Below, in pieces: positions 1 through 64,000 of a stretch of 64,000 nucleotides of DNA (positions within the stretch are counted from its first letter, which is position 1; every line of letters begins with the position of its first letter). The notes under the pieces are model-generated. The model saw only the letters and a program-made list of their open reading frames with translations. It was not told the DNA's origin and ran no database searches. The stretch is from assembly GCA_022402445.1 (NCBI GenBank), contig JAKRSF010000008.1, forward strand, positions 1 through 64,000, given 5' to 3'. A program made the translations under genes and the position numbers. This stretch comes from Cyanobacteriota bacterium. Its GTDB lineage: Bacteria > Cyanobacteriota > Cyanobacteriia > CACIAM-69d.

Positions 1-46
1 GGCTCAACTCAAGGAGATTTGGGCTCCTTCTCCTTAAGTTGAAGCC
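1..46. terminator. Imperfect hairpin downstream of the CHAT gene
   Basis: An inverted repeat pairs about positions 1-16 with 30-46 (CAACTCAAGGAG against CTCCTTAAGTTG plus outer pairs) around a 13-nt loop. It lies about 80 bases after the stop of the minus-strand CHAT gene and could end that transcript. No T-run is visible because the window ends here, so a repeat element is equally possible. Confidence 0.35.
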
Positions 47-128
47 CGTGGGTTTTCCCGCCCAGCCCCCACCCGAATCTCCCGCCCCGCGTCTCCCCGT
101 CCCGCATCTTCCGCCCCGAATCTCCCCC

Positions 129-2048
129 CTACTCCGGCGTACCCACCACCAAAAACGCCGACCAGTAGCGCGGATGGGGATAGGTTTGGCGGGTTTCCAG
201 CATCGCCCGCCGCAGGGCCGTCGCCTTCGGTGCCCCGGCCAGCCAATGGCGATAGAACGCCACCATGAGCGATCGCGTAGCCTCATCCGGCACCTGCCAC
301 AGGGACGCGATCACCGTGGGCACCCCCGCCGCCATGAACGATCGCGCCACCCCCACCACCCCATCGCCGGTGATGCGGCCCCGCCCCGTATCGCAGGCAC
401 TCAGGACCGCCAACTCCGCCGCCAGCGGCACCCGCGCAATTTCCAGCGATCGCAGCAGCCCATCATCCCCCGCCGACGGAGCCAGGGCGATCGTCCCCGG
501 CATCAGGGGCCGCACCACCCGCTCCTGGGCCAGGGCCACCCGGGCCGGGGTGCCATTGATCAGCACATTGTCACCAATGATCACGCCGCCCGGAGTGACC
601 CGCACACCCCCCTCCCGCGCCGTGGGAGCCTCTGCATTGCGCGGCAGGCCGTATTCATTGAGCTCTTCATCGCGATCAAGCAGGCCATGGGTGGCGAAAT
701 GCAGCACCCGCTGGCTGGGCATCGCCGCCAGGACCGCCCGCTTCGTGGCCGCCTCATTCAGGAGCGCGCGCCCCCCCAGCATCGCCGCCACCTCCTGGGC
801 CTCCGCCTCCGCCCCCTCAAGGGGAGCAAGGGGTTCTAGGGCGCGGTTTGGCCCCGTGGGCAGACTGGGCATCGAGACGGGATTGCCCACCACCAGGCCC
901 GGTTGCGTCGCGCGCGAAGGACGCCGCTGGAGGGCCACCGCCGCCTCAAGGGTCTGGAGGGACGGCACCGTGGCGATGGGGGCGCGATCGATCAAAAAAC
1001 TGCCATCCGGAGCCTGCAACGCGGCCCAGGGGGCGAGATAGAGGGCACCCTGGAGGGCAAAGATCACCGGCTGCGTTTCCCCCCTCGGCAGGAGCGGTTC
1101 AATGGGGGCGATCAGGCGATCGTAAAGCTGGCGCAGGGCGGGGTAGGTGGCTTGGGGCAGGGGGAAGGTGACCTCCTGGCGCGCGGCGGTCACCAGGGGA
1201 ATGAGGGAGGGGAGCTGGCCGTCGGGGCCGGGGCGATCGCCCAGATCCAGCCGTCGAAAGGTCACCTGTCCCCGAGGTTGGATCACCCAAATGCCCCAGA
1301 GGGAGTCATCTTCGGCCTCGTCCCCAAGGATTTTGATCTCGCGCCCCACCTGCCCATAGCTCACCAGGGTGGCATTGAGCGATCGCGCCAGGGCCTTGAG
1401 GCGATCGAGGGACGGGGGGGCTTCTGCGAGGGTCGTGCCCGTGGCGTGGCGGGTCAGCAGTTCCACCAGCGATCGCGCCCGTCCCCGCTCCACCTGCACG
1501 AGCGCCTCATCGGTGCGGCCAGCGGCCAGGAGCGATCGCACCAGCAGCCGATAGAGATAGCCCTGCTGCTCCAGGAGCGTCACCCGGTTTAGATCCTCCC
1601 GCTCACCCGATCGCAACTGTTCCCACTGCCGGAGCGCCTGATCGACCGCCGCGATCGCCTCGCCGTAGCGCCCCAGGTGGAACAGCGCCAGCCCCTTTCG
1701 CCCCAGCACCGGAGCCCCACCGCCCCGTTCTAGACCGCGATCGAGCACCGGCAGGGCCTCCCCATAGCGCCCCAACTTCAGCAGGGCCTGCCCCCACTCG
1801 ATCAGGGCCAGATCGTAGCCATCCTCCGTCCCCTGCGCCGTCGCAAACCACTGGCCGTAGGCTTGGGCCGCCCGTTCATAGTCCCCCGCCCCAAACGCCT
1901 GATCCGCCTGCGCCAAACGGGAGTCCTGGGCGATCGCCACCCCAACCCCCAGCCCCGATGGCCCCAGATCCACCCCCGATCCCAAAATCGCGATCGCCAA
2001 CCCGATCCCTAACCCAGCCCACTGCCCCCGCGATCGCCGTCTTGCCAT
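129..2048 (-). CDS. Secreted TPR-CHAT domain protein (caspase-like peptidase family)
   Basis: A 639-residue protein. Residues about 10-40 form a hydrophobic signal peptide or membrane anchor ending near AIA-Q, so the rest is probably outside the cytoplasm. Residues 45-200 contain TPR-like helices (repeated GRYGEA motifs). Residues about 320-637 form a CHAT domain, a caspase-like fold with a His-Cys dyad: the histidine is H454 in HFATHG and the cysteine is C552 in LSACDTG. Both are present, so it may be active. The segment between the dyad residues includes the longer insert I recall from cyanobacterial CHAT proteins. TPR-CHAT proteins often act in programmed cleavage or defence elsewhere; the substrate here is unknown. 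The gene stands alone, divergent from the psbN/psbH region. A second, broken CHAT gene lies at 19.2 kb. Confidence 0.88.
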   Translation of the reverse strand: MARRRSRGQWAGLGIGLAIAILGSGVDLGPSGLGVGVAIAQDSRLAQADQAFGAGDYERAAQAYGQWFATAQGTEDGYDLALIEWGQALLKLGRYGEALPVLDRGLERGGGAPVLGRKGLALFHLGRYGEAIAAVDQALRQWEQLRSGEREDLNRVTLLEQQGYLYRLLVRSLLAAGRTDEALVQVERGRARSLVELLTRHATGTTLAEAPPSLDRLKALARSLNATLVSYGQVGREIKILGDEAEDDSLWGIWVIQPRGQVTFRRLDLGDRPGPDGQLPSLIPLVTAARQEVTFPLPQATYPALRQLYDRLIAPIEPLLPRGETQPVIFALQGALYLAPWAALQAPDGSFLIDRAPIATVPSLQTLEAAVALQRRPSRATQPGLVVGNPVSMPSLPTGPNRALEPLAPLEGAEAEAQEVAAMLGGRALLNEAATKRAVLAAMPSQRVLHFATHGLLDRDEELNEYGLPRNAEAPTAREGGVRVTPGGVIIGDNVLINGTPARVALAQERVVRPLMPGTIALAPSAGDDGLLRSLEIARVPLAAELAVLSACDTGRGRITGDGVVGVARSFMAAGVPTVIASLWQVPDEATRSLMVAFYRHWLAGAPKATALRRAMLETRQTYPHPRYWSAFLVVGTPE

Positions 2049-2264
2049 ATGCCGCTGCCCATCCCAAACCTGTCTCTAACAATCCCGTCCAAACCATGCC
2101 GCACCATTCCCCCGTCCTAGCACGATCGCCCCGCACCCCCCAACCCCCCAAAAAACAACGGACCAGGTTTCCCCAGTCCGCCGCGATCGCCCAGGGCGAC
2201 CCATTTTTCAAAAAGCACCGGCAAGCCCGCCCCGCCCCCAATCGGCGGCCAGCGGCCCTAAGTT

Positions 2265-2402
2265 CTAATCCTCATGATCCTCAAATGGATCCCCCAACTC
2301 CGCCGCCGGCGGGCCAAAGGCCAAGTAAATCGAATAGGCCGTGATTGCAACAAGGATCACCGCAATGGCAACCCCAATGGTCATCCCAGGATTATCAGGC
2401 AT
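2265..2402 (-). CDS. psbN: PsbN, photosystem II assembly factor
   Basis: A 45-residue membrane protein with one transmembrane helix (residues about 8-30) and the typical conserved stretch YSIYLAFGPP followed by an acidic end, LGDPFEDHED. PsbN is a thylakoid protein needed for assembly and repair of photosystem II rather than a subunit of the finished complex. It is encoded on the strand opposite psbH, as in chloroplasts and most cyanobacteria; the two starts are about 100 bases apart and divergent. The ATG at 2402 is the only start giving the full-length protein. Confidence 0.93.
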   Translation of the reverse strand: MPDNPGMTIGVAIAVILVAITAYSIYLAFGPPAAELGDPFEDHED

Positions 2403-2504
2403 GGACGTATCGATATATTTCGACGGCTAAGGTGGCTGTTACCTATGATATTAATATTACAAACGGTTAAAAATTGCCTTAGAGATCAAAACGGTAGGTA
2501 GCAC
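2403..2504. promoter_or_regulatory. Divergent psbN-psbH promoter region
   Basis: This 102-base spacer is much richer in A and T than its surroundings. It has TATGAT at 2444-2449 and an AT-rich run through 2460 that could serve as the -10 region for psbH. An AGGTAG element sits just before the psbH start. I could not identify a convincing -35, so the exact start of transcription is inferred. Confidence 0.4.
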
Positions 2505-2702
2505 ATGGCTCAACGCACTCGCCTCGGAGACATCCTGCGGCCGCTCAACGCCGAGTACGGTAAAGTTGCGCCCGGTTGGGGTACGACGCCGCTGATGGGC
2601 GTGTTTATGGGGCTGTTTTTCGTTTTCCTCCTTATTATCCTGCAAGTTTATAACTCGTCCCTGTTGATCGAGGGCGTGAATGTGGACTGGACCAGCCTGT
2701 AG
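2505..2702 (+). CDS. psbH: Photosystem II reaction centre protein H
   Basis: A 65-residue single-span thylakoid protein that is a core subunit of photosystem II and stabilises the Q_A/Q_B side and bicarbonate binding. It opens with the usual basic N-terminus, [15 protein letters not shown]. The conserved GWGTTPLMG motif comes just before the membrane helix (about residues 27-46), and the protein ends with a short lumenal tail, VDWTSL. Length and order match cyanobacterial PsbH, which lacks the longer phosphorylated N-terminus of plants. It is transcribed divergently from psbN and followed by a clear terminator, so it is probably monocistronic. Confidence 0.97.
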
Positions 2703-2747
2703 GGCCAGGGTCTAGCCGCCCAGCGTCCCCCGTGACCCATGCGGATC

Positions 2748-2771
2748 ATCCCGGTCAAGCCGGGATTTTTT
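2748..2771 (+). terminator. Rho-independent terminator of psbH
   Basis: A perfect 7-bp stem (ATCCCGG / CCGGGAT) with a 5-base loop is followed by six T residues. It lies 45 bases after the psbH stop and before tatA, a textbook intrinsic terminator. Confidence 0.85.
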
Positions 2772-2853
2772 GTTCAGGGCCGTCGCGGGTGCCGCCTGTC
2801 CCATGTTTCGACCCGTTGTGATCCTCCCGTCGTGATCCTAGGAGACCGCTGAA

Positions 2854-3180
2854 ATGAACGTATTCGGCATTGGCCTACCGGAGATGGCCCTGATTGGCAT
2901 CGTGGCGCTGCTGGTGTTTGGGCCGAAGAAGCTGCCGGAGATTGGCCGCAGTTTTGGCAAGGCCCTGCGCGGTTTCCAGGAGGCGTCGAAGGAGTTCGAG
3001 ACGGAGTTTAAGCGGGAGGCGGAGCAGCTCCAGAAGGTGGTTTCGGAGCCGATGCAGGCCACCCTGGAGCAAAAACCGGCCCTGACGGGGACTCCGGAGC
3101 AGGGGGCCACTGCGGGGGCTTCGGGCGATCGCGGTCCCATCGAGGCGGAGGCGCTGCCCCCCGGCGAAACGACCACCTAG
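2854..3180 (+). CDS. tatA: Sec-independent translocase protein TatA/E family
   Basis: A 108-residue protein with the TatA layout: a short N-terminal transmembrane helix (residues about 5-20, GLPEMALIGIVALLVFGP), the hinge FGPKKLPEIGRSFGKALRGF, an amphipathic charged helix (about 30-65), and a loose acidic/proline tail. TatA oligomers form the pore that exports folded proteins across the thylakoid and plasma membranes with TatC. No tatC is in the window, which is normal for cyanobacteria. A TAGGAGA element about 11 bases before the ATG supports the start. The family name covers TatA, TatB and TatE; the short spacing and FGP-KKLPE hinge favour TatA/E. Confidence 0.93.
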   Translation: MNVFGIGLPEMALIGIVALLVFGPKKLPEIGRSFGKALRGFQEASKEFETEFKREAEQLQKVVSEPMQATLEQKPALTGTPEQGATAGASGDRGPIEAEALPPGETTT

Positions 3181-3252
3181 GGCGATCGCGGGGCCATTGT
3201 TCCGCCGTGCCTAGCGCTTCATCGATCCGTTCCCCGATCCATTTCCAGATCC

Positions 3253-4038
3253 ATGGCGAAAGCAAGCACCCCCACCGAGTTGGTGATCCCGCAACTGATC
3301 GTTGGCTTGGGCAATCCGGAGCCGAAGTACGATCGCACCCGCCACAATATTGGCTTTGAGGCGATCGACGAGCTGGCGCGGGTTTGGGGCATTCCTTTGG
3401 TGCTCAATAAGCGGTTCAATGCCCTGGTGGGGGAGGGCCGCGCGCCGACGGGCAAGGTGCGGCTGCTGAAACCGCTGACCTATATGAACCGGTCGGGGCA
3501 GGCGATCCGGGCGGCGCTGGACTGGTACAAGTTGCCGCCGGAGTCGGTCCTGACGATCTATGACGATATGGATCTGCCCCTGGGGCGGCTGCGGCTGCGG
3601 CTGTCGGGGTCGGCGGGGGGCCACAATGGCATCAAATCCACGATCGCGCACCTCGGCACCCAGGAATTTCCCCGGCTGCGGCTAGGGATTGGGCGGCCTC
3701 GGGCGATCGCGGGGGAGAGCATTTCCCATGTGCTGGGCAAGTTTGCGCCGGAGGAACAGCCGGTGGTGCAAAAGGTGCTGCGGCTGTCGATCGCCGCGAT
3801 CGAGCTGGGCCTGCGCGACGGGGTGAGTAAGGCCATGAGCCTTTACAACAACCAAAATGTGGGTGAGGAGAGCGACCCAGTCAACCAGGCTCCGGCCAAG
3901 GGGAAGGGCGCAGCGCCCCCAAAAACCTCAGGGCAAGATCCAAACACTTCGGCTCAATCCCAAAGTCCAACCCAGCCCCAGGCCCAAAATCAAGGCCAAG
4001 CCCAACCGTCGGGGCAGCCGGTGGGGACGGGCGGTTAA
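3253..4038 (+). CDS. pth: Peptidyl-tRNA hydrolase with a long Gln/Pro-rich C-terminal tail
   Basis: The first ~190 residues are a complete bacterial Pth: LIVGLGNPEPKYDRTRHNIG at the start with the catalytic His in RHNIG, NRSGQAI, the DDMDLPLG signature and the GGHNGIKS motif. Pth cleaves peptidyl-tRNA dropped by ribosomes and recycles the tRNA. The family is usually about 190-200 residues; this one is 261 because of a tail of about 60 residues made mostly of Q, P, A, G and S, with no recognisable domain. The tail is in frame and ends at a TAA, so I see no frameshift. It lies between tatA and a DUF3146-like gene on the same strand. Confidence 0.95.
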   Translation: MAKASTPTELVIPQLIVGLGNPEPKYDRTRHNIGFEAIDELARVWGIPLVLNKRFNALVGEGRAPTGKVRLLKPLTYMNRSGQAIRAALDWYKLPPESVLTIYDDMDLPLGRLRLRLSGSAGGHNGIKSTIAHLGTQEFPRLRLGIGRPRAIAGESISHVLGKFAPEEQPVVQKVLRLSIAAIELGLRDGVSKAMSLYNNQNVGEESDPVNQAPAKGKGAAPPKTSGQDPNTSAQSQSPTQPQAQNQGQAQPSGQPVGTGG

Positions 4039-4183
4039 GGATTGTTTGAATCATTTCTGAACGGTTTTGGGCGATTTTGAACAGTTTCTAGGCGGCTTTT
4101 GACGGATCTTTTTTGGAACGGTTTTGATGTGATCGCCCTGGCCGTGGCCTAGGGGTGCGTTGGGTGCGACGGGAGGATTGGAT

Positions 4184-4441
4184 GTGAGCGGGGCTCCCCA
4201 GACAATGGCCCATGTGCGGGTGATGGAGCGTTCTCTTCAGGCGGGGATTCTGGCGGGGGAGGTGACGGCGGGGACGTTCCAATGGCGCTTTGTGTGGCAG
4301 TTTCGCCGCGATCGCCTGCGGGTGGAGCCGTCCTTGGGGCGGGCGCTGATCCAGGAGCCGTTGGGGCGATTTCTAGAGGCGACGGATTACCAGTTGGAAC
4401 CGGGGGGCGACTATTCCTTTCCCATTCGCGCCCGGATTTAG
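4184..4441 (+). CDS. Conserved cyanobacterial protein, DUF3146-like
   Basis: An 85-residue protein read from a GTG start at 4184, chosen because GGGAGG lies 7 bases upstream. A longer reading from TTG at 4160 is possible but has no ribosome site. The body has an AHVRV start, a WRFVWQFRRDRL stretch and a closing RALIQEPLGRFLE...YQLEPGGDY motif, which I recall from the small DUF3146 family of cyanobacteria. Its function is unknown. It sits between pth and the TgpA-like gene, all on the plus strand. The family name is from memory. Confidence 0.7.
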   Translation: MSGAPQTMAHVRVMERSLQAGILAGEVTAGTFQWRFVWQFRRDRLRVEPSLGRALIQEPLGRFLEATDYQLEPGGDYSFPIRARI

Positions 4442-4522
4442 GGGCTGGTTTTAGGGCAAGCCCCCCAGAACCGCGCGAGCTTGCTAGGGTTAGGGGACTT
4501 GACCCAAGCTTCTCCCCAACCC

Positions 4523-6847
4523 ATGGTTAGCCGTTCCCTCAACCGGTTTCAGACCCTGCTGCGATCGCTGCCCCCTCTGCAAACGGAGGAGTCGATCGCC
4601 CTGCGGGTGTTGGTGCAGGTGCTGGTGGCCGTGGCGATCGCGGCGACGGATGTGGCGGCGGGCACCCAAACGAGCCTATGGGCCATCCCGTGCAGCTTTT
4701 TGGGGGGCTGGTGGAGTTGGAAACAGCGCCATCGCCGCAGCCTCGAAACCCAGTTCGCCATCTCCATCGGCATGTTGGTGGCCCTGGGGTTATTTTTTGG
4801 GCGGCTGCTGGAATCGCTGGGGGACACGCGGCTCACCCTGGCGGAACTGCTGGTGCATTTGCAGGTGTTGCATAGCTTTGACCTGCCGCGCCGCAAGGAT
4901 TTGGGCTACTCGATGGTCATTGGCCTAATCCTCCTGGGGGTGGCGGCCACCTTGAGCCAAACCATGGCCTTTGCGCCGCTGCTGGTGGTGGCGTTGGCGA
5001 TCGCGCTGCCGATGCTGGTGCTGGACTATCGATCGCAGTTGGGCCTTGGGAATTCTCCCCAGGGGGCGGGCGAGCGGAAGCAGGGGACGCGATCGCCCTG
5101 GAAAACTATCTTGGCCCCGAAACAGTTTTTGGTGCTGATCCTGGCGATCACGGTCCTGGGGTTGGCGGTGTTTGCCGTGCTGCCTCGGTTTCCGGGTTAT
5201 CAGTTGCGGACGTTTCCCGTGGCGGCTCCGCCGGGATTGCTTGATCGCGACTTTGACACGGATGCGGACGTGGGGGCGATCGAAAATCCAGGCTACGACG
5301 AGGACGGCAGCGGCGCGGGGGACGGCACCGGCAACGGTGACCAGATGGACACCACGTTCTACTACGGCTTCAGCAGCCGCATGAACCAAAATCTGGTGGG
5401 GGAATTGATCCCCAAGACGGTCCTGCGGGTGCGATCGCAGGCGAAGGGCTTTTGGCGGGTGCTGGCCTTTGATCAATACACGGGCCAGGGCTGGGAAATT
5501 TCCCGCAACGAGGAGGAGGATCTGCTCAATCTGGATCGCCCGAGCTGGTCCTATCGATTCCTGCTGCCCCCGGTGGAGGCGGCGGCGGGCACGCGGGAGG
5601 TGATCCAGAGCTATACGGTGGTGTCTACCCTGCCGAATCTGATCCCGACGATGGCCAATGCCCGAGAGCTCTATTTCCCGACCCGGGAGCTGGTGATGGA
5701 TTCGGAGCGATCGCTGCGATCGCCCCGGATCCTCGATGAGGGGCTGACCTATTCCGTGATTTCCCAGGTGCCCATCCGCAATCGGACCCTGCTGCGGGAG
5801 GCGGGGACGGACTATGGCCGCTCGATCCGGGAGCATTATCTAGCGGTGCCGTCGGCCCTGCGCGATCGCCTAGCGGCCCTATCCACGTCGATGCTGGCGC
5901 GGACGGAAACCCCGCGCGAGTCGATCTATGAGCAGGTTTTATATCTCACCCAGGCGGTGAAGCAGGGCTATGAAATCCGCGCGGATGTGATGCCCTTGGC
6001 CCCGGAGCAGGATCTGGTGGAGGCGTTTTTCTTCGATCGCCAGGGGGGTTATCCAGACCATTTCGCCAGTGCCTTGGCCCTGCTGCTGCGATCGCGGGGG
6101 ATTCCGGCGCGGTTGGCGGTGGGCTTTGCGCCGGGTGAATTTAATCCGTTCACGGGGCTCTATGAGGTGAAGAATACGGACGCCCACGCGATCGTGGAGG
6201 TGTATTTCCCCAACTATGGCTGGTATGGGTTTGACCCGATTCCGGGCCATCCGCTGGTGCCGCCGTCCATTGAGGATAATGAAACCTTTGCGGCGCTGGA
6301 GCGGCTGTGGGCCTGGATTGCGGGCTGGTTACCGGCTCCGCTGCGTAGTTGGCTCGATGGGGCGATCGCGGCGATCGCGGCGGCGGCGGGGGCGATTCTG
6401 GGCTGGCTGTTGGCGGTGGTGACGGGCAGTTGGCTCGGGGCGATCGCGGGGGCGATTTTGGCGGTGGTGATTGCCTGGGGGCTGCTGCTGCTCTGGCGCT
6501 GGGGACGGCGGTGGCGCTACCGGCGATCGCTACGGAAACTCCATCCCCTAGAGGCGCTCTACCGGCAAACGGTGGACTGGCTGGCGATCGACGTGCCCCG
6601 GCAGCCCTGGCAAACGCCCCTGGAATATGCCCACGCCTACGGCCAAACGCGGGCGGCGGCGGGGCCAGAGGGCATGGCGCGATCGCAATTCCTCACGGAG
6701 GTGACCGGGGCCTACTGCGGCTGGCGCTACGGCGATCGCACCCCCACGGCGGCGGATATACAACGGCTGACGGAACGGTTTGGGGGCCTGCGGCGATCGC
6801 GCCGTGCCCCGCGCCCCCGGCCCCTGGCCCTGGTCAGCAAATCCTAG
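4523..6847 (+). CDS. TgpA-like membrane protein with a transglutaminase-like domain lacking the cysteine
   Basis: A 774-residue protein. Residues about 25-235 are a bundle of transmembrane helices (DUF3488/TgpA-N type). A soluble region follows, with a transglutaminase-core-like domain at about 480-585, then another hydrophobic pair (about 600-665) and a C-terminal DUF4129-like region. In transglutaminase-like enzymes the nucleophile lies in a G-x-C-x-x-F-A motif; here the motif reads GGYPDHFASA with Pro511 at the cysteine position. The His is kept (H555 in TDAHAIVEV) and the Asp-containing WYGFDPIPG follows. Canonical cysteine chemistry therefore looks impossible. I recall similar YPDHF sequences in other cyanobacteria. 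ATG at 4523 is preferred over an upstream TTG at 4481. Confidence 0.85.
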   Translation: MVSRSLNRFQTLLRSLPPLQTEESIALRVLVQVLVAVAIAATDVAAGTQTSLWAIPCSFLGGWWSWKQRHRRSLETQFAISIGMLVALGLFFGRLLESLGDTRLTLAELLVHLQVLHSFDLPRRKDLGYSMVIGLILLGVAATLSQTMAFAPLLVVALAIALPMLVLDYRSQLGLGNSPQGAGERKQGTRSPWKTILAPKQFLVLILAITVLGLAVFAVLPRFPGYQLRTFPVAAPPGLLDRDFDTDADVGAIENPGYDEDGSGAGDGTGNGDQMDTTFYYGFSSRMNQNLVGELIPKTVLRVRSQAKGFWRVLAFDQYTGQGWEISRNEEEDLLNLDRPSWSYRFLLPPVEAAAGTREVIQSYTVVSTLPNLIPTMANARELYFPTRELVMDSERSLRSPRILDEGLTYSVISQVPIRNRTLLREAGTDYGRSIREHYLAVPSALRDRLAALSTSMLARTETPRESIYEQVLYLTQAVKQGYEIRADVMPLAPEQDLVEAFFFDRQGGYPDHFASALALLLRSRGIPARLAVGFAPGEFNPFTGLYEVKNTDAHAIVEVYFPNYGWYGFDPIPGHPLVPPSIEDNETFAALERLWAWIAGWLPAPLRSWLDGAIAAIAAAAGAILGWLLAVVTGSWLGAIAGAILAVVIAWGLLLLWRWGRRWRYRRSLRKLHPLEALYRQTVDWLAIDVPRQPWQTPLEYAHAYGQTRAAAGPEGMARSQFLTEVTGAYCGWRYGDRTPTAADIQRLTERFGGLRRSRRAPRPRPLALVSKS

Positions 6848-6877
6848 AAATCCTAGGGCGTATCATGGGCCGTAGAT

Positions 6878-6897
6878 TCCCGTGCATTCCCGTGCAT
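6878..6897. repeat. 10-bp tandem duplication
   Basis: The decamer TTCCCGTGCA occurs twice in tandem in the short gap between the TgpA-like gene and the CobD-like gene. It has no evident function. Confidence 0.5.
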
Positions 6898-6925
6898 TTA
6901 TTCATTCAGGGCGGTTTTTGAGGCG

Positions 6926-8125
6926 ATGGCCCCATTTACGAGTAGTGCTGGCGCATTTGGCGCATTTTCGGACGATCACGCTGGGGGGCTGGTGCTCAAT
7001 CCCCACCGCCACTTTGACGAGGCCCTCGATCCGCCGGTCCATGGGGGCAATCGAGTTTGGGCGGCGACGATCGCGGGCTGCCCCCCAGAGGAATTGGTCG
7101 ATTTTTCCGCCAGTATTAATCCCCTCGGGCCGCCGCAATCGATCCTTGACGCGATCGCGAATCCCCAGGACGCTTTGCGGGCCTACCCCGACCCCACCTA
7201 TGGGGCATTGCGCCGCGCGATCGCGGACCACCACGGCATTGATCCAAGCTGGGTGATGCCCGGAAACGGCGCGGCGGAACTGCTCACCTGGGCGGCGCGG
7301 GATTTGGCGGCCCTCGATGCGGTCTATGTGCCCGTGCCCGCCTTTGGGGACTATGGCCGCGCCTTGCGGGCCTTTGGGGCGCGGGTGAAATCGTGGCTGC
7401 TGGTGGGGGGCGGCGATCGCGACTGGCTGGCCCTGCCCGGTGGCCCGAAAATCGGCGCGATCGTCAATAATCCCCACAATCCCACCGGTTTTCTCTGGTC
7501 GGCGGCGGTGCTCGAATCCCTGCTCAAGCGGCTGGCGTTGGTGGTGGTGGACGAAGCCTTTATGGACTTTTTGCCCGACGAGCGGGGCTGGAGTTTAGTC
7601 GATCGCCTGGAGCGCTATCCCAATTTGGTGATTGTGCGATCGCTCACGAAGTTTTACAGTATGCCCGGTCTGCGGTTGGGCTACGCGATCGCCCATCCCG
7701 ATCGCCTGCGCCGCTGGAATTCCTGGCGCGATCCCTGGAGCGTCAATAGCCTCGCCGCGTTGGCCGGGGTGGCCGCCCTGGCCGATCGTTCTTTCCAGCA
7801 GCGAACCTGGGATTGGCTCCCCCCCAGCCGCGATCGCCTCGCCCTGGCCCTGCGTAACCTCGCCCCAGACACCTTCAAACCCTTCGCCAGCGCCGCCAAT
7901 TTTCTCCTGGTGCGATCCGCCATCCCCGGCCCGTGGCTGCAACGGGATCTGCTGCGCCGCGATCGCCTCCTGGTGCGCGACTGCCTGAGCTTTCCGGAAT
8001 TGGGCAGCCAATATTTACGCCTCGCCGTGCGCACCGATCCCGAAAACCAACGGCTCATCCGCGCCCTCGTCGCCGCCTACCGCCGGTTTGTGGAGGAAGG
8101 GGCCAGCGATGGCACAATGGGTTAA
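6926..8125 (+). CDS. cobD: CobD-like threonine-phosphate decarboxylase / HisC-type aminotransferase
   Basis: A 399-residue fold-type I PLP enzyme. The N-terminal VDFSASINPLGPP motif (residues 58-70) is the usual mark of CobD (L-threonine-O-3-phosphate decarboxylase), which makes (R)-1-aminopropan-2-ol phosphate for the cobalamin nucleotide loop. Other PLP motifs are present: NNPHNPTG (N185), VVVDEAFMDF (D209) and RSLTKFYSMPGLRLGY with the Schiff-base lysine K242. Histidinol-phosphate aminotransferase is the closest alternative, but it lacks the SASINPLG start. The first ~35 residues are poorly conserved, so the true start may lie further in. No other cobalamin gene is adjacent; cyanobacteria usually scatter this pathway. 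Confidence 0.82.
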   Translation: MAPFTSSAGAFGAFSDDHAGGLVLNPHRHFDEALDPPVHGGNRVWAATIAGCPPEELVDFSASINPLGPPQSILDAIANPQDALRAYPDPTYGALRRAIADHHGIDPSWVMPGNGAAELLTWAARDLAALDAVYVPVPAFGDYGRALRAFGARVKSWLLVGGGDRDWLALPGGPKIGAIVNNPHNPTGFLWSAAVLESLLKRLALVVVDEAFMDFLPDERGWSLVDRLERYPNLVIVRSLTKFYSMPGLRLGYAIAHPDRLRRWNSWRDPWSVNSLAALAGVAALADRSFQQRTWDWLPPSRDRLALALRNLAPDTFKPFASAANFLLVRSAIPGPWLQRDLLRRDRLLVRDCLSFPELGSQYLRLAVRTDPENQRLIRALVAAYRRFVEEGASDGTMG

Positions 8126-8252
8126 CCGCTTCCCCGGCCCATCCCGTTGGGGATCCTCCCCGAAGCCGGTTCCGCCGCCCCGTTCGGGATCGGGCACCAG
8201 TTTTGTCTCCGCGTCGAACTGACCTGGCTTGCGCCAGCGGCAACCCCCACCA

Positions 8253-10319
8253 ATGAGTCGCTCCGAGTCCATTCTCCAGGCCCTCCTGCGCGATCGCCCC
8301 CACCTGCGATCGCAGACCTACTTCAAGGCATCCCTCACGGCCCTGTCCCACGCCATGGAGGATCTGGTGCTGGCGGGCACGGGCGATCGCCCCCTCGTCA
8401 TCGCGAGTTTCCAGCGGGAGCGGTTCTATCGCCAGGAGGCCCGCCGCTACCTGCGCATTGCGGAACGGACCGATCGCGTGTTTGTCCTGGCGGCCCCGGA
8501 AACGGATTTTAAGAGCGGCTCCGGCCCCTACGAAACCATTGCCTTTGATCCCGAGGATGCCCTGGCCCAGGAGTGGCATTTAATCGTCCTGGGCGATCGC
8601 TACTCCGCCTGTTTGATCTGCGCGGAACGGCTCGACCGCGATCGCGATGTGCGCCCGACGCCATTGGTGGGAGACGATCGCGTCCGCAGATTTGAAGGGA
8701 TCTGGACCTTCGATCGCCAGGTCACCTGCACCGCCGCCCAACTGCTGCTAGAAAGAATCCGCCTCTACCGCCCGGAACTGGACGCCAAGCTCGATCGCAA
8801 CCTCGCCAACCTCCCCTGCGCCCTCGAAAGCAGTTTTAATGACGCGGACCCGGAACCGTTTGCCCAGCGGCTGGTGACCTACCTGCAAGCGGGCCAGTAC
8901 AAACTCATGAAGGCGTACCGCAATATCGCCGTCCAGCAGCGGAAGGAACGGTTGATTAACGCGATCGTTGGCGGCATTCGCCAGTCCCTCGATCCCGATC
9001 GCGTCCTCGCCGCCGCCGCCCAGGATATCGGCCAAGCCCTGCGCGCCTGCCGCTGTTTGGTCTACCGCTGCAAGGCCGGGGACGCCGCCACGGCGATCGA
9101 CTGCGAATACCTCGGCGCAGCGGTGCCCTCCGTCGCGGGCGGTGACTGGCCCCTGATGACCAATCCCCTCTTCCTGGAGGCCATCACCCGCCAAGGCCCC
9201 GCCATCTGCATCGACACCGCCGACGATCGCCGCTTCGCCGACCCGGACCAGTGCCCCGACCTGCTGCGGCAACAGATCCAAACCCACCAGTTGTCCTCCT
9301 GGCTCATCGCCCCGGTCTACTACCGCGACAAGCTCCTCGCCGCGATCGAACTGCACCACTGCGGCCCCCTGCCCCGCCAATGGAGCGCCGATGAGGTGAA
9401 TTTAGTGGAAGCGATCGCCCTGCAACTGGGGGGAGCCCTCCTGCAAGCCCAAGCCTATACGGACCTCGAACACCTCAACGAACAGCTCGAAGCCCTCGAT
9501 CGCACCCGCAGTAACCTGATCGCCATCACCGGCCACGAGCTGCGCACGCCCCTGTCCACCATCCGCGTCTGCCTCGAAAGCCTCGCCCTGGAGCCGGACA
9601 TGCCGCCGGAGCTGCGGGATGTGATGATTGATACGGCCCTCACGGACGCGGAACGGATGCGCAGCTTGGTGCAGGATTTCCTGACCCTCTCGCGCCTGGA
9701 AAGTGGCCGGGTGGAATGGAATCTGGAGCCCCTGCCCCTGGAGGAATGTATCGAACTGGCCTTGAGCAGCATCCGCTCCCACGCCAACGCCGATCGCCTG
9801 CCCCAGATTGAACTGGCCCTGCCGACGGCCCTGCCCCCCGTGCGCGCCGATGGGGAATGGCTCGTGGAGGTGTTGTCAAAATTACTCGACAATGCCTGTA
9901 AATTTACGGAGGCGACGGGCACCGTGACCGTCGCCGCGATCGCGGGGGAGTCGGGCCTGTTGCAGGTGACCGTAGCGGATACGGGGCGCGGCATTGAGCC
10001 CACGCGCCTAGAGGCGGTGTTTGACCGGTTTTACCAAGAAGAAGGTTCCCTACGGCGGACGGTGGGGGGCACGGGCCTGGGGCTAGCGATCTGTCGGCAG
10101 ATCATTCGCGGCCTGGGGGGCACAATCTGGGCGGAATCGGACGGCAAGGATTGCGGCAGCCGGTTCCATTTCACGGTGCCGGTGTTCGAGGGCAACCCGG
10201 ACGGCCCCGCCACGGCCCATCGCATTGGGGTGACTTCGGAGGGGGCAAAATCGCGATCGCCCAAATCCCCCAAGGCCAAAACCAGCAAACTATCCGCCGC
10301 CATTTTGGAAGATCCCTAG
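8253..10319 (+). CDS. DICT-GAF sensor histidine kinase
   Basis: A 688-residue cytoplasmic sensor kinase. Residues about 1-225 match the DICT domain typical of cyanobacterial two-component proteins (HLRSQTYFKASLTALSHAMED and the RFYRQEARRY region). A GAF domain follows (about 235-400), then a HisKA dimerisation domain with the phospho-acceptor H428 in TGHELRTPLSTI, and a HATPase domain with N-box NACKF, G1 VADTGRGI and G2 GGTGLGLAICRQI. No receiver partner lies next to it. No membrane span is visible. ATG 8253 is preferred over a TTG at 8229. The signal is unknown; DICT has been proposed as a light- or ligand-response module. Confidence 0.88.
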   Translation: MSRSESILQALLRDRPHLRSQTYFKASLTALSHAMEDLVLAGTGDRPLVIASFQRERFYRQEARRYLRIAERTDRVFVLAAPETDFKSGSGPYETIAFDPEDALAQEWHLIVLGDRYSACLICAERLDRDRDVRPTPLVGDDRVRRFEGIWTFDRQVTCTAAQLLLERIRLYRPELDAKLDRNLANLPCALESSFNDADPEPFAQRLVTYLQAGQYKLMKAYRNIAVQQRKERLINAIVGGIRQSLDPDRVLAAAAQDIGQALRACRCLVYRCKAGDAATAIDCEYLGAAVPSVAGGDWPLMTNPLFLEAITRQGPAICIDTADDRRFADPDQCPDLLRQQIQTHQLSSWLIAPVYYRDKLLAAIELHHCGPLPRQWSADEVNLVEAIALQLGGALLQAQAYTDLEHLNEQLEALDRTRSNLIAITGHELRTPLSTIRVCLESLALEPDMPPELRDVMIDTALTDAERMRSLVQDFLTLSRLESGRVEWNLEPLPLEECIELALSSIRSHANADRLPQIELALPTALPPVRADGEWLVEVLSKLLDNACKFTEATGTVTVAAIAGESGLLQVTVADTGRGIEPTRLEAVFDRFYQEEGSLRRTVGGTGLGLAICRQIIRGLGGTIWAESDGKDCGSRFHFTVPVFEGNPDGPATAHRIGVTSEGAKSRSPKSPKAKTSKLSAAILEDP

Positions 10320-10347
10320 GGGTACCTCATCCCTTTCGCCCTTCAGA

Positions 10348-10367
10348 CAAGGGGCTTAAGCCCCTTG
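10348..10367. repeat. Perfect 20-bp palindrome, dispersed cyanobacterial repeat type
   Basis: CAAGGGGCTTAAGCCCCTTG is perfectly self-complementary and lies between two converging genes (the histidine kinase and mobA). A close relative with the same flanks (GACA before, CT after) lies at 25947-25966. It may end transcription on both strands, or be a small mobile or repetitive element. Confidence 0.65.
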
Positions 10368-10417
10368 CTCCCATCGGCTGTAATGCTTATGCGGCAAGGT
10401 TTGTAAGCCGGTCGAGC

Positions 10418-11059
10418 CTAGGAGATTTCGGGTAAAGTCGCGCCGTCCGGCAGATCCTCGGGGCGGTTGCAGTTGTGCAGCATGGCGCGATCGCCTTCCG
10501 TCAGGGGCAACGGTTCCGCAGGCAGAGCCGAAAGCCAGGGTTGAAATGATCGCACCCCCGCCGCGATCGCCCCGCGCAGGGACGGCAACACCGCCGGTCG
10601 ATAGAACCCACACAGGGGCTCCCAGCGATCGCCCGTCCGAGGCACCCACGCTAGGATCGAAGCATCTAACTGATCGAGGCGCGATCGCCAAACCCGCAAC
10701 CGCTCCCCCGACAGCAGCGGCAAATCGCACCCCAGCAGCAGCACCCAATCCACCGGCCCCAACCCCGCCCCCTCCCAGCTTTCTAGGGCCACCGCCAGCG
10801 CCGCCAAAGGCCCCGACGGCCCTTCATCCGCCGCCACCGGTTCCCGCAACCACACCACCGGCCCCGCCACATCGGCCCCATAGCGCTCCGGCCACGGCGT
10901 CAGCACCGCCACCGGATCCGCCGCGATCGCCGCCGCCGCACACACCTGATCTAATAGCGATCGCCCCCGCCAGCGCACCAGAGCCTTATCCACCCCCATC
11001 CGCCGCGATCGCCCCCCCGCCAACACCACCGCCCCCAGCCGCACCCCCGCGCCATCCAT
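10418..11059 (-). CDS. mobA: Molybdenum cofactor guanylyltransferase
   Basis: A 213-residue nucleotidyltransferase that links GMP to molybdopterin to give the bis-MGD cofactor used by enzymes such as nitrate reductase. The N-terminal LAGGRSRRMGVDKALV motif is the signature GTP-binding loop. EGPSGPLAALA and LLLGCDLPLL carry the conserved glycine and metal-binding aspartate regions, and FYRPAVLPSLR and MLHNCNRPEDL match the C-terminal motifs of MobA. Start ATG 11059 was chosen over TTG 11065. It is divergent from the NtcB-like regulator, a pairing that fits a role in nitrate assimilation. Confidence 0.9.
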   Translation of the reverse strand: MDGAGVRLGAVVLAGGRSRRMGVDKALVRWRGRSLLDQVCAAAAIAADPVAVLTPWPERYGADVAGPVVWLREPVAADEGPSGPLAALAVALESWEGAGLGPVDWVLLLGCDLPLLSGERLRVWRSRLDQLDASILAWVPRTGDRWEPLCGFYRPAVLPSLRGAIAAGVRSFQPWLSALPAEPLPLTEGDRAMLHNCNRPEDLPDGATLPEIS

Positions 11060-11341
11060 CGCCAATGTCCGTCACCCTTCAAAAACTTAACAAAACCCCA
11101 ACAATCCTTCGGAATCCCTCAACAAAAAACAAAACCCCCAGTCATATGCAAAACGTTAAAAAAAGCTAAAAATAGGATCAGTCATTCCAGTCGTTTCGCC
11201 CCCACCGACGCGAACCCGTCGCGAGCCACCCCCCATCAAGATTGTCCTAGCTCAGCGTGCCAGCGATCGCTCGGCCCCTCGTTCTGTAAGACCCATCTTG
11301 CCGCGTGTGTCTTCCGGCGTCGCCTCTCGGCCCCCCAGAAC
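11060..11341. promoter_or_regulatory. Divergent mobA / ntcB-like promoter region
   Basis: The 280-base spacer contains an AT-rich tract (about 11085-11176, runs of A and the word CTAAAAAT) that can hold promoters for both genes. I looked for an NtcA box (GTA, 8 bases, TAC) and found none. No coding sequence is supported here. Confidence 0.35.
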
Positions 11342-12289
11342 ATGCGTATTGAGCAGCTCCAGTCCTTCCTTGCGGTAGCCGACACGGGCAGCTTCCAGGC
11401 GGCTGCCCGCCAATGCTGCGTCACCCAGTCCACCGTCAGCCGCCAGATCCAATCCCTCGAAGCCCAGTTGGGCCTGTCGCTCCTGCGCCGCCACGATCGC
11501 GCCAAACTCACCCTCGGCGGCGAAGTGCTGCTGCCCCATGCCCGACGCATTTGCCAGGAATGGAAGGCCGTCGAAGACGATATTGCCACCCTGCGGGCGG
11601 GCAAGCAGCCGGAACTGTGCGTCGCGGCGATCCATTCCGTTTGTGCCTACCGCCTCCCCGGTGTCCTCCAGCGGTTCATCCAAACCTATCCCCAGGTGCA
11701 ATTGCGGGTGACGGCCCTCGGGAGCGATCGCTCCTTGAAGGTGCTCCGCGATGGGCTGGTGGACGTGGCGATCGTCATGGATAACCGGTTTTTGACCGCC
11801 AACGCCGATATGGTGGTGGATTTTCTCTATTCCGAGCCCATTTGCGTCCTGGTGGCGGCGGATCATCCGCTAACGCAACAGGAGGCGGTCACCTGGGCGG
11901 ATCTGAGTCGCTATCCCCAGGTGCTATTCAAAGACGGCTACGGGATGCAGCGGCTGGTGCAGGAGCGCTTTAGTAGCCAGGGGCTGCCCCTGAACGTGGT
12001 GCTAGAACTCAATACCCTCGATGCGTTCCGGGGGGTGATCCGCCAGGGGAATTGCGTGGCGCTGCTGCCGGAGTCGGCCCTGAGCGAGGCTAGGGGGGAC
12101 GATCGCCTGGCGGTGCTGCCCCTGGCGGAGGCGGCCAATGAGCGGGATGTGGTGCTGGTGACGACGCGCGATCGCCTGGAATTGCCGCCCATTGCCCATT
12201 TCCGCGATCTGGTGCTGGAGGCGTTTCCCAACCAGGGGCGGCCCGAGGCGGGGGGCGGACGGCGAACCCCCACGGGCCAACGATCCTAG
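11342..12289 (+). CDS. ntcB: LysR-family regulator, NtcB-like
   Basis: A 315-residue LysR-type activator. The N-terminal winged helix-turn-helix (residues about 1-60, MRIEQLQSFLAVADTGSF then QSTVSRQIQSLEAQLG) is followed by the periplasmic-binding-like effector domain (about 90-295). The stretch GKQPELCVAAIHSVCAYRLP and the later FKDGYGMQRLVQE match what I recall of NtcB, the nitrite-responsive activator of nitrate assimilation genes in Anabaena and Synechococcus. The divergent neighbour mobA supports that reading. The last ~25 residues are unconserved Gly/Arg-rich sequence. If NtcB is wrong, it remains a clear LysR regulator. Confidence 0.75.
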   Translation: MRIEQLQSFLAVADTGSFQAAARQCCVTQSTVSRQIQSLEAQLGLSLLRRHDRAKLTLGGEVLLPHARRICQEWKAVEDDIATLRAGKQPELCVAAIHSVCAYRLPGVLQRFIQTYPQVQLRVTALGSDRSLKVLRDGLVDVAIVMDNRFLTANADMVVDFLYSEPICVLVAADHPLTQQEAVTWADLSRYPQVLFKDGYGMQRLVQERFSSQGLPLNVVLELNTLDAFRGVIRQGNCVALLPESALSEARGDDRLAVLPLAEAANERDVVLVTTRDRLELPPIAHFRDLVLEAFPNQGRPEAGGGRRTPTGQRS

Positions 12290-12305
12290 GCGTTATTTAA
12301 AGATC

Positions 12306-13715
12306 CTAGGCGTTGATCAATTCGCGCACATCGGTTACCTGGCCCGCGATCGCGGCGGCGGCCACCATGGCGGGGCTCATGAGCAGGGTGCGGCCCGACG
12401 GGGATCCCTGGCGACCCTTGAAATTGCGGTTGGATGACGAAGCGCTCACCTGATTCCCCTGCAACTTGTCGGGGTTCATGGCCAGACACATGGAGCAGCC
12501 CGCCTCGCGCCACTCAAACCCCGCTTCGGCAAAGATGCGATCCAGGCCGATGGCCTCCGCCTCCCGCTTCACCGCCTCGGATCCCGGCACCACAAATGCC
12601 TTGACGCCCTCGGCCACGCGACGCCCCTGGGCCACTTTTGCCGCTTCGGTCAGATCACTGAGGCGGCCATTGGTGCAACTGCCGATGAAGCACACGTCCA
12701 CCTTGGTGCCCACGATCGCCTGACCGGGGGCGAATTGCATATAGTCGTAGGCTTCCTGGGCGATCGCGCGATCGCCCGCCTCCAGATCCGCCAGCGTGGG
12801 AATCGGCTCATCAATGGCAATGCCCTGTCCCGGCGTAATGCCCCAGGTCACCGTCGGCGCAATGTCCGCCGCGTCGAACACCACTACATCGTCATAGGCC
12901 GCATCGGCATCACTGGCGAGGGACTGCCACCAGGCGATCGCGGCATCCCAATCGGCCCCCTGGGGCGCAAACTCCCGGCCCTTGAGGTACTCGAACGTGG
13001 TGGCATCGGGGTTGACGTAGCCGCAGCGCGCGCCCCCTTCGATGCTCATGTTGCACACGGTCATGCGCTCTTCCATGGACATGGCCGCGAAGGTGGTCCC
13101 GGCGTATTCATAGGCGTAGCCCACGCCGCCTTTGACCCCCAGCTTGCGGATGATGTGTAGCACCACGTCCTTGGCGTAGACGCCGGGGCGCAGGTTGCCA
13201 TTGACCTCCACCCGACGCACCTTCGGCTTCGCGATTGCGAGGGTCTGGGAGGCCAGCACATCCCGCACTTGACTGGTGCCAATGCCGAACGCGATCGCCC
13301 CGAAGGCCCCGTGGGTAGAGGTGTGGCTATCGCCGCAGGCCACCACCATCCCCGGCTGCGTGAGGCCCTGCTCCGGCGCGATCACGTGGACAATGCCCTG
13401 TTTACCGGAGCCCAGGTTATAGAAGCGGATGCCAAATTCCTTGCAGTTACGCTCCAGGTGGCAGATCATCTCCTCCGCCAGGGAATCGGCAAAGGGGCGC
13501 GCTTGATCTTCCGTCGGCACGATGTGGTCCACCGTCGCCACCGTCCGCTGGGGGAAGGGCACCGTGAGGCCGCGCTCGCGCAGCATGGCAAAGGCTTGGG
13601 GGCTGGTGACCTCATGGACCAAATGCAGGCCCACAAAAAGCTGGGTCTGGCCCGAGGGCAGGGTGGAAACGGCGTGCAGATCCCAGACCTTATCGAATAA
13701 TGTGCCTTTGCTCAC
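12306..13715 (-). CDS. leuC: 3-isopropylmalate dehydratase large subunit
   Basis: A 469-residue aconitase-family enzyme that, with LeuD, isomerises 2- to 3-isopropylmalate in leucine synthesis. Visible motifs are the start [33 protein letters not shown], and the iron-sulfur ligands in FIGSCTNGR and in GCSMCLAMN near the end. The length is normal. The GTG at 13715 (giving MSKGTLF) with AGAGG 8 bases upstream is preferred over TTG 13724. leuD is not adjacent in this window. The gene converges on the ntcB-like gene with only 16 bases between stops. Confidence 0.97.
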
Positions 13716-13918
13716 GGTTAGCAACCTCTGGCGTGATGGGGGTTGGTGGAGGGAGGGATCCAGAATTTTAGCGTGAATCCTTGCGGGGCGATCGCGGCGC
13801 GATCGCGGTGGTGCTGGGTGTGAGGCTGACGCGGGCCATGGGATCGGACTACGCTCAAGGAAGCTGAAATGACCGCGATCGCGCGCCCCTGCCGCCGCGA
13901 CGGATCCCCCCGAGTTCC

Positions 13919-14455
13919 ATGCTAAGCCACCTCCAAACGCGCAAATTCATCAAACTGTTCACGATTTACGATCGCGACAATTCGGGCTATTTGGGGCTGG
14001 AGGATTTTGAGCAATTTGTCCAGAACCTAGCGGCGGCGGGCCATCTGCGTCCCCATGACGGCCCCTACAATGCCCTGCTCAAGCAATATGCCTACCGCTG
14101 GACGTTATTAAATTCCGGCGATCGCGGCGGCCAGGTGGATCTACACCGCTGGCTGACCTACTGCGATCGCGTCCTCCAGGACGAGCGGAAATATCACCAG
14201 GAAATTGATCCGATCATTCGCCTGCTCTTCGATGGGTTCGACCGCGATCGCACCGGCCACCTCAGCCAAGCCCAGTGGCGCGATCTGGCCTGGAGCCTGC
14301 GCTGCCACAGCATCTACGCCCGCGAAGTGTTTCAATCCCTCGATCAGGACAACGATGGCAAACTCAGTCGAGAGGAGTTCGCGATCGCCTTCCAAACCTT
14401 CTACCGCAGCGATCGCCCCGACGACCCCAGCAACCGCCTCCTCGGACCCATCTAG
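13919..14455 (+). CDS. EF-hand calcium-binding protein
   Basis: A 178-residue soluble protein built like the calerythrin / sarcoplasmic calcium-binding group, with four EF-hand positions. Hand 1 has loop residues 18-29 ([12 protein letters not shown]) and is near canonical. Hand 2 (about 65-76) is degenerate. Hand 3 at 108-119 ([12 protein letters not shown]) lacks the acidic residue at position 12. Hand 4 at 142-153 ([12 protein letters not shown]) is fully canonical. It probably binds two calcium ions and may be a buffer or sensor. No signal peptide is seen. The neighbours leuC and fabI do not suggest a partner. Confidence 0.88.
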
Positions 14456-14538
14456 GACATCATCAAAAACGCCCCAAAAATCCCCAAAATTAAAGACATG
14501 AGGGGCTTGAGGCGGCGTCTATCATCCATCCATCGTAG

Positions 14539-14660
14539 GGGTTGGGTCTCCCAACCCGGCCCCCCGCGATCGCTCCAAACCTGTTCAACTTCAACCTTGG
14601 AACAGGTATTGCGGGCGGGGCTGGGGTTGCGGGTGGGGGCTGGGCGGGGGAACCCCGCCC
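14539..14660. repeat. Cluster of three short hairpins between converging genes
   Basis: Three inverted repeats lie in the 239-base gap between the EF-hand gene and fabI. They are GGGTTGGG/CCCAACCC at 14539-14557, ACCTGTTC/GAACAGGT near 14579-14607, and GGGCGGGG/CCCCGCCC at 14642-14660. The last resembles dispersed GC-rich repeats common in filamentous cyanobacteria. They may act together as a two-way terminator. Confidence 0.55.
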
Positions 14661-14694
14661 CTACGGAAGATTGGGGGAACGGGGTGATAAAGCC

Positions 14695-15471
14695 CTACAT
14701 GCCCATGATGCTGTAGCCCGAATCCACGTGGATCACTTCTCCCGTGATCCCACTCGACAGATCGCTACACAAAAACGCCGTCGCATTGCCCACCTCCACC
14801 TGGGTCACCGTCCGGCGCAGGGGCGCGACCTCCTCCACATGGTGAATCATGTCCAAAATGCCGCCCACCGCCGACGACGCCAGCGTCCGGATCGGCCCAG
14901 CGGAAATCGCATTCACCCGCACCCCCACCGGCCCCAGCTCCGACGCCAGATAGCGCACGCTGCACTCCAGGGCCGCCTTCGCCACCCCCATCACGTTGTA
15001 GTTCGGAATCACCCGCTCCGCCCCCAGATAGCTCAGGGTCACCACACTGCCGCCCTCGTTAAATAACGGCTTCGCGGCGGCACACAGGCGCGTCAGGGAA
15101 TAGGCACTGATGTCCAGCGCCCGCGCAAACCCATCGCGGCTCGTGGCGCTGTAGTCGCCGGTCAACTCTTCCTTTCCAGCGAAGGCGAGGCAGTGGATCA
15201 GGATGTCAAACTTGCCCCATTTTTCTGCCACCATCCCGAAGGCTTCGGTGATTTGGGCATCGTCTTGCACATTGCAGGGGACAAAAATCGAGGGATTGAG
15301 CGGTTCCACCAGCTCGCCCACCTTTTTTTCAAAGCGGCCCTTATCGTCCGGCAAATACGTCACCCCCAACTCTGCCCCCGCCGCGTGGAGCTGCTGGGCA
15401 ATGCCCCACGCGATCGAGCGGTTGTTGGCGATGCCCGTGACTAATGCCTTCTTTCCGGTTAAATTCAGCAT
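14695..15471 (-). CDS. fabI: Enoyl-[acyl-carrier-protein] reductase (NADH)
   Basis: A 258-residue short-chain dehydrogenase of the FabI type, which does the last reduction in each round of fatty acid elongation. The N-terminal LTGKKALVTGIANNRSIAWG holds the nucleotide-binding pattern of FabI. The active-site tyrosine and lysine fit YNVMGVAKAALE (Y-x6-K spacing), and the end, HVDSGYSIMGM, matches other FabI proteins. ATG 15471 gives the standard 258 residues; the TTG five codons upstream is less likely. It is divergent from ntcA. Confidence 0.96.
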   Translation of the reverse strand: MLNLTGKKALVTGIANNRSIAWGIAQQLHAAGAELGVTYLPDDKGRFEKKVGELVEPLNPSIFVPCNVQDDAQITEAFGMVAEKWGKFDILIHCLAFAGKEELTGDYSATSRDGFARALDISAYSLTRLCAAAKPLFNEGGSVVTLSYLGAERVIPNYNVMGVAKAALECSVRYLASELGPVGVRVNAISAGPIRTLASSAVGGILDMIHHVEEVAPLRRTVTQVEVGNATAFLCSDLSSGITGEVIHVDSGYSIMGM

Positions 15472-15565
15472 AACGATGGAGCGCAAAAGGACCGATAAAC
15501 TGTACTAATAGACCGTAGGGGAGAACGGGGCGATCTGCATTCGCTCCGCAGGCTGGAGATCGTTT

Positions 15566-15581
15566 TGTAACTTTGGCTACA
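15566..15581 (+). promoter_or_regulatory. NtcA-binding box upstream of ntcA
   Basis: TGTAACTTTGGCTACA is a perfect match to the NtcA consensus (TGTA, 8 bases, TACA). It lies 122 bases before the ntcA start, in the divergent fabI-ntcA spacer. This is the arrangement expected for autoregulation of ntcA. A clear TA-N3-T -10 element at the ideal distance is not evident, so the dependent start site is uncertain. Confidence 0.75.
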
Positions 15582-15702
15582 AAACCTCGGCCAAGGGTTC
15601 TTCAGAGTACTCCTTATCGCGCCTAAGAGCCAACGACCTAGGTTGCGTCGGGCTTTTCGGTCGGGTGTCTTGGAACGTTCGCCTGGGGAAAGGCTGAAGT
15701 AC

Positions 15703-16374
15703 ATGGCCGTATCATCCGAACAATCACTCGCTACCGTGTTCCGCCAACTGAGTGGCGGTGGGTTTCCGCCAATTGTGGAGACGTTTGAACGGGGCAAGAC
15801 GATTTTTTTTCCGGGGGATCCGGCAGAGCGAGTTTACTTTCTTCTCAAGGGCGCTGTAAAGCTGTCGCGGGTCTATGAGGCGGGGGAGGAGATTACGGTG
15901 GCGCTCCTGCGGGAGAATACGGTGTTTGGGGTGCTGTCGCTGCTGACGGGGAATCGGTCGGATCGGTTCTACCATGCGGTGGCGTTTACGCCGGTGGAGC
16001 TGCTGTCGGTGCCGATTGACCAGGTGGAGAAGGCGCTCAAGGAGGAGCCGGATCTGGTGATGGTGATGCTCCGGGGGCTGTCGTCACGGATTTTGCAGAC
16101 GGAGATGATGATTGAGACGCTGGCGCACCGGGATATGGGGTCGCGGCTGGTGAGTTTTTTGCTGATTTTGTGTCGGGATTTTGGGGTGCCGAGTCCGGAT
16201 GGGATTACGGTGGATTTGAAGCTGTCGCACCAGGCGATCGCGGAGGCGATTGGGTCTACGCGGGTGACGGTGACGCGGTTGCTGGGGGATTTGCGCGATC
16301 GCGAGATGATTTCGATTAATAAGAAGAAGATTACGGTCCACAATCCGGTGAGTTTGAGCGATCAGTTCACCTAG
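15703..16374 (+). CDS. ntcA: Global nitrogen regulator NtcA
   Basis: A 223-residue CRP-family regulator, the same length as Anabaena NtcA. Residues about 20-130 form the cyclic-nucleotide-like effector domain that senses 2-oxoglutarate ([37 protein letters not shown]). The central dimerisation helix carries [20 protein letters not shown]. The C-terminal helix-turn-helix (about 170-205, [20 protein letters not shown]) reads GTA-N8-TAC boxes. NtcA activates ammonium-repressed nitrogen genes when 2-oxoglutarate rises. ATG 15703 is preferred over an upstream in-frame reading from 15643, whose extra 20 residues are not conserved. A perfect NtcA box lies upstream. Confidence 0.98.
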
Positions 16375-16391
16375 GGTGATCGCGGTTTGGG

Positions 16392-16979
16392 TCAGGTGTT
16401 TGGGTTGCTGGGGGCTGCGAAGGTGATGTCTTCGTAGATGGTTTCGATCGCGTCGGTCCAGTCGATGCTGCTGAATTGGATGCGATCGCCGGGGCCGTAG
16501 GTTTGGAGGGTCCAGCGGTTGCGATCGGTGCGGCGGAAGCATTCGACGCGCATTTTTTTCTGGGCGATGAGGACGTATTCTTGCAGGCTGTCGAGGGTGC
16601 TGTAATCCTCGAATTTGTCGCCGCGATCGCGGGCTTCGGTGCTGTCGGATAGGACTTCGACGATGAGTTTTGGAAAGCGGCGGTAGTGGTCGTTTTCGCG
16701 ATCGCGATCGTCGCAGGTGACGATGAGATCGGGGTAATAGAAACAGTTTTTGGCGTCGATGCGAACTTTGATATCCGAAAAGAGAAGGTCGCAGCCGGTG
16801 CCGCGTAGGTGGTTGCGTAGGGCGGCGTAGAGGTTGCCGACGATTTGGATGTGGGTGGCGCTTGCACCTGCCATGGCGTAGATTTCGCCGTCGCTGTATT
16901 CGTGTTTGACGGTGGCTTGCTGTTCGAGATCAAGGTAGCTCTCGGGGCTGAGAAAGTTGAAGTCGCGTTGGGCAATCAT
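16392..16979 (-). CDS. Uma2 family (DUF820) putative restriction-like endonuclease
   Basis: A 195-residue member of the Uma2/DUF820 group, which is greatly expanded in cyanobacteria and has a PD-(D/E)xK-like fold. The visible signature runs KHEYSDGEIYAMAGAS, then YYPDLIVTCDD with the conserved Asp, and LIVEVLSDSTEARDRGDKFEDY, where the E-V-L and downstream lysine fit the catalytic pattern. Whether these proteins cut DNA in the cell is not settled. It converges on ntcA with 17 bases between stops. A relative lies divergently at 17132. Confidence 0.88.
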   Translation of the reverse strand: MIAQRDFNFLSPESYLDLEQQATVKHEYSDGEIYAMAGASATHIQIVGNLYAALRNHLRGTGCDLLFSDIKVRIDAKNCFYYPDLIVTCDDRDRENDHYRRFPKLIVEVLSDSTEARDRGDKFEDYSTLDSLQEYVLIAQKKMRVECFRRTDRNRWTLQTYGPGDRIQFSSIDWTDAIETIYEDITFAAPSNPNT

Positions 16980-17131
16980 GATCGGGGTGGCGGACGGCGT
17001 TTGTTTTTAGTCTAGCGGCGCGATCGCGGTGCCCTATTGGGCGATAAAGGGTTTGACGGCGATCGGGGGCGCATCGGTGTAGGGGTGTCACCGATAAGAT
17101 GAAGTGAAGGGCAACTATTCTTCACCGAACC

Positions 17132-17692
17132 ATGCTGGCAACCGATCCGCTGTACATCACCCCTGAAGATTACCTGGTGGCTGAGGTGACGAGTCCGATT
17201 CGCCACGAATATCGCGACGGTGAAGTGTTCGCGATGACGGGCGGGACTCAGCGGCACAGTACGGCGATTCTGAATGTGGCGAGTGCGCTGAAGTTGCGGT
17301 TGCGGGGGTCGGGCTGTCGGGTGTTTGCGGAGGGGATGAAGGTGCGGGTGGAGGCGAGCAATTCGTACTATTACCCGGATGTGGTGGTGACCTGTGCGGC
17401 GGGCGATCGCCAACTCGAAAGTCAGTCGATTAACCAGCCTTGCCTAATTGTTGAAGTATTGTCGCCGAGTACAGCGCGGTTTGATCGCACGGAGAAGTTT
17501 GCGGATTATCGGACCATTTCGAGCGTGATGGAGGTGGTTTTGGTTTCGACGGAGCGGGCGATGGTGGAGGTTTTTCGGCGTGGGGAGGGGGATATTTGGG
17601 GGCGGGTTGAGTTGGAGGAGGATGTGTTTTTAGAAAGTGTGGGGGTGACGATCGCGCTAGATGAGATTTATGAGGATACGGATTTGCGCTGA
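17132..17692 (+). CDS. Uma2 family (DUF820) putative endonuclease
   Basis: A 186-residue Uma2/DUF820 protein with the same layout as its divergent neighbour: RHEYRDGEVFAMTGG, YYYPDVVVTC and LIVEVLSPSTARFDRTEKFADY. The two share clear similarity but not near-identity, so this looks like an old duplication or family recruitment rather than a recent copy. Base composition resembles the surrounding genome. It lies just upstream of the AT-rich island at 17.9 kb. A third member is at 56 kb. Confidence 0.88.
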   Translation: MLATDPLYITPEDYLVAEVTSPIRHEYRDGEVFAMTGGTQRHSTAILNVASALKLRLRGSGCRVFAEGMKVRVEASNSYYYPDVVVTCAAGDRQLESQSINQPCLIVEVLSPSTARFDRTEKFADYRTISSVMEVVLVSTERAMVEVFRRGEGDIWGRVELEEDVFLESVGVTIALDEIYEDTDLR

Positions 17693-17821
17693 CGCGAGGA
17701 TGGGCGATCTAGATGGCGATATGGGCTGCGTTGTGCGCGATCGCGGTGCCGTTTTTGATGAATTTGTGCGTTGAGTGCCCTGTGCCATAGTGGGCGAAAT
17801 GTGGTTTGGCAGGGGGCTGAG

Positions 17822-17923
17822 ATGAGGGGTTGGGCCGGGGCGATCGCGGTGGGGCTGTTAGTGCTGCCGATTGGTGAGGTGGGCGCGATTGAGCCATCTA
17901 GAAGTCAATTGAAGATAATGTGA
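17822..17923 (+). pseudogene. Signal-peptide remnant at the left edge of the AT-rich island
   Basis: An ATG at 17822 opens a 33-residue frame that reads as a signal peptide (MRGWAGAIAVGLLVLPIGEVGA) followed by IEPSRSQ. It then runs into AT-rich sequence and stops at 17923. The first ~82 bases have the GC-rich, HIP1-containing composition of the genome, the rest does not. I read it as the 5' stump of a secreted protein gene cut by the island. The CHAT fragment at 19.2 kb may be its other end, because the shared CAA codon at the direct repeat is in the same frame on both sides. Confidence 0.5.
17904..17912. repeat. Left copy of direct repeat flanking the island
   Basis: GTCAATTGA here and GTCAAATTGA at 19244-19253 differ by one inserted A. 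They fall where base composition switches on each side, so they could be a target-site duplication or a recombination core. Confidence 0.4.
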
Positions 17924-17947
17924 ACGTCATCATCGCTATGTCCCGGC

Positions 17948-17953
17948 TATAAT
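17948..17953 (+). promoter_or_regulatory. -10 element of the island ORF
   Basis: A perfect TATAAT lies 43 bases before the ATG at 17996. No good -35 sits at the ideal distance. An AGGGAAG ribosome-binding site follows just before the start. The ORF thus carries its own expression signals inside the inserted DNA. Confidence 0.5.
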
Positions 17954-17995
17954 GGGTCGAGAGATATATCAAAGCTGGAAGCATAGGGAAGACAT

Positions 17996-19210
17996 ATGCA
18001 AATTGCATACATGATCATCAATGACTCTCACAAAGATCTTGTGAATGCCGATGATGTTGATTATTCAGATTACAGCAGAATATTTCAGTGTCCCGAATGT
18101 AAAGCTACACTTACGCTGAAAGGAGGGTTTCGTCGCAATGGCCACTGGGTACGTCCTTCGTTCGTTCACCCGAAGGGTAGCCCTTCTAAATGTTCTAGCA
18201 GAAATACTTTCCCGATGTTTACTGACTCATCCTCGCACACAGTTGAGGATTTAATTGACAGGGGACAGAGTAATAAGCGCCTTGAGAAAGCAATTTTAAG
18301 ATTTTTATACTCTTCTTTTAAAGCCAGTCCCAGAAATAGAAATAATCTCAACTACATTTACTATTTGGGATGGCCTGAGTTTTATGTAAAGACATATTTT
18401 ATGGGCGAGGCTAAGCCAATAGATTCTCGTGCACACAAGTTTCATGTAGATTCATTGGACACAAGATTGGCTATGGATGCAGCCATCAAGGTGGTTTCCT
18501 ACTCTTTGGCCTCAGAATATATTTCCAATTCTCGCAACAGGCTAATTTCTGATACTGAGATCAGGTCAAAAATTTTAAGATACTTTCTTGGCAAAATAAA
18601 TTATGAGAGCGACATGCAAGGGTTTCGCATTTTTGCAAGGGAACTCAAGAGAGAACACAAAAAAGCATCAAAGCATTCAGGGAAGTCCAATCGGGAAATC
18701 GACTATGACGGTGAAGCACTGAAATACCTGGAGTGTAGATATCGAGACAGAGTAGAGTCTGGTGTGCATATCGGAGAGATTTCTGAGAAACATGGACGGC
18801 AGGTTCGCAGAGTTTTTCAATACATAAGAAAAGGATGTTCAGATAAATTTAGAAGGACAATCGTAGCGTTGTCTCTGCAAGAAGGCGAATGCTATTATGT
18901 ATTGTCTAGTCCATATAGATATGTATGGACCGAGAGAGGAATTAAGCCCCTAAATACATTCAGCAAAAGTATGGGCTTTGAAGAAATCAGCGAGATACAT
19001 TGTTCTGTTCTAGAAAGAATCATTGAAGATAAGCACTTCTTAAATAGGGGATATGAAGACTTCTATGACAGCATTCAAAACAATGATAGAACTCGACTGA
19101 CTCGAGATATGGAAAGATTCGAGGCTCTGGCATTTATCGATCTTATACTATCCAACGTTTGGAGGTTTCTTGCTATGCGTGATTGGGCGCAGATGCCTGA
19201 TTACTATTGA
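17996..19210 (+). CDS. Orphan protein with CoiA-like N-terminal zinc ribbon, in an AT-rich island
   Basis: A 404-residue protein that I do not recognise as a whole. Its start resembles the N-terminal region of CoiA-like proteins: DLVNADD, then IFQCPECKATLTLKGG, a short basic stretch and SFVHPKGSPSKC. C32, C35, H58 and C66 could bind one zinc. CoiA-type proteins have a nuclease-like domain after this; here the rest (about 85-404) is mixed alpha/beta, rich in charged and aromatic residues, with no catalytic motif I can assign. Codon use is AT-rich and there is no HIP1 site, unlike every neighbour. It has its own TATAAT and ribosome site. Its TGA overlaps the ATG of the CHAT fragment by one base (TGATG), which suggests coupled translation. 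Confidence 0.8.
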   Translation: MQIAYMIINDSHKDLVNADDVDYSDYSRIFQCPECKATLTLKGGFRRNGHWVRPSFVHPKGSPSKCSSRNTFPMFTDSSSHTVEDLIDRGQSNKRLEKAILRFLYSSFKASPRNRNNLNYIYYLGWPEFYVKTYFMGEAKPIDSRAHKFHVDSLDTRLAMDAAIKVVSYSLASEYISNSRNRLISDTEIRSKILRYFLGKINYESDMQGFRIFARELKREHKKASKHSGKSNREIDYDGEALKYLECRYRDRVESGVHIGEISEKHGRQVRRVFQYIRKGCSDKFRRTIVALSLQEGECYYVLSSPYRYVWTERGIKPLNTFSKSMGFEEISEIHCSVLERIIEDKHFLNRGYEDFYDSIQNNDRTRLTRDMERFEALAFIDLILSNVWRFLAMRDWAQMPDYY

Positions 19211-19635
19211 TGGACAATGTTCTTGTTTTTATTCATGGCACTTGTCAAATTGAGCTTGCCCTCAGTCCTGACGGCCAAAACGACGGCAAACTCGACCTCT
19301 CGGAAGTGTTCGACAGCAACCTCAGCGCCGAACTGGCCGTCCTCAGCGCCTGCGACACCAACCGGGGTCAAGTTATTGGCGAAGGGGTCATCGGCCTCGG
19401 GCGCGCCTTCCCCAAGGCAGGCACCCCAACGGTCGTGGCGAGCCTCTGGAAGGTGCCGGATGAGCAAACGGCCATGCTCATGGAAGCGTTCTACGAGGAA
19501 CTGTTGGCCGGACGCGATCGCGCCGACGCCCTACGACTGGCCCAACTGAAAGTGCGGGAACAGTATCCCAATCCACACTATTGGGCTGCATTTGTATTGA
19601 TCGGTGAAGGCGATCGCCCCCTCGATCCATCCTGA
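19210..19635 (+). CDS. CHAT domain fragment (C-terminal half)
   Basis: A 141-residue frame opening at an ATG that overlaps the stop of the island ORF. From about residue 15 it is the second half of a CHAT peptidase domain: ALSPDGQNDGKLDLSEVF, LSACDTNRG with the catalytic-type cysteine, then GEGVIGLGRAF, VASLWKVPDEQT and HYWAAFVLIGEG. The first half of the fold and any TPR or signal region are missing. The N-terminus reads VLVFIHGTC, which by chance or design offers a histidine before the cysteine, but the spacing is shorter than normal. The sequence is GC-rich from about 19250. I call it a truncated gene that may still be translated. Confidence 0.65.
   Translation: MDNVLVFIHGTCQIELALSPDGQNDGKLDLSEVFDSNLSAELAVLSACDTNRGQVIGEGVIGLGRAFPKAGTPTVVASLWKVPDEQTAMLMEAFYEELLAGRDRADALRLAQLKVREQYPNPHYWAAFVLIGEGDRPLDPS
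19244..19253. repeat. Right copy of direct repeat flanking the island
   Basis: GTCAAATTGA, partner of GTCAATTGA at 17904-17912. GC-rich, genome-like sequence resumes immediately to its right. Confidence 0.4.
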
Positions 19636-19815
19636 TTGCCCCCGATCCACCGGCCCCATCCGCATCTCCGCCAGGGTGCTGTTAATGCGATCGGGCTCCA
19701 CCCCTAGCTTGCTTTCGTCTGCGATCCCGTTCTACGCTAGCGTTTCATCTTGGCCACGGTGCGGCGTTGCCCGCTGCCAAGGCAACCTATTGGCGGCCCT
19801 TTGCCTCCCATCACC

Positions 19816-21264
19816 TTGGGCTATCTTCTGGTTCTGTTGGCAACATTGGTCCTGGGGGGGGCGATCGCGACGATCGGCGATCGCTTGGGCACGCGCATTG
19901 GCAAGGCCCGCCTGAGCCTGTTCAACCTGCGGCCCCGCAAAACCGCCACCCTGGTGACGATCGTGACCGGCAGCGTCATTTCCGCCTCGACGCTGGGGTT
20001 GATCTTCCTGGCGGGGGCCTTAGAACTCGAGCAAATCCAAGGGCGATTGGGCAAGGCCCGCAGTGACCTAGAGCGCGCCCAGCAGGCCCAGCGGACCGCC
20101 CGACGGGAATTGAATAATATTGATCGCTCCCTCCAGCGATCGCTCTCGCGCCAGCAGCAAACCCAGCAGCGCCTGGATCGATCGCAAAAAGAACTCGCCC
20201 GCATTCAAACCCAGTTTCGGCAGGCCCGCGATCGCGTCGCCCAGGTCTCCCGGCGCGCTCGGGCACTCCAGGGGGAAATCCAAAACCTCCAGAGCGAACG
20301 GCAACAGCTCCGGGGCCAGCTAGAGCAGCTCGATCGCGATCGCCAAGCCCTCAGCAACCAAACCGCCACCCTCTCGCGCCAGAACCAGGAACGCGCCGCA
20401 CAAATCGCCGATCGCGAAAACCGCCTACGGGCCGTCGAAGGGCGACTGAGCGACGCCAACCGCCGCTTCGCCAATGCCCAAGACCAACTCGCCTTCCTCA
20501 ACACCGCCGTCGCCAACCTAGAACAGGAATTTTCAGAACTGCGGGGCGGGAATGTGGCCCTGCGGCGGGGGCAAGTGCTGGCGGCGGGGCTGGTGCGGGT
20601 CAATGATCCGAGCGCGGCGGAGGCGGCCCTCGATCAACTGCTGCGGGAAGCGAACCGCGTCGCCTGGGAACGGCTGCGACCGGGCACGGAAGAGCGCCAA
20701 GCCATCACCCTCACCCGGCAGGCGGTGCAGGCGGCGGTGCAACAATTTCAGGATGGGCGAGAATATTTCGTGCGGGTGCTCTCGGTGGCGAACTATCTGC
20801 TGGGGGAAGATCCGGTGCTGGTGACCCTGGAAGTGAACCCAAATGTGATGGTGTTTGAGCAGGGAAGTGTGTTGTCCAGCAGCCAGGTGCAGCCCGGACT
20901 CAGCCGCGCGGCCCTGCGCGATCGCCTGGAATTGCTGTTGGCGCAGGTGCAGTTCCGGGGGCAGCAGGCGGGGGTGGTGACTTCGGCGATCCAGTTTCGG
21001 CGGGCGGAGGAGTTGGTGGATTTGCTCCTGTGGCTGGAAACCCAGCGATCGCCGGTGCTGTTGCGGGCGGTGGCGGCGGAGGCGATCGCGACCTCGGGGC
21101 CGATCCTGGTGGCGTTTGTGGTGGAGCGCGACGGGCGTCTAGTCTATCCCCCCGCCCTGGTGCCGCCCAATAATCTTGCCCCGCCCCCAGGGATCGATCC
21201 GCGACCGGGTTCTGACCCCCCAGGACCGCCGAGCGGCGATCGCCGCCCCCGGATTTCGCCGTAG
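19816..21264 (+). CDS. DUF3084 domain protein with long coiled coil
   Basis: A cyanobacteria-specific family member of about 482 residues from TTG 19816, where the conserved GYLLVLLATLVLGG begins; an open frame extends to TTG 19750. It has two N-terminal membrane helices (residues about 1-20 and 50-75) separated by the conserved RIGKARLSLFNLRPRKTATLVT loop. A coiled coil of about 170 residues rich in R, Q, L and E follows, then a conserved globular C-terminal region (about 265-450). The function is unknown. The architecture suggests an envelope-anchored scaffold. No ribosome site distinguishes the two starts. Confidence 0.85.
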   Translation: MGYLLVLLATLVLGGAIATIGDRLGTRIGKARLSLFNLRPRKTATLVTIVTGSVISASTLGLIFLAGALELEQIQGRLGKARSDLERAQQAQRTARRELNNIDRSLQRSLSRQQQTQQRLDRSQKELARIQTQFRQARDRVAQVSRRARALQGEIQNLQSERQQLRGQLEQLDRDRQALSNQTATLSRQNQERAAQIADRENRLRAVEGRLSDANRRFANAQDQLAFLNTAVANLEQEFSELRGGNVALRRGQVLAAGLVRVNDPSAAEAALDQLLREANRVAWERLRPGTEERQAITLTRQAVQAAVQQFQDGREYFVRVLSVANYLLGEDPVLVTLEVNPNVMVFEQGSVLSSSQVQPGLSRAALRDRLELLLAQVQFRGQQAGVVTSAIQFRRAEELVDLLLWLETQRSPVLLRAVAAEAIATSGPILVAFVVERDGRLVYPPALVPPNNLAPPPGIDPRPGSDPPGPPSGDRRPRISP

Positions 21265-21527
21265 GATCAAGGGGACGGGAATCCTGGGGCGGATCCGCCT
21301 AGGCCCAGGGAAGTCCGAGGAACGGGGTGTCATCGGTTGTGGGGGATGGGTTGCCCAGGGGGGCGGCCTCGGCGATGCTGCAATGCTCGGGATTAATGGC
21401 AATCAACCGGGTCGCGGCGATCGCCCCTCGAAGTAATCGAAGAAGTAATCGCATGGGATGGGGCCGACCGGATGGGTTGACCGCCCCATGGGGCATCCAG
21501 GTGGCAGCGGCCAAGGAGATGGAAAGG

Positions 21528-21998
21528 GTGAAACAGGATTACGGCCATGGGACCGTTGCGGGACCGGAGATGGGGCCAGAGAGCGTGACCCTGGGGTTTG
21601 ATCCGGGCCGCGATAAGTGCGGGGTGGCGGCGGTGACGGGCGATCGCCGGGTGCTGTCCCACGAGGTGGTGCCGGCGTCGGGGGCGATTACGGTGCTGGC
21701 GGCCTGGTTGCGGGCCTATGGCTGCACGACGTTGGTCCTGGGCGATCGCACCAGCTCTAGGGCATGGCGGCAGCGCCTAGAGGTTGACCTGACCCCATCC
21801 CCCACGATCGTTTTGGTGGATGAACACAATACGACGCTGCTGGCCCGCGATCGCTACTGGCAAATGTATCCGCCCCACGGCCTTCAGCGGTTCATCCCCC
21901 AGGGATTGCGGGAACCGCCCCGCCCCCTCGATGATATTGCCGCCATTTTGCTGGTGGAGCGCTATTTTGACGCGATCGCCGTCCCCCTAGTCCCCTAG
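21528..21998 (+). CDS. RuvX/YqgF-like RNase H fold protein
   Basis: A 156-residue protein from GTG 21528, chosen because AAGGAG lies 9 bases upstream. It opens with LGFDPGRDKCGVA, the RNase H-like first strand with its conserved Asp, then has LVLGDRTSSRAW, IVLVDEHNTT and the end RPLDDIAAILLVERYF with paired acidic residues. These fit the YqgF/RuvX fold (pre-16S rRNA processing or Holliday-junction resolvase-like), in a branch that seems peculiar to cyanobacteria and distinct from classical RuvX. The exact substrate is unknown. It lies between the DUF3084 gene and the converging raf1. Confidence 0.78.
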   Translation: MKQDYGHGTVAGPEMGPESVTLGFDPGRDKCGVAAVTGDRRVLSHEVVPASGAITVLAAWLRAYGCTTLVLGDRTSSRAWRQRLEVDLTPSPTIVLVDEHNTTLLARDRYWQMYPPHGLQRFIPQGLREPPRPLDDIAAILLVERYFDAIAVPLVP

Positions 21999-22026
21999 GA
22001 CCGTAAGCCATGGCGATCGCACCGTC

Positions 22027-23148
22027 CTACTCGTCCACCTGCCAAAGTTCGCGGGCGAAATTCTGGTCAAAGATGCGATGGGGCCGCAGCACCACCAGCA
22101 CCCGCCCCAACAGCGTCACCCCCGTCGGGGCCTCGAACCACTCCACGGCCAGGTGCCCCTCGCGATCGACGGCAAAGTAGCTATCCTCCGTCCACTGGCG
22201 CTGGGCCCGGTCAATGATCAGCAGGGTTTCCTCGATGGGCACATCCGGGTCCGCATCGGGCAGATCGCCGCTGTCGCACAGCACCCCCACCGGATCCTCC
22301 GCGCTCATGAGCACCTGCCAATTCGGCACCGCCACCCAGGCCCCCGTGCCGGAAAAACGCACCATTTCAAAGGTGCCCTCCGGCTCGATCAGGGGCACCG
22401 CGCGGAAATCGTCGGTGATCAGGGGCATTTTGCCCACCACCGGCAGAATGCGGGGCAAATCTTCGGCGGATTCGAGCCGGAAGCTGGGCAGGCGCGGGAC
22501 CGGTTTGGCGGGCACCACGGCAAAGTCCGTCAGCAGTTGTTCGATGCGGCGGCGGGCGGTGGCCGAGTCCACAAACCGCAACCCCCGCGCAATCAGCCGC
22601 GATCGCTCCTGAAGGTCCGACTTTTGCCGCGCCAGCCGCCAGTATTGATAGGCCGTCGCATCCCCCGGTGAATCCTCAAAATCCTCCGGCAGGACTTTCA
22701 TGTAGCTAAATTCCTTGGCGGCCTTCGCCATCTCGCGCACCTCGTCGAGATCCAGGCCCTTATCCACCGCCGCGATCGCCCCGAGACAGCGATCGCGCCC
22801 CGACAGCACCCGCAACTCGTAGAGCACCTCACTGCCCCGCTGCTCGAAATGGCCCAGGATCCCCTCCGGCACCTCCCCTTCTAGCAGCGTGCGGTAGACC
22901 TGGGCCGCCACCACGATTTGATTTTGGTGGATCGGCTCAAAGCCCGTCGCCTCAAAAATGCCCTGGGGATCCATCCCCGCCGCCCGCAACTGCTGGCAAG
23001 CCATGCCCCAATCCACCCAGGTGCCCTCCTTGCGCCGCAACCCCAGCAGCAGCGCCTCACGATCAATCCCCTCCGCCGCCGCGATCGCTGGAGTCGGCGG
23101 TCGAAACGAAGCGGCACCCTGGACAGCAGACATTGGACGGTCGGTCAT
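22027..23148 (-). CDS. raf1: RuBisCO accumulation factor 1
   Basis: A 373-residue Rubisco assembly chaperone that binds RbcL dimers and helps build the RbcL8 core. The N-terminal alpha domain (about 25-200) carries LLRRKEGTWVDWG-like sequence and the long helices around EVREMAKAAKEFSYMKVLPEDF. A linker leads to the C-terminal beta dimerisation domain (about 215-370) with LPVVGKMPLI and LLIIDRAQRQWTEDSYFAV. Length and order match cyanobacterial Raf1. No Rubisco gene is in the window. It is divergent from the ndh cluster. Confidence 0.93.
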   Translation of the reverse strand: MTDRPMSAVQGAASFRPPTPAIAAAEGIDREALLLGLRRKEGTWVDWGMACQQLRAAGMDPQGIFEATGFEPIHQNQIVVAAQVYRTLLEGEVPEGILGHFEQRGSEVLYELRVLSGRDRCLGAIAAVDKGLDLDEVREMAKAAKEFSYMKVLPEDFEDSPGDATAYQYWRLARQKSDLQERSRLIARGLRFVDSATARRRIEQLLTDFAVVPAKPVPRLPSFRLESAEDLPRILPVVGKMPLITDDFRAVPLIEPEGTFEMVRFSGTGAWVAVPNWQVLMSAEDPVGVLCDSGDLPDADPDVPIEETLLIIDRAQRQWTEDSYFAVDREGHLAVEWFEAPTGVTLLGRVLVVLRPHRIFDQNFARELWQVDE

Positions 23149-23371
23149 GGCAGCGGCAGCGATTTAGAGAGCTTATGGGACAGCACAGGAGTCAGAATCA
23201 GCGAGGCCGCGATCGCGCCCCACCCGTCGCCCATTCTAGCGGCCAACCAACGATATACTAGGCACGGACTGCGGCGGAATCGAGGCACCCGTGGCGATCG
23301 CGCCCGCCCACCGCCCCATCGCCCACCCCGTCCTGTTCCCCTCTCGTTGAAGACTCGCCCAGGCTGACGCT

Positions 23372-24490
23372 ATGACATCCGGAATCGACCTTCAAGGCAG
23401 CTTCATTCGGGCATTGATCGATCTGGGCCTCTCCCCAGGCGTGGCCAAAGCCATCTGGATCCCCCTGCCCCTGCTGCTCATGCTGATCGGCGCAACCATC
23501 GGCGTCCTCGTCGTCGTATGGCTAGAGCGGAAAATCTCCGCCGCCGCCCAGCAGCGCGTTGGCCCCGAATTCGCCGGTCCCCTTGGTACCCTGCAACCGG
23601 TGGCCGATGGGGTCAAACTCCTCTTCAAGGAAGACATCATCCCCGCCAGCACCGATCCGTGGCTCTTCACGATTGGCCCCGCCCTGGTGGTCATTCCCGT
23701 CTTCCTGTCCTATCTAATTGTCCCCTTCGGCCAAAACCTCAACATCACGAACCTGGGGTTGGGGATCTTCCTGTGGATCGCCCTGTCGAGCATCGCCCCC
23801 ATCGGCCTGCTCATGTCGGGCTACTCCTCCAACAATAAATATTCCCTCCTGGGGGGGCTGCGGGCCGCCGCCCAATCCATCAGCTACGAAATTCCCCTCG
23901 CCCTCGCCGTGCTGGCGGTGGTGATGATGTCCAACTCCCTGAGCACGGTGGACATCGTTAACCAACAGACGGGCTACGGCATTCTGGGCTGGAACCTGTG
24001 GCGGCAACCGTTGGGCTTCTTGATCTTTTGGATCGCCGCCCTGGCGGAATGTGAGCGCCTGCCCTTTGACCTGCCGGAGGCGGAGGAAGAGCTGGTGGCG
24101 GGCTACCAGACGGAATATGCCGGGATGCGCTTTGCCCTGTTCTACCTGGGGTCCTACGTCAACCTCACCCTGTCGGCCCTGCTGGTGGCGGTGCTGTATT
24201 TGGGGGGGTGGGAGTTTCCGATTTCGATCGATTGGCTGACGGGCTTGGCGGGCCTCGACCCGGCGACCCCTTGGCTTCAGATCATCACGGCGGCGCTGGG
24301 CATTTTGACGGTGCTGTTCAAGACCTATTTGCTGGTCTTTTTGGCGGTGCTGCTGCGCTGGACGGTGCCCCGGGTGCGCATTGACCAGTTGCTGGATTTG
24401 GGCTGGAAGTTTTTGCTGCCGGTGGCGTTGGCGAATCTGCTGCTGACGGCGGGCCTCAAAATCACGTTCCCGGCGTTCTTTGGCGGCTAG
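23372..24490 (+). CDS. ndhA: NAD(P)H-quinone oxidoreductase subunit 1
   Basis: A 372-residue membrane subunit of the photosynthetic complex I (NDH-1), homologous to NuoH. It has about eight transmembrane helices. Hallmarks are [25 protein letters not shown] and, after the middle, [26 protein letters not shown], which forms part of the quinone-binding chamber at the junction with the peripheral arm. It starts an ndhA-ndhI-ndhG-ndhE cluster on the plus strand, the usual cyanobacterial order. A possible -10 (TATACT) lies at 23254-23259. Confidence 0.98.
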
Positions 24491-24606
24491 CAGCCCGCTA
24501 GCATGGAACAACCGACGGGGCGGCGCGATCGCCCCCTCCCATCGCCCCCTTCAAGCAGTCTCAACACACCGAACGACGTAACGCGGACAACGACAGGACA
24601 AGGGCC

Positions 24607-25206
24607 ATGTTGAAATTCCTCAAGAAAGTGGGTGACTACGCTGGCGAGGCGGTCCAGGCGGCTAAGTATATCGGCCAGGGGCTGTCGGTCACCTTTGACC
24701 ACATGCAGCGCCGACCGGTAACGGTGCAGTATCCCTACGAAAAGCTGATCCCGTCGGAGCGCTATCGCGGTCGCATCCACTTCGAGTACGACAAGTGCAT
24801 CGCCTGCGAGGTGTGTGTGCGGGTGTGCCCGATTAATCTGCCGGTGGTGGATTATGACTTTAATAAGGCGACGAAGAAGAAGGAACTGAAGAGCTACAGC
24901 ATTGATTTTGGGGTGTGCATTTTCTGCGGCAATTGCGTGGAATTTTGCCCCACCAATTGCCTGTCGATGACGGAGGAGTATGAATTGGCGAGCTACGATC
25001 GCCACGACCTCAATTTCGACAGTGTGGCCCTCGGTCGGATGCCCTATAAGGTGACGGATGATCCGATGGTGACGCCCCTGCGGGAGTTGGCCTACCTGCC
25101 GAAGGGGGAGATGGATCCCCACGGGGTGCCGGATGGCGAGCGTCGGGCGGGCCGTCGGCCGGAGGAAATCCTGGAGGAGTTGGAGGGGGCGCAGCCCCAT
25201 TCCTAA
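24607..25206 (+). CDS. ndhI: NAD(P)H-quinone oxidoreductase subunit I (two 4Fe-4S)
   Basis: A 199-residue peripheral-arm subunit of NDH-1 that carries two [4Fe-4S] clusters on the electron path from ferredoxin to plastoquinone. The two ferredoxin motifs are [16 protein letters not shown] (about residues 64-79) and [15 protein letters not shown] (about 103-117). The N-terminal amphipathic stretch [18 protein letters not shown] and the segment after it fit NdhI. It follows ndhA by about 116 bases and precedes ndhG, in the standard order. Confidence 0.97.
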
Positions 25207-25293
25207 GTCCTAGGGGGGGTTGGGCCGCGATCGCGGCGGCCTAGAGGCCGGTCCATCTTTGTTGGCAATGTGTGTTGGGGAGGAGAAACGGCG

Positions 25294-25899
25294 GTGAATT
25301 TAGGCGAAGGTGTACAACTGGTTTCCTTTGGGCTGCTGACGGCGCTGATGCTGGGGTCGGCCCTGGGGGTGGTGCTGGCCCAGAGTGTGGTCTATTCGGC
25401 CTTTTTGCTGGGGCTGACGTTCACGGGCATGGCGGGGCTGTACCTGCTGCTGAATGCGGATTTTGTCGCGGCGGCACAGATTTTGGTCTACGTCGGGGCG
25501 GTGAATGTGCTGATCCTGTTCGGGGTGATGCTGGTCAATAAGCAAATGGCGTTCGAGAAGGTGCCGGGGCTGGCCCTGCGGCAGGCGACGACGGGGCTGG
25601 TGTGTGCGGGGTTGTTTGGCCTGCTGACGACGGTGGCGCTGACGACGCCGTGGATGCTGTCTACGACGACACCGGCGGGGGATGGGGCGATCGTTGCGAT
25701 CGCCCAACACCTGTTCAGTGATTTTCTGCTGCCGTTCGAGGTGGCGTCGGTGCTGCTGTTGATGGCCCTGATCGGCGCGATCGTCCTGGCGCGGCGCGAC
25801 CTGCTGATGGACAACTCCGCCACGGGGCTGTCTGATGATCTGGAACTCAAGCTGCCGGAGCGTCCGAAGGCGTCCCTGTCCAGCGGCGGCGAACCTTGA
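25294..25899 (+). CDS. ndhG: NAD(P)H-quinone oxidoreductase subunit 6
   Basis: A 201-residue membrane subunit of NDH-1 homologous to NuoJ, with five transmembrane helices. Conserved features are the early LGVVLAQSVVYSAFLLGLTF helix and AAQILVYVGAVNVLILFGVML. The GTG at 25294, with a GGGGAGGAG ribosome site before it, gives the standard N-terminus MNLGEGVQLVSF; the longer frame from 25270 has no support. The cytoplasmic C-terminal tail is hydrophilic. Confidence 0.95.
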   Translation: MNLGEGVQLVSFGLLTALMLGSALGVVLAQSVVYSAFLLGLTFTGMAGLYLLLNADFVAAAQILVYVGAVNVLILFGVMLVNKQMAFEKVPGLALRQATTGLVCAGLFGLLTTVALTTPWMLSTTTPAGDGAIVAIAQHLFSDFLLPFEVASVLLLMALIGAIVLARRDLLMDNSATGLSDDLELKLPERPKASLSSGGEP

Positions 25900-25946
25900 T
25901 CTGAAAGACCCATGAATTCCTAGGTCTAAGGATTTCAGGGTTGAGA

Positions 25947-25966
25947 CAGGGGGATTAATCCCCTTG
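25947..25966. repeat. Near-perfect 20-bp palindrome between ndhG and ndhE
   Basis: CAGGGGGATTAATCCCCTTG has one G-T mismatch and shares flanks and pattern with the palindrome at 10348-10367. Here it sits inside a gene cluster, in the 144-base ndhG-ndhE spacer, so it may affect the balance of the two messages or mark a repeat insertion. Confidence 0.6.
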
Positions 25967-26043
25967 CTAGATCAGTGAATGTGAACCCCGAGTTTGCCCC
26001 TTTTCCCGTTAGAAACCCTGCCTAATTTCTTCTGCCCCTTGCC

Positions 26044-26349
26044 ATGCAACTCGAATACTTTTTGACCATTGCGGCGGCCCTGTTCTGTATCGGTATTTTT
26101 GGCCTGGTGACGAGCCGAAATGCCATCCGCGTGTTGATGTCGATCGAGCTGATGCTTAATGCGGTCAATCTGAATTTGATGGCCTTTTCCAATTACCTGG
26201 ATCCGGCGGGGGTGCGCGGTCAGGTGTTTACGGTGTTTGTGATTACGATCGCGGCGGCGGAAGCGGCGGTGGGGCTGGCGATTGTCCTGTCGATTTACCG
26301 CAACCGGGACACGATCGATATGGAACAGTTCAACCTGCTGAAATGGTAG
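26044..26349 (+). CDS. ndhE: NAD(P)H-quinone oxidoreductase subunit 4L
   Basis: A 101-residue membrane subunit of NDH-1 homologous to NuoK. It has three transmembrane helices and contains the family's conserved membrane carboxylates in [14 protein letters not shown] and [14 protein letters not shown]. The ending, [10 protein letters not shown], is the common NdhE C-terminus. It completes the ndhAIGE cluster. A strong GC hairpin lies about 50 bases downstream. Confidence 0.97.
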
Positions 26350-26396
26350 ACCCCTGGTCCTGGCATCGGGAACACCATTAGCAATGGAAACCATGG

Positions 26397-26437
26397 GGCG
26401 GGCCGGGGGAGACCAATGATGATCCCCTCGGCCCGCC
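26397..26437 (+). terminator. Strong GC hairpin between ndhE and the NAD kinase gene
   Basis: A 13-bp stem pairs 26397-26409 (GGCGGGCCGGGGG) with 26425-26437, including one G-U pair, around a 15-base loop. It ends 20 bases before the NAD kinase ATG and has no T-run. It could stop ndh transcripts, stabilise a processed 3' end, or set the translation of the kinase. The GGAGAGG ribosome site lies just after it. Confidence 0.5.
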
Positions 26438-26456
26438 TTGCATTTGGAGAGGAACC

Positions 26457-27416
26457 ATGGAACTGCGGCAGGCGATCGTGGCCTTCAAGGCGGGGGATGC
26501 CCAGGGCAAACAGTGGGCGGAACGCTGCGCGCGGGAGCTTGAGGCCCTGGGCTGCCACGTGCTGGTGGGGCCGAGCGGCCCGAAGGACAATCCCTATCCG
26601 GTGTTTCTGGCCTCGTCCACCCGCAAGATTGACCTGGCGATCGCCCTCGGCGGGGACGGCACGGCATTGGCGGCGGCGCGGCAGTTGGCGGTCGAAGACA
26701 TTCCGATTTTGGCGGTCAATATTGGCGGCCATTTGGGCTTTTTGACCGAGCCCTTTGAATCCTTTGAGGACACCGCGACGGTTTGGCAACGACTTGCGGG
26801 CGATCGCTTCGCCGTCCAGCGCCGGATGATGCTCGAAGCGCGCGTCTTTGAAGCCATTGATGCCTGCGCCGCGATCGAAGGAAATTTAGCGAATCACCGC
26901 AGTTTGCAGCCCACCGGGGACGCCTTTTTAGCCCTCAATGAAATGTGCGTTAAACCCGCCGCCGCCGATCGCCTCTCCACCGCCGTTTTAGAAGTGGAAG
27001 TGGACGGGGAAGTGGTCGATCAACACCACGGGGACGGCCTGCTGGTGGCCACCCCCACCGGCTCCACCTGCTACACCGTCTCCGCCAACGGCCCCATTCT
27101 GCACCCCGGCATGGAGGCCCTGGTGATCACGCCCATCTGCCCCCTGAGCCTATCGAGCCGACCCGTAGTGATTCCGCCGCGCTCCACCGTCAGCATTTGG
27201 CCCCTGGGGGACTATGAATTGAATACCAAACTGTGGATGGATGGGGTCGTCGCCACGTCGCTCTGGCCCGGTCAGCGGGTGGATGTGCGCATGGCCGATT
27301 GTGATGCCAAATTCATCGTTTTGCGGGAAGATTACTCCTACTACCGCACCCTGCGCGATAAGTTGCAATGGGCGGGGACGCGGGTGCAGTACGGCGGTCG
27401 CTATAGTCGCAATTAA
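26457..27416 (+). CDS. nadK: NAD kinase (first copy)
   Basis: A 319-residue ATP-NAD kinase that makes NADP+. Motifs are LAIALGGDGTALAAAR (GGDG, the ATP/NAD site), VNIGGHLGFLTE, LNEMCVKP (the NE/D region) and [22 protein letters not shown]. Compared with the second copy at 44773 it has an extended N-terminus (about 45 residues before the GGDG strand) and an extended C-terminal end. Cyanobacteria typically carry two nadK types; this one corresponds to the sll1415-like group as I recall. It directly follows the ndh cluster, linking NADP supply to complex I electron flow by position. Confidence 0.93.
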   Translation: MELRQAIVAFKAGDAQGKQWAERCARELEALGCHVLVGPSGPKDNPYPVFLASSTRKIDLAIALGGDGTALAAARQLAVEDIPILAVNIGGHLGFLTEPFESFEDTATVWQRLAGDRFAVQRRMMLEARVFEAIDACAAIEGNLANHRSLQPTGDAFLALNEMCVKPAAADRLSTAVLEVEVDGEVVDQHHGDGLLVATPTGSTCYTVSANGPILHPGMEALVITPICPLSLSSRPVVIPPRSTVSIWPLGDYELNTKLWMDGVVATSLWPGQRVDVRMADCDAKFIVLREDYSYYRTLRDKLQWAGTRVQYGGRYSRN

Positions 27417-27436
27417 TGCTGGATTAGCTATTAGCC

Positions 27437-28426
27437 ATGACGCCTTCTCCTTTGAATTCCGCCTCCCAAAGTTTGACCGCCGATCGCGGGGCCGGGCGAT
27501 CGCTGGCGGTGGAAGCCTGCGACATTTCTAAGGTGTATCGAACGGGCTTTTGGCTCAATCAACTGGTGCCGTCCCTGCGGGGGGTGTCACTCCAGGTGGC
27601 GGAAGGAGAAACCTTTGGGCTGCTGGGGCCGAACGGGGCGGGCAAAACGACACTCCTAAAAATTTTGCTGGGCATTGCGCGGCCTTCGGGCGGGGGCGGA
27701 ACGGTGCTGGGGCGGCCCCTGGGCGATCGCACCGTGAAGCAGCGGCTGGGGTATTTGCCGGAAAATGCCTATTTTTACGACCATTTAACGGGCTGGGAAT
27801 ATCTTGAATTCGCGGCAGCGATCTATAAATTGCCGCCCAAAACTGCCCAAACGCGCATTGGTGAACTGCTCGACTGGGTGCAGTTGGATCGGGCGGCGGC
27901 CAAGGATAAGCTGATGCGCCAATATTCCAAGGGCATGTTGCAGCGGGTGGGCATGGCCCAGGCCCTCATTGGCAATCCGGACGTGATTTTTTTAGATGAG
28001 CCGATGTCGGGCCTCGATCCCCTCGGTCGCCATCAAATTCGCGAGATTATTTCGACCCTCAAGGACCAGGGCAAGACGATTTTTTTTAATAGCCATATCC
28101 TGTCGGATGTGGAGCAAATTTGCGATCGCGTGGCGATTCTGCACCGGGGGCAACTGTTGCGGGCGGGATCCCTCGATGACCTGCTGGGACGGCAGGGGGG
28201 CTATCGGGTGCGGGGCAGCGGCGGCGATCGCACGGCCCTAGAACCCTGGCTGACGGCTCTGGAATTTGAGCATGGCCGCTGGCATGGCCGCTTCGAGGGG
28301 GATGTGGCCGCCCTAACCGAAGCCCTGGGAGACCTGGGGGCCACCCTGGATCGTCTGGATCGCGATCGCCCCTCCCTCGAAGAATTTTTTGTGCAGACCA
28401 TCCGCGCGGCCAACCGCCAGCCCTAA
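27437..28426 (+). CDS. ABC transporter ATP-binding protein, CcmA/NatA type
   Basis: A 329-residue ATPase. Walker A is GPNGAGKTTLLK, the Q-loop region is LGYLPENAYFYDHLTGWE, the signature is YSKGMLQRVGMAQAL (SKGM in place of the standard LSGGQ), Walker B is DVIFLDEPMSGLDP and the switch histidine is in NSHILSDVE. A C-terminal accessory domain (about 235-325) is typical of exporters of the ABC-2 type. No permease gene is next to it, so its partner must lie elsewhere. It starts 20 bases after the NAD kinase stop and probably shares its transcript. The substrate is unknown. Confidence 0.9.
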   Translation: MTPSPLNSASQSLTADRGAGRSLAVEACDISKVYRTGFWLNQLVPSLRGVSLQVAEGETFGLLGPNGAGKTTLLKILLGIARPSGGGGTVLGRPLGDRTVKQRLGYLPENAYFYDHLTGWEYLEFAAAIYKLPPKTAQTRIGELLDWVQLDRAAAKDKLMRQYSKGMLQRVGMAQALIGNPDVIFLDEPMSGLDPLGRHQIREIISTLKDQGKTIFFNSHILSDVEQICDRVAILHRGQLLRAGSLDDLLGRQGGYRVRGSGGDRTALEPWLTALEFEHGRWHGRFEGDVAALTEALGDLGATLDRLDRDRPSLEEFFVQTIRAANRQP

Positions 28427-28477
28427 ACGCCCCCCACCCCAAAGGCGAGCGGAGGGCCATGGATTTTTCCAAACCCG

Positions 28478-30223
28478 CTACTGGGGAGCCTGGGCCAACT
28501 GGGCAATAATTTGCTGGATCTGCGCGATCGCGTCCCCAAACCCCTCCCCATGGGTGAAATGGGCCAGGATCGCCTCCAGATGCTCCCGCAGGCCAGAAAT
28601 CTGCTCCTGGAGCGGGCTCAGGGATTCCTCACAAACCGTGATTTTGCCCTGGATTTCCGCCAAATGGCCGTGGCGCTCCTGCAGGGCCACCTCCCGCTCC
28701 TTGAGGGCATCCTGGAGCGCCTGCTGTTCATTGCGCCGCCGCGATAGCTCCCCATGCAACTCCCCAAGCTGCCCCTCGCGAGACCCTACATTGATACTGA
28801 GGGTTTCCTTCTGGGACGCCAGATGGGCGATCGCCTCCTGGATCCGCGCGATCGCCGGGGACAAATCCACCGACCCATCCGGAGCCGTCACCGTCAGGCC
28901 CTGGCGCTTATTGAGCACCATTTGATGGGCATTAAACACCTCCTCCCGCTCCTGGAGATTGCGGCGGCTGCCCACCAGGGACTCATTGAGCATCCGGTAA
29001 TGGTCCCGCTCATCCGCCAGCTCCGTCTCCAGGGCCATGCGGTCATATTCACTGGCTTGACTGATCTTTTCCGCCAGCTCGCTGAGGGTCTGCTGCTGGA
29101 GACTGAGCTCCTCCTCCTGATCGCTCACAAACCGCGACGCCTTATCCAAATCCTGCTTCAGGTGGCCCACCATCTCCTGAAGATCCCCGAGATCCATCGC
29201 CTCTAGGGCCTCGATATCCACCTTGGTGGGAGTGGCCCCCTGGCCGCTGCTGAGCTGCTCTAGGAGGGTGAGGAGGGACTGCTGGCTCTCGATCTGGGTC
29301 TCGATCGCGGCGATCTGCTCGCGCTCCACCTCAATCACCGCCTCCTGGGCCCTCAGGGCGCTGGTTTCCTGCACCAGTTCCGCCTCGCGATCGTGCCACT
29401 GCTGCCACTCCTGGGCGATCGCCCCCTGCTCCCCCCCTAACCAGGCCCGCAGCTCCTCCGCATGGCTGCGCTCCCCGTCCAACTGCTGCCAACGACCCCC
29501 CGCGATCGCCTCCTGGGCCTCCACGATCTGCAAACAGGTCTCCACCGCCGTCCGCAGCGCCGCCGGGTCGATCGCCCCCTGGGCCACCTGATCCACCAAC
29601 CCCTGAAGCTGCGCCGCCTGCTGGGCATCGAGGGCCGACACCTGGGCCTGGGCCTGCTGCTGGGCCGCCACCTGCTGGCGCTCCTGCTCAATGCGCTGCT
29701 GCTCCGATCGCAGTTGCGCCCAGGCATTTTCTAGATCATGACCTTTTTGCTCCACCTCCTGCCGTAGCCGGTTCGCCGCCTCCCGCGCCGTCTGGATTTC
29801 CTGGCGCTGGCCGTCAAGCTGCTGAAGCTCCTGCTCAAGCTGCTCCACCTGCTCCCGCCGCGCCTCTAGCTCCATCTCTCGCCGATTGAGCTCCTGGCTT
29901 TGGAACGTCAAGGACTCCATCCATTGCTGGATCTCCTCCTCCTGGCTTTTCGACTTTTCCTGTTGTCGGGAATAGGTTTGCAGCAGGGACACCACCTGGC
30001 GAGCCCCCTCTTGGATGCGCTTGATTTTGCGATCGCTACCGCTGCCTAAGAGGTCTACAAAAACGAGGGCCCCATCCTTATGGTTGCTCACCTCATCGGT
30101 GACGATCGGTTCTTCATTGGTAACGGCATTCCACTGCTCGCCCTTCTGACAGGCCAGCAATTTCAGCTCGCCCTTACTGCTCATCAGACCGCGTTTCTGG
30201 ACGACTTCTGCTAAGTACAGCAC
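28478..30223 (-). CDS. hmpF: HmpF-like pilus motility / taxis coiled-coil protein
   Basis: A 581-residue protein with a conserved N-terminal domain of about 95 residues (MLYLAEVVQKRG, LKLLACQKGEQWNAV, LVFVDLLG, ARQVVSLLQTYSRQQEK), followed by a very long coiled coil rich in Q, E, L and R. This layout and the stretch WMESLTFQSQELNRREMELEAR match HmpF, which in filamentous and unicellular cyanobacteria localises with type IV pili and is needed for motility and phototaxis. It uses a GTG start. Its position beside, and divergent from, the tax genes strongly supports the call. Confidence 0.87.
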   Translation of the reverse strand: MLYLAEVVQKRGLMSSKGELKLLACQKGEQWNAVTNEEPIVTDEVSNHKDGALVFVDLLGSGSDRKIKRIQEGARQVVSLLQTYSRQQEKSKSQEEEIQQWMESLTFQSQELNRREMELEARREQVEQLEQELQQLDGQRQEIQTAREAANRLRQEVEQKGHDLENAWAQLRSEQQRIEQERQQVAAQQQAQAQVSALDAQQAAQLQGLVDQVAQGAIDPAALRTAVETCLQIVEAQEAIAGGRWQQLDGERSHAEELRAWLGGEQGAIAQEWQQWHDREAELVQETSALRAQEAVIEVEREQIAAIETQIESQQSLLTLLEQLSSGQGATPTKVDIEALEAMDLGDLQEMVGHLKQDLDKASRFVSDQEEELSLQQQTLSELAEKISQASEYDRMALETELADERDHYRMLNESLVGSRRNLQEREEVFNAHQMVLNKRQGLTVTAPDGSVDLSPAIARIQEAIAHLASQKETLSINVGSREGQLGELHGELSRRRNEQQALQDALKEREVALQERHGHLAEIQGKITVCEESLSPLQEQISGLREHLEAILAHFTHGEGFGDAIAQIQQIIAQLAQAPQ

Positions 30224-30539
30224 GCTGCCCTTCCCCTTTCGTCTCTGTTTGCCTTATTAACTTTCTACGATATCGAAGTGCAAGCCCCGATTGTCTTCCC
30301 CTGGGGGTTCCCGAGGGACGGCTTGGGAATCGTTAGGCCCGATGGTGACTTAATTTCGCCCCCCGAGTCTACTCGATTCCTTCCCGCTTCGCCCCCTGCG
30401 GGTGCCCTCGAGAATTGGGGTCGATGGACCGATGCCTTGGCGGATCAGTCAGGTTAGGATATAGGCGCTCTGGGGCGGTTCCCCTCGTCCGCTGGCCCCC
30501 GGCGCGCGCCGTTGCCGTCCGTTGCCTGGGTACTTTTCC

Positions 30540-30726
30540 CATTGTCCCCGGTTTCGGTTCCTGTTTTCTGTTCCCGGCTGGGGTTTCGGATCGTGTTTTG
30601 GGGCTGGGGTTTTGGGCTGTGGTCTTGGCCTGTGGCTTCGGCCTGTGGTTTTTGGGCTGCGGTTGCGGGTTGTGGTGCCTGTGGTTTCCCCCTTTTCCTC
30701 GTGCCGCCTGCCGGTGGCCGGATCCC
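30540..30726 (+). repeat. G/T-biased low-complexity leader of the PatA-type gene
   Basis: The plus strand here is almost free of A and made of short imperfect repeats such as GGCCTGTGG, TTTTGGGCTG and GGTTTCGG. Although it is open in frame with the gene that follows, the peptide it would encode is Trp/Gly/Cys/Leu-rich and looks non-coding. It is probably a leader or a structured or R-loop-prone stretch. Confidence 0.45.
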
Positions 30727-31977
30727 ATGCAAGGCAAACTTAGCGAGATTGATATTCGCAGCATTCTGCAACTGATTGAACTCGGTCAGCGGACGGGGGA
30801 GTTGTTTGTCGAGGCGGTGGTGGAGGGGGTGGAGCGGCCGATGGAACTGGGGGGGATGGCCCTAGGGGGCGATCGCGCGGGCGGCCAATCCCAATCCTGG
30901 TTTGTCTTTTTTGATAAGGGGCAGATTCTCTACGCCACCAGCCCCGAACAGCAGCCCCGTCGCCTGGACGATTACCTGCGGCGCTATGGCCATCGCCTGC
31001 CGGAGGATGATCTGGATCGGCCCGTGGGGGATGCGATCCACGATCCGGAATATGCCCACCTGTGGCGCTTGATTGAAAGGAATGAGTTGACCCCTGCCCA
31101 GGGGCGCAGTTTGCTGCGGGGGGCGATCCGCGAGATTTTGTTTGATCTGCTGAGTTTGCACCAGGGGACGTTTTCCTTTGAGATGGGGCCGCCTTTGGCT
31201 CCCCAGTTGACGGCGTTTAATTTGTCGGATCTGCTGCCGGATGCGATCGCCCAGGTGCGGGCCTGGAAGGAGTTTTATCCCCACCTGAAGTCGCCGAACC
31301 AGTGCCCGATTTTGGCCGATCGCCGTCGCCTGCGGGAACTGCTGCCGGAGGCCACCTTCCGCACCCTGACGGAGTGGGCCGAGGGGCGCGCGTCGATCCG
31401 CCAGATCGCCCGGAACCGCAACCGGGATCTGCTGACGGTGGCCCGGGCGATTTTGCCCTATGTGCAGCAGGGGCTGATCCAACTGGCGGATCCGCCCACG
31501 GGCCATCTGCCGAGCGATCGCAGCCCCAACGGCTACCCCCAGGCCCCCACGATCGCCTGCATCGAAGACAGCGCCACCGTCCGCCACGCGATCGAACAAA
31601 CCCTCAAACAATTTGGCTACCGCGTCATCGCGATCGCCGATCCCATCGAAAGCCTGCCCCCCCTCTTTGGCACCCCCCCCGACCTGATCCTGTGCGACAT
31701 CACCATGCCCGTCCTCGACGGCTACGAACTCTGCGCCATGCTGCGCCAGTGCAGCACCTTCCGCAGCACCCCCATCGTCATGCTCACCGGCCGCGACGGC
31801 TTCATTGATCGCGTCAAAGCCCGCGTCGTCGGAGCCACCGACTACCTCACCAAACCCTTCAAAAAGCGCGAACTCAAAACCCTCGTGGAAAAACACATCG
31901 GCCCCGGCCACCCCGAAGCCACCCACGATCCCAGGGGCGAAGCGGTTCCCGCCGCCCCCCATCCCCCCGCCCCCTAA
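30727..31977 (+). CDS. pilG: PatA/PilG-type response regulator
   Basis: A 416-residue protein from ATG 30727. Residues about 1-250 are a PatA N-terminal (DUF4388-type) domain, starting MQGKLSEIDIRSILQLIELGQRTGEL. Residues about 275-400 are a receiver domain with acidic pocket CIEDSATVR, the phospho-acceptor Asp in LILCDITMPVLDG and the lysine in YLTKPFKKREL. PatA-type regulators open the tax loci of cyanobacteria and act on type IV pilus placement or direction. An in-frame extension back to 30415 exists but is low-complexity and rejected. Whether it is the equivalent of PilG, PixG or PtxA cannot be settled by sequence alone. Confidence 0.88.
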   Translation: MQGKLSEIDIRSILQLIELGQRTGELFVEAVVEGVERPMELGGMALGGDRAGGQSQSWFVFFDKGQILYATSPEQQPRRLDDYLRRYGHRLPEDDLDRPVGDAIHDPEYAHLWRLIERNELTPAQGRSLLRGAIREILFDLLSLHQGTFSFEMGPPLAPQLTAFNLSDLLPDAIAQVRAWKEFYPHLKSPNQCPILADRRRLRELLPEATFRTLTEWAEGRASIRQIARNRNRDLLTVARAILPYVQQGLIQLADPPTGHLPSDRSPNGYPQAPTIACIEDSATVRHAIEQTLKQFGYRVIAIADPIESLPPLFGTPPDLILCDITMPVLDGYELCAMLRQCSTFRSTPIVMLTGRDGFIDRVKARVVGATDYLTKPFKKRELKTLVEKHIGPGHPEATHDPRGEAVPAAPHPPAP

Positions 31978-32288
31978 AACCATTCCCCCTAGCCTCGCCC
32001 CCCGCGATCGCACCAATCTCCCCCAAGCCCCACCGGATCCATCGGATCTAAATGTTCGCCAGCCCCCCCATACCTGCTACATTGGACCGGCAAGTTACCC
32101 TAACCCCCCAGCGGCCCCCCACCGCCCAGCCGTTACCCCACGCACCCCGAACTTAGAAAAACGGGCGCGACAACGGCAGAAAATTAAGGGTACTTTATTA
32201 GGTAGTGTGCGGCGAATGGCCAGCGACGTCGGTGCTACCACTAGCTTCCGGCATGTAACGGGCACTGGGATACAGATTAGGCACAACC
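31978..32288. other. Spacer between PatA-type gene and pilH-type gene
   Basis: This 311-base gap holds no supported gene. An AT-richer stretch at about 32160-32215 (TTAAGGGTACTTTATTAGG) could hold a promoter for the pilH-cheW-mcp-cheA part of the locus, which would let these genes be transcribed apart from the PatA-type gene. Confidence 0.35.
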
Positions 32289-32654
32289 ATGAGCGTAGTC
32301 CTCGTCGTCGAAGATAGCGTGGCCCAGCGGGAGATGATCACCGAACTCCTGCAAGGAAGCGGGCTCACCGTCAGCATGGCTGGGGATGGCGTCGAGGCCC
32401 TCGAAAGTCTCGAAAAGCAGCGCCCCGATCTCGTGGTGTTAGACATCGTGATGCCCCGCATGAACGGCTATGAAGTGTGTCGGCGGCTCAAGTCCGATCC
32501 CAAAACCCAGAACGTGCCCGTGGTGATGTGCTCATCGAAGGGCGAAGAATTTGACCGCTACTGGGGCATGAAACAGGGAGCCGATGCTTACATATCCAAA
32601 CCGTTCCAGCCCAAGGAATTGGTGGGCACGGTCAAGCAACTGCTGCGGGGATAA
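32289..32654 (+). CDS. pilH: PilH/CheY-like single-domain response regulator
   Basis: A 121-residue stand-alone receiver domain. The acidic pair is VVEDSVAQRE, the phospho-acceptor is in LVVLDIVMPRMNG, and the switch residues are VMCSSKGEEFD and YISKPFQPKEL. It follows the order seen in cyanobacterial tax loci (patA-type, cheY-type, cheW, mcp, cheA), where such proteins relay phosphate from CheA to the pilus motors or serve as phosphate sinks. It ends 20 bases before the cheW start, so the two are likely co-transcribed. Confidence 0.92.
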   Translation: MSVVLVVEDSVAQREMITELLQGSGLTVSMAGDGVEALESLEKQRPDLVVLDIVMPRMNGYEVCRRLKSDPKTQNVPVVMCSSKGEEFDRYWGMKQGADAYISKPFQPKELVGTVKQLLRG

Positions 32655-32673
32655 CGGTCAGGAGTAAGGCACC

Positions 32674-33246
32674 ATGGTGGGCAGTCCCGATTTTTTAACC
32701 GGCCAGGGCACTGATCAATCCCCTGAGTTCCAGGAACTCGAAAGCCCTGAAGGGGAGATGCACCTGCGTTTCTTCCTCCAGTCGGGGATTGAGATGGCCC
32801 TGCCGGCGGTTTCGATCCGCGAGGTGACGGAGCCGTCGCCGGATCGCATTACGCCGGTGCCGAATGTGTCGCCGCTCCTGTTGGGTACCTTGAATATCCG
32901 AGGGCAGGTGATTTGGGTGGCGGATCTGGGGCAGTTTCTGGGGGAGGTGGCTCCCCTTTCGACCGATCGCGCGGATATACCGGTGATTGCGATCGAAGAT
33001 CAAGAGCGGATGCTGGGGCTTGCGGTGGCCAAAATTGCCAAAATGGATTGGCTGGACGTGGAGCAACTCAAGGCGGTCAAGGCGGTGGGGGATGAGGCGG
33101 ACTTCGAGGCTATGAAACCGTTTTTGCGCGGGGAGTGGCACTTTGGAGAGGATCTTGCCGCATCGACCCTGCGTCTGCTGGATCATGTGGCGATCCTTGG
33201 CTCTGAGCGCTGGGGTGGCCGCGATGACCGGCAGCACGGCGGCTAA
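32674..33246 (+). CDS. pilI: CheW-like adaptor protein
   Basis: A 190-residue CheW-fold adaptor that couples the receptor to the CheA kinase. The domain runs from about residue 28, with MALPAVSIREVTEPSPDRITPVPNV, LLGTLNIRGQVIWVADLGQFLG and the later IAIEDQERMLGLAVAKI matching the usual CheW strands. The C-terminal ~55 residues extend beyond the minimal domain, as in PilI/PixI proteins. It lies between the pilH-type and mcp genes with short spacers of 19 and 43 bases, consistent with one operon. Confidence 0.9.
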   Translation: MVGSPDFLTGQGTDQSPEFQELESPEGEMHLRFFLQSGIEMALPAVSIREVTEPSPDRITPVPNVSPLLLGTLNIRGQVIWVADLGQFLGEVAPLSTDRADIPVIAIEDQERMLGLAVAKIAKMDWLDVEQLKAVKAVGDEADFEAMKPFLRGEWHFGEDLAASTLRLLDHVAILGSERWGGRDDRQHGG

Positions 33247-33289
33247 ATCTGGTTCCTTAACGTATGGCTTGCATTCCCGGAGAAGGTAG

Positions 33290-36200
33290 ATGACGGATTA
33301 CAACCAGGACTATCAACGGGCGAATGATGCATATACCCAAGGGAACTATGCGGAAGCGGCGACGGTGATTGATCGCCTCGTTGAGGTGTATCCGGATGAT
33401 CCGAGTGCGCGGCTGCTGCGGGGCCATATCTATGCCTATGGGTTGCAGCAGTATGAGGTGGCCCAGGGGGAGTACCACCGGGTGATGGAGCTGACGGCGG
33501 ATCCGACGTTTGTGGAGTATGCGAAGGCGGGCCTGGAGGCGGTGGGGGGCAGCAATGGCTACCACGATGGGGGCGATGGGGGGCAGGCGCTGGATTTTGC
33601 GGATTTGGATTTAGATTTTTCCGATGAGACGACGGGCCTCTCGACCGGGTCGCAGATGGCTGAGGGGATTGATCAGGGGCCGCTGGCGGAGTTTCAGCGG
33701 GAGGAGGATGGGACGGCGACGGGGCTGGATTTTGCCAATTTAGATTTTGAGCCGACGGGGAATTCCGGGGCGGATTTGGGCAGTTTGGGGGATTTCAATT
33801 TCGATACGGAGGAGGTGCCGGTGGCGGCGGCCCTGGGGGATGAGACGGATCCGTTTGCGATCGCGGGGTCGCCGTCTGGGGGGGCTGCGGCGATGGCGGA
33901 TGATCCGTTCGCGGCGGATCTGGGGGCGTCGGGGGCGGACGGGGCGGCCCTGGAGGATTGGATGGCGGATCCGTTTGCGGATGGATCCCAGGGGATGGCG
34001 GGGGAGGCGATCGCGGACTTTGGGGCGGAGGATCCGTTTGCGATCGCGCCGGAGGCGGCGACCGGCGGTGGGGACGGGGCGGACTGGGTTGATCCCTTTG
34101 CCACCTCGACCACGGGATCGGTGGAATCCCTCGAAGATCCGATGGATTTTGATTTGGGGGCGGATTTGGGCGAGGGTGCGCCGATGCCGGATGCGGCCCT
34201 GGAAAGCCTAGGGGATGAGGATCTGGGGGATGATCTGGACCTGGGGGACTTTGATCTGGCGGCCGATGGGGCGGCCCCTGGGGAAGCGGCCGAGCCGAGC
34301 CTGGGGAACCTGGGCAGTTTTGGCGATTTTGGTGAGGATCTAGAGCTCAGTGAGGCCAGTGGGTTTGGCCTGGGGGCTGAGGCCCTAGGGGATGGGGAGG
34401 ATGAATCCCTAGATGGGCTGGCCGTGGAGCCGTCGCCCCTGATGGAGATGGGGATGGACGGGGATGGGGATGAGTTTGGGGCCTTTGGGGCGGAGGAGTT
34501 CGCGGACGAGGCGATCGCGGCGGATCCCTTTGGGGGCGCGGCGGGGGATGACCTAGAGGATGGGGCGATCGCGGCGGATCCCTTTGGGATGGATGCGGCG
34601 ATCGCGGAGCCCAGCGACGGGGATCCCTTTGGGGACCTATCGGACGTGGGGGATGCCTTTGCGGATCTGCCCAGTGAAACGCCGGACCTGGACGCGGCGG
34701 ATCCCTTTGGGGACCTGTCCGACGCCTCCTTGCCCCTCAACCCCTTCGCCACCGGGGGCATCCCCCTAGAGGCCGCAGAACCGGAAGCAGAGGATGACGA
34801 TCCCTTTGGGGCCGACAGCTTTGCGATCGAGGGGCCAGCGGTGGCTTCCCCCAACGGCACGGATGATTTTGGGGACGGCTTCGGTGAGCCCGATTTTGGG
34901 GATGACTTTGGGGATGGGTTCGGTGAGCCCGATTTTGGCGAGGACAGCTTCGGGGTGGATGACCTGGACGAGGGGGCCGCTGGAGCCTCCGATGGATCGC
35001 AGGGGGAGGATGGCTTTGGCGTCTTCGGCGACGGTGACGACGACGGTGACCTGGCCCCTGCGGACTCTCCCTTTCCGGCCGCCGACGCCGATCCCTTTGG
35101 GGGGGCCGATGCTGCCCTGGTGCCCCCCCCGCGATCGCCCTTCCCGGACTTTGGGGACGATGCGGACGACGACGATCGCACCCTCTTCATGCCCTCCAAC
35201 ACCGCAGGGCCGACGATCACCCCGTCCCTGAGCCTTACCGAAGAGCCCCCCCGCGATCGCCCCGCCCCCGCCCCCACCCCCACAGCGCCCCCCTTCGCCC
35301 ATGGGGGAGATGACGAGCCCGAAGAAACCCTCTTCATGGCCCCCAGCACCCTCGCGCGATCGCCCAACAGCCCCGCCGCCAGCGTGGCCGAGTCCGCCGT
35401 TTCCGCCTTCAGCAGCAGCGGCGCAGACCGGGCCGACGACGACGATGACGACGCCTTCACCTTCGGGGAACTGCCCAGCCCCGAAGCCTCCTTCTTGATC
35501 GACACGGACGCCCCCCAGGAGTCCTCCCCCCACGGCACCGACACCAGCCTCAACTTCTCCCTGGAAGACGACGATCGCTCCGTCGCCTCCGCCATGGCCG
35601 ACGGCACCTCGACGGACAGCAGCGACTTCATGGACGACTTCGATGAATTCGACGACCTCGGAAGCCTGCCGGACTTCAGCCTGACCAACGCCGCCGCCGA
35701 CTTCTCCGCCGCCAGTGTTGATGACGGCTTTGCCATTGGCGAAGGGGCCATGGGGGGCGGGGCCGGCCTCGCGGATTTGGTCAGCAATGACAACGAAGTC
35801 TTTAACATTGGCGTCGCCACCGACTCCGATGAACTGCTCAACTTCGATCAGCCCGAAAGCCGCGCCGCCGAGCCCAGTGTGGCCGCCGAAGGCAGTTTAT
35901 TAGCGCCCTTTGACAACGCCCGCCTCGCCACCAAGCAACTGCTGACGGCCGTGGGGGCGGGGCTGGTGTCCTGTGTTGCCGTGGCGATCGTGTCCTATGG
36001 CGGCATGAGCTATGCCAGGGAACAGGGCAGCGACAGCCGACTGATTGTCCAGATTCGCCAGGGGGGTATGATCGCCTCCCTGCTGACGGGGATGCTGTCC
36101 GGCGGGGTGGTCTACTTCCTCGGGCGGCGGACCGCGTGGCAAATTGAGCGCTGCACCACGGACTTGCAGATGCAGTTCGATGCGGTGTGCCAGGGGAACC

Positions 36201-37336
36201 TCAACGCGACGGCCACGGCCTACAGCGACGATGAATTTGGGGATTTGGCCAATGCCTTTAACCAGATGACGCGCATCGTCCTGAGCACCACCAGCGAGGC
36301 CCAGCGCAAGGCCCAGGAACAGGAGCAGGCCCGGGAGGACTTGCAGCGGCAGGTGATTCGCCTGCTGGACGATGTGGAGGGGGCCGCGCGCGGTGACCTG
36401 ACGGTGCAGGCGGAGGTGACGGCGGACGTGCTCGGGGCCGTGGCGGATTCGTTCAACCTGACGATCCAAAACCTGCGGGAGATTGTGCAACAGGTGAAAC
36501 TGGCGGCCCGCAAGGTGAATGAGGGGTCGTCGGAGAATGAGGCGTTTGCCCGAGCCCTGTCGTCCGATGCCCTGCGGCAGGCGGAGGAGCTGGCGGTGAC
36601 GCTGAATTCGGTGCAGGTGATGACCGATTCGATTCAGCGGGTGGCGGAAAGTGCCCGGGAGGCTGAGGAGGTGGCCCGCTCGGCGTCTTCGACGGCCCTC
36701 AAGGGGGGTGAGGCGGTGGAACGGACCGTGGCGGGGATTTTGCAGATCCGCGAGACGGTGGCGGAAACGACGCGCAAGGTGAAGCGGCTGGCGGAGTCGT
36801 CCCAGGAGATTTCTAAGATTGTGGCGTTGATTTCGACGATCGCGTCCCGGACGAACCTGCTGGCCCTGAACGCGAGTATTGAGGCGGCCCGGGCGGGCGA
36901 GGCGGGCAAGGGCTTCGCGATCGTGGCGGATGAGGTGCGTCAGCTAGCGGACCGGGCGGCGAAGGCATCCAAGGAGATCGAAAAGATCGTGATGCAGATC
37001 CAGGGGGAAACCCAGTCGGTGATGCAGGCGATGGAGGATGGGACCCAGCAGGTGTTGGCGGGGACGCGCTTGGCGGAACAGGCGAAGCGATCGCTCGACG
37101 ACATCATTCAAGTGTCGAACCGTATCGATGTGCTGGTGCGATCAATCACCGCCGACACGGTGGAGCAGACGGAGACCTCGCGATCGGTGGCCCAGGTGGT
37201 GCGATCGGTCGAAAAGACCGCCCAGGATACCTCCCAGGAGGCCCAGCGGGTGTCCGGCTCCCTGCAAAGTCTGGTGGGGGTTGCCCGAAATCTGCTCAAT
37301 TCCGTGGAGCGCTTCCGAGTGGAATCCAAGTCCTAG
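33290..37336 (+). CDS. pilJ: Giant methyl-accepting taxis protein with TPR start and acidic disordered region
   Basis: A 1348-residue protein. Residues 1-90 form TPR-like helices ([17 protein letters not shown]). Residues about 100-870 are low-complexity, dominated by D, G, A, E and F, with at least ten DPF motifs (often DPFG, DPFA), a 13-residue tandem repeat and no recognisable fold. Two membrane helices follow (about 884-905 and 922-943), then HAMP-like segments (about 945-1050) and the cytoplasmic signalling hairpin with its tip [20 protein letters not shown]. Between the helices there are only ~15 residues, so there is almost no periplasmic sensor; most of the protein is cytoplasmic. Order in the locus identifies it as the PilJ/PixJ-type receptor. 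Confidence 0.92.
34871..34948. repeat. 39-bp tandem duplication in the mcp gene
   Basis: Two adjacent copies encode [13 protein letters not shown] and then [13 protein letters not shown]. They lie inside the acidic region, next to several scattered copies of GGATCCCTTTGGGG, and show how the region may have grown. Confidence 0.7.
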
Positions 37337-37347
37337 GCATTTCAGAT

Positions 37348-37375
37348 CTGGGTATTCCAGGTTTGGGTATTCCAG
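37348..37375. repeat. Short direct repeat after the mcp gene
   Basis: TGGGTATTCCAG occurs twice, 3 bases apart, just downstream of the mcp stop. The 304-base gap to the CheA gene otherwise holds no supported gene. An AT-richer word, GTACATTAGGAACAATAG near 37481, is a weak promoter candidate. Confidence 0.4.
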
Positions 37376-37640
37376 CCCTGGGGGTCTAGGTTCTAGGGCA
37401 CTGCGCCGGTTCTGGGGGCCGTTGCGATCGCGGCATCCCCCGTCGGGGCCAGCGCAGCCCTCGCCAATTTAGGGTGATCGAGTACATTAGGAACAATAGA
37501 AACCGTCAAGGGCAGGCCAGCGGTCGGGCACCGCGATCACCCTGGAGGCGCGTCATGGTTGATGTTCCCCAGGGCGAGCTACCAAGGCCCCATCCCTGCA
37601 CCCTTCGATTCAAGACTCGCTAGGTTTGGAGGCCGCATCC

Positions 37641-40600
37641 ATGCAGGGTGACCAGCAGCAGCGCATCCTTGGGTACTTCATCGACGAAGCCAAGGACCAC
37701 CTCAATACCCTGGAGCACGGATTGCTCAGCTTGCAGTCCACCATCAATGATCCGGAAATGATGGCGGAACTGTTCCGGGCGGCCCACTCGGTGAAGGGGG
37801 GGGCGGCGATGCTGGGGCTGACGAGCATTCAGCAGGCGTCCCACCGGCTCGAGGATCACTTCAAGGTGCTCAAGGAAAATCCGATCCAGGTCGATCGCGA
37901 TCTGGAATCGCTATTTTTGCGGGCCTTTGACACCCTGGTGGAGCTGCTCGATCACCTGCAAAGTTCCTTTGGCCTGACGGATGAGATTGGCGATCGCATC
38001 CTGCGGGAGGCGGAACCCACCTTCCAGGCCCTCAAGGAGCGGCTGGATCTGGCCATGGGGGTGTCCGGCTGTCCCGAAAATCCGACGCTGCTGCACCATC
38101 CGGTCCCCCAGGTCACCCTGGCGACGGGGCGCGACACCAACGACCCCGCCAGCGCCTTCCAGCGGGAGGTGCCCCAGCAGTTGCGGGCCATGCTGGATTT
38201 GTTTAAACAGTCGGATACCCTCGATCGCCGCCAGCAGCTCCACCAGATTTGCCAAAACCTGCGGGTGCTGGGGGAGACCTATGGGGTGGCCAACTGGTGT
38301 GAGTTATTGGATGCGGCGAAGCAGGCCACCATTGATCCGAGCAATTCCTATCGGGATTTGGCCCCGGTGCTGATCCGGGATATTAAGGCGGCGCAGGATT
38401 TGGTGGTGCAGGGGCGCGGCGCGGCGATCGCCATTGGCCAGGATTTGCGATCGCTGCTGCCCCAGACGGAATTCGACGATTTGGACCTGAGCGCCGAGCT
38501 GGACGATGAACTCTCTAGCCTGATGCAACTGGACGGGGATCGGGGGGGCGATCGCGGCGGCAGCCTGGATGCCCTTGAGGTCGAGTCAGATTCGGACAGC
38601 GACGATTCGATGAACCTCGACGACCTGTTCTCCGACGCCAGCAGCGTCCCGACGGGCATCGATGACCTGGAGGACTTCAGCCTGTCCCTGGCCGATACCC
38701 GCCCGTCGTCGGTGCGCGGCGAGATCACCAACGGCCCCGAGATTGGAGCCGGTGAGCTCAAGGACTTGGCGGACCTGTTCGAGAGCGAAATGTCCGACCT
38801 GGAGCAGTCGCTGATCAGCGAAGCTAGCGAATCGGGCATTTTTGATACCCCCTCGGAGATGGACGCCACGGAGGGGGACAATGACTGGTCCGATCTGCTG
38901 TTTTTCGATGAGGAGAATGAGCCCTTCCAGGGGGGGAACCACTCGGCGGACCACGAGGTTGGCCCCTTAGATTTTGATGACCTCGATTCCATTGATGATT
39001 TGGTGGATCGGGCGGCGATCGCGGCGGCGGCGAGTCCTGCGGCGGCGGGGGCTCCATCCCAGGACGGCGGGGCGATCGCGGCGGACGCCTCCCCAGGGGA
39101 CAAGGCCGAGGACGACCTCACCTTTGATGACGCCTTTGAGGATTTGCTCAATCTGGGCAGTGAAACCACCACCCCCACCCCCAGCGATCTGGACACGGGC
39201 GTCGAGGATCTGCTGGCCGGCGTGGACAGCTCGGACCAACCCCTGAGCTTGCAGGATCTAGAGGCGGCCCTGCCGAAGGATCCAGAAACCATGGATAGCT
39301 TCTTTGAAGCCTTCGAGTCCATGACCGTTTCGCCCGGGGTGGAGGCTCCTGGAGAAGCGATCGCGGGGATGGACCTGGGGACCCTGGGGGCGGATCTGGA
39401 TCTGGAGGCAGATGCCTTCGCGATCGCCTCCCCCGAGGGGGCAGAAACGGGGGCCGCCGACGACCTCGACGCCCTGCTGGCGGCGGCGGATCTGGCGGTG
39501 GAGGATCTAGACCTAGGGCCAGGGGAAACCGGGGACGACCTCGCCCCCCCAAGGCCCACCAACACCATCCCCGACGGGGCCAGCGGCGGATCCGAAGATC
39601 GCAGCCGGGGCGATCAGGCGATCGCGGCCCTCGAAGCTTTTCAAAACAGCCCCGCCGACGGCCTACCGAGCGAAGACTTCGGCGACTTCAGCGACCTCCT
39701 CGACGGCGACGACACCGGCACCGACGCAGACCTGGAGGATCTGTCCCCATCGTCCACCGCCGCCCCATCAGACGCCTTCCTCGATGGCCTCGACGACGAC
39801 CTGGAAGGGGACTTCAACCTGGATGAATTCAGCGACGGCACCCTCGATCTAGACCTGGCCAGCGACGGCGGCCTCAGCTTCGAGGAAGGCCCCTTCGACG
39901 ACGATCCCTTCGGTGCGCCGGACCTCGACCAGGACAACGGCATGGACCTGAGCGCCCTCGTGGGGGAAGAGGACACGGAGGACGCCGCCCTCGATGACCT
40001 GTTGGCGGATGCGGGCACCGGCGGCACCCCCAGCAGCATCATCCTGGACGAAACCGACGAGCTCAATGCCCTCTGGGGCGACGACGACACCGAAGAATCC
40101 AGCCCGGACGGGGACGACTTCGGGGCGGTGGACTTCGGCGAAGAGGACTTCAGTGAGGCGGGCTTCAGTGAAGCTGGCCTCAGTGAGGCGGGCCTCAGCG
40201 ACTGGCTCGGGGACGATCGCGGCGAAGAATTTTCTGACACGGAGGATGACGGCCTCGATCCATTCCTGGCGGCGGGGGATGAGCTAGACGATCTGCTCGA
40301 AAGCCCGTCCCAGGCCAGCCTGGTGGAAAAGCTCGATGATATTTTGAAGACCTCGGATCTGGATGCCTCCAATCTGGTGGATCTCAATGGGGCGAGCGTT
40401 CAGCAGCGGGATGACGATGATGATCTAGACGCGGCCCTGGCCGATGGGCTCGCGGACCTGTTCGATGATGATCTGAGCTCCCCCACCGGTGCCCCCCTGG
40501 AGGGGCCGGCGATCGCGGGGGAGGCGGAAGCGGTCATGGATCTCAGCGGCTTCCCCGTCGATCCAGCGGCGGCGGACGGCGCGATCGACTGGGGCCAAGG

Positions 40601-43115
40601 GGGCGACCTCGACGGCGTTCTGCAGGATCTGGGGGATGACTTTAGCGACGATTTTGGTGCCGACTTCGGTACCGATTCCAATGCCGCAGCGGCCCCGGAC
40701 CTGGCGGCGGAATTGGGGATCGACTTCGCCAGCGAGCTCGATTTGGTCGGCCCCGACGCCAGCCTCCCGGAGGAAGACGGCGGCCCCCTCTTTGACGGCC
40801 TCGACGATCTTTTGGATGATGCCCTGGCGGAGGCGGGCACCGAAGCCTTCGACAGCAGCGGCTTTTCCGGCCTAGAGGAACTCCTGATGGGCACCGGGGA
40901 GGCGGACGATGCCCTCGGGGAGCGCACCACCGGCATGGGGGGAGGCCGCACCACCTCTTCCCTGGGGACCGACACCAAACTCTTTGCGGAACTGGAGGAT
41001 TTCCTCGACAACAGCAGCGATGAGTTGGATTTTGGCGTGGAGGATGGGACGCCCCCCTCGGTCAACCCCGCCGCCGCGACCCCATTCCCCAGCGCGATCG
41101 CGGCCCCCGACACCGCATCCGCCGCCCCCATTCCCCGCAAGAGCCGCCGCGACCAAACCATCAAGGTGCCCGTCCGCAACCTGGACTCCCTCAACAACCT
41201 GGTGGGGGAAATGGTGGTCAACCGCAACAGCCTCGAACAAAGCCAGGAGCGCCTGCGCACCTCCCTCGATAGCCTCATGTTGCGGGTGCAGCAGTTGGGG
41301 GATGTGGGCCAGCGGATGCAGGATCTCTACGAGCGATCGCTCCTGGAACTGTCCCTGCTGTCGAGCCGTCGCGGCGGCAGCGCCCCCAGCCACGGCACCG
41401 GCATCGGCTTCCCGGCCCTCGGGGACGACGACACCAGCGCCGGGACCCGCATGGGCCTCGGGGAACTGGAATTGGATCGCTTCACCCCGTTCCATACCCA
41501 GTCCCAGGAAATTATTGAATTGATTGTGCGGGTGCGGGAATCCGCGTCGGACATCGACTTCGTGGTGGAAGAAGCGGATCAACTGGTGCGCAACCTGCGC
41601 CAGGTGACCACCCAAATCCAAGAGGGCCTCACCAAATCCCGCATGGTGTCCTTTGCGGTGACGGCGGACCGCCTGCCGAGGGCCGTGCGCCAGGTGTCGT
41701 CGGAATATGGCAAAGAGGTGGATCTGGTGATCGAAGGGAAGGACACCATGATCGACAACCTCCTGTCCCAGCAGCTCTACGATCCGATCACCCACCTGGT
41801 CAATAACGCGATCGTCCATGGCATCGAGCCGCCGGAGCAGCGGACGGCCGCCAATAAGGCCCCGACGGGTACCCTGACGATCCGCGCCTTCTACCAGGGC
41901 AACCAGACGGTCATTTCCATCTCCGATGATGGGGCGGGCATCGACATCGAGCGCGTGAAGCAGAAGGCCGTGGAGAAGGGGGTGATCACGGCGGCCCAGG
42001 CGGCGAAGATGACCCGCCAGGAGGTCTACGATCTGCTGTTCCAACCGGGCTTCAGCACGAAGGATAAGGCGGATCAGTTTGGCGGGCGCGGCGTGGGGAT
42101 GGATGTGGTGCGCCGCAATATCCAGGAACTGCGCGGGACGATCGCAACGGATTCCACGGTGGGTAAGGGCACGACCTTTACGATCCGCCTGCCCCAGAAC
42201 CTGAGCATTTGTAAAGCCCTGCGCTGCATTAGCGAACATGCCATGATCGCCTTCCCGATGGATGGGGTCGAGGACATGATCGACACGACCCGCGAGGCGA
42301 TCCAGACGGGGCGCGATGGGACGCTGGTGTTTCCCTGGCGCGATCGCATGTTGTCGTTCCACCCGCTGCCGGATCTGCTGAAATATAACCGCCACATTGG
42401 CCGCAGCAATGTCTATGGCGGCACGAGCGACGATGACACCGTGGCGGTGGTGGTGCTGCGCAGTGCGGGGGAATATATCGCGATCGAAGTGGAGCAGGTG
42501 CTCGGCGACCAGGAGATCGTGATTAAGCAGACGGAGGGGCCGGTCAGTAAGCCGGTGGGCATCGCCGGGATGACGGTGCTGGGCGATGGGCGGGTGATGC
42601 CGATCGCGGATGTGCTGGAGTTGATTGATCTAGCCAAAGGGCGGATCCGTCGCGACGCCAGCGGCGGCCAGTGGGAACGGGACAGCGATCTGGTGCGGAC
42701 CCAGCCGGAGGAGAAGCACGAGCCGCTGGTACTGATCGTGGACGATTCGATTACGGTGCGCGAACTGCTGAAGATGACGTTCCTCAAGTCTGGCTACCAG
42801 GTGGATCAGGCCCGCGATGGTCAGGAGGCGTGGGAAAAACTGCGATCGGGGCTGCCCTGCGATCTGGTGTTCTGCGACATTGAAATGCCGCGCATGGACG
42901 GGCTGGAGTTCCTGTCGCGGCTCCAGAAGGAGGAAAGCCTCAGCCACCTGCCCGTGGCCATGCTCACCTCCCGGGGGGCCGATCGCCACCGGCAGATGGC
43001 CGTGCAGTTGGGGGCGCGGGGCTATTTCACAAAACCCTATCTGGAGGAAGCGCTCCTGGATGCGGCCCAGCGGATGCTCAAGGGCGAGGTGCTGGTCACC
43101 AGTTCCGGAGCCTAG
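37641..43115 (+). CDS. pilL: Giant CheA-type hybrid histidine kinase with acidic disordered insert
   Basis: An 1824-residue kinase from ATG 37641, with GGAGG 8 bases upstream. Hpt domain at about 1-115 with phospho-acceptor H49 in RAAHSVKGGA; a helical region to about 270; then about 890 residues (to ~1165) of acidic, Asp/Leu/Gly/Ala-rich low-complexity sequence full of DDL, DLD and EAG(L/F)S words. The kinase core follows: P3 dimer helices (VRNLDSLNNLVGEMVVNR), ATPase with LVNNAIVHGIEP and SDDGAGID, and a CheW-like P5 domain. A C-terminal receiver has its acceptor Asp in LVFCDIEMPRMDG. CheA kinases are usually 650-1100 residues, so the insert is exceptional. It closes the tax operon and should phosphorylate the PatA- and PilH-type regulators. 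Confidence 0.93.
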   Translation: MQGDQQQRILGYFIDEAKDHLNTLEHGLLSLQSTINDPEMMAELFRAAHSVKGGAAMLGLTSIQQASHRLEDHFKVLKENPIQVDRDLESLFLRAFDTLVELLDHLQSSFGLTDEIGDRILREAEPTFQALKERLDLAMGVSGCPENPTLLHHPVPQVTLATGRDTNDPASAFQREVPQQLRAMLDLFKQSDTLDRRQQLHQICQNLRVLGETYGVANWCELLDAAKQATIDPSNSYRDLAPVLIRDIKAAQDLVVQGRGAAIAIGQDLRSLLPQTEFDDLDLSAELDDELSSLMQLDGDRGGDRGGSLDALEVESDSDSDDSMNLDDLFSDASSVPTGIDDLEDFSLSLADTRPSSVRGEITNGPEIGAGELKDLADLFESEMSDLEQSLISEASESGIFDTPSEMDATEGDNDWSDLLFFDEENEPFQGGNHSADHEVGPLDFDDLDSIDDLVDRAAIAAAASPAAAGAPSQDGGAIAADASPGDKAEDDLTFDDAFEDLLNLGSETTTPTPSDLDTGVEDLLAGVDSSDQPLSLQDLEAALPKDPETMDSFFEAFESMTVSPGVEAPGEAIAGMDLGTLGADLDLEADAFAIASPEGAETGAADDLDALLAAADLAVEDLDLGPGETGDDLAPPRPTNTIPDGASGGSEDRSRGDQAIAALEAFQNSPADGLPSEDFGDFSDLLDGDDTGTDADLEDLSPSSTAAPSDAFLDGLDDDLEGDFNLDEFSDGTLDLDLASDGGLSFEEGPFDDDPFGAPDLDQDNGMDLSALVGEEDTEDAALDDLLADAGTGGTPSSIILDETDELNALWGDDDTEESSPDGDDFGAVDFGEEDFSEAGFSEAGLSEAGLSDWLGDDRGEEFSDTEDDGLDPFLAAGDELDDLLESPSQASLVEKLDDILKTSDLDASNLVDLNGASVQQRDDDDDLDAALADGLADLFDDDLSSPTGAPLEGPAIAGEAEAVMDLSGFPVDPAAADGAIDWGQGGDLDGVLQDLGDDFSDDFGADFGTDSNAAAAPDLAAELGIDFASELDLVGPDASLPEEDGGPLFDGLDDLLDDALAEAGTEAFDSSGFSGLEELLMGTGEADDALGERTTGMGGGRTTSSLGTDTKLFAELEDFLDNSSDELDFGVEDGTPPSVNPAAATPFPSAIAAPDTASAAPIPRKSRRDQTIKVPVRNLDSLNNLVGEMVVNRNSLEQSQERLRTSLDSLMLRVQQLGDVGQRMQDLYERSLLELSLLSSRRGGSAPSHGTGIGFPALGDDDTSAGTRMGLGELELDRFTPFHTQSQEIIELIVRVRESASDIDFVVEEADQLVRNLRQVTTQIQEGLTKSRMVSFAVTADRLPRAVRQVSSEYGKEVDLVIEGKDTMIDNLLSQQLYDPITHLVNNAIVHGIEPPEQRTAANKAPTGTLTIRAFYQGNQTVISISDDGAGIDIERVKQKAVEKGVITAAQAAKMTRQEVYDLLFQPGFSTKDKADQFGGRGVGMDVVRRNIQELRGTIATDSTVGKGTTFTIRLPQNLSICKALRCISEHAMIAFPMDGVEDMIDTTREAIQTGRDGTLVFPWRDRMLSFHPLPDLLKYNRHIGRSNVYGGTSDDDTVAVVVLRSAGEYIAIEVEQVLGDQEIVIKQTEGPVSKPVGIAGMTVLGDGRVMPIADVLELIDLAKGRIRRDASGGQWERDSDLVRTQPEEKHEPLVLIVDDSITVRELLKMTFLKSGYQVDQARDGQEAWEKLRSGLPCDLVFCDIEMPRMDGLEFLSRLQKEESLSHLPVAMLTSRGADRHRQMAVQLGARGYFTKPYLEEALLDAAQRMLKGEVLVTSSGA
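40150..40205. repeat. 15-bp tandem repeats in the CheA gene
   Basis: Four tandem 5-residue units (FSEAG, FSEAG, LSEAG, LSDWL-like) are encoded by near-identical 15-bp repeats within the acidic insert. Confidence 0.65.
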
Positions 43116-43167
43116 GCCGAGGGACAGAACCGGGGCCAGGATTGACGGCGATCGCCCCGGAAGATGC

Positions 43168-43176
43168 TGTTAAAAT
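43168..43176 (+). promoter_or_regulatory. Extended -10 promoter candidate for petM
   Basis: TGTTAAAAT matches an extended -10 element (TG-N-TAAAAT) 130 bases before petM, in a locally AT-rich patch. No good -35 is at 17 bases; TTGACG at 43142 is too far. The call rests on the -10 only. Confidence 0.35.
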
Positions 43177-43305
43177 GACAATCACTTTACGGCGCGGCGC
43201 GATCGCGGCCTCGGAGCCCTAGCTTGCCGGACCCGGTGAGCCCTTCGAGCAGTCGGAGGATCCGCCCGCCCAGCCCCATCCCCCTTAGCAAATTCATCTA
43301 ACACC

Positions 43306-43410
43306 ATGGCTAGCGAAATCTTCAGCACCGCCTTTCTGACCATGATTTTGATCCTGATCGGCCTGGGGGCAGGGTTCCTGCTGCTCAAAATCGAAGGGTC
43401 ACGCCCCTAG
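43306..43410 (+). CDS. petM: Cytochrome b6f complex subunit VII (PetM)
   Basis: A 34-residue hydrophobic peptide with a single membrane helix and the ending GFLLLKIEGSRP. The pattern (a small polar start, one helix, then LLLKI-x-G) matches PetM of the cytochrome b6f complex, which carries electrons between the two photosystems. The downstream pair ycf39-nadK mirrors slr0399-slr0400 of Synechocystis as I remember it. The ending SRP is less acidic than the usual GxEE, the only departure. Confidence 0.82.
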   Translation: MASEIFSTAFLTMILILIGLGAGFLLLKIEGSRP

Positions 43411-43463
43411 GGCCACGCTGACGGTTCCAGCCTTCCAGCCACCGTTCAAGCAACGTTCGCTAA

Positions 43464-43509
43464 AAATCCCCGATCGCCCCGGTCCCGCACCGGGTGTCCT
43501 CGGGGATTT
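43464..43509. terminator. Two-way hairpin after petM
   Basis: AAATCCCCGA at 43464-43473 pairs with TCGGGGATTT at 43500-43509, and the loop holds a second stem (CCCGGT/ACCGGG). The A/T edges on both sides would let it work as a terminator in either direction. It ends the petM message. Confidence 0.6.
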
Positions 43510-43662
43510 GCCATGATCGGCCCCCACGCGATCGCCCCGTCCCCCCACCGATCCCAGCCAAAGACCCCAGGAAAATTGCACCAAACCCCATAAAATCCCC
43601 AGAAGCCCCAACCCTTTCTGATAACATCTTAGGAAAAGTTAACAAATGGTAACGAGTCCCTC

Positions 43663-44646
43663 ATGAGCATTCTGGTTGTCGGTGCAACTGGCACCTTGGG
43701 AAGACAAGTGACCCGTCGCGCCCTGGATGAGGGACATCAGGTGCGGTGTTTGGTACGCAGCTACAGCCGAGCATCGTTCCTGCGGGAATGGGGTGCAGAA
43801 CTCATCGGGGCAGACCTCTGCGAGGCGGAAACCCTCAAGGCCGCCTTTGCCGATGGCGAAGTCACCGCCATCATCGACGCCGCCACCGCCCGCGCCACCG
43901 ACTCCCTCGGCATCCGCGATGTGGACTGGCAGGGCAAGATCAACCTGATCCAAGCCGCCAAGGCCGCCGGCGTCGAGCGCTACGTGTTCTTTTCCTTCCT
44001 GGATGCGGACCGTTACCGCGATGTCCCCCTCATGGACATCAAATACAGCACCGAACAGTACCTGGCCCAGGTGGGCATGGCCTACACCGTCCTGCGGCCC
44101 TGCGGCTTCTTGCAGGGGCTCATCGGCCAGTACGCCATCCCCATCCTCGAAAATCAAGTGGTGTGGGTGCCCGACACCAACTCCCCCGTCGCCTACATGA
44201 ACACCCAGGACATCGCCCGGTTTGCCGTGCGTGCCCTGGCGGTGCCGGAAACCGAAGGGAAGGTGTTTCCCCTGGCCGGGAAGCGGGCCTGGAGCGCCGA
44301 CGAAATTGTGCGCCTGTGCGAGCGTCTCTCGGGCCGCGAAGCTAAGGTGACCCGGATGCCCACGGGGCTGCTGCGGTTTGTGCGCAAGTCCGCCCGCTGG
44401 TTCCGCTGGGGCCTGAGTCTGGCCGATCGCCTCGCCTTCGCCGAAATTATGGTGAGCGGCAAACCCCTGACGGCGGACATGGCCGAAACCTACCGCGTCT
44501 TTGGCATTGATCCGAATGAGCTCGATACGGTCGAGAGCTACCTCGAGGAATATTTCAACCGCATCCTGAAAAAACTGCGGGAGCTGGACTACGAACAGAC
44601 GATCGCGGCCAAACAAAAGAAGGGTAAAAAAAACTTGCGCTTCTAG
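43663..44646 (+). CDS. ycf39: Ycf39 / HCF244-type NmrA-like protein
   Basis: A 327-residue atypical short-chain dehydrogenase. The start, ILVVGATGTLGRQVTRRALDEGHQVRCLVR, is a full Rossmann nucleotide-binding loop. The middle reads VFFSFLDADRY and YTVLRPCGFLQGLIGQYA. The C-terminus is long and basic (KQKKGKKNLRF), as in Ycf39. In Synechocystis, Ycf39 works with the Hlip protein HliD to deliver chlorophyll to newly made D1 during photosystem II assembly. No catalytic Tyr-x3-Lys is apparent, consistent with a binding rather than enzymatic role. It sits between petM and a NAD kinase. Confidence 0.92.
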   Translation: MSILVVGATGTLGRQVTRRALDEGHQVRCLVRSYSRASFLREWGAELIGADLCEAETLKAAFADGEVTAIIDAATARATDSLGIRDVDWQGKINLIQAAKAAGVERYVFFSFLDADRYRDVPLMDIKYSTEQYLAQVGMAYTVLRPCGFLQGLIGQYAIPILENQVVWVPDTNSPVAYMNTQDIARFAVRALAVPETEGKVFPLAGKRAWSADEIVRLCERLSGREAKVTRMPTGLLRFVRKSARWFRWGLSLADRLAFAEIMVSGKPLTADMAETYRVFGIDPNELDTVESYLEEYFNRILKKLRELDYEQTIAAKQKKGKKNLRF

Positions 44647-44772
44647 GCGATCGCGATCGCGCCGATCTCGCTCTGGGATAGGATTGGTTCCGGGTTGCCA
44701 ATCCCTTCAAGCTTCCCGCGCGATCGCGATCGTCCCCCCATCCCCTACCCCTCCACCCCTCGAACGTCGCCT

Positions 44773-45705
44773 GTGGCCACCAGCCTGCCTAGAACCGTCG
44801 GGATTATTTATAACGAAGCCAAACCCGTCGCCTGTCGTGTGGCGGAACAGTTGGTGGGCCAACTGGAAGCGGCGGGCCGTCAGGCAATCCTCGCCACCGG
44901 CTGGGGCGGCATTTTAGGCTGCTCTCCCCTGGAGGGGCCGCGCTGTTTTGTGGCCATCGATGGGCTGGTGCCACCGGGTTTTGATGAGCGCCTGGAATTC
45001 ATCATCGTCCTCGGGGGCGACGGAACGGTCCTGTCCGCCTTCCGGCAGGTGGCCCCGCTGGGGGTGCCGGTGCTGGCGGTGAATACGGGCCACATGGGCT
45101 TTTTGACGGAGGTCTACCTCAGCCAACTGGATGCCGCCGTGGCCCAGGTGCTGGAGGGGCGCTACGAGGTGGAGGAGCGATCCACCGTGGCCGTGCGGGT
45201 GTTTCGCGATGGGGAACCCCTCTGGGAAGCCCTGTGCCTGAACGAAATGGTGATGCACCGGGAACCCCTGACGGGCATGTGCCATTTCGAGGTGACCATT
45301 GGCCGCCACGCGACGGTGGATATTGCTGCCGATGGCATCATTGTGGCGACGCCGACGGGTTCGACGGCCTATGCCCTGTCGTCCGGTGGGCCGGTGGTGA
45401 CGCCGGATGTGCCCGTGTTGCAGTTGGTGCCCATTTGCCCCCATTCCCTGGCGTCGCGGGCCCTGGTGTTTTCCGATGCGGAGCCGGTGACGGTGTTTTC
45501 GGCGACGCCGAATCCGATTGTGATGGTGGTGGATGGCAATGCGGGATCTTATATCCTGCCGGACGATCGCGTGCGCCTGAGTCGGGCACCCTATGGGGCG
45601 AAGTTCATTCGGCTCCAGTCGCCGGAATTTTTCCGCCTGCTGCGGGAGAAGCTGGGCTGGGGGCTGCCCCATATTGCTAAGCCCACGTCGGTGGAGTTGC
45701 CCTAG
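44773..45705 (+). CDS. nadK: NAD kinase (second copy)
   Basis: A 310-residue ATP-NAD kinase from GTG 44773 (an open frame reaches TTG 44695, but the extra residues are proline-rich and unconserved). Motifs are [60 protein letters not shown] and the end, [10 protein letters not shown]. Its N-terminus ([20 protein letters not shown]) is that of the slr0400-like group, unlike the copy at 26457. The copies differ widely, so this is the usual two-type set of cyanobacteria and not a recent duplication. It lies after ycf39 and may share its transcript. Confidence 0.94.
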
Positions 45706-45717
45706 GGCGTTCAAAGG

Positions 45718-48279
45718 CTATTGAACGTCGCTGTTTTCTAGGAGGTCTTCCCAATATTCCGGCGGCGGGCAGTCGAGGTAGGTGGTGGAGCGCTGGATGT
45801 AGAGGCGGGTGGCCGGATCCTTGGGGCGCAGGCTTTGGGCGGCGGCGAAGTGGATGAGGGCCTGTTGGAAGTGAAATTTGTTGTAGGCTTGGCGGCCCTT
45901 TTCGTAGGAGTCGAGGAATCGGCGATCGCGATCGCCCAGGCCCTTTTCCTTGAGATCGAGGATTTCATAGATGCGGACGGGTTTGCTTTTGCCCTTGACC
46001 CGCAGGCGATCCAACTCGCGGCCCCACACGCGATCGCGGCAGTCATTATAGGTAGATTCGCTCACAATGGGGCTACAGCCATAGTCCTTGGTGAGGCTTT
46101 CTAGGCGCGCACTCACATTGACCGTATCGCCGATGGTGGTGTATTCCATCCGCCGCTGGGAGCCAATATTGCCCACGATCGCATCGCCGGAACAGATGCC
46201 AATGCCAATGGCGATCGGGGGATACTGCCGCCGACTGGACTGCTCATTAAATGCCTTGAGGCGATCGCGCATCTCCAGGGCCGAACACACCGCCGCAAAG
46301 GCGTGGCTATCTTCCAGGGGCAGCGGCGCGCCAAACACCGCCATCAGGGCATCGCCAATGAATTTATCCAGGGTGCCATTCCAGTTGAACACCGCCTCCA
46401 CCATGGTTTCAAAGTAGGCATTCAGGAGCGCCACCACCTCCGACGGCCCCAACTGTTCCGCGAGGCCCGTGTAGCCGCGAATGTCGGAAAACAGCACCGT
46501 CACATCCCGCCGTTCACCGCTGCCCAGGGCCGCTTCGCCCATTTGCAGCGCCCGTTCCGCCACGCCGGGGGTCATGTAGCGATAGAGGGCCGCCTTCATG
46601 CGCTTTTCGCGGCTGATGTCTTCGAGCACCACCAAACCGCCCCTGGCTTGCCCCTCGGGGTTCGTGAGGGGGGTGACGCTGAGATTGAAACTGTGTTCGA
46701 CAAACTCAAGGGCGCTTTCCGGCAGGGGTGCGCCGTCGGGCCGATCCCAGGGGTAGTGGCGATCGCCGTCCCGGAGGGTGGGCACCGTGGGGCCGTTAGG
46801 ATCGGTGCCGTGGGGGCGATAGAGGGCCACCCGCAGGGTCTGTTCCGGCACAAAATGCCGCGCGCCGGTGTTGAGGCTGTCCTGGAGCCGCATCCGCAAC
46901 AGATCAATGGGCACAATCTCCCAGACGGGCCGCCCCAACAGGTACTGCTGCCAGCGATCGCGATCGCCCCGACAGCCCAGCATCTCCAGGGCCGCCTCAT
47001 TGACCGTGACGATCGACCCCTCCATGTCCGTGGAAATCACCGCATTGGACAGGCTCCGCAGGATGTCCTTTTGGTACTGCTGCTCGATCAGGACCGTTTC
47101 AAAGAGGCGCGCATTTTCCAAGGCGATGCCCGCCTGGGTATTGAGGGCGCGCATGAAGGCTTCATCGGAGGCCGTAAAACTGCCCTGCTGCCGATTCACC
47201 AGTTGACTGACGCCGATGAGCGCCCCCTCCGGATTGAAGATGGGCATACACAGCAAGGCGCGGGTGTGGCCCGTGGGGGCGGCATCCACGGCGGGGTCGA
47301 AGTAGGGGTGGGATTCCGCGTCGCTGGTGTTGATGGCGATGCCGTCCGTGGCGACCCGCCCCGCGATGCCCCGCCCGAGGGGAATGGCGCTGGCGGCGCG
47401 ATCGCCCCCGAAGGTGGCCTGGAGGGTGCCGGTTTCGCGATCAAGCAAAAAGAGATTGCTGGCCTCCGCCTGCATCAGATCCCGCGCCTCGTCCATAACC
47501 GCCTGGAGGGTGCGATCGAGGTCCAGACTCTGGGAAAAGCAGGTCATGGCCTTGAGCAGGGCCGCCACGCCGCGCTGGTTGCGGGCGACGGCATAGAAGG
47601 ACTGGCTGCTTTCGAGGATGATGCCGATGGAGGTGGCAAACTCCTGGAACCGGGCCTCGTCCTGGCGATCGAAGGCGGGGGCATCGATGCGGTTGAGCAG
47701 TTGCACCACGGCGACGACCTGGCCTCCGTTGCCCCCATTCGCACCGTTGCCGCCATTGATGCCGCTTAAGCCCCCATTGAGGCCGCCGTTGCTGCTGCGG
47801 ACGGGGCAACAGAGCAGATTGCGCGGGGCGACGGGGCCGTAGGTGTCGTAGTCCGGGTGGAAGTGGGGGTGGTTGGGGGCGTCGGTGGCGTTGACGATTT
47901 GGTTAGTGGTGGCGGCGAGGCCGGTGATGCCGCTCTGGAGGGGGATGCGCCGTTCCCGGTGGCGATCGTCGCCGTCCGGCAGCCGCGCCCAGAGTTCGTT
48001 TTTGTCGTGATCGACTAGGAAGATGGTGGTCTGTTCCGCCCGCAGGATCAGGCCAATTTTGAAGGTGAGGGCGTCGAGGATCTGTTCGAGGATTTGTTCG
48101 AGGGCGGCGTTGTTGACCAGATCAAAGGCGCTGAGGCATTGCTGGAATTCGGCGGTGATGAAGTCCAGCAGGCAGACGAATTCGGCGACGGGCAGATCCT
48201 TGAACCGGCGGGCGAGCATACCCACGCGGTCGGGTTGGGTGAGGGTGGCGAGGAAACTACCGGTGCCGGACGGATGCAT
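45718..48279 (-). CDS. GAF-GAF-PAS class III adenylate cyclase, CyaB-like
   Basis: An 853-residue soluble cyclase, close to Anabaena CyaB1/CyaB2 (about 860) in size and order. GAF-A about 60-235, GAF-B about 240-400, PAS about 405-545, cyclase domain about 565-745, then a TPR-like tail. The metal-binding aspartates are in VTVLFSDIRGYT and FIGDALMAVFG. The lysine in LDKFIGD and the threonine in EYTTIGDTVNVSARLE fit ATP rather than GTP specificity as known for CyaB1, and the transition-state Asn and Arg lie in NVSAR. GAF-A carries an Asn/Gly-only insert (residues 163-187). It should make cAMP in response to a ligand bound by the GAF domains. It converges on nadK, 12 bases apart. Confidence 0.92.
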   Translation of the reverse strand: MHPSGTGSFLATLTQPDRVGMLARRFKDLPVAEFVCLLDFITAEFQQCLSAFDLVNNAALEQILEQILDALTFKIGLILRAEQTTIFLVDHDKNELWARLPDGDDRHRERRIPLQSGITGLAATTNQIVNATDAPNHPHFHPDYDTYGPVAPRNLLCCPVRSSNGGLNGGLSGINGGNGANGGNGGQVVAVVQLLNRIDAPAFDRQDEARFQEFATSIGIILESSQSFYAVARNQRGVAALLKAMTCFSQSLDLDRTLQAVMDEARDLMQAEASNLFLLDRETGTLQATFGGDRAASAIPLGRGIAGRVATDGIAINTSDAESHPYFDPAVDAAPTGHTRALLCMPIFNPEGALIGVSQLVNRQQGSFTASDEAFMRALNTQAGIALENARLFETVLIEQQYQKDILRSLSNAVISTDMEGSIVTVNEAALEMLGCRGDRDRWQQYLLGRPVWEIVPIDLLRMRLQDSLNTGARHFVPEQTLRVALYRPHGTDPNGPTVPTLRDGDRHYPWDRPDGAPLPESALEFVEHSFNLSVTPLTNPEGQARGGLVVLEDISREKRMKAALYRYMTPGVAERALQMGEAALGSGERRDVTVLFSDIRGYTGLAEQLGPSEVVALLNAYFETMVEAVFNWNGTLDKFIGDALMAVFGAPLPLEDSHAFAAVCSALEMRDRLKAFNEQSSRRQYPPIAIGIGICSGDAIVGNIGSQRRMEYTTIGDTVNVSARLESLTKDYGCSPIVSESTYNDCRDRVWGRELDRLRVKGKSKPVRIYEILDLKEKGLGDRDRRFLDSYEKGRQAYNKFHFQQALIHFAAAQSLRPKDPATRLYIQRSTTYLDCPPPEYWEDLLENSDVQ

Positions 48280-48383
48280 GGGGTGGCGGGGGGCGCGATC
48301 GCGCGGGGGCGTCAGGGCGGCGGTGGGCAGAGGGCGGGGGGCGGGGGACGGTGGTCTGATTCTAGCTTTACGGCCCGGCGGGG

Positions 48384-51300
48384 CTAGGGACCGGAGAGGG
48401 GGGCGGTGGCCTTGGGCCAGGGGATGGCGCTGCTGGTGGCGATCGCCTCGACGAAGGCATCTGCGCCGTAGCGGTTGAGGTGGCTTGGGTCGGAGAAGCG
48501 ATCGACGCGATCGACCCAGAGGCGGGCCATGTCGATGAATAGGAGGGGCTGCTGCTGCTCCATGAAGGTGACAAATTCAAGGTCGCGATCGCGGCGGGCC
48601 TCGTCGAGGTAATGGCCGGTTAGGGGAGCATTCACAAAAACCACCTGGGATCCCTGGCGCTGGGCGAGGTTGAGGATGCGGTCGAGCGATCGCCCCTGGC
48701 TGCCCCCGAGGCCAAAGCCCCGGTAGTCACTGTCAAATTCCCCCGAGACCCGGGCATGGGTGCGGTAGTAGTCCTGGGGGTTGAACTTGACGGACAGGGG
48801 CAAGAAGCCGTCTTCCTTGAGGATGCCATCGGCGCGACCGGCGGTGACCGCTGGGGCTCCCCCGAGGCGACGTCTGGCCCCCGCCGCGATCGCGGGCAGG
48901 ATCGGTTTGAGGGCTTCTTCCGCCGTGACCTTGGGGCTGGGGCGACCGGCGCGCCCGAGGGCCTGGAGCTGGGCGTGGAGATCCCCCTTGAGGCGATCGC
49001 GCTGCTGGTAGGCGCTAGAAATTTGGCCCAGGGGCAGTTGCAGTTGCACATCGAGATCCGACGGGGTGGGCAACTGGGACAGCCACACCCCCAACCGGGT
49101 GCCCTGGATGGCCTCCGGCACCTCGCGGCTGGAGGTGAGGGGGGGTGGGTCGTCGGGGTTGTCTGGGTTGTCCGCCGCCGCGATCGCCCCGGCCTCTGCA
49201 TCGGTCCCCGTGTCCTGCTCCGGCCCTGGGATCGGTTCCCCGCTGGCCTCCGTCGCCGCAACGATCGCGCGATCGCCCGGACCAATCGGTTGGGGGAAGC
49301 GCCCCTGCCGCATCAGCCGGTAGGCCGGAGACGCCGCCATGGCCTGATAGGTCGCATCGGTGCGCCCCTCATTGAACGCCCGCACCCCATCGGCCCAGAG
49401 GATCAACTTAGGAAGCTGCTCCGGCGGCAACACCTGCGCCAGCAGCACCTCCACCACCCGGGCGGTGGCCCCATTGATCCCCAAATTAAAAATCTTGAGC
49501 TTCCCATGGCCCCGCTCCTGGAGCCGTTGGGCCAGTTGGCTCGGATCAATGCCCCGCAGGGCGCGGGAACTGCCCACCACCAGCACATCCGGCACCCCCT
49601 GGGTCAGCACATATTGCTGATAGAGGGCCAATTGCTGATCAAATTGGGGGCTGTTGAAGGACGGAAATTCCGGGCGCTCTGGCTTGGTTCCTGGGCGCTG
49701 GGCGATCGCGCTTTCCTGGGGACGGGCGGCCAGACCCACGGCGGCCCAACTGCCCCCCCCGAGGCTCCAATCGATCCCCGCCGTCAGCATCAGCCCCAGC
49801 AGCCCCGCCGCCGCAATGCCCTGGACCGTGGGCGGAGCCGCCAATTCCAGATCCGCCAGGGCCTCATCCCCCTCCTCCGTACTCTCCGTCAGGTCGATCG
49901 CATCGAGGCGCGGCGCAAAAATGCCCGTATCAATCAACAGTGATCGCGCCGTCCGATAGCACCGCTCCGGCAGGTCCGCCCACCAGGATCCCCCTTGGGG
50001 CGACACCAAACTGTGGACAATCGGCCCCTTCGCCTGCCGCACCGTGGTGAGGCTACCGGGATCCGTCGTGCCAAATTCCGGCGTTTCCCCGGGCTCCACC
50101 GGCTCCGGGGCGGGATGGTGGCGGGTGACGAAGTTTTGGCCGTACTGCCACTGGGGCTGCTTCTGGCCGGCGGGGCGACCGTACACCCGCACCCCCGCCA
50201 GACCGGGGATCTGAAGCTGCTGCACCAGGGTGGCGATCGCACTGGCGGTGGCCTCGCGATCGGGGCAGTGGGGGGCGTCCTCCATGATGTGGAGCAAATC
50301 GCCGCGCCGACAAAGCTGCACCCGAATGCCCCCGGTCGCCAGCCAGGTTTCCAGGTCCGGATTGATCCGCCGCTCCAGCAAAAAGGTCAACGCCGCGCGA
50401 TCGCCCTGGCGCGCCAGATCCAGGGCCGACTCCGCCAAACCCGATCGCACAATCGCAGGCAAATCAATCCAATCCACCCACAGCGGCCCCTGGGGCGGCA
50501 TGGCCTTGCGATCGAGCAACTGGGCCTGGGCGGGCAGGGCATCCGCCTCGTCGTAGCCGTACAGGATCAGGGAATGGATCCCCTGGGGCGCAATGGACCG
50601 AATCAGCGGGGCCAACCGGGCGGTGATGGCCGCCTGTTCGAGGGGCTCCTCCCCCCGCCGCCGACAGAATACATGGAGCGTCGCCTCCTTCAGCACCGCC
50701 GCCACCGGCAGGCTCAGGGTTTCCAATTCCCGATCAAACAGCCGCGTCAGGGCCTGCACATCCCCCCATCTGGCCCAGTGGCGCAGGAGGCGATCGCGAT
50801 CGGCCAGATTCACCCGCCCCAGCCAGTCCGGCTCACTGCGCCCGTCGCTTTGGCCAATGATCAACCCGTCCCGAAACCCGGAGAGGTCCAGCGATCGCAG
50901 CAGCCGCGCCAGCGCTTCCCCATGGGGAGCCCAATCCACCGGCGTCGGCGTTTGGCAGATGGCCCAGAGCCGATGGCCCACAATCACCGTATCCGTAGGC
51001 AGATGGGCGCTGCGGTGGCGCTCCAGGGGGGCAATTTTGACCGTCACCCGCGCCGGAATGCCCACCCCATGCAGAAATTCCCCCAAGCCCTGGGCCGTGC
51101 GGCGGGCGAGCTTGTCCCAAACGCCGCTGGTGGGCCGGTGGGTAACTTGAAGGGGGCGATCGCCGGGGGTGGTTTTGCCCCTGCTCCCGGTCTGGGGGGC
51201 AACGGTGCAGGCGGCCTCCCCTGCCCTGGAGCGGGCCGCCGCCGTTGATCTTGATCGCCCTGGCGCGGGGGGAGATGGCTCCGAGACCCCCAGGGCCGCT

Positions 51301-51644
51301 GACCCCGCATGGCCCCCGGAAACGGTCGGTACGGTGAGCGATCGCGTCCAGTCCGGCGTCGCCGCCCCCCCCGTCCGGCCATAGAGCAACACATGGGTAA
51401 TGGTCCGCTCCCCCGTCAGGGCCAGCCAGCCCCCGTCATGGGCCAGGGCCAGCAGCGTCCGCGCCTCCAGATCCGCCGCCAGAGGGCAGGGCGTTCCCTC
51501 GCACAGCACATGGAGGTGAGCCCCATGGAGGCGCACCTGTAGCCGATCCACGGGCCAATCCAGGGCACGGGCCAGCCATTGGGCCAGCCGCCCATCCTCA
51601 AGATCCGGGGAAGTTAGATTAGCCTCGACCATCGGCGCAATCAT
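48384..51644 (-). CDS. DUF1574 (SGNH-like) protein with four-fold N-terminal repeat
   Basis: A 1086-residue protein. Residues about 1-505 hold four divergent copies of a ~65-residue unit (about 33-102, 197-281, 313-370, 438-505). Each has a pattern like v-V-x-L...LHV-x-CE...ala-x-L-x-L-x-l-x-G-i-x-x-v-x-iYGR, and three end in P-(D/Q)-W. A membrane helix lies near 635-655. The C-terminal part (about 690-1086) matches DUF1574, an SGNH/GDSL-like fold, with DVLVVGSSRALRGIDP (the GxSR motif), FNLGINGATA and the end, FSDPSHLNRYGADAF, where the D-x-x-H pair completes the triad pattern. It probably acts on envelope glycans or lipids; the substrate is unknown. The Ser-Asp-His reading is inference. Confidence 0.8.
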   Translation of the reverse strand: MIAPMVEANLTSPDLEDGRLAQWLARALDWPVDRLQVRLHGAHLHVLCEGTPCPLAADLEARTLLALAHDGGWLALTGERTITHVLLYGRTGGAATPDWTRSLTVPTVSGGHAGSAALGVSEPSPPAPGRSRSTAAARSRAGEAACTVAPQTGSRGKTTPGDRPLQVTHRPTSGVWDKLARRTAQGLGEFLHGVGIPARVTVKIAPLERHRSAHLPTDTVIVGHRLWAICQTPTPVDWAPHGEALARLLRSLDLSGFRDGLIIGQSDGRSEPDWLGRVNLADRDRLLRHWARWGDVQALTRLFDRELETLSLPVAAVLKEATLHVFCRRRGEEPLEQAAITARLAPLIRSIAPQGIHSLILYGYDEADALPAQAQLLDRKAMPPQGPLWVDWIDLPAIVRSGLAESALDLARQGDRAALTFLLERRINPDLETWLATGGIRVQLCRRGDLLHIMEDAPHCPDREATASAIATLVQQLQIPGLAGVRVYGRPAGQKQPQWQYGQNFVTRHHPAPEPVEPGETPEFGTTDPGSLTTVRQAKGPIVHSLVSPQGGSWWADLPERCYRTARSLLIDTGIFAPRLDAIDLTESTEEGDEALADLELAAPPTVQGIAAAGLLGLMLTAGIDWSLGGGSWAAVGLAARPQESAIAQRPGTKPERPEFPSFNSPQFDQQLALYQQYVLTQGVPDVLVVGSSRALRGIDPSQLAQRLQERGHGKLKIFNLGINGATARVVEVLLAQVLPPEQLPKLILWADGVRAFNEGRTDATYQAMAASPAYRLMRQGRFPQPIGPGDRAIVAATEASGEPIPGPEQDTGTDAEAGAIAAADNPDNPDDPPPLTSSREVPEAIQGTRLGVWLSQLPTPSDLDVQLQLPLGQISSAYQQRDRLKGDLHAQLQALGRAGRPSPKVTAEEALKPILPAIAAGARRRLGGAPAVTAGRADGILKEDGFLPLSVKFNPQDYYRTHARVSGEFDSDYRGFGLGGSQGRSLDRILNLAQRQGSQVVFVNAPLTGHYLDEARRDRDLEFVTFMEQQQPLLFIDMARLWVDRVDRFSDPSHLNRYGADAFVEAIATSSAIPWPKATAPLSGP

Positions 51645-51915
51645 CCTGGAGCGGTGCAGCAGAGTTTCGACTGGGTAGGGCAGCGGCGGGGGCGCTCACC
51701 TTCCCTAATACCAATACAAGGGTAAAGTTTCAGTCCCTGGGACGGGTTGCCGAATCGCTCCCGAGCGTCTTTACTAGTCTCTTTACCCAAGATTCTATCG
51801 GGGGCAGGCGGATCTCCTGGGGGCATGGGGATAATTTCCTGGATTTTTTCCGGGATTTTCCTGGTGGGGGCGGTGGGTCGGCGGCCTGCCGGATGGCCCC
51901 AGGGGGGTCGGGGGA
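51645..51915. other. Gap with complementary words, no gene seen
   Basis: Between the DUF1574 start and the DUF3593 stop, 271 bases hold no supported gene. GGGTAAAG near 51719 and CTTTACCC near 51781 are exact complements, 50-odd bases apart. They could fold a structured transcript or simply frame promoter DNA for the minus-strand DUF1574 gene. Confidence 0.3.
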
Positions 51916-52239
51916 TCAGGGTTTTGGATCCTGGGGGGCGGCTTCGGCGGGGGTGAGGCGCTTCACGGCCCCATAAAACCCTAGGACCACGAGGATATTT
52001 GCGAGGCTCAAAAAGATTTCGGCGCTGCCGTGGAGCCAATCGACGTTGGCCAGTTCCTCACCGTAGTGCAGTTTGGCGTAGAGGCCGGCGGGGATGGTGA
52101 CGGCCACAAAAACCAGGGTCATGTAAAACCCCACCAGTGAGAGTTTTGGCAACAGGCGCGATCGCGTGGCGAACCACAGGAAGCCCAGGTAGGGGAACAG
52201 GGAGAGGGCGAAGAGGGTTTCTTTGCTCAGGAGGGCCAT
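51916..52239 (-). CDS. DUF3593 membrane protein
   Basis: A 107-residue protein with three transmembrane helices and the conserved text LFALSLFPYLGFLWF, TIPAGLYAKLHYGEELANVDWLHG and ILVVLGFYGAVK. This is the DUF3593 family, found in cyanobacteria and plant plastids. Its function is not known to me, though the distribution suggests a thylakoid role. It is divergent from dnaE with a 178-base spacer. The C-terminal ten residues are unconserved. Confidence 0.87.
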   Translation of the reverse strand: MALLSKETLFALSLFPYLGFLWFATRSRLLPKLSLVGFYMTLVFVAVTIPAGLYAKLHYGEELANVDWLHGSAEIFLSLANILVVLGFYGAVKRLTPAEAAPQDPKP

Positions 52240-52417
52240 GGCTTGGGCGGGGCAGCGGCAACCCGAAAAGCATAGCGGATTTGTCCGTGCGATCGCGGCG
52301 ATCTTGACTTTGGCCCTGGGGGATCTCCCCCTTGACTTGGGCCGGTAGACTCTTGATCAAGGGGCGATCGTCTGCCCTGGGCGATCGTCCCCTGTGCCCC
52401 ATTTCCCGTGTATTCCC

Positions 52418-55400
52418 ATGTCCTTTGTCGGCCTCCACATCCACAGCGACTACAGCCTCCTCGATGGGGCCAGTCAACTGCCCGCCCTGATCGATCGCGC
52501 CCTGGAGTTGGGAATGCCCGCGATCGCCCTGACGGATCACGGGGTGATGTACGGCGCAATTGAGATGCTGAAGGTCTGCAAGGGGCGCGGCATTAAGCCG
52601 ATCATCGGCAACGAAATGTACATCATCAATGGGGATCTGAGCGATAAGCGCCGCCTGCCGAAGTATCACCAGGTTGTGCTGGCGAAAAATAAGCAGGGCT
52701 ATAAAAATCTCGTTAAACTCACCACCGTTTCTCACCTGGAAGGGATGCGCGGCAGCGGCATTTTCGCGCGCCCCTGTATCAATAAAGAACTCCTAGAGCA
52801 GTACCGCGAGGGGTTAATTGTCACCAGCGCCTGCCTCGGGGGCGAAATTCCCCAGGCAATTTTGGCGGGCCGTTTGGAGGTGGCGGAGCGGGTGGCTTTG
52901 TGGTACCAGGAACGATTTGGCGATGATTTTTATTTAGAAATTCAAGACCACGGATCGCCAGAAGATCGGGTGGTCAATGTGGAAATTGCGCGGCTGGCGG
53001 AAAGGCTAAACATTGATCTGATTGCCACCAATGATTCCCATTTCATTTCCTGTAATGATGTGGAGGCCCATGATGCCCTTTTGTGTATCCAAACGGGCAA
53101 GTCCATTACGGAAGATAAGCGTCTGCGCTATAGCGGTACGGAATATCTAAAGTCGGCGGCGGAAATGGCGGATTTGTTCCAGGATCATCTGCCCCAGGAG
53201 ATTATTCAAACCGCGATCGCCAACACCGTGAAAGTGGCCGAAAAGGTGACGGAGGATTACGACATCCTCGGCCAGCCCCGCATTCCCGATTTCCCCGTGC
53301 CCCAGGGCCATACCCCCGATACCTACGTGGAATCCGTGGCGTGGCAGGGCCTGTGCGATCGTCTGAAACTCCGCGATCGCGAAACCATTTATCAAACCAA
53401 ACCGGACTACGCGGAACGCCTCGTCTACGAGATTGAAATGCTGCAACGGATGGGATTTGCGGCCTATTTCCTCGTGGTTTGGGACTATATCAAATATGCC
53501 CGCGATAATAACATTCCCGTCGGCCCCGGTCGCGGCAGCGCCGCTGGTTCCCTCGTGGCCTACTGCATGGGTATCACTAACATTGACCCGGTTCACCATG
53601 GCCTACTGTTCGAGCGATTCCTCAATCCCGAACGGAAATCCATGCCGGACGTGGATACGGATTTTTGCATTGAAAAGCGCGACAAGGTAATCGAATACGT
53701 CACCGAAAAATATGGCAGCGATCGCGTCGCCCAGATCATCACCTTCAACCGCATGACCTCCAAGGCCGTCCTCAAGGATACGGCCCGAGTGCTAGATATT
53801 CCCTACGGCGAATCCGATCGCATGGCCAAACTCATCCCCATTTCGCGCGGCAAACCTGCCAAGCTGAAGGTGATGATTTCCGACGAAACCCCCGCACCGG
53901 AATTTAAGGAAAAGTACGACAAAGATAGCCAAATTCCCGACGCGCCCCCCGGCATGACCTACCGCCGCTGGCTCGATATGGCCATGCGAATCGAAGGCAC
54001 CAACAAAACCTTTGGGGTCCATGCGGCGGGCGTGGTCATTTCCGCCGATCCCCTCGATGAAATTGTGCCCCTCCAGCGCAATAACGACGGCTCCGTCATT
54101 ACCCAATATTTCATGGAGGATATTGAATCCGTCGGCCTCTTGAAAATGGACTTTCTGGGGCTCAAAAACCTGACAATGATCCAAAAAACCGTGGATCTGC
54201 TGAAGGATACCCAGGGTATTTCCGTCGATCCTGATGACATCCCCGAAGATGATGTCAACGCCTACAAACTTTTGGCGAGCGGTGATCTAGAGGGGGTCTT
54301 TCAGCTAGAATCATCTGGCATGAGACAGGTGGTACGCGACCTCAAGCCCTCTTCCCTCTCCGACATTTCTTCAATCTTAGCCCTCTATCGACCGGGGCCG
54401 TTGGATGCAGGTCTGATTCCCCTATTTATCAATCGAAAACATGGTCGAGAGATTATCACCTTTGATCATGAACTGCTTGAACCCATTCTCCAGGAAACCT
54501 ATGGCGTCATGGTCTTCCAGGAACAGATCATGAAAATTGCCCAGGATTTGGCGGGCTATAGCCTCGGGGAAGCGGATCTGCTGCGCCGCGCCATGGGTAA
54601 AAAGAAAACCTCGGAGATGGAAAAGCAGCAGGAAATTTTCAAGGATGGGGCGGCCCGCAACGGCATTCCTAGTAAATTGGCGGCCCAATTGTTCGAGCAA
54701 ATGCTCAAATTTGCAGCCTATTGTTTCAATAAATCCCATTCGGCGGCCTATGGCTATGTGACCTATCAAACCGCCTATCTCAAGGCCAATTATCCCGTCG
54801 AATATATGGCGGCGCTGCTGACGGCCAACAGCGGCGATCGCGACAAGGTACAAAACTATATTGCCAGCGCCCTGAAGATGGGCATTGATGTGGAGCCGCC
54901 GGATGTGAACCGTTCGGGGGTTGATTTTACGCCCCTTCCCGGCGGGGCCGATGGGCGCGGCAAAATTCTCTTTGGGTTGGGGGCCGTGCGGAATTTGGGC
55001 CTTGGGGCCATTGAACAAATTGTGGCGGCGCGGGAGGCGGATGGGCCTTTTGAATCCTTGGCGGATTTGTGCGATCGCGTGGACCTAAAAGCCGTGAACC
55101 GCCGCGCCTTGGAAGCACTCATCCAATGTGGGGCCATGGATCGACTGCAAAACAATCGCCACCAATCCATGGAGGATTTGGGGCCTGTTTTAGAATGGGC
55201 CCATGGGCGTGCTAAGGATCGCGCCAGCGGCCAAGGCAACCTCTTTGATATGGGATTGGGGGGCAGCGAGACGACCGTTGTGGAAACGTCCCCCAGCTTT
55301 GAATTGGTGCCCAAGGGGCCGACCGTCGAGGATTATCCCCAACAGGAACGGCTGAATTTAGAAAAGGAATTGCTGGGGTTTTATGTGTCCGATCATCCCC

Positions 55401-55996
55401 TAAAAGCCATCCAGCGATCGGCGCGTTTGCTAGCTCCCCTCAGCATCAATGAATTGGTCGAGGTGGGCGATGGTCGAGTGACCGTGAGCGCGATCGTAAT
55501 GATGGTTCACGTCAAACCCGTGGTCACCAAAAAGGGCGATCGCATGGCGATTGTGCAGGTGGAGGATTTGACGGGACAGGCGGAGGGGGTTGTGTTCCCG
55601 AAAAGCTATGCCCGCATTGGTGAATATATTGAGCAGGATCGACAGTTAATGGTGTGGGGAAAAGTGGAGCGCCGCGATGATTCCGTCCAGTTCATTATTG
55701 AGGATGCGGAACCCATTGAACGGCTGCAATTGCTTCAGGTGGAAGTGCCTATGCTTGTGGCCCGTGACTCCCAGGAATGCTATCGATTGAAGGAGTTGCT
55801 ATTAAGTCAGGCGGGGGAGAATGCGAAAACCCCGGTCATTGCCGTGGTGGCGGGAGATGGGGGCCGTCGGGAGGTGGTGCGCTTTGGGCCGCAGTTTCGG
55901 GTACGCGACGCGATCGCCACGGCGACGGCATTACAACAGGCGGGATTCACGGCGCGCACCAGTCCTTTGATGCCTGCGGCGGTTTCAGGGGGTTAG
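52418..55996 (+). CDS. dnaE: DNA polymerase III alpha subunit, full length and intein-free
   Basis: A 1192-residue replicative polymerase. The PHP domain opens [19 protein letters not shown]. The polymerase core has [15 protein letters not shown] and the catalytic aspartates D413 and D415 in MPDVDTDF, plus [11 protein letters not shown] tandem HhH region and an OB-fold (about 1020-1090, [12 protein letters not shown]) follow. Many cyanobacteria encode DnaE as two genes joined by a split intein at the Tyr|Cys-Phe-Asn site. Here that site is intact and uninterrupted at [12 protein letters not shown] (C769). ATG 52418 is preferred; the extra eight residues of the longer frame are not conserved. 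The stop overlaps that of the converging Uma2 gene by four bases. Confidence 0.97.
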
Positions 55997-56577
55997 ATTT
56001 CATCATCAGCAGTATCGGAATCCTCGTCAAAAATGGGGGGCCATAACTCCGCGATCGCGAATTCCCAACCGGGCAGCAGATCCGGCAATTGCATGACCTC
56101 CCCATTTCCTAGGATTTGAATGGAACCATCGGGCCGATAGATTTCTACAATTTCTTGATCGGGATCGACTAATAGAGCAACTTCGGCCCCTTGCTCCAAA
56201 TACATGGCGAGTTTTTCGCGTAGTTTGGCGACGCGATCACTTTGGGATTTGATTTCTACGACCAAGTTGGGAACCACTTCAGCGAAATAGCGCCCGCTGC
56301 GGGGCATCCGCGATCGCGAGACATAGGCCACATCTGGAGCGGTCAAATCGCTGTTAGGCAAAATAAACCCGCCGCTGGAATCAAACACCATACCCAATCG
56401 GCGTGGATTAATCCACAGTTGCAGAAAGTAGCAAAGCCGCGCGCCAATCAGGCTTGAAACAATATCTGAAGGCCCCATAACGAGGACGGCTCCCTCTCGT
56501 AGCTCAACTTGACAGGCTTGGCCGCGATCAGCCATGTGGGCCTGGATCGATTGCAAGTCCGCGATCGTCATTGCCAT
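55993..56577 (-). CDS. Uma2 family (DUF820) putative endonuclease
   Basis: A 194-residue Uma2/DUF820 protein of a different subgroup from the two at 16-17 kb. It has [58 protein letters not shown] and [17 protein letters not shown]. The conserved Asp of APDV and the E-I-K of VVEIKS give a PD-(D/E)xK-like active-site pattern. It converges on dnaE with a 4-base stop overlap, a tight fit that suggests settled rather than recent insertion. The C-terminal end is strongly acidic. Its biological function is unknown. Confidence 0.87.
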
Positions 56578-56647
56578 GGAAGTCGCCTCCAGAAATTGAG
56601 ATATGGGTGGAACTTGATTCGATTGTACGCAATTGATTTATGGAAGG

Positions 56648-58903
56648 TTAGAGTGGGGATGCTATAACATCAGCCGCCGTTAGTTGATTGGGGGCAATAT
56701 TTGCAAGTTTAGCGAGCAATTCTGAACCATTACTGAGGTTTAGAACGCCATCGCTAACCGTCCGAGAAAGCGCGTTAAAACTGAGACCCGTTGGCAGGAC
56801 TAGGCGATCGCGCCCCGCTTCAAAATCCAAGACCGTAACCGTGCCATCGCGATCGCCCCCCAGAGCAAAATAATCTGCCCCGGCCCCACCGCACAGGGTA
56901 TCGTTCCCCCAGTCCCCAAAGAGCCAATCGTCCCCCTCGCCGCCGAGGAGCAGATCGTCATCTTGGCCGCCGTGGAGCGTGTCATTGCCATCGCCGCCGA
57001 CCAGCACATCGTCCCCCTGATGGCCAAAGAGCCAGTCGTTGCCGTTGCCCCCCAGGAGCGTATCGTGTCCCGTGAGGTCGGGGAGACTCGGATCATTTGT
57101 GCCGCCATAAAGGGTGTCATTGCCCAGATCGCCGCTGAGCCAATCGTCCCCGCGATCGCCCCACAGTTCATCATCCCCCTGGCCGCCGTGGGCAAAATCC
57201 TCCCCTTGGCCGCTATGAATTAGGTCATCGCCGCCGCCGCCGCCGAGGCGATCGCCCCCTTCGCCGCCATAGAGTTCGTCCCGGTCCAAATCGCCAGAAG
57301 CCTGCGCCGTCGGTGCCCCCAGGATCAGATCGTCCCCGAGGCCGCCGAAAATTTGATCGTTGCCGCCACCACCACTGAGTACATCCTCGCCGTCGGTGCC
57401 CTTGAAGGTGTCGTCACCATCACCGCCCTTGAGGGTGAGGCGGGGCGATCGCGGTGGTGTCACAAAATCGAGATCCGGTGCGGGAGGGATCAGGGCGTCA
57501 CAGTCGTGGGGTGGCGCGATCGCGGCCTCCACCGTCCCCAGCAGGGGAAAATTGAACAGGTCAATGGCCGGGTCATTCGTCCGTAGCTGAAAAACCCCCG
57601 AAACCGTGCCCGGTGCCGTCGCCGTAAACCGCAGGGGCAGCCGTGCCGTTTCCCCCGGCGCAAGCCCTGGGGGCAGAGCCGCCCCTAGATTGAATCCGTC
57701 CGGCAATGTGAGATCAAAGAACCGTAGGGGGCCATTGCCGCCATTGCGAATCGTCAGAATTTGTTCGGCGGTCTCCCCCGCGATCGCGCTGAAGGTCAAA
57801 AAATCTGGGGTGCCATCCGCGATCGCCCCACCCGCCGCATCCGTCACCGCGATCGCCGGACGCAGTTCTACCACAGATTGAGCAGTTGATTGGGGGCTCG
57901 ATATGGCCACCGCCGCCGCCGAATCGTTGTCTGCAATGCTGACCGTCACCGACGGCACCGCCAAACCGCCATAGGCCACGTCGCCGCTCGCCACAGTGTG
58001 GGTGATTGTCCCCAGATGGTTTCCCTCAACCGCGACATCATCCACCGCCGTCACCGTCACCGTTTGCGGCACATTCCAATTGCTATTGGTGAACGTCAAG
58101 GTGGTTTGATTGACCGTAACCTGCGTCCCCAAATTGAGGGTAATGACCACATTATTAGTCGGCGGCGTGCGCAGGACCACCGTGTAGTTATCCGTTGCGC
58201 CCCCCTCCGTCACCTGGGTAGTTCCCCCCGACTCCGTGATGATCACCCCCGGAGCCGCCATGCGGAAATTATCAATCGCTAGGCCGTGATCATTGACGTC
58301 GTCATTTAGCTCAATCCAACGAATCCATAGGGTCTCGTCATTGGCCCAGTTTAGGCCCGTTAGCGTTCCACTCCGATTTGGCCTATTTCCATCTGAATTT
58401 CCGTTCACCGCCCCGGCTGTTGCTGTAGCTACTGGCGAAGTCCAATTAAAGTTTCCGTTGGGTCGTATCCAACTAGAAACAGCAGAAAATGAAGTGCCTA
58501 AGCCATATTCCAAAACCATGTCTTGGGGTGTAGTGTTGCCGCCGTTTCGCCATTGTTCTCCGTCAAAGGTAAGTGTTAGACGATCTAGAGTTGAGCCTGT
58601 GACATTCTTTGCCGCTACGGCGATATAGCCCGCGATCGTTTGATCAGGAGCAGTTCCAAAGTAAGATCCTCCTGATCCCAATCCGCCTAAGGCTCGATCC
58701 GTCGATCCAGCTACGCCAAAACTATAAAATGATCCTGTATTTGAACTACCTGTTCCGGCAAGATAGCTTGTCAATGGATTCGAGTCTTTATTGAAAAGTG
58801 ACCAGCCTGCTAGAGTATTGTTATTGACCCACGGTAAGCCTGTTCCAGAGATCGCCAGGGTATTAAAATCTTCAGAGTAGATGCCACTAAAATTAATTGC
58901 CAT
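56648..58903 (-). CDS. RTX-type calcium-binding secreted protein
   Basis: A 751-residue extracellular protein. Residues about 1-215 form a domain seen in cyanobacterial surface proteins (MAINFSGIYSEDFNTLA; TIAGYIAVAAKNVTGSTLDRLTLTFDGEQWR). A Calx-beta-like region follows (about 220-330), then a choice-of-anchor/ASPM-like domain (about 365-465, LTIRNGGNGPLRFFDLTLP). Last comes an array of about ten RTX nonapeptides (GG-x-G-x-D patterns such as GGDGDDTF, GGNGNDWLFG) binding calcium in a beta-roll, and a C-terminal secretion region. There is no N-terminal signal, so type I secretion is expected, but no transporter is adjacent. The first ~450 coding bases are clearly AT-richer than the rest. Confidence 0.85.
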   Translation of the reverse strand: MAINFSGIYSEDFNTLAISGTGLPWVNNNTLAGWSLFNKDSNPLTSYLAGTGSSNTGSFYSFGVAGSTDRALGGLGSGGSYFGTAPDQTIAGYIAVAAKNVTGSTLDRLTLTFDGEQWRNGGNTTPQDMVLEYGLGTSFSAVSSWIRPNGNFNWTSPVATATAGAVNGNSDGNRPNRSGTLTGLNWANDETLWIRWIELNDDVNDHGLAIDNFRMAAPGVIITESGGTTQVTEGGATDNYTVVLRTPPTNNVVITLNLGTQVTVNQTTLTFTNSNWNVPQTVTVTAVDDVAVEGNHLGTITHTVASGDVAYGGLAVPSVTVSIADNDSAAAVAISSPQSTAQSVVELRPAIAVTDAAGGAIADGTPDFLTFSAIAGETAEQILTIRNGGNGPLRFFDLTLPDGFNLGAALPPGLAPGETARLPLRFTATAPGTVSGVFQLRTNDPAIDLFNFPLLGTVEAAIAPPHDCDALIPPAPDLDFVTPPRSPRLTLKGGDGDDTFKGTDGEDVLSGGGGNDQIFGGLGDDLILGAPTAQASGDLDRDELYGGEGGDRLGGGGGDDLIHSGQGEDFAHGGQGDDELWGDRGDDWLSGDLGNDTLYGGTNDPSLPDLTGHDTLLGGNGNDWLFGHQGDDVLVGGDGNDTLHGGQDDDLLLGGEGDDWLFGDWGNDTLCGGAGADYFALGGDRDGTVTVLDFEAGRDRLVLPTGLSFNALSRTVSDGVLNLSNGSELLAKLANIAPNQLTAADVIASPL

Positions 58904-59274
58904 GGGTTAATTCAACTTGAAGAGCTTTTTGAGGTTGCTGTTGTTGAATGGGAGAAAATAGCTGCGGGCGGCCTGATCCTACCATGACTCCCTTTAGGTG
59001 ATTTCCAGTTGTGCCTAACTGACAAGGAAATGCAAGATTGTTCTGTATTGTTAGTAACGCTTACCAGTGCGCCCCGATTGGTTAACTGATGGTTAATGCC
59101 TACGCGATCGCGGCCTTCCCTACCCCATCCTTTGATCCCGTCGCCCCCGCCCCCACCGGCCAGTTCAGGGCGATCGCGGCAAATGGTAGGATCAATCACC
59201 GCACTTGCTGCGCGATCGCGCCCTAGCCCCGCCGATCTCCAGAGGCAGCCCCATCCCTTGCAGAGTCGAACCCC
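58904..59274. other. Intergenic region with divergent promoters
   Basis: This 371-base gap separates the RTX gene from accC. It holds no supported gene. An AT-rich patch at 59020-59100 contains GGTTAACTGATGGTTAATG, a direct repeat of GGTTAA, which may lie within the accC promoter. Confidence 0.35.
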
Positions 59275-60648
59275 ATGCGCTTCTCTAAAATCCTGATCGC
59301 CAATCGAGGAGAAATCGCCCTGCGAATCATTCGCACCTGCGAAGAAATGGGCATCGCCACCGTCGCCGTCCACTCCAGCGTTGACCGTCAGGCCCTGCAC
59401 GTCCAGCTCGCCGACGAAGCCGTCTGCATCGGCGGAGCCGCCAGCAGCAAGAGCTACCTCAACATCCCCAACATCATCGCCGCCGCCCTCACCCGCAACG
59501 CCACGGCGATCCACCCCGGCTACGGCTTCCTGGCGGAAAACGCCCGCTTCGTCGAAATCTGCAACGACCACCAGATCGCCTTCATCGGCCCCAGCGCCGA
59601 ATCCATCCTCGCCATGGGCGACAAATCCACCGCCAAGGCCACCATGCAAGCGGCGGGCGTGCCCACCATCCCCGGCAGCAAAGGGCTCCTCAAGGATGAA
59701 CGGGACGCCCTCGCCATGGCCGAAGAAATCGGCTACCCCGTCATGATCAAAGCCACGGCGGGCGGCGGCGGGCGCGGGATGCGTCTGGTGAAACAGGCGG
59801 CGGATTTACCGAAACTTTTCCAAGCGGCCCAGGGGGAAGCGGAAGCGGCCTTCGGAAATCCCGGCCTATATATGGAGAAGTTCATCGAAAAACCGCGCCA
59901 CATTGAATTCCAAATCCTCGCCGACAGCCACGGCAATGTGGTCCACCTCGGGGAGCGGGATTGCTCGATTCAACGGCGTCACCAAAAGCTTTTAGAGGAA
60001 GCCCCCAGCCCCATTTTGACCCCCCAATTGCGGCAGAAAATGGGCGCGGCGGCGGTGGCGGCGGCGAAATCCATTGGCTATGTGGGCGCGGGCACCGTTG
60101 AATTTTTGGTGGATGGGGCGGGGGAACATTTTTATTTCATGGAAATGAATACCCGCATTCAGGTGGAGCATCCCGTCACGGAGGCCATCTGCGGTTTGGA
60201 TCTGATCGCGGAACAAATCCGCATCGCCCAAGGGGAACCCCTCGGCTATACCCAAGAGGAGGTGGTGTTGCGGGGCCACGCGATTGAATGCCGCATCAAT
60301 GCGGAGGATCCGGACCATAATTTCCGACCGCAACCGGGGCGCATTGTGGCCTATTTGCCGCCCGGTGGACCGGGGGTGCGGATGGATTCCCACGTGTATC
60401 CGGACTATGAAATTCCGCCCTATTACGATTCCCTGATTGGCAAGTTAATTGTGTGGGCTCCAACGCGGGAGATGGCGATCCAGCGGATGCAGCGGGCTTT
60501 GCGGGAATGTGCGATCACGGGGGTGACGACAACCCTAGGATTCCATCAGCGGGTGCTGAGTGCGCCGGAGTTTTTGGAGGGGGATGTTTATACTAATTTC
60601 GTGGAAATGTTTATGGCTCGGGAGCGCCAGCAGGGGGGCGGTTCCTGA
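59275..60648 (+). CDS. accC: Acetyl-CoA carboxylase, biotin carboxylase subunit
   Basis: A 457-residue ATP-grasp enzyme that carboxylates biotin on AccB, the first step of fatty acid synthesis. Motifs are the start [17 protein letters not shown], the glycine-rich loop [36 protein letters not shown] and [16 protein letters not shown], with the catalytic Glu and Arg. The length and ending match cyanobacterial AccC. accB is not adjacent. The gene is strongly GC-rich with standard codon use. Confidence 0.98.
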
Positions 60649-60688
60649 TGGTTGTTCTCGCATTTTGACGGGCGATCTCGGGGGAGTT

Positions 60689-61495
60689 TTAGCATGATGA
60701 ATCCCGCCGCGATCGCCACCGGCTGAAGGGGCCACAGAACTGATCGAGGGACAGGCAGTGGAGGCGATCGCCATCGGCCATGGCCACCCGCCGATCCTCA
60801 GGGCGGTTGTAGCCCCAGTCCGCCAGAAATAGCTCAACCCCTTGGAGATCCGGGCGCTTTTTCACCTTGTGGAGTGTACTGAGCATATCCTCCACGAACC
60901 ACAGGCCCCGCCCATCGTCGGTGGGGGCCAACAGCCGCAGGGTATCGGCCTTGGGGCGCTGAACCCCCTTACCAAAGACCTGCCCCGCCGGGAAGAGGAT
61001 CCCTTCACGGGCGAGCAGTTTTCTCACAAAGCGTTCCTCTTTCGTGGTAACAATATGGCAAGGCAGGGGGCTATCTAGAATCTGTTGCAGCCGCGCGATC
61101 GCGCCGGGGAAAAAATCATGGAGCCCCAGCCATTCCTCAAAATCATCGGCAATCCAATCATCCCGGAGCCCATCGGTCAGGGCGGCCAACTCCTTAGGAT
61201 CAAGGCCATCGGAGGCCACCTGGCGATCGCGCAGGGTGGGCCAGTCGCGGCCAATGCTCTCCTCCGAAGTGCCCAGCAGCAACACCCGCAACAGCACCGC
61301 CATCTCCCAGCCCGTTTCAATGACCGGACGCAACCGCGCGAAGGTGGGCTCTAGGGTCGCGGGGGTCGGGATTTCATGGCCCAACCACACCTGACAATAG
61401 ACCCGCCACGCGGTCTGGAAATATTCCCGCATTCCGTCACATAAAACCCCATCAAAATCCAGGGCAAGGCACCGGGGAAATGACTCATGTTCCAT
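60689..61495 (-). CDS. HAD superfamily hydrolase
   Basis: A 268-residue HAD phosphatase-like protein from ATG 61495. Motif I is CLALDFDGVLCDG (nucleophile Asp and the second Asp), motif II is the Thr in HIVTTKEERF with the lysine of motif III just after (KEERF), and motif IV is LWFVEDML. The large helical cap between motif I and II (about 25-125) has the family's cyanobacterial text YCQVWLGHEIP. The substrate is unknown. An open frame extends 57 codons upstream, but it overlaps the next gene and looks unconserved. It is probably co-transcribed with the glycosyltransferase upstream. Confidence 0.83.
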   Translation of the reverse strand: MEHESFPRCLALDFDGVLCDGMREYFQTAWRVYCQVWLGHEIPTPATLEPTFARLRPVIETGWEMAVLLRVLLLGTSEESIGRDWPTLRDRQVASDGLDPKELAALTDGLRDDWIADDFEEWLGLHDFFPGAIARLQQILDSPLPCHIVTTKEERFVRKLLAREGILFPAGQVFGKGVQRPKADTLRLLAPTDDGRGLWFVEDMLSTLHKVKKRPDLQGVELFLADWGYNRPEDRRVAMADGDRLHCLSLDQFCGPFSRWRSRRDSSC

Positions 61496-61616
61496 CGGAG
61501 AAATTGGGGAAGGTACCATAGGGATCGCAGGGGTAGGGGTCAAGGCACCGCCGGACCCGTGGAAATTGAATGAACTCGTCCCCCATTGTTTTAACGAATT
61601 GTTGTGGCGAATCGCC

Positions 61617-62363
61617 TTAGCGAATGGGGGCGGGCCGCAGCCAATCGAGCAGGGCTCGCCATACAAAGTAGGGCAAGGCCAGCATTCGCCGCCAGCGCCA
61701 GGGTTCCTGGTACAGCCGGTACAGCCACTCTAAATGGTGGTCACAAAACCAAGCAGGGGCTCGCTCCTTTGTGCCCGCCCAGATGTCAAAACTGCCCCCC
61801 ACGCCAATCCAAATGGCCTCGGGGCAGCGATCGCGCACCTGGGCAATCCAATATTCCTGGCGCGGCACCCCCAACGCCACCAAAATAATCCGAGGGCGCT
61901 GGGCCGCGATCGCCTCCTCAAAATCCTTCAACTCCTGATCATTCACATAGCCGTGCTGCACCAGGGAAATGGCCAGGTTCGGGCAGCGCGATCGCCACCG
62001 CTGGGCCGCAGTCTCCGCCACCCCAGGCTTGCCCCCAAAAAACACCACCGGCCAATCCCCCCGGCCCGCCGCTCGCTCCAGCAGCCCCTCCGCCAGCTCA
62101 ATCCCCGGCATCCGCTTGATCCGCCGCCCCCGCGCCCGGAGATAGAGCACCACCCCCGCCCCATCCGGCACAATCAAATCCGCCCCCAGCAGCGCCGATC
62201 GCAACTGGGCATCCCGCTCCGCCGCGATCGCCATCTCCGCATTCAGCGTCGCCACCGTCGCCCCGCGCCCCAGAGCCAAACAATCCAGCAGCCAGCCCAC
62301 ATAATCCGCACACAGGTGAACCGGCAAGCCCAACACCGACGCGCGATCAAGGTTCAAACCCAT
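61617..62363 (-). CDS. WecG/TagA/CpsF family glycosyltransferase
   Basis: A 248-residue GT26-type enzyme that adds N-acetylmannosaminuronate-like or similar sugars in envelope or capsule polymer synthesis. The pattern is VATLNAEMAIAAERD, LIVPDGAGVVLYLRARG (the conserved Asp-Gly), RMPGIELAEGLL, VVFFGGKPGVAE, then LVALGVPRQEYWI, GVGGSFDIWAGTKERAP and LEWLYRLYQEPWRWRRM. All are standard, and the length is normal. It has no membrane helix but a basic tail likely to touch the membrane. The sugar donor cannot be told from sequence. Confidence 0.92.
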   Translation of the reverse strand: MGLNLDRASVLGLPVHLCADYVGWLLDCLALGRGATVATLNAEMAIAAERDAQLRSALLGADLIVPDGAGVVLYLRARGRRIKRMPGIELAEGLLERAAGRGDWPVVFFGGKPGVAETAAQRWRSRCPNLAISLVQHGYVNDQELKDFEEAIAAQRPRIILVALGVPRQEYWIAQVRDRCPEAIWIGVGGSFDIWAGTKERAPAWFCDHHLEWLYRLYQEPWRWRRMLALPYFVWRALLDWLRPAPIR

Positions 62364-62576
62364 GGCCGTGATCTAAACAACACCAACCCAACGAACAACC
62401 AAAAAGGGAACGCCGAAAGGCCCCCAACCCCCGCTGCCCCGCAGCGGCACCCCAGCGGCCATTGCACATAATCGCCCGCCCATCGCCATCCCAGGGAAAG
62501 AGGGGCAAGGAAGCTAACCCTCCCCGCCCCCACCAGCGGATGAACCGCCCCCTCAGCCCCCGCTCCCATGGGGGAA

Positions 62577-62858
62577 TCAAGCCTCGGGCGCAACCTTATC
62601 CTTAAACAACTTGCCCGCCGAAAAAGCCGGCACCCGCGTGGCAGGAATTTGCATCTTGTCGCCCGTTTTCGGGTTGCGACCCTCCCGGGCCTTCCGCTCG
62701 CGGCTTTCAAAGGACCCAAACCCCACCAGGGTTACCTTATCGCCAGCGGAAACGGCGTCCACAATGGAATCGAGGGCCGCCGAGAGGACCAAATCCGCCT
62801 GTTTTTTGGTCACCTGGGCCTTTTCAGCTACCTTATCGACGAGCTCGCCTTTATTCAT
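62577..62858 (-). CDS. hup: HU family DNA-binding protein
   Basis: A 93-residue histone-like protein. It opens MNKGELVDKVAEKAQVTKKQ, has the GFGSFESRERKAREGRNPKTG segment that leads to the DNA-binding arm, and IPATRVPAFSAGKLFKDKV at the end, all standard for HU. It compacts and bends DNA without sequence preference. GGGAGG lies 5 bases before the ATG. A hairpin can form in its leader (62897-62947). Confidence 0.97.
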   Translation of the reverse strand: MNKGELVDKVAEKAQVTKKQADLVLSAALDSIVDAVSAGDKVTLVGFGSFESRERKAREGRNPKTGDKMQIPATRVPAFSAGKLFKDKVAPEA

Positions 62859-62896
62859 TACGTCCTCCCAGAAAATACGGGAAACTGGTTCGGTTC

Positions 62897-62947
62897 TTCG
62901 CTACCAAACTTGGGGGAGCTGTGGCGCTCAAACCCTGTTGTAGCGAA
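62897..62947 (-). promoter_or_regulatory. Hairpin in the HU leader
   Basis: TTCGCTAC at 62897-62904 is the exact complement of GTAGCGAA at 62940-62947, with 35 bases between. In the minus-strand message it would fold about 40 bases before the HU start and could regulate translation or be an operator. The surrounding 329-base gap (62859-63187) is AT-rich and holds no other feature I can support. Confidence 0.4.
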
Positions 62948-63187
62948 GCTTTTGCTGCCACATTTTAAGGGGTATTTCCGGAATATAGGCGCTTCTGGGG
63001 GCTAAGAGCGGGGAATCTGTTCCCTTCTATGAAGTTTGGAATCGATTTAGTTGTTTTAATCACCCAAAGTTGTCCATTAGGTTAATAATTGTTGCGTTTC
63101 CTTGAGAGGTCTAGGGGGCCATGATTTGGGGCGGACGATCGCGGAACTGTGTGCGGCGGCGGCGGCGGGGACGGGGTGGGTTTTAGG

Positions 63188-64000
63188 ATGGGGGCGTTGA
63201 TGATCAGCCGACGGCTGAGGTTGCGAAGGATGGTAGGGCAGCGGGTACGGATGGTGACGGGCCTCGGGGCGATCGCAGCGACCCTGGGGGTGTTGATGCC
63301 GGGGCACAGGGGGATGGCCTTTGGGGGCAGCGGGGTTCCCCAGACCAATCCGCCAATCCAGCAGCAGACCTATCCACAGGGGGACCAAACCGAGCGGCTG
63401 CTGCGCGATCGCGTCTGTCCGGGCTGCAATCTGCGGGGCAGCAGTTTGGTGTATGCGAACCTGATAGGGGCGGACCTGCGGGGGGCGGACCTGCGGGGGG
63501 CGAACCTGAGTCAGGCGACCCTTGCGGAGGCGGACCTGCGGGGGGCGGACCTGCGGGGGGCAACGCTCCACGGGGCGGATTTGCAGGGGGCTTTTCTAGA
63601 TGGGGCCTTGCTTGGGGGCGCGAATTTTCAAGATGCCATTCTCTATGGGGTGACCGTGGTCGGTGCCCAGGTGGATCAGGCCAATCTGCGCGGGGCGGTG
63701 GGGGTGCCGACGGCCTGGGTGAGCGCCCGCGATCGCTTCAACTGGGGCGTTGCGGAGGCGGAGCGGGGCAATTTCGCCGGGGCCGCTGCCCACTATGACG
63801 CGGCGATCGCCCAGGATGGCACCTTCGCCGAAGCCTACCTCAACCGGGCGGTGGCGCGGGCCAATCTGGCGGACTATGAGGGGGCCGCAGCGGACAGCCA
63901 ACGGGCATCAACCCTCTTTGCCCAGCGCAACGATCCCCAGGGGGCGGAGCAGGCGGAGGCGTTTCAAACCCAGCTTGATGCCTACCTAGAGGCGAGTCAG
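63188..64000 (+). CDS. Pentapeptide-repeat and TPR protein (3' end outside window)
   Basis: An open frame of at least 271 residues with no stop before the window ends. Residues about 1-45 look like a signal peptide with a basic start ([11 protein letters not shown]... ending PGHRGMAFG). A pair of cysteines follows (VCPGCNLRG), then about 17 pentapeptide repeats ([17 protein letters not shown] and similar, residues about 82-175) that form a right-handed beta-helix. The rest (from about 185) reads as TPR helices: [23 protein letters not shown] and [24 protein letters not shown]. Pentapeptide-TPR proteins are common in cyanobacteria, often periplasmic or lumenal, of unknown function. The start among several early ATGs is uncertain. 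Confidence 0.82.

Follow-up and report, generated by a model that had tools for sequence, protein, structure and literature searches.

Probable recent replacement of the middle of a cyanobacterial PPC-TPR-CHAT gene by an AT-rich fragment carrying a CoiA_N-like zinc-ribbon gene

The window, that is, the whole 64,000-nt stretch of cyanobacterial DNA analysed here, contains an AT-rich segment of foreign composition at positions 17904..19251 (+ strand), lying between two remnants of a resident gene. We consider it probable that a non-mobile, AT-rich cyanobacterial fragment of ~1.34 kb was recently transferred into this genome and replaced the middle of a CHAT gene, and that its product is a rare accessory zinc-ribbon protein of mobile elements. 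Read in this way, the locus would be a clear case of non-mobile foreign DNA taking the place of part of a resident cyanobacterial gene with both host ends still readable.

Base composition sets the segment apart from its surroundings, with the 64,000-nt window as the only reference and a GC-rich cyanobacterial genome as the host. The G+C content over 17913-19243 is 0.40 compared with 0.62 for the window, and the lowest-G+C 1.2-kb stretch of the window starts at 17948 (0.396), the lowest value outside this region being 0.504; the AT-rich island of the original prediction is thus borne out. The third-position G+C (GC3) is 0.388 in the only complete gene of the segment, against 0.67-0.83 in 10 neighbouring genes. 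In a two-border fit of G+C content, the left edge fell at 17896 and the right edge at 19251 (17870-17948 and 19229-19283, respectively, when positions within 3 log units are admitted), and homology to the CHAT gene restarts at 19252-19258, which fixes the borders to within ~10-30 bases. The segment had also been called HIP1-free. No HIP1 site is found at 17840-19514, but this absence is a weak sign by itself, since the window has three other gaps of similar size (1853, 1731, and 1668 bases), all in DNA of normal G+C content. In another part of the window, the next lowest G+C stretch (0.50) overlaps a gene at 56648-58903 (-) that is also overlapped by a HIP1 gap of 1255 bases (57849-59104); by our own reading, the 751-aa product of this gene has Calx-beta-like and glycine/aspartate-rich calcium-binding-type repeats. 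With respect to the claim that the segment has its own TATAAT and ribosome site, a TATAAT can be read directly at 17948-17953 (+) as a candidate -10 element and AGGGA precedes the ATG of the gene, but the promoter scan gave the TATAAT no score for want of a spaced -35.

The two flanks of the segment are the start and the end of a single disrupted gene for a secreted PPC-TPR-CHAT (caspase-like) protein, because both match the same intact orthologues, with 780 residues separating the last and first matching residues in each of them. These orthologues, L050 of G001 (976 aa) and L052 of G003 (978 aa), belong to 2 genomes of the same family as the host, and in both proteins a signal peptide is followed by a PPC-like domain, TPR repeats, and CHAT. 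The right remnant (~19252..19635, +) corresponds to CHAT positions 163-289 of 289 (Pfam PF12770, E 7.6e-41) and is 68-70% identical to the C-termini of the intact genes. The left remnant (17822..17903, +) has its start codon at 17822 and encodes a signal-peptide-like sequence, MRGWAGAIAVGLLVLPIGEVGAIEP, which aligns with residues 45-70 of both intact genes; its frame stops within the AT-rich DNA. The alignment scores against the intact signal peptides were 61 (G001) and 55 (G003), compared with at most 37 for shuffled sequences and 15-36 for the other CHAT proteins of this and related genomes, in a match of ~26 residues of a kind that is low in information, a point that we count against our explanation. 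Elsewhere in the host genome, the left flank gave only short matches of the HIP1 type. The CHAT catalytic pair is the histidine of the ATHG motif and the cysteine of LSAC. The remnant keeps the LSAC cysteine and has lost the histidine region, since in the intact orthologue the ATHG motif comes before the point that corresponds to the junction, so that a complete CHAT domain with both residues is not encoded. By these alignments, ~780 codons (~2.3 kb) of the host CHAT gene have gone, and ~1.34 kb of foreign DNA stands in their place. CHAT matches in the host genome number 11 in all, and a second, intact CHAT gene (639 aa) is located at 129-2048 (-), close to the window's left edge.

The right junction points to the nature of the incoming DNA. 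The stop codon of the 404-aa gene overlaps the ATG of the next open reading frame (ORF) in the sequence TGATG (19208-19212), and this second ORF, low in G+C at its beginning (33% at 19211-19250), continues without a frame change into the CHAT remnant. We interpret its first codons (MDNVLVFIHGT...; 19210..19245, +) as the start of a second donor gene, so the donor fragment apparently ends a dozen codons into that gene. In the sequence of events that we propose, a random foreign AT-rich fragment would have recombined into the resident PPC-TPR-CHAT gene, replacing ~780 codons and killing it; the fragment would have carried a whole gene, its upstream signals included, as well as the opening dozen codons of the neighbouring donor gene, which would now share one reading frame with the tail of the dead CHAT gene. 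The loss of CHAT codons and the gain of foreign DNA would then be one event, for which illegitimate recombination, for instance after natural transformation, may have been the route, although the CHAT gene may have decayed before the segment arrived. Recombination of a random donor fragment fits the absence of a transposase or integrase among the ORFs of the segment, of terminal inverted repeats near its borders, and of a tRNA gene, a tRNA integration site being absent since the Rfam and tRNA scans gave no match. Five genomes of the same family were the closest available for comparison, and the 404-aa gene is absent from all 5. The proposal that one whole gene was acquired horizontally in the recent past, with no transposase or integrase, is therefore supported by the composition, by this absence, and by the host gene broken around the segment.

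The original prediction had further viewed the segment as an insertion bounded by a direct repeat, that is, a cassette or non-autonomous mobile unit inserted precisely and duplicating GTCAATTGA at its ends. We regard this as very improbable. Near-identical short strings are indeed present at both composition borders, GTCAATTGA at 17904-17912 and GTCAAATTGA at 19244-19253, and by our own arithmetic collapsing 17904-19243 joins the frames of the 2 remnants. However, the strings differ by an indel, and a local match as good as theirs was obtained in 63% of shuffles of the 2 border zones, which is the level of chance; the missing ~780 host codons, the right end that seems to cut a second donor gene, and the single copy of the 404-aa gene in the host genome also argue against it. 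Thus, a repeat above chance, terminal repeats, and a host gene left uninterrupted after removal of the segment were all lacking. An artefact of assembly or contamination has next to no likelihood in our judgement; a sharp change of composition in a draft of 13 contigs could suggest one, but the two junctions interrupt a single host gene whose ends keep their proper order and orientation, and a random misjoin would not yield 2 ordered joins in one gene.

Judged from gene order, the AT-rich segment is part of a larger block, 16375-19800 (~3.4 kb), which is as a whole extra DNA at this locus. An ntcA-like regulator gene (15643..16374, +; 85-88% identical in same-family genomes) forms the left edge of the ancestral neighbourhood, and the right edge is a gene (19810..21264, +; matched by tblastn in all 19 other genomes examined) of a type whose family name we take to be DUF3084. 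The first is directly followed by the second in all 5 same-family genomes, and in 12 of the 19 other genomes examined in all. Here, ~3.4 kb separate them, comprising 2 Uma2 genes, the CHAT remnants, and the AT-rich segment. The Uma2-family genes (16392..16979, -, and 17132..17692, +; Pfam PF05685, E 1e-37 and 4e-34, respectively) lie side by side in divergent orientation and code for putative restriction-endonuclease-like proteins; the block that holds them is missing between ntcA and the DUF3084 gene in all 5 same-family genomes. The Uma2 and CHAT parts are probably older residents, since they have genome-like composition and HIP1 sites, and the AT-rich part would be a later arrival. The intact CHAT orthologues of G001 and G003 are found at other places, outside the ntcA-DUF3084 interval, which counts against our explanation and implies that the CHAT gene was moved or duplicated at some time.

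As predicted, the segment holds a single ORF of 404 codons (17996..19210, +), which looks intact. It encodes an orphan CoiA_N-like zinc-ribbon protein, and the ORF list, a family alignment, and full-length relatives in Pseudanabaena agree with these boundaries. The Pseudanabaena proteins are its best relatives (26-37% identical in the best segments), and the family is patchy, with members in 10 of 386 cyanobacterial genomes. In an alignment of 7 members, the invariant residues include C32, C35, H58, C66, R69, Q91, and W397. The zinc site proposed at C32/C35/H58/C66 gains support from the conservation of these presumed ligands in 15 of 15 aligned members, and they form a CxxC...H...C pattern within the N-terminal 70 residues, as in a zinc ribbon of the CoiA_N type. 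The description of the protein as CoiA-like holds for this ribbon, which is related to CoiA_N. The window protein scored 15.5 bits against Pfam CoiA_N, below the cut-off of 26.3, and has no nuclease-domain match. The cut-off was passed by distant relatives (L084, 35.0 bits; L081, 26.7 bits). PHROGs and NCBIfam gave nothing above noise, the best hit of a PDB profile search (E 0.024) was unconvincing, and structure models had low confidence (mean pLDDT 36 for the whole protein and 50 for the N-terminal 112 residues). The product may be described, on sequence grounds, as a CoiA_N-type zinc ribbon with CCHC ligands at the N-terminus, followed by a helical body with no recognisable nuclease site; ribbon proteins of this kind are known, but this one had not been described, and its family is uncharacterised. 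Residues 255-285 (VHIGEISEKHGRQVRRVFQYIRKG) resemble a helix-turn-helix by eye, a feature not clearly common to the relatives and with no Pfam support. Two related genomes carry, at the same place, shortened relatives limited to the ribbon part (L080:7476-7832, 118 aa; L083:7559-7837, 92 aa), which are possibly decaying copies.

The locations of the relatives suggest that the family consists of accessory genes that go with mobile regions and with regions of defence type. Members are found on 3 plasmids and, at L087, on a phage-like element that encodes an antirepressor of the BRO type and has an ORF that we read as integrase-like (no Pfam match), and in 2 genomes BRO or phage-integrase-type genes lie nearby. 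The Pseudanabaena neighbourhoods contain 2 DUF29 genes, genes of toxin type (DUF5615 and Gp49-like), and a restriction-modification pair made up of a TdeIII enzyme and a cytosine methylase. At 3 Pseudanabaena loci (L059:13430-13954, L085:5454-5993, and L086:5361-6026), a conserved gene (174-221 aa as listed) sits directly upstream of the family member, with a spacing of 8 bases for the copies of 174-179 aa; it is a candidate operon partner and is missing in the window. Viral contigs queried with the 7-member family, the window pair, and 3 subfamilies returned one locus only, L087, and phage records contained no relatives. A scan of genome contigs gave no match with the window protein alone and 2 loci with the Pseudanabaena pair.

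The role of the protein was weighed against the evidence from the whole family. A genuine CoiA-type competence nuclease in diverged form would account for the CoiA_N match, weak in the window protein and clear in distant members; we consider it highly unlikely, since the PF06054 nuclease domain was unmatched in every member scanned, the PD...(D/E)x(K/Q) motif is missing in 14 of 15 members (its single occurrence is not common to near relatives), and the body has no conserved acidic columns. For CoiA, a PD-EXQ site has been described in residues 56-209 (PMC1189080). The nuclease fold that had been predicted for residues 85-404 was not upheld, as this region shows neither a conserved acidic or PD-(D/E)XK motif nor a family match; with models of such low confidence, a fold of this kind may nevertheless be present. 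On present evidence, then, the 404-aa protein would appear not to be a nuclease. The suggestion of a defence or nucleic-acid-processing gene is possible, by association with the neighbourhoods of the relatives only.

A role in anti-phage defence exerted by this gene alone, with a ribbon resembling the one in DruB of the Druantia system, would agree with the restriction-modification and toxin-antitoxin-type genes near the relatives and with matches of 3 family members to the N-terminus of the PADLOC DruB model (8e-5, 3.5e-4, and 2e-3). This we think possible but unlikely, as we do a defence role in general, for which the argument is association: the window protein had no PADLOC match, the DruB match is limited to the ribbon, and several relatives are on phage-like elements and plasmids, which fits other accessory roles too. 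DruB itself was found in 0 of 291 cyanobacterial genomes, a scan in which the control was likewise silent. More speculative still is the idea that the protein belongs to a so far undescribed family of mobile, single-gene anti-phage proteins in cyanobacteria, in which the DruB/CoiA-type ribbon would be a nucleic-acid sensor and the variable helical body an effector or partner-binding part. Somewhat more probable, and a real possibility although not our preferred reading, is that the gene does nothing for this host and is carried as a passenger, intact only because its transfer is recent; this would be consistent with its strong unameliorated composition and the missing Pseudanabaena partner gene, but the ORF is full length and has all invariant family residues, the C-terminal Trp included. 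We favour an accessory protein that most likely binds nucleic acid through its ribbon, and the gene is presumably expressed and useful in the host. The locus also directs attention to a small uncharacterised zinc-ribbon family that seems to travel on cyanobacterial plasmids and phage-like elements, and the ribbon, common to CoiA and, weakly, to the defence protein DruB, would be a simple target for defence or DNA-binding tests.

Compared with known systems, the flanks of the segment are the 2 ends of a gene for a secreted cyanobacterial PPC-TPR-CHAT protein, whereas the copy here is without ~780 residues, the CHAT histidine region among them. With CoiA (COG4469; CoiA_N PF25164 plus nuclease domain PF06054), the common feature is the N-terminal zinc-ribbon-like CxxC...H...C region, but the present family has neither a PF06054 match nor a PD-EXQ site and is patchy on mobile elements. 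The likeness to DruB of Druantia type I (PADLOC PDLC00005) covers the N-terminal ~50-95 residues of 3 relatives, in contrast to a model of 552 positions whose remainder is unmatched, and no match, full-length or partial, was obtained with the window protein. The closest counterparts are uncharacterised cyanobacterial proteins, for example those encoded on plasmids pNe_4, pNPM3, and NIES-73 plasmid1 and in Pseudanabaena biceps PCC 7429. Although their identity to the window protein is confined to the range given above for the best segments, their bodies are of unequal length (257-428 aa), and the Pseudanabaena copies, unlike the window copy, follow the conserved small gene, they have the same ribbon, the same invariant residues, and the same C-terminal Trp.
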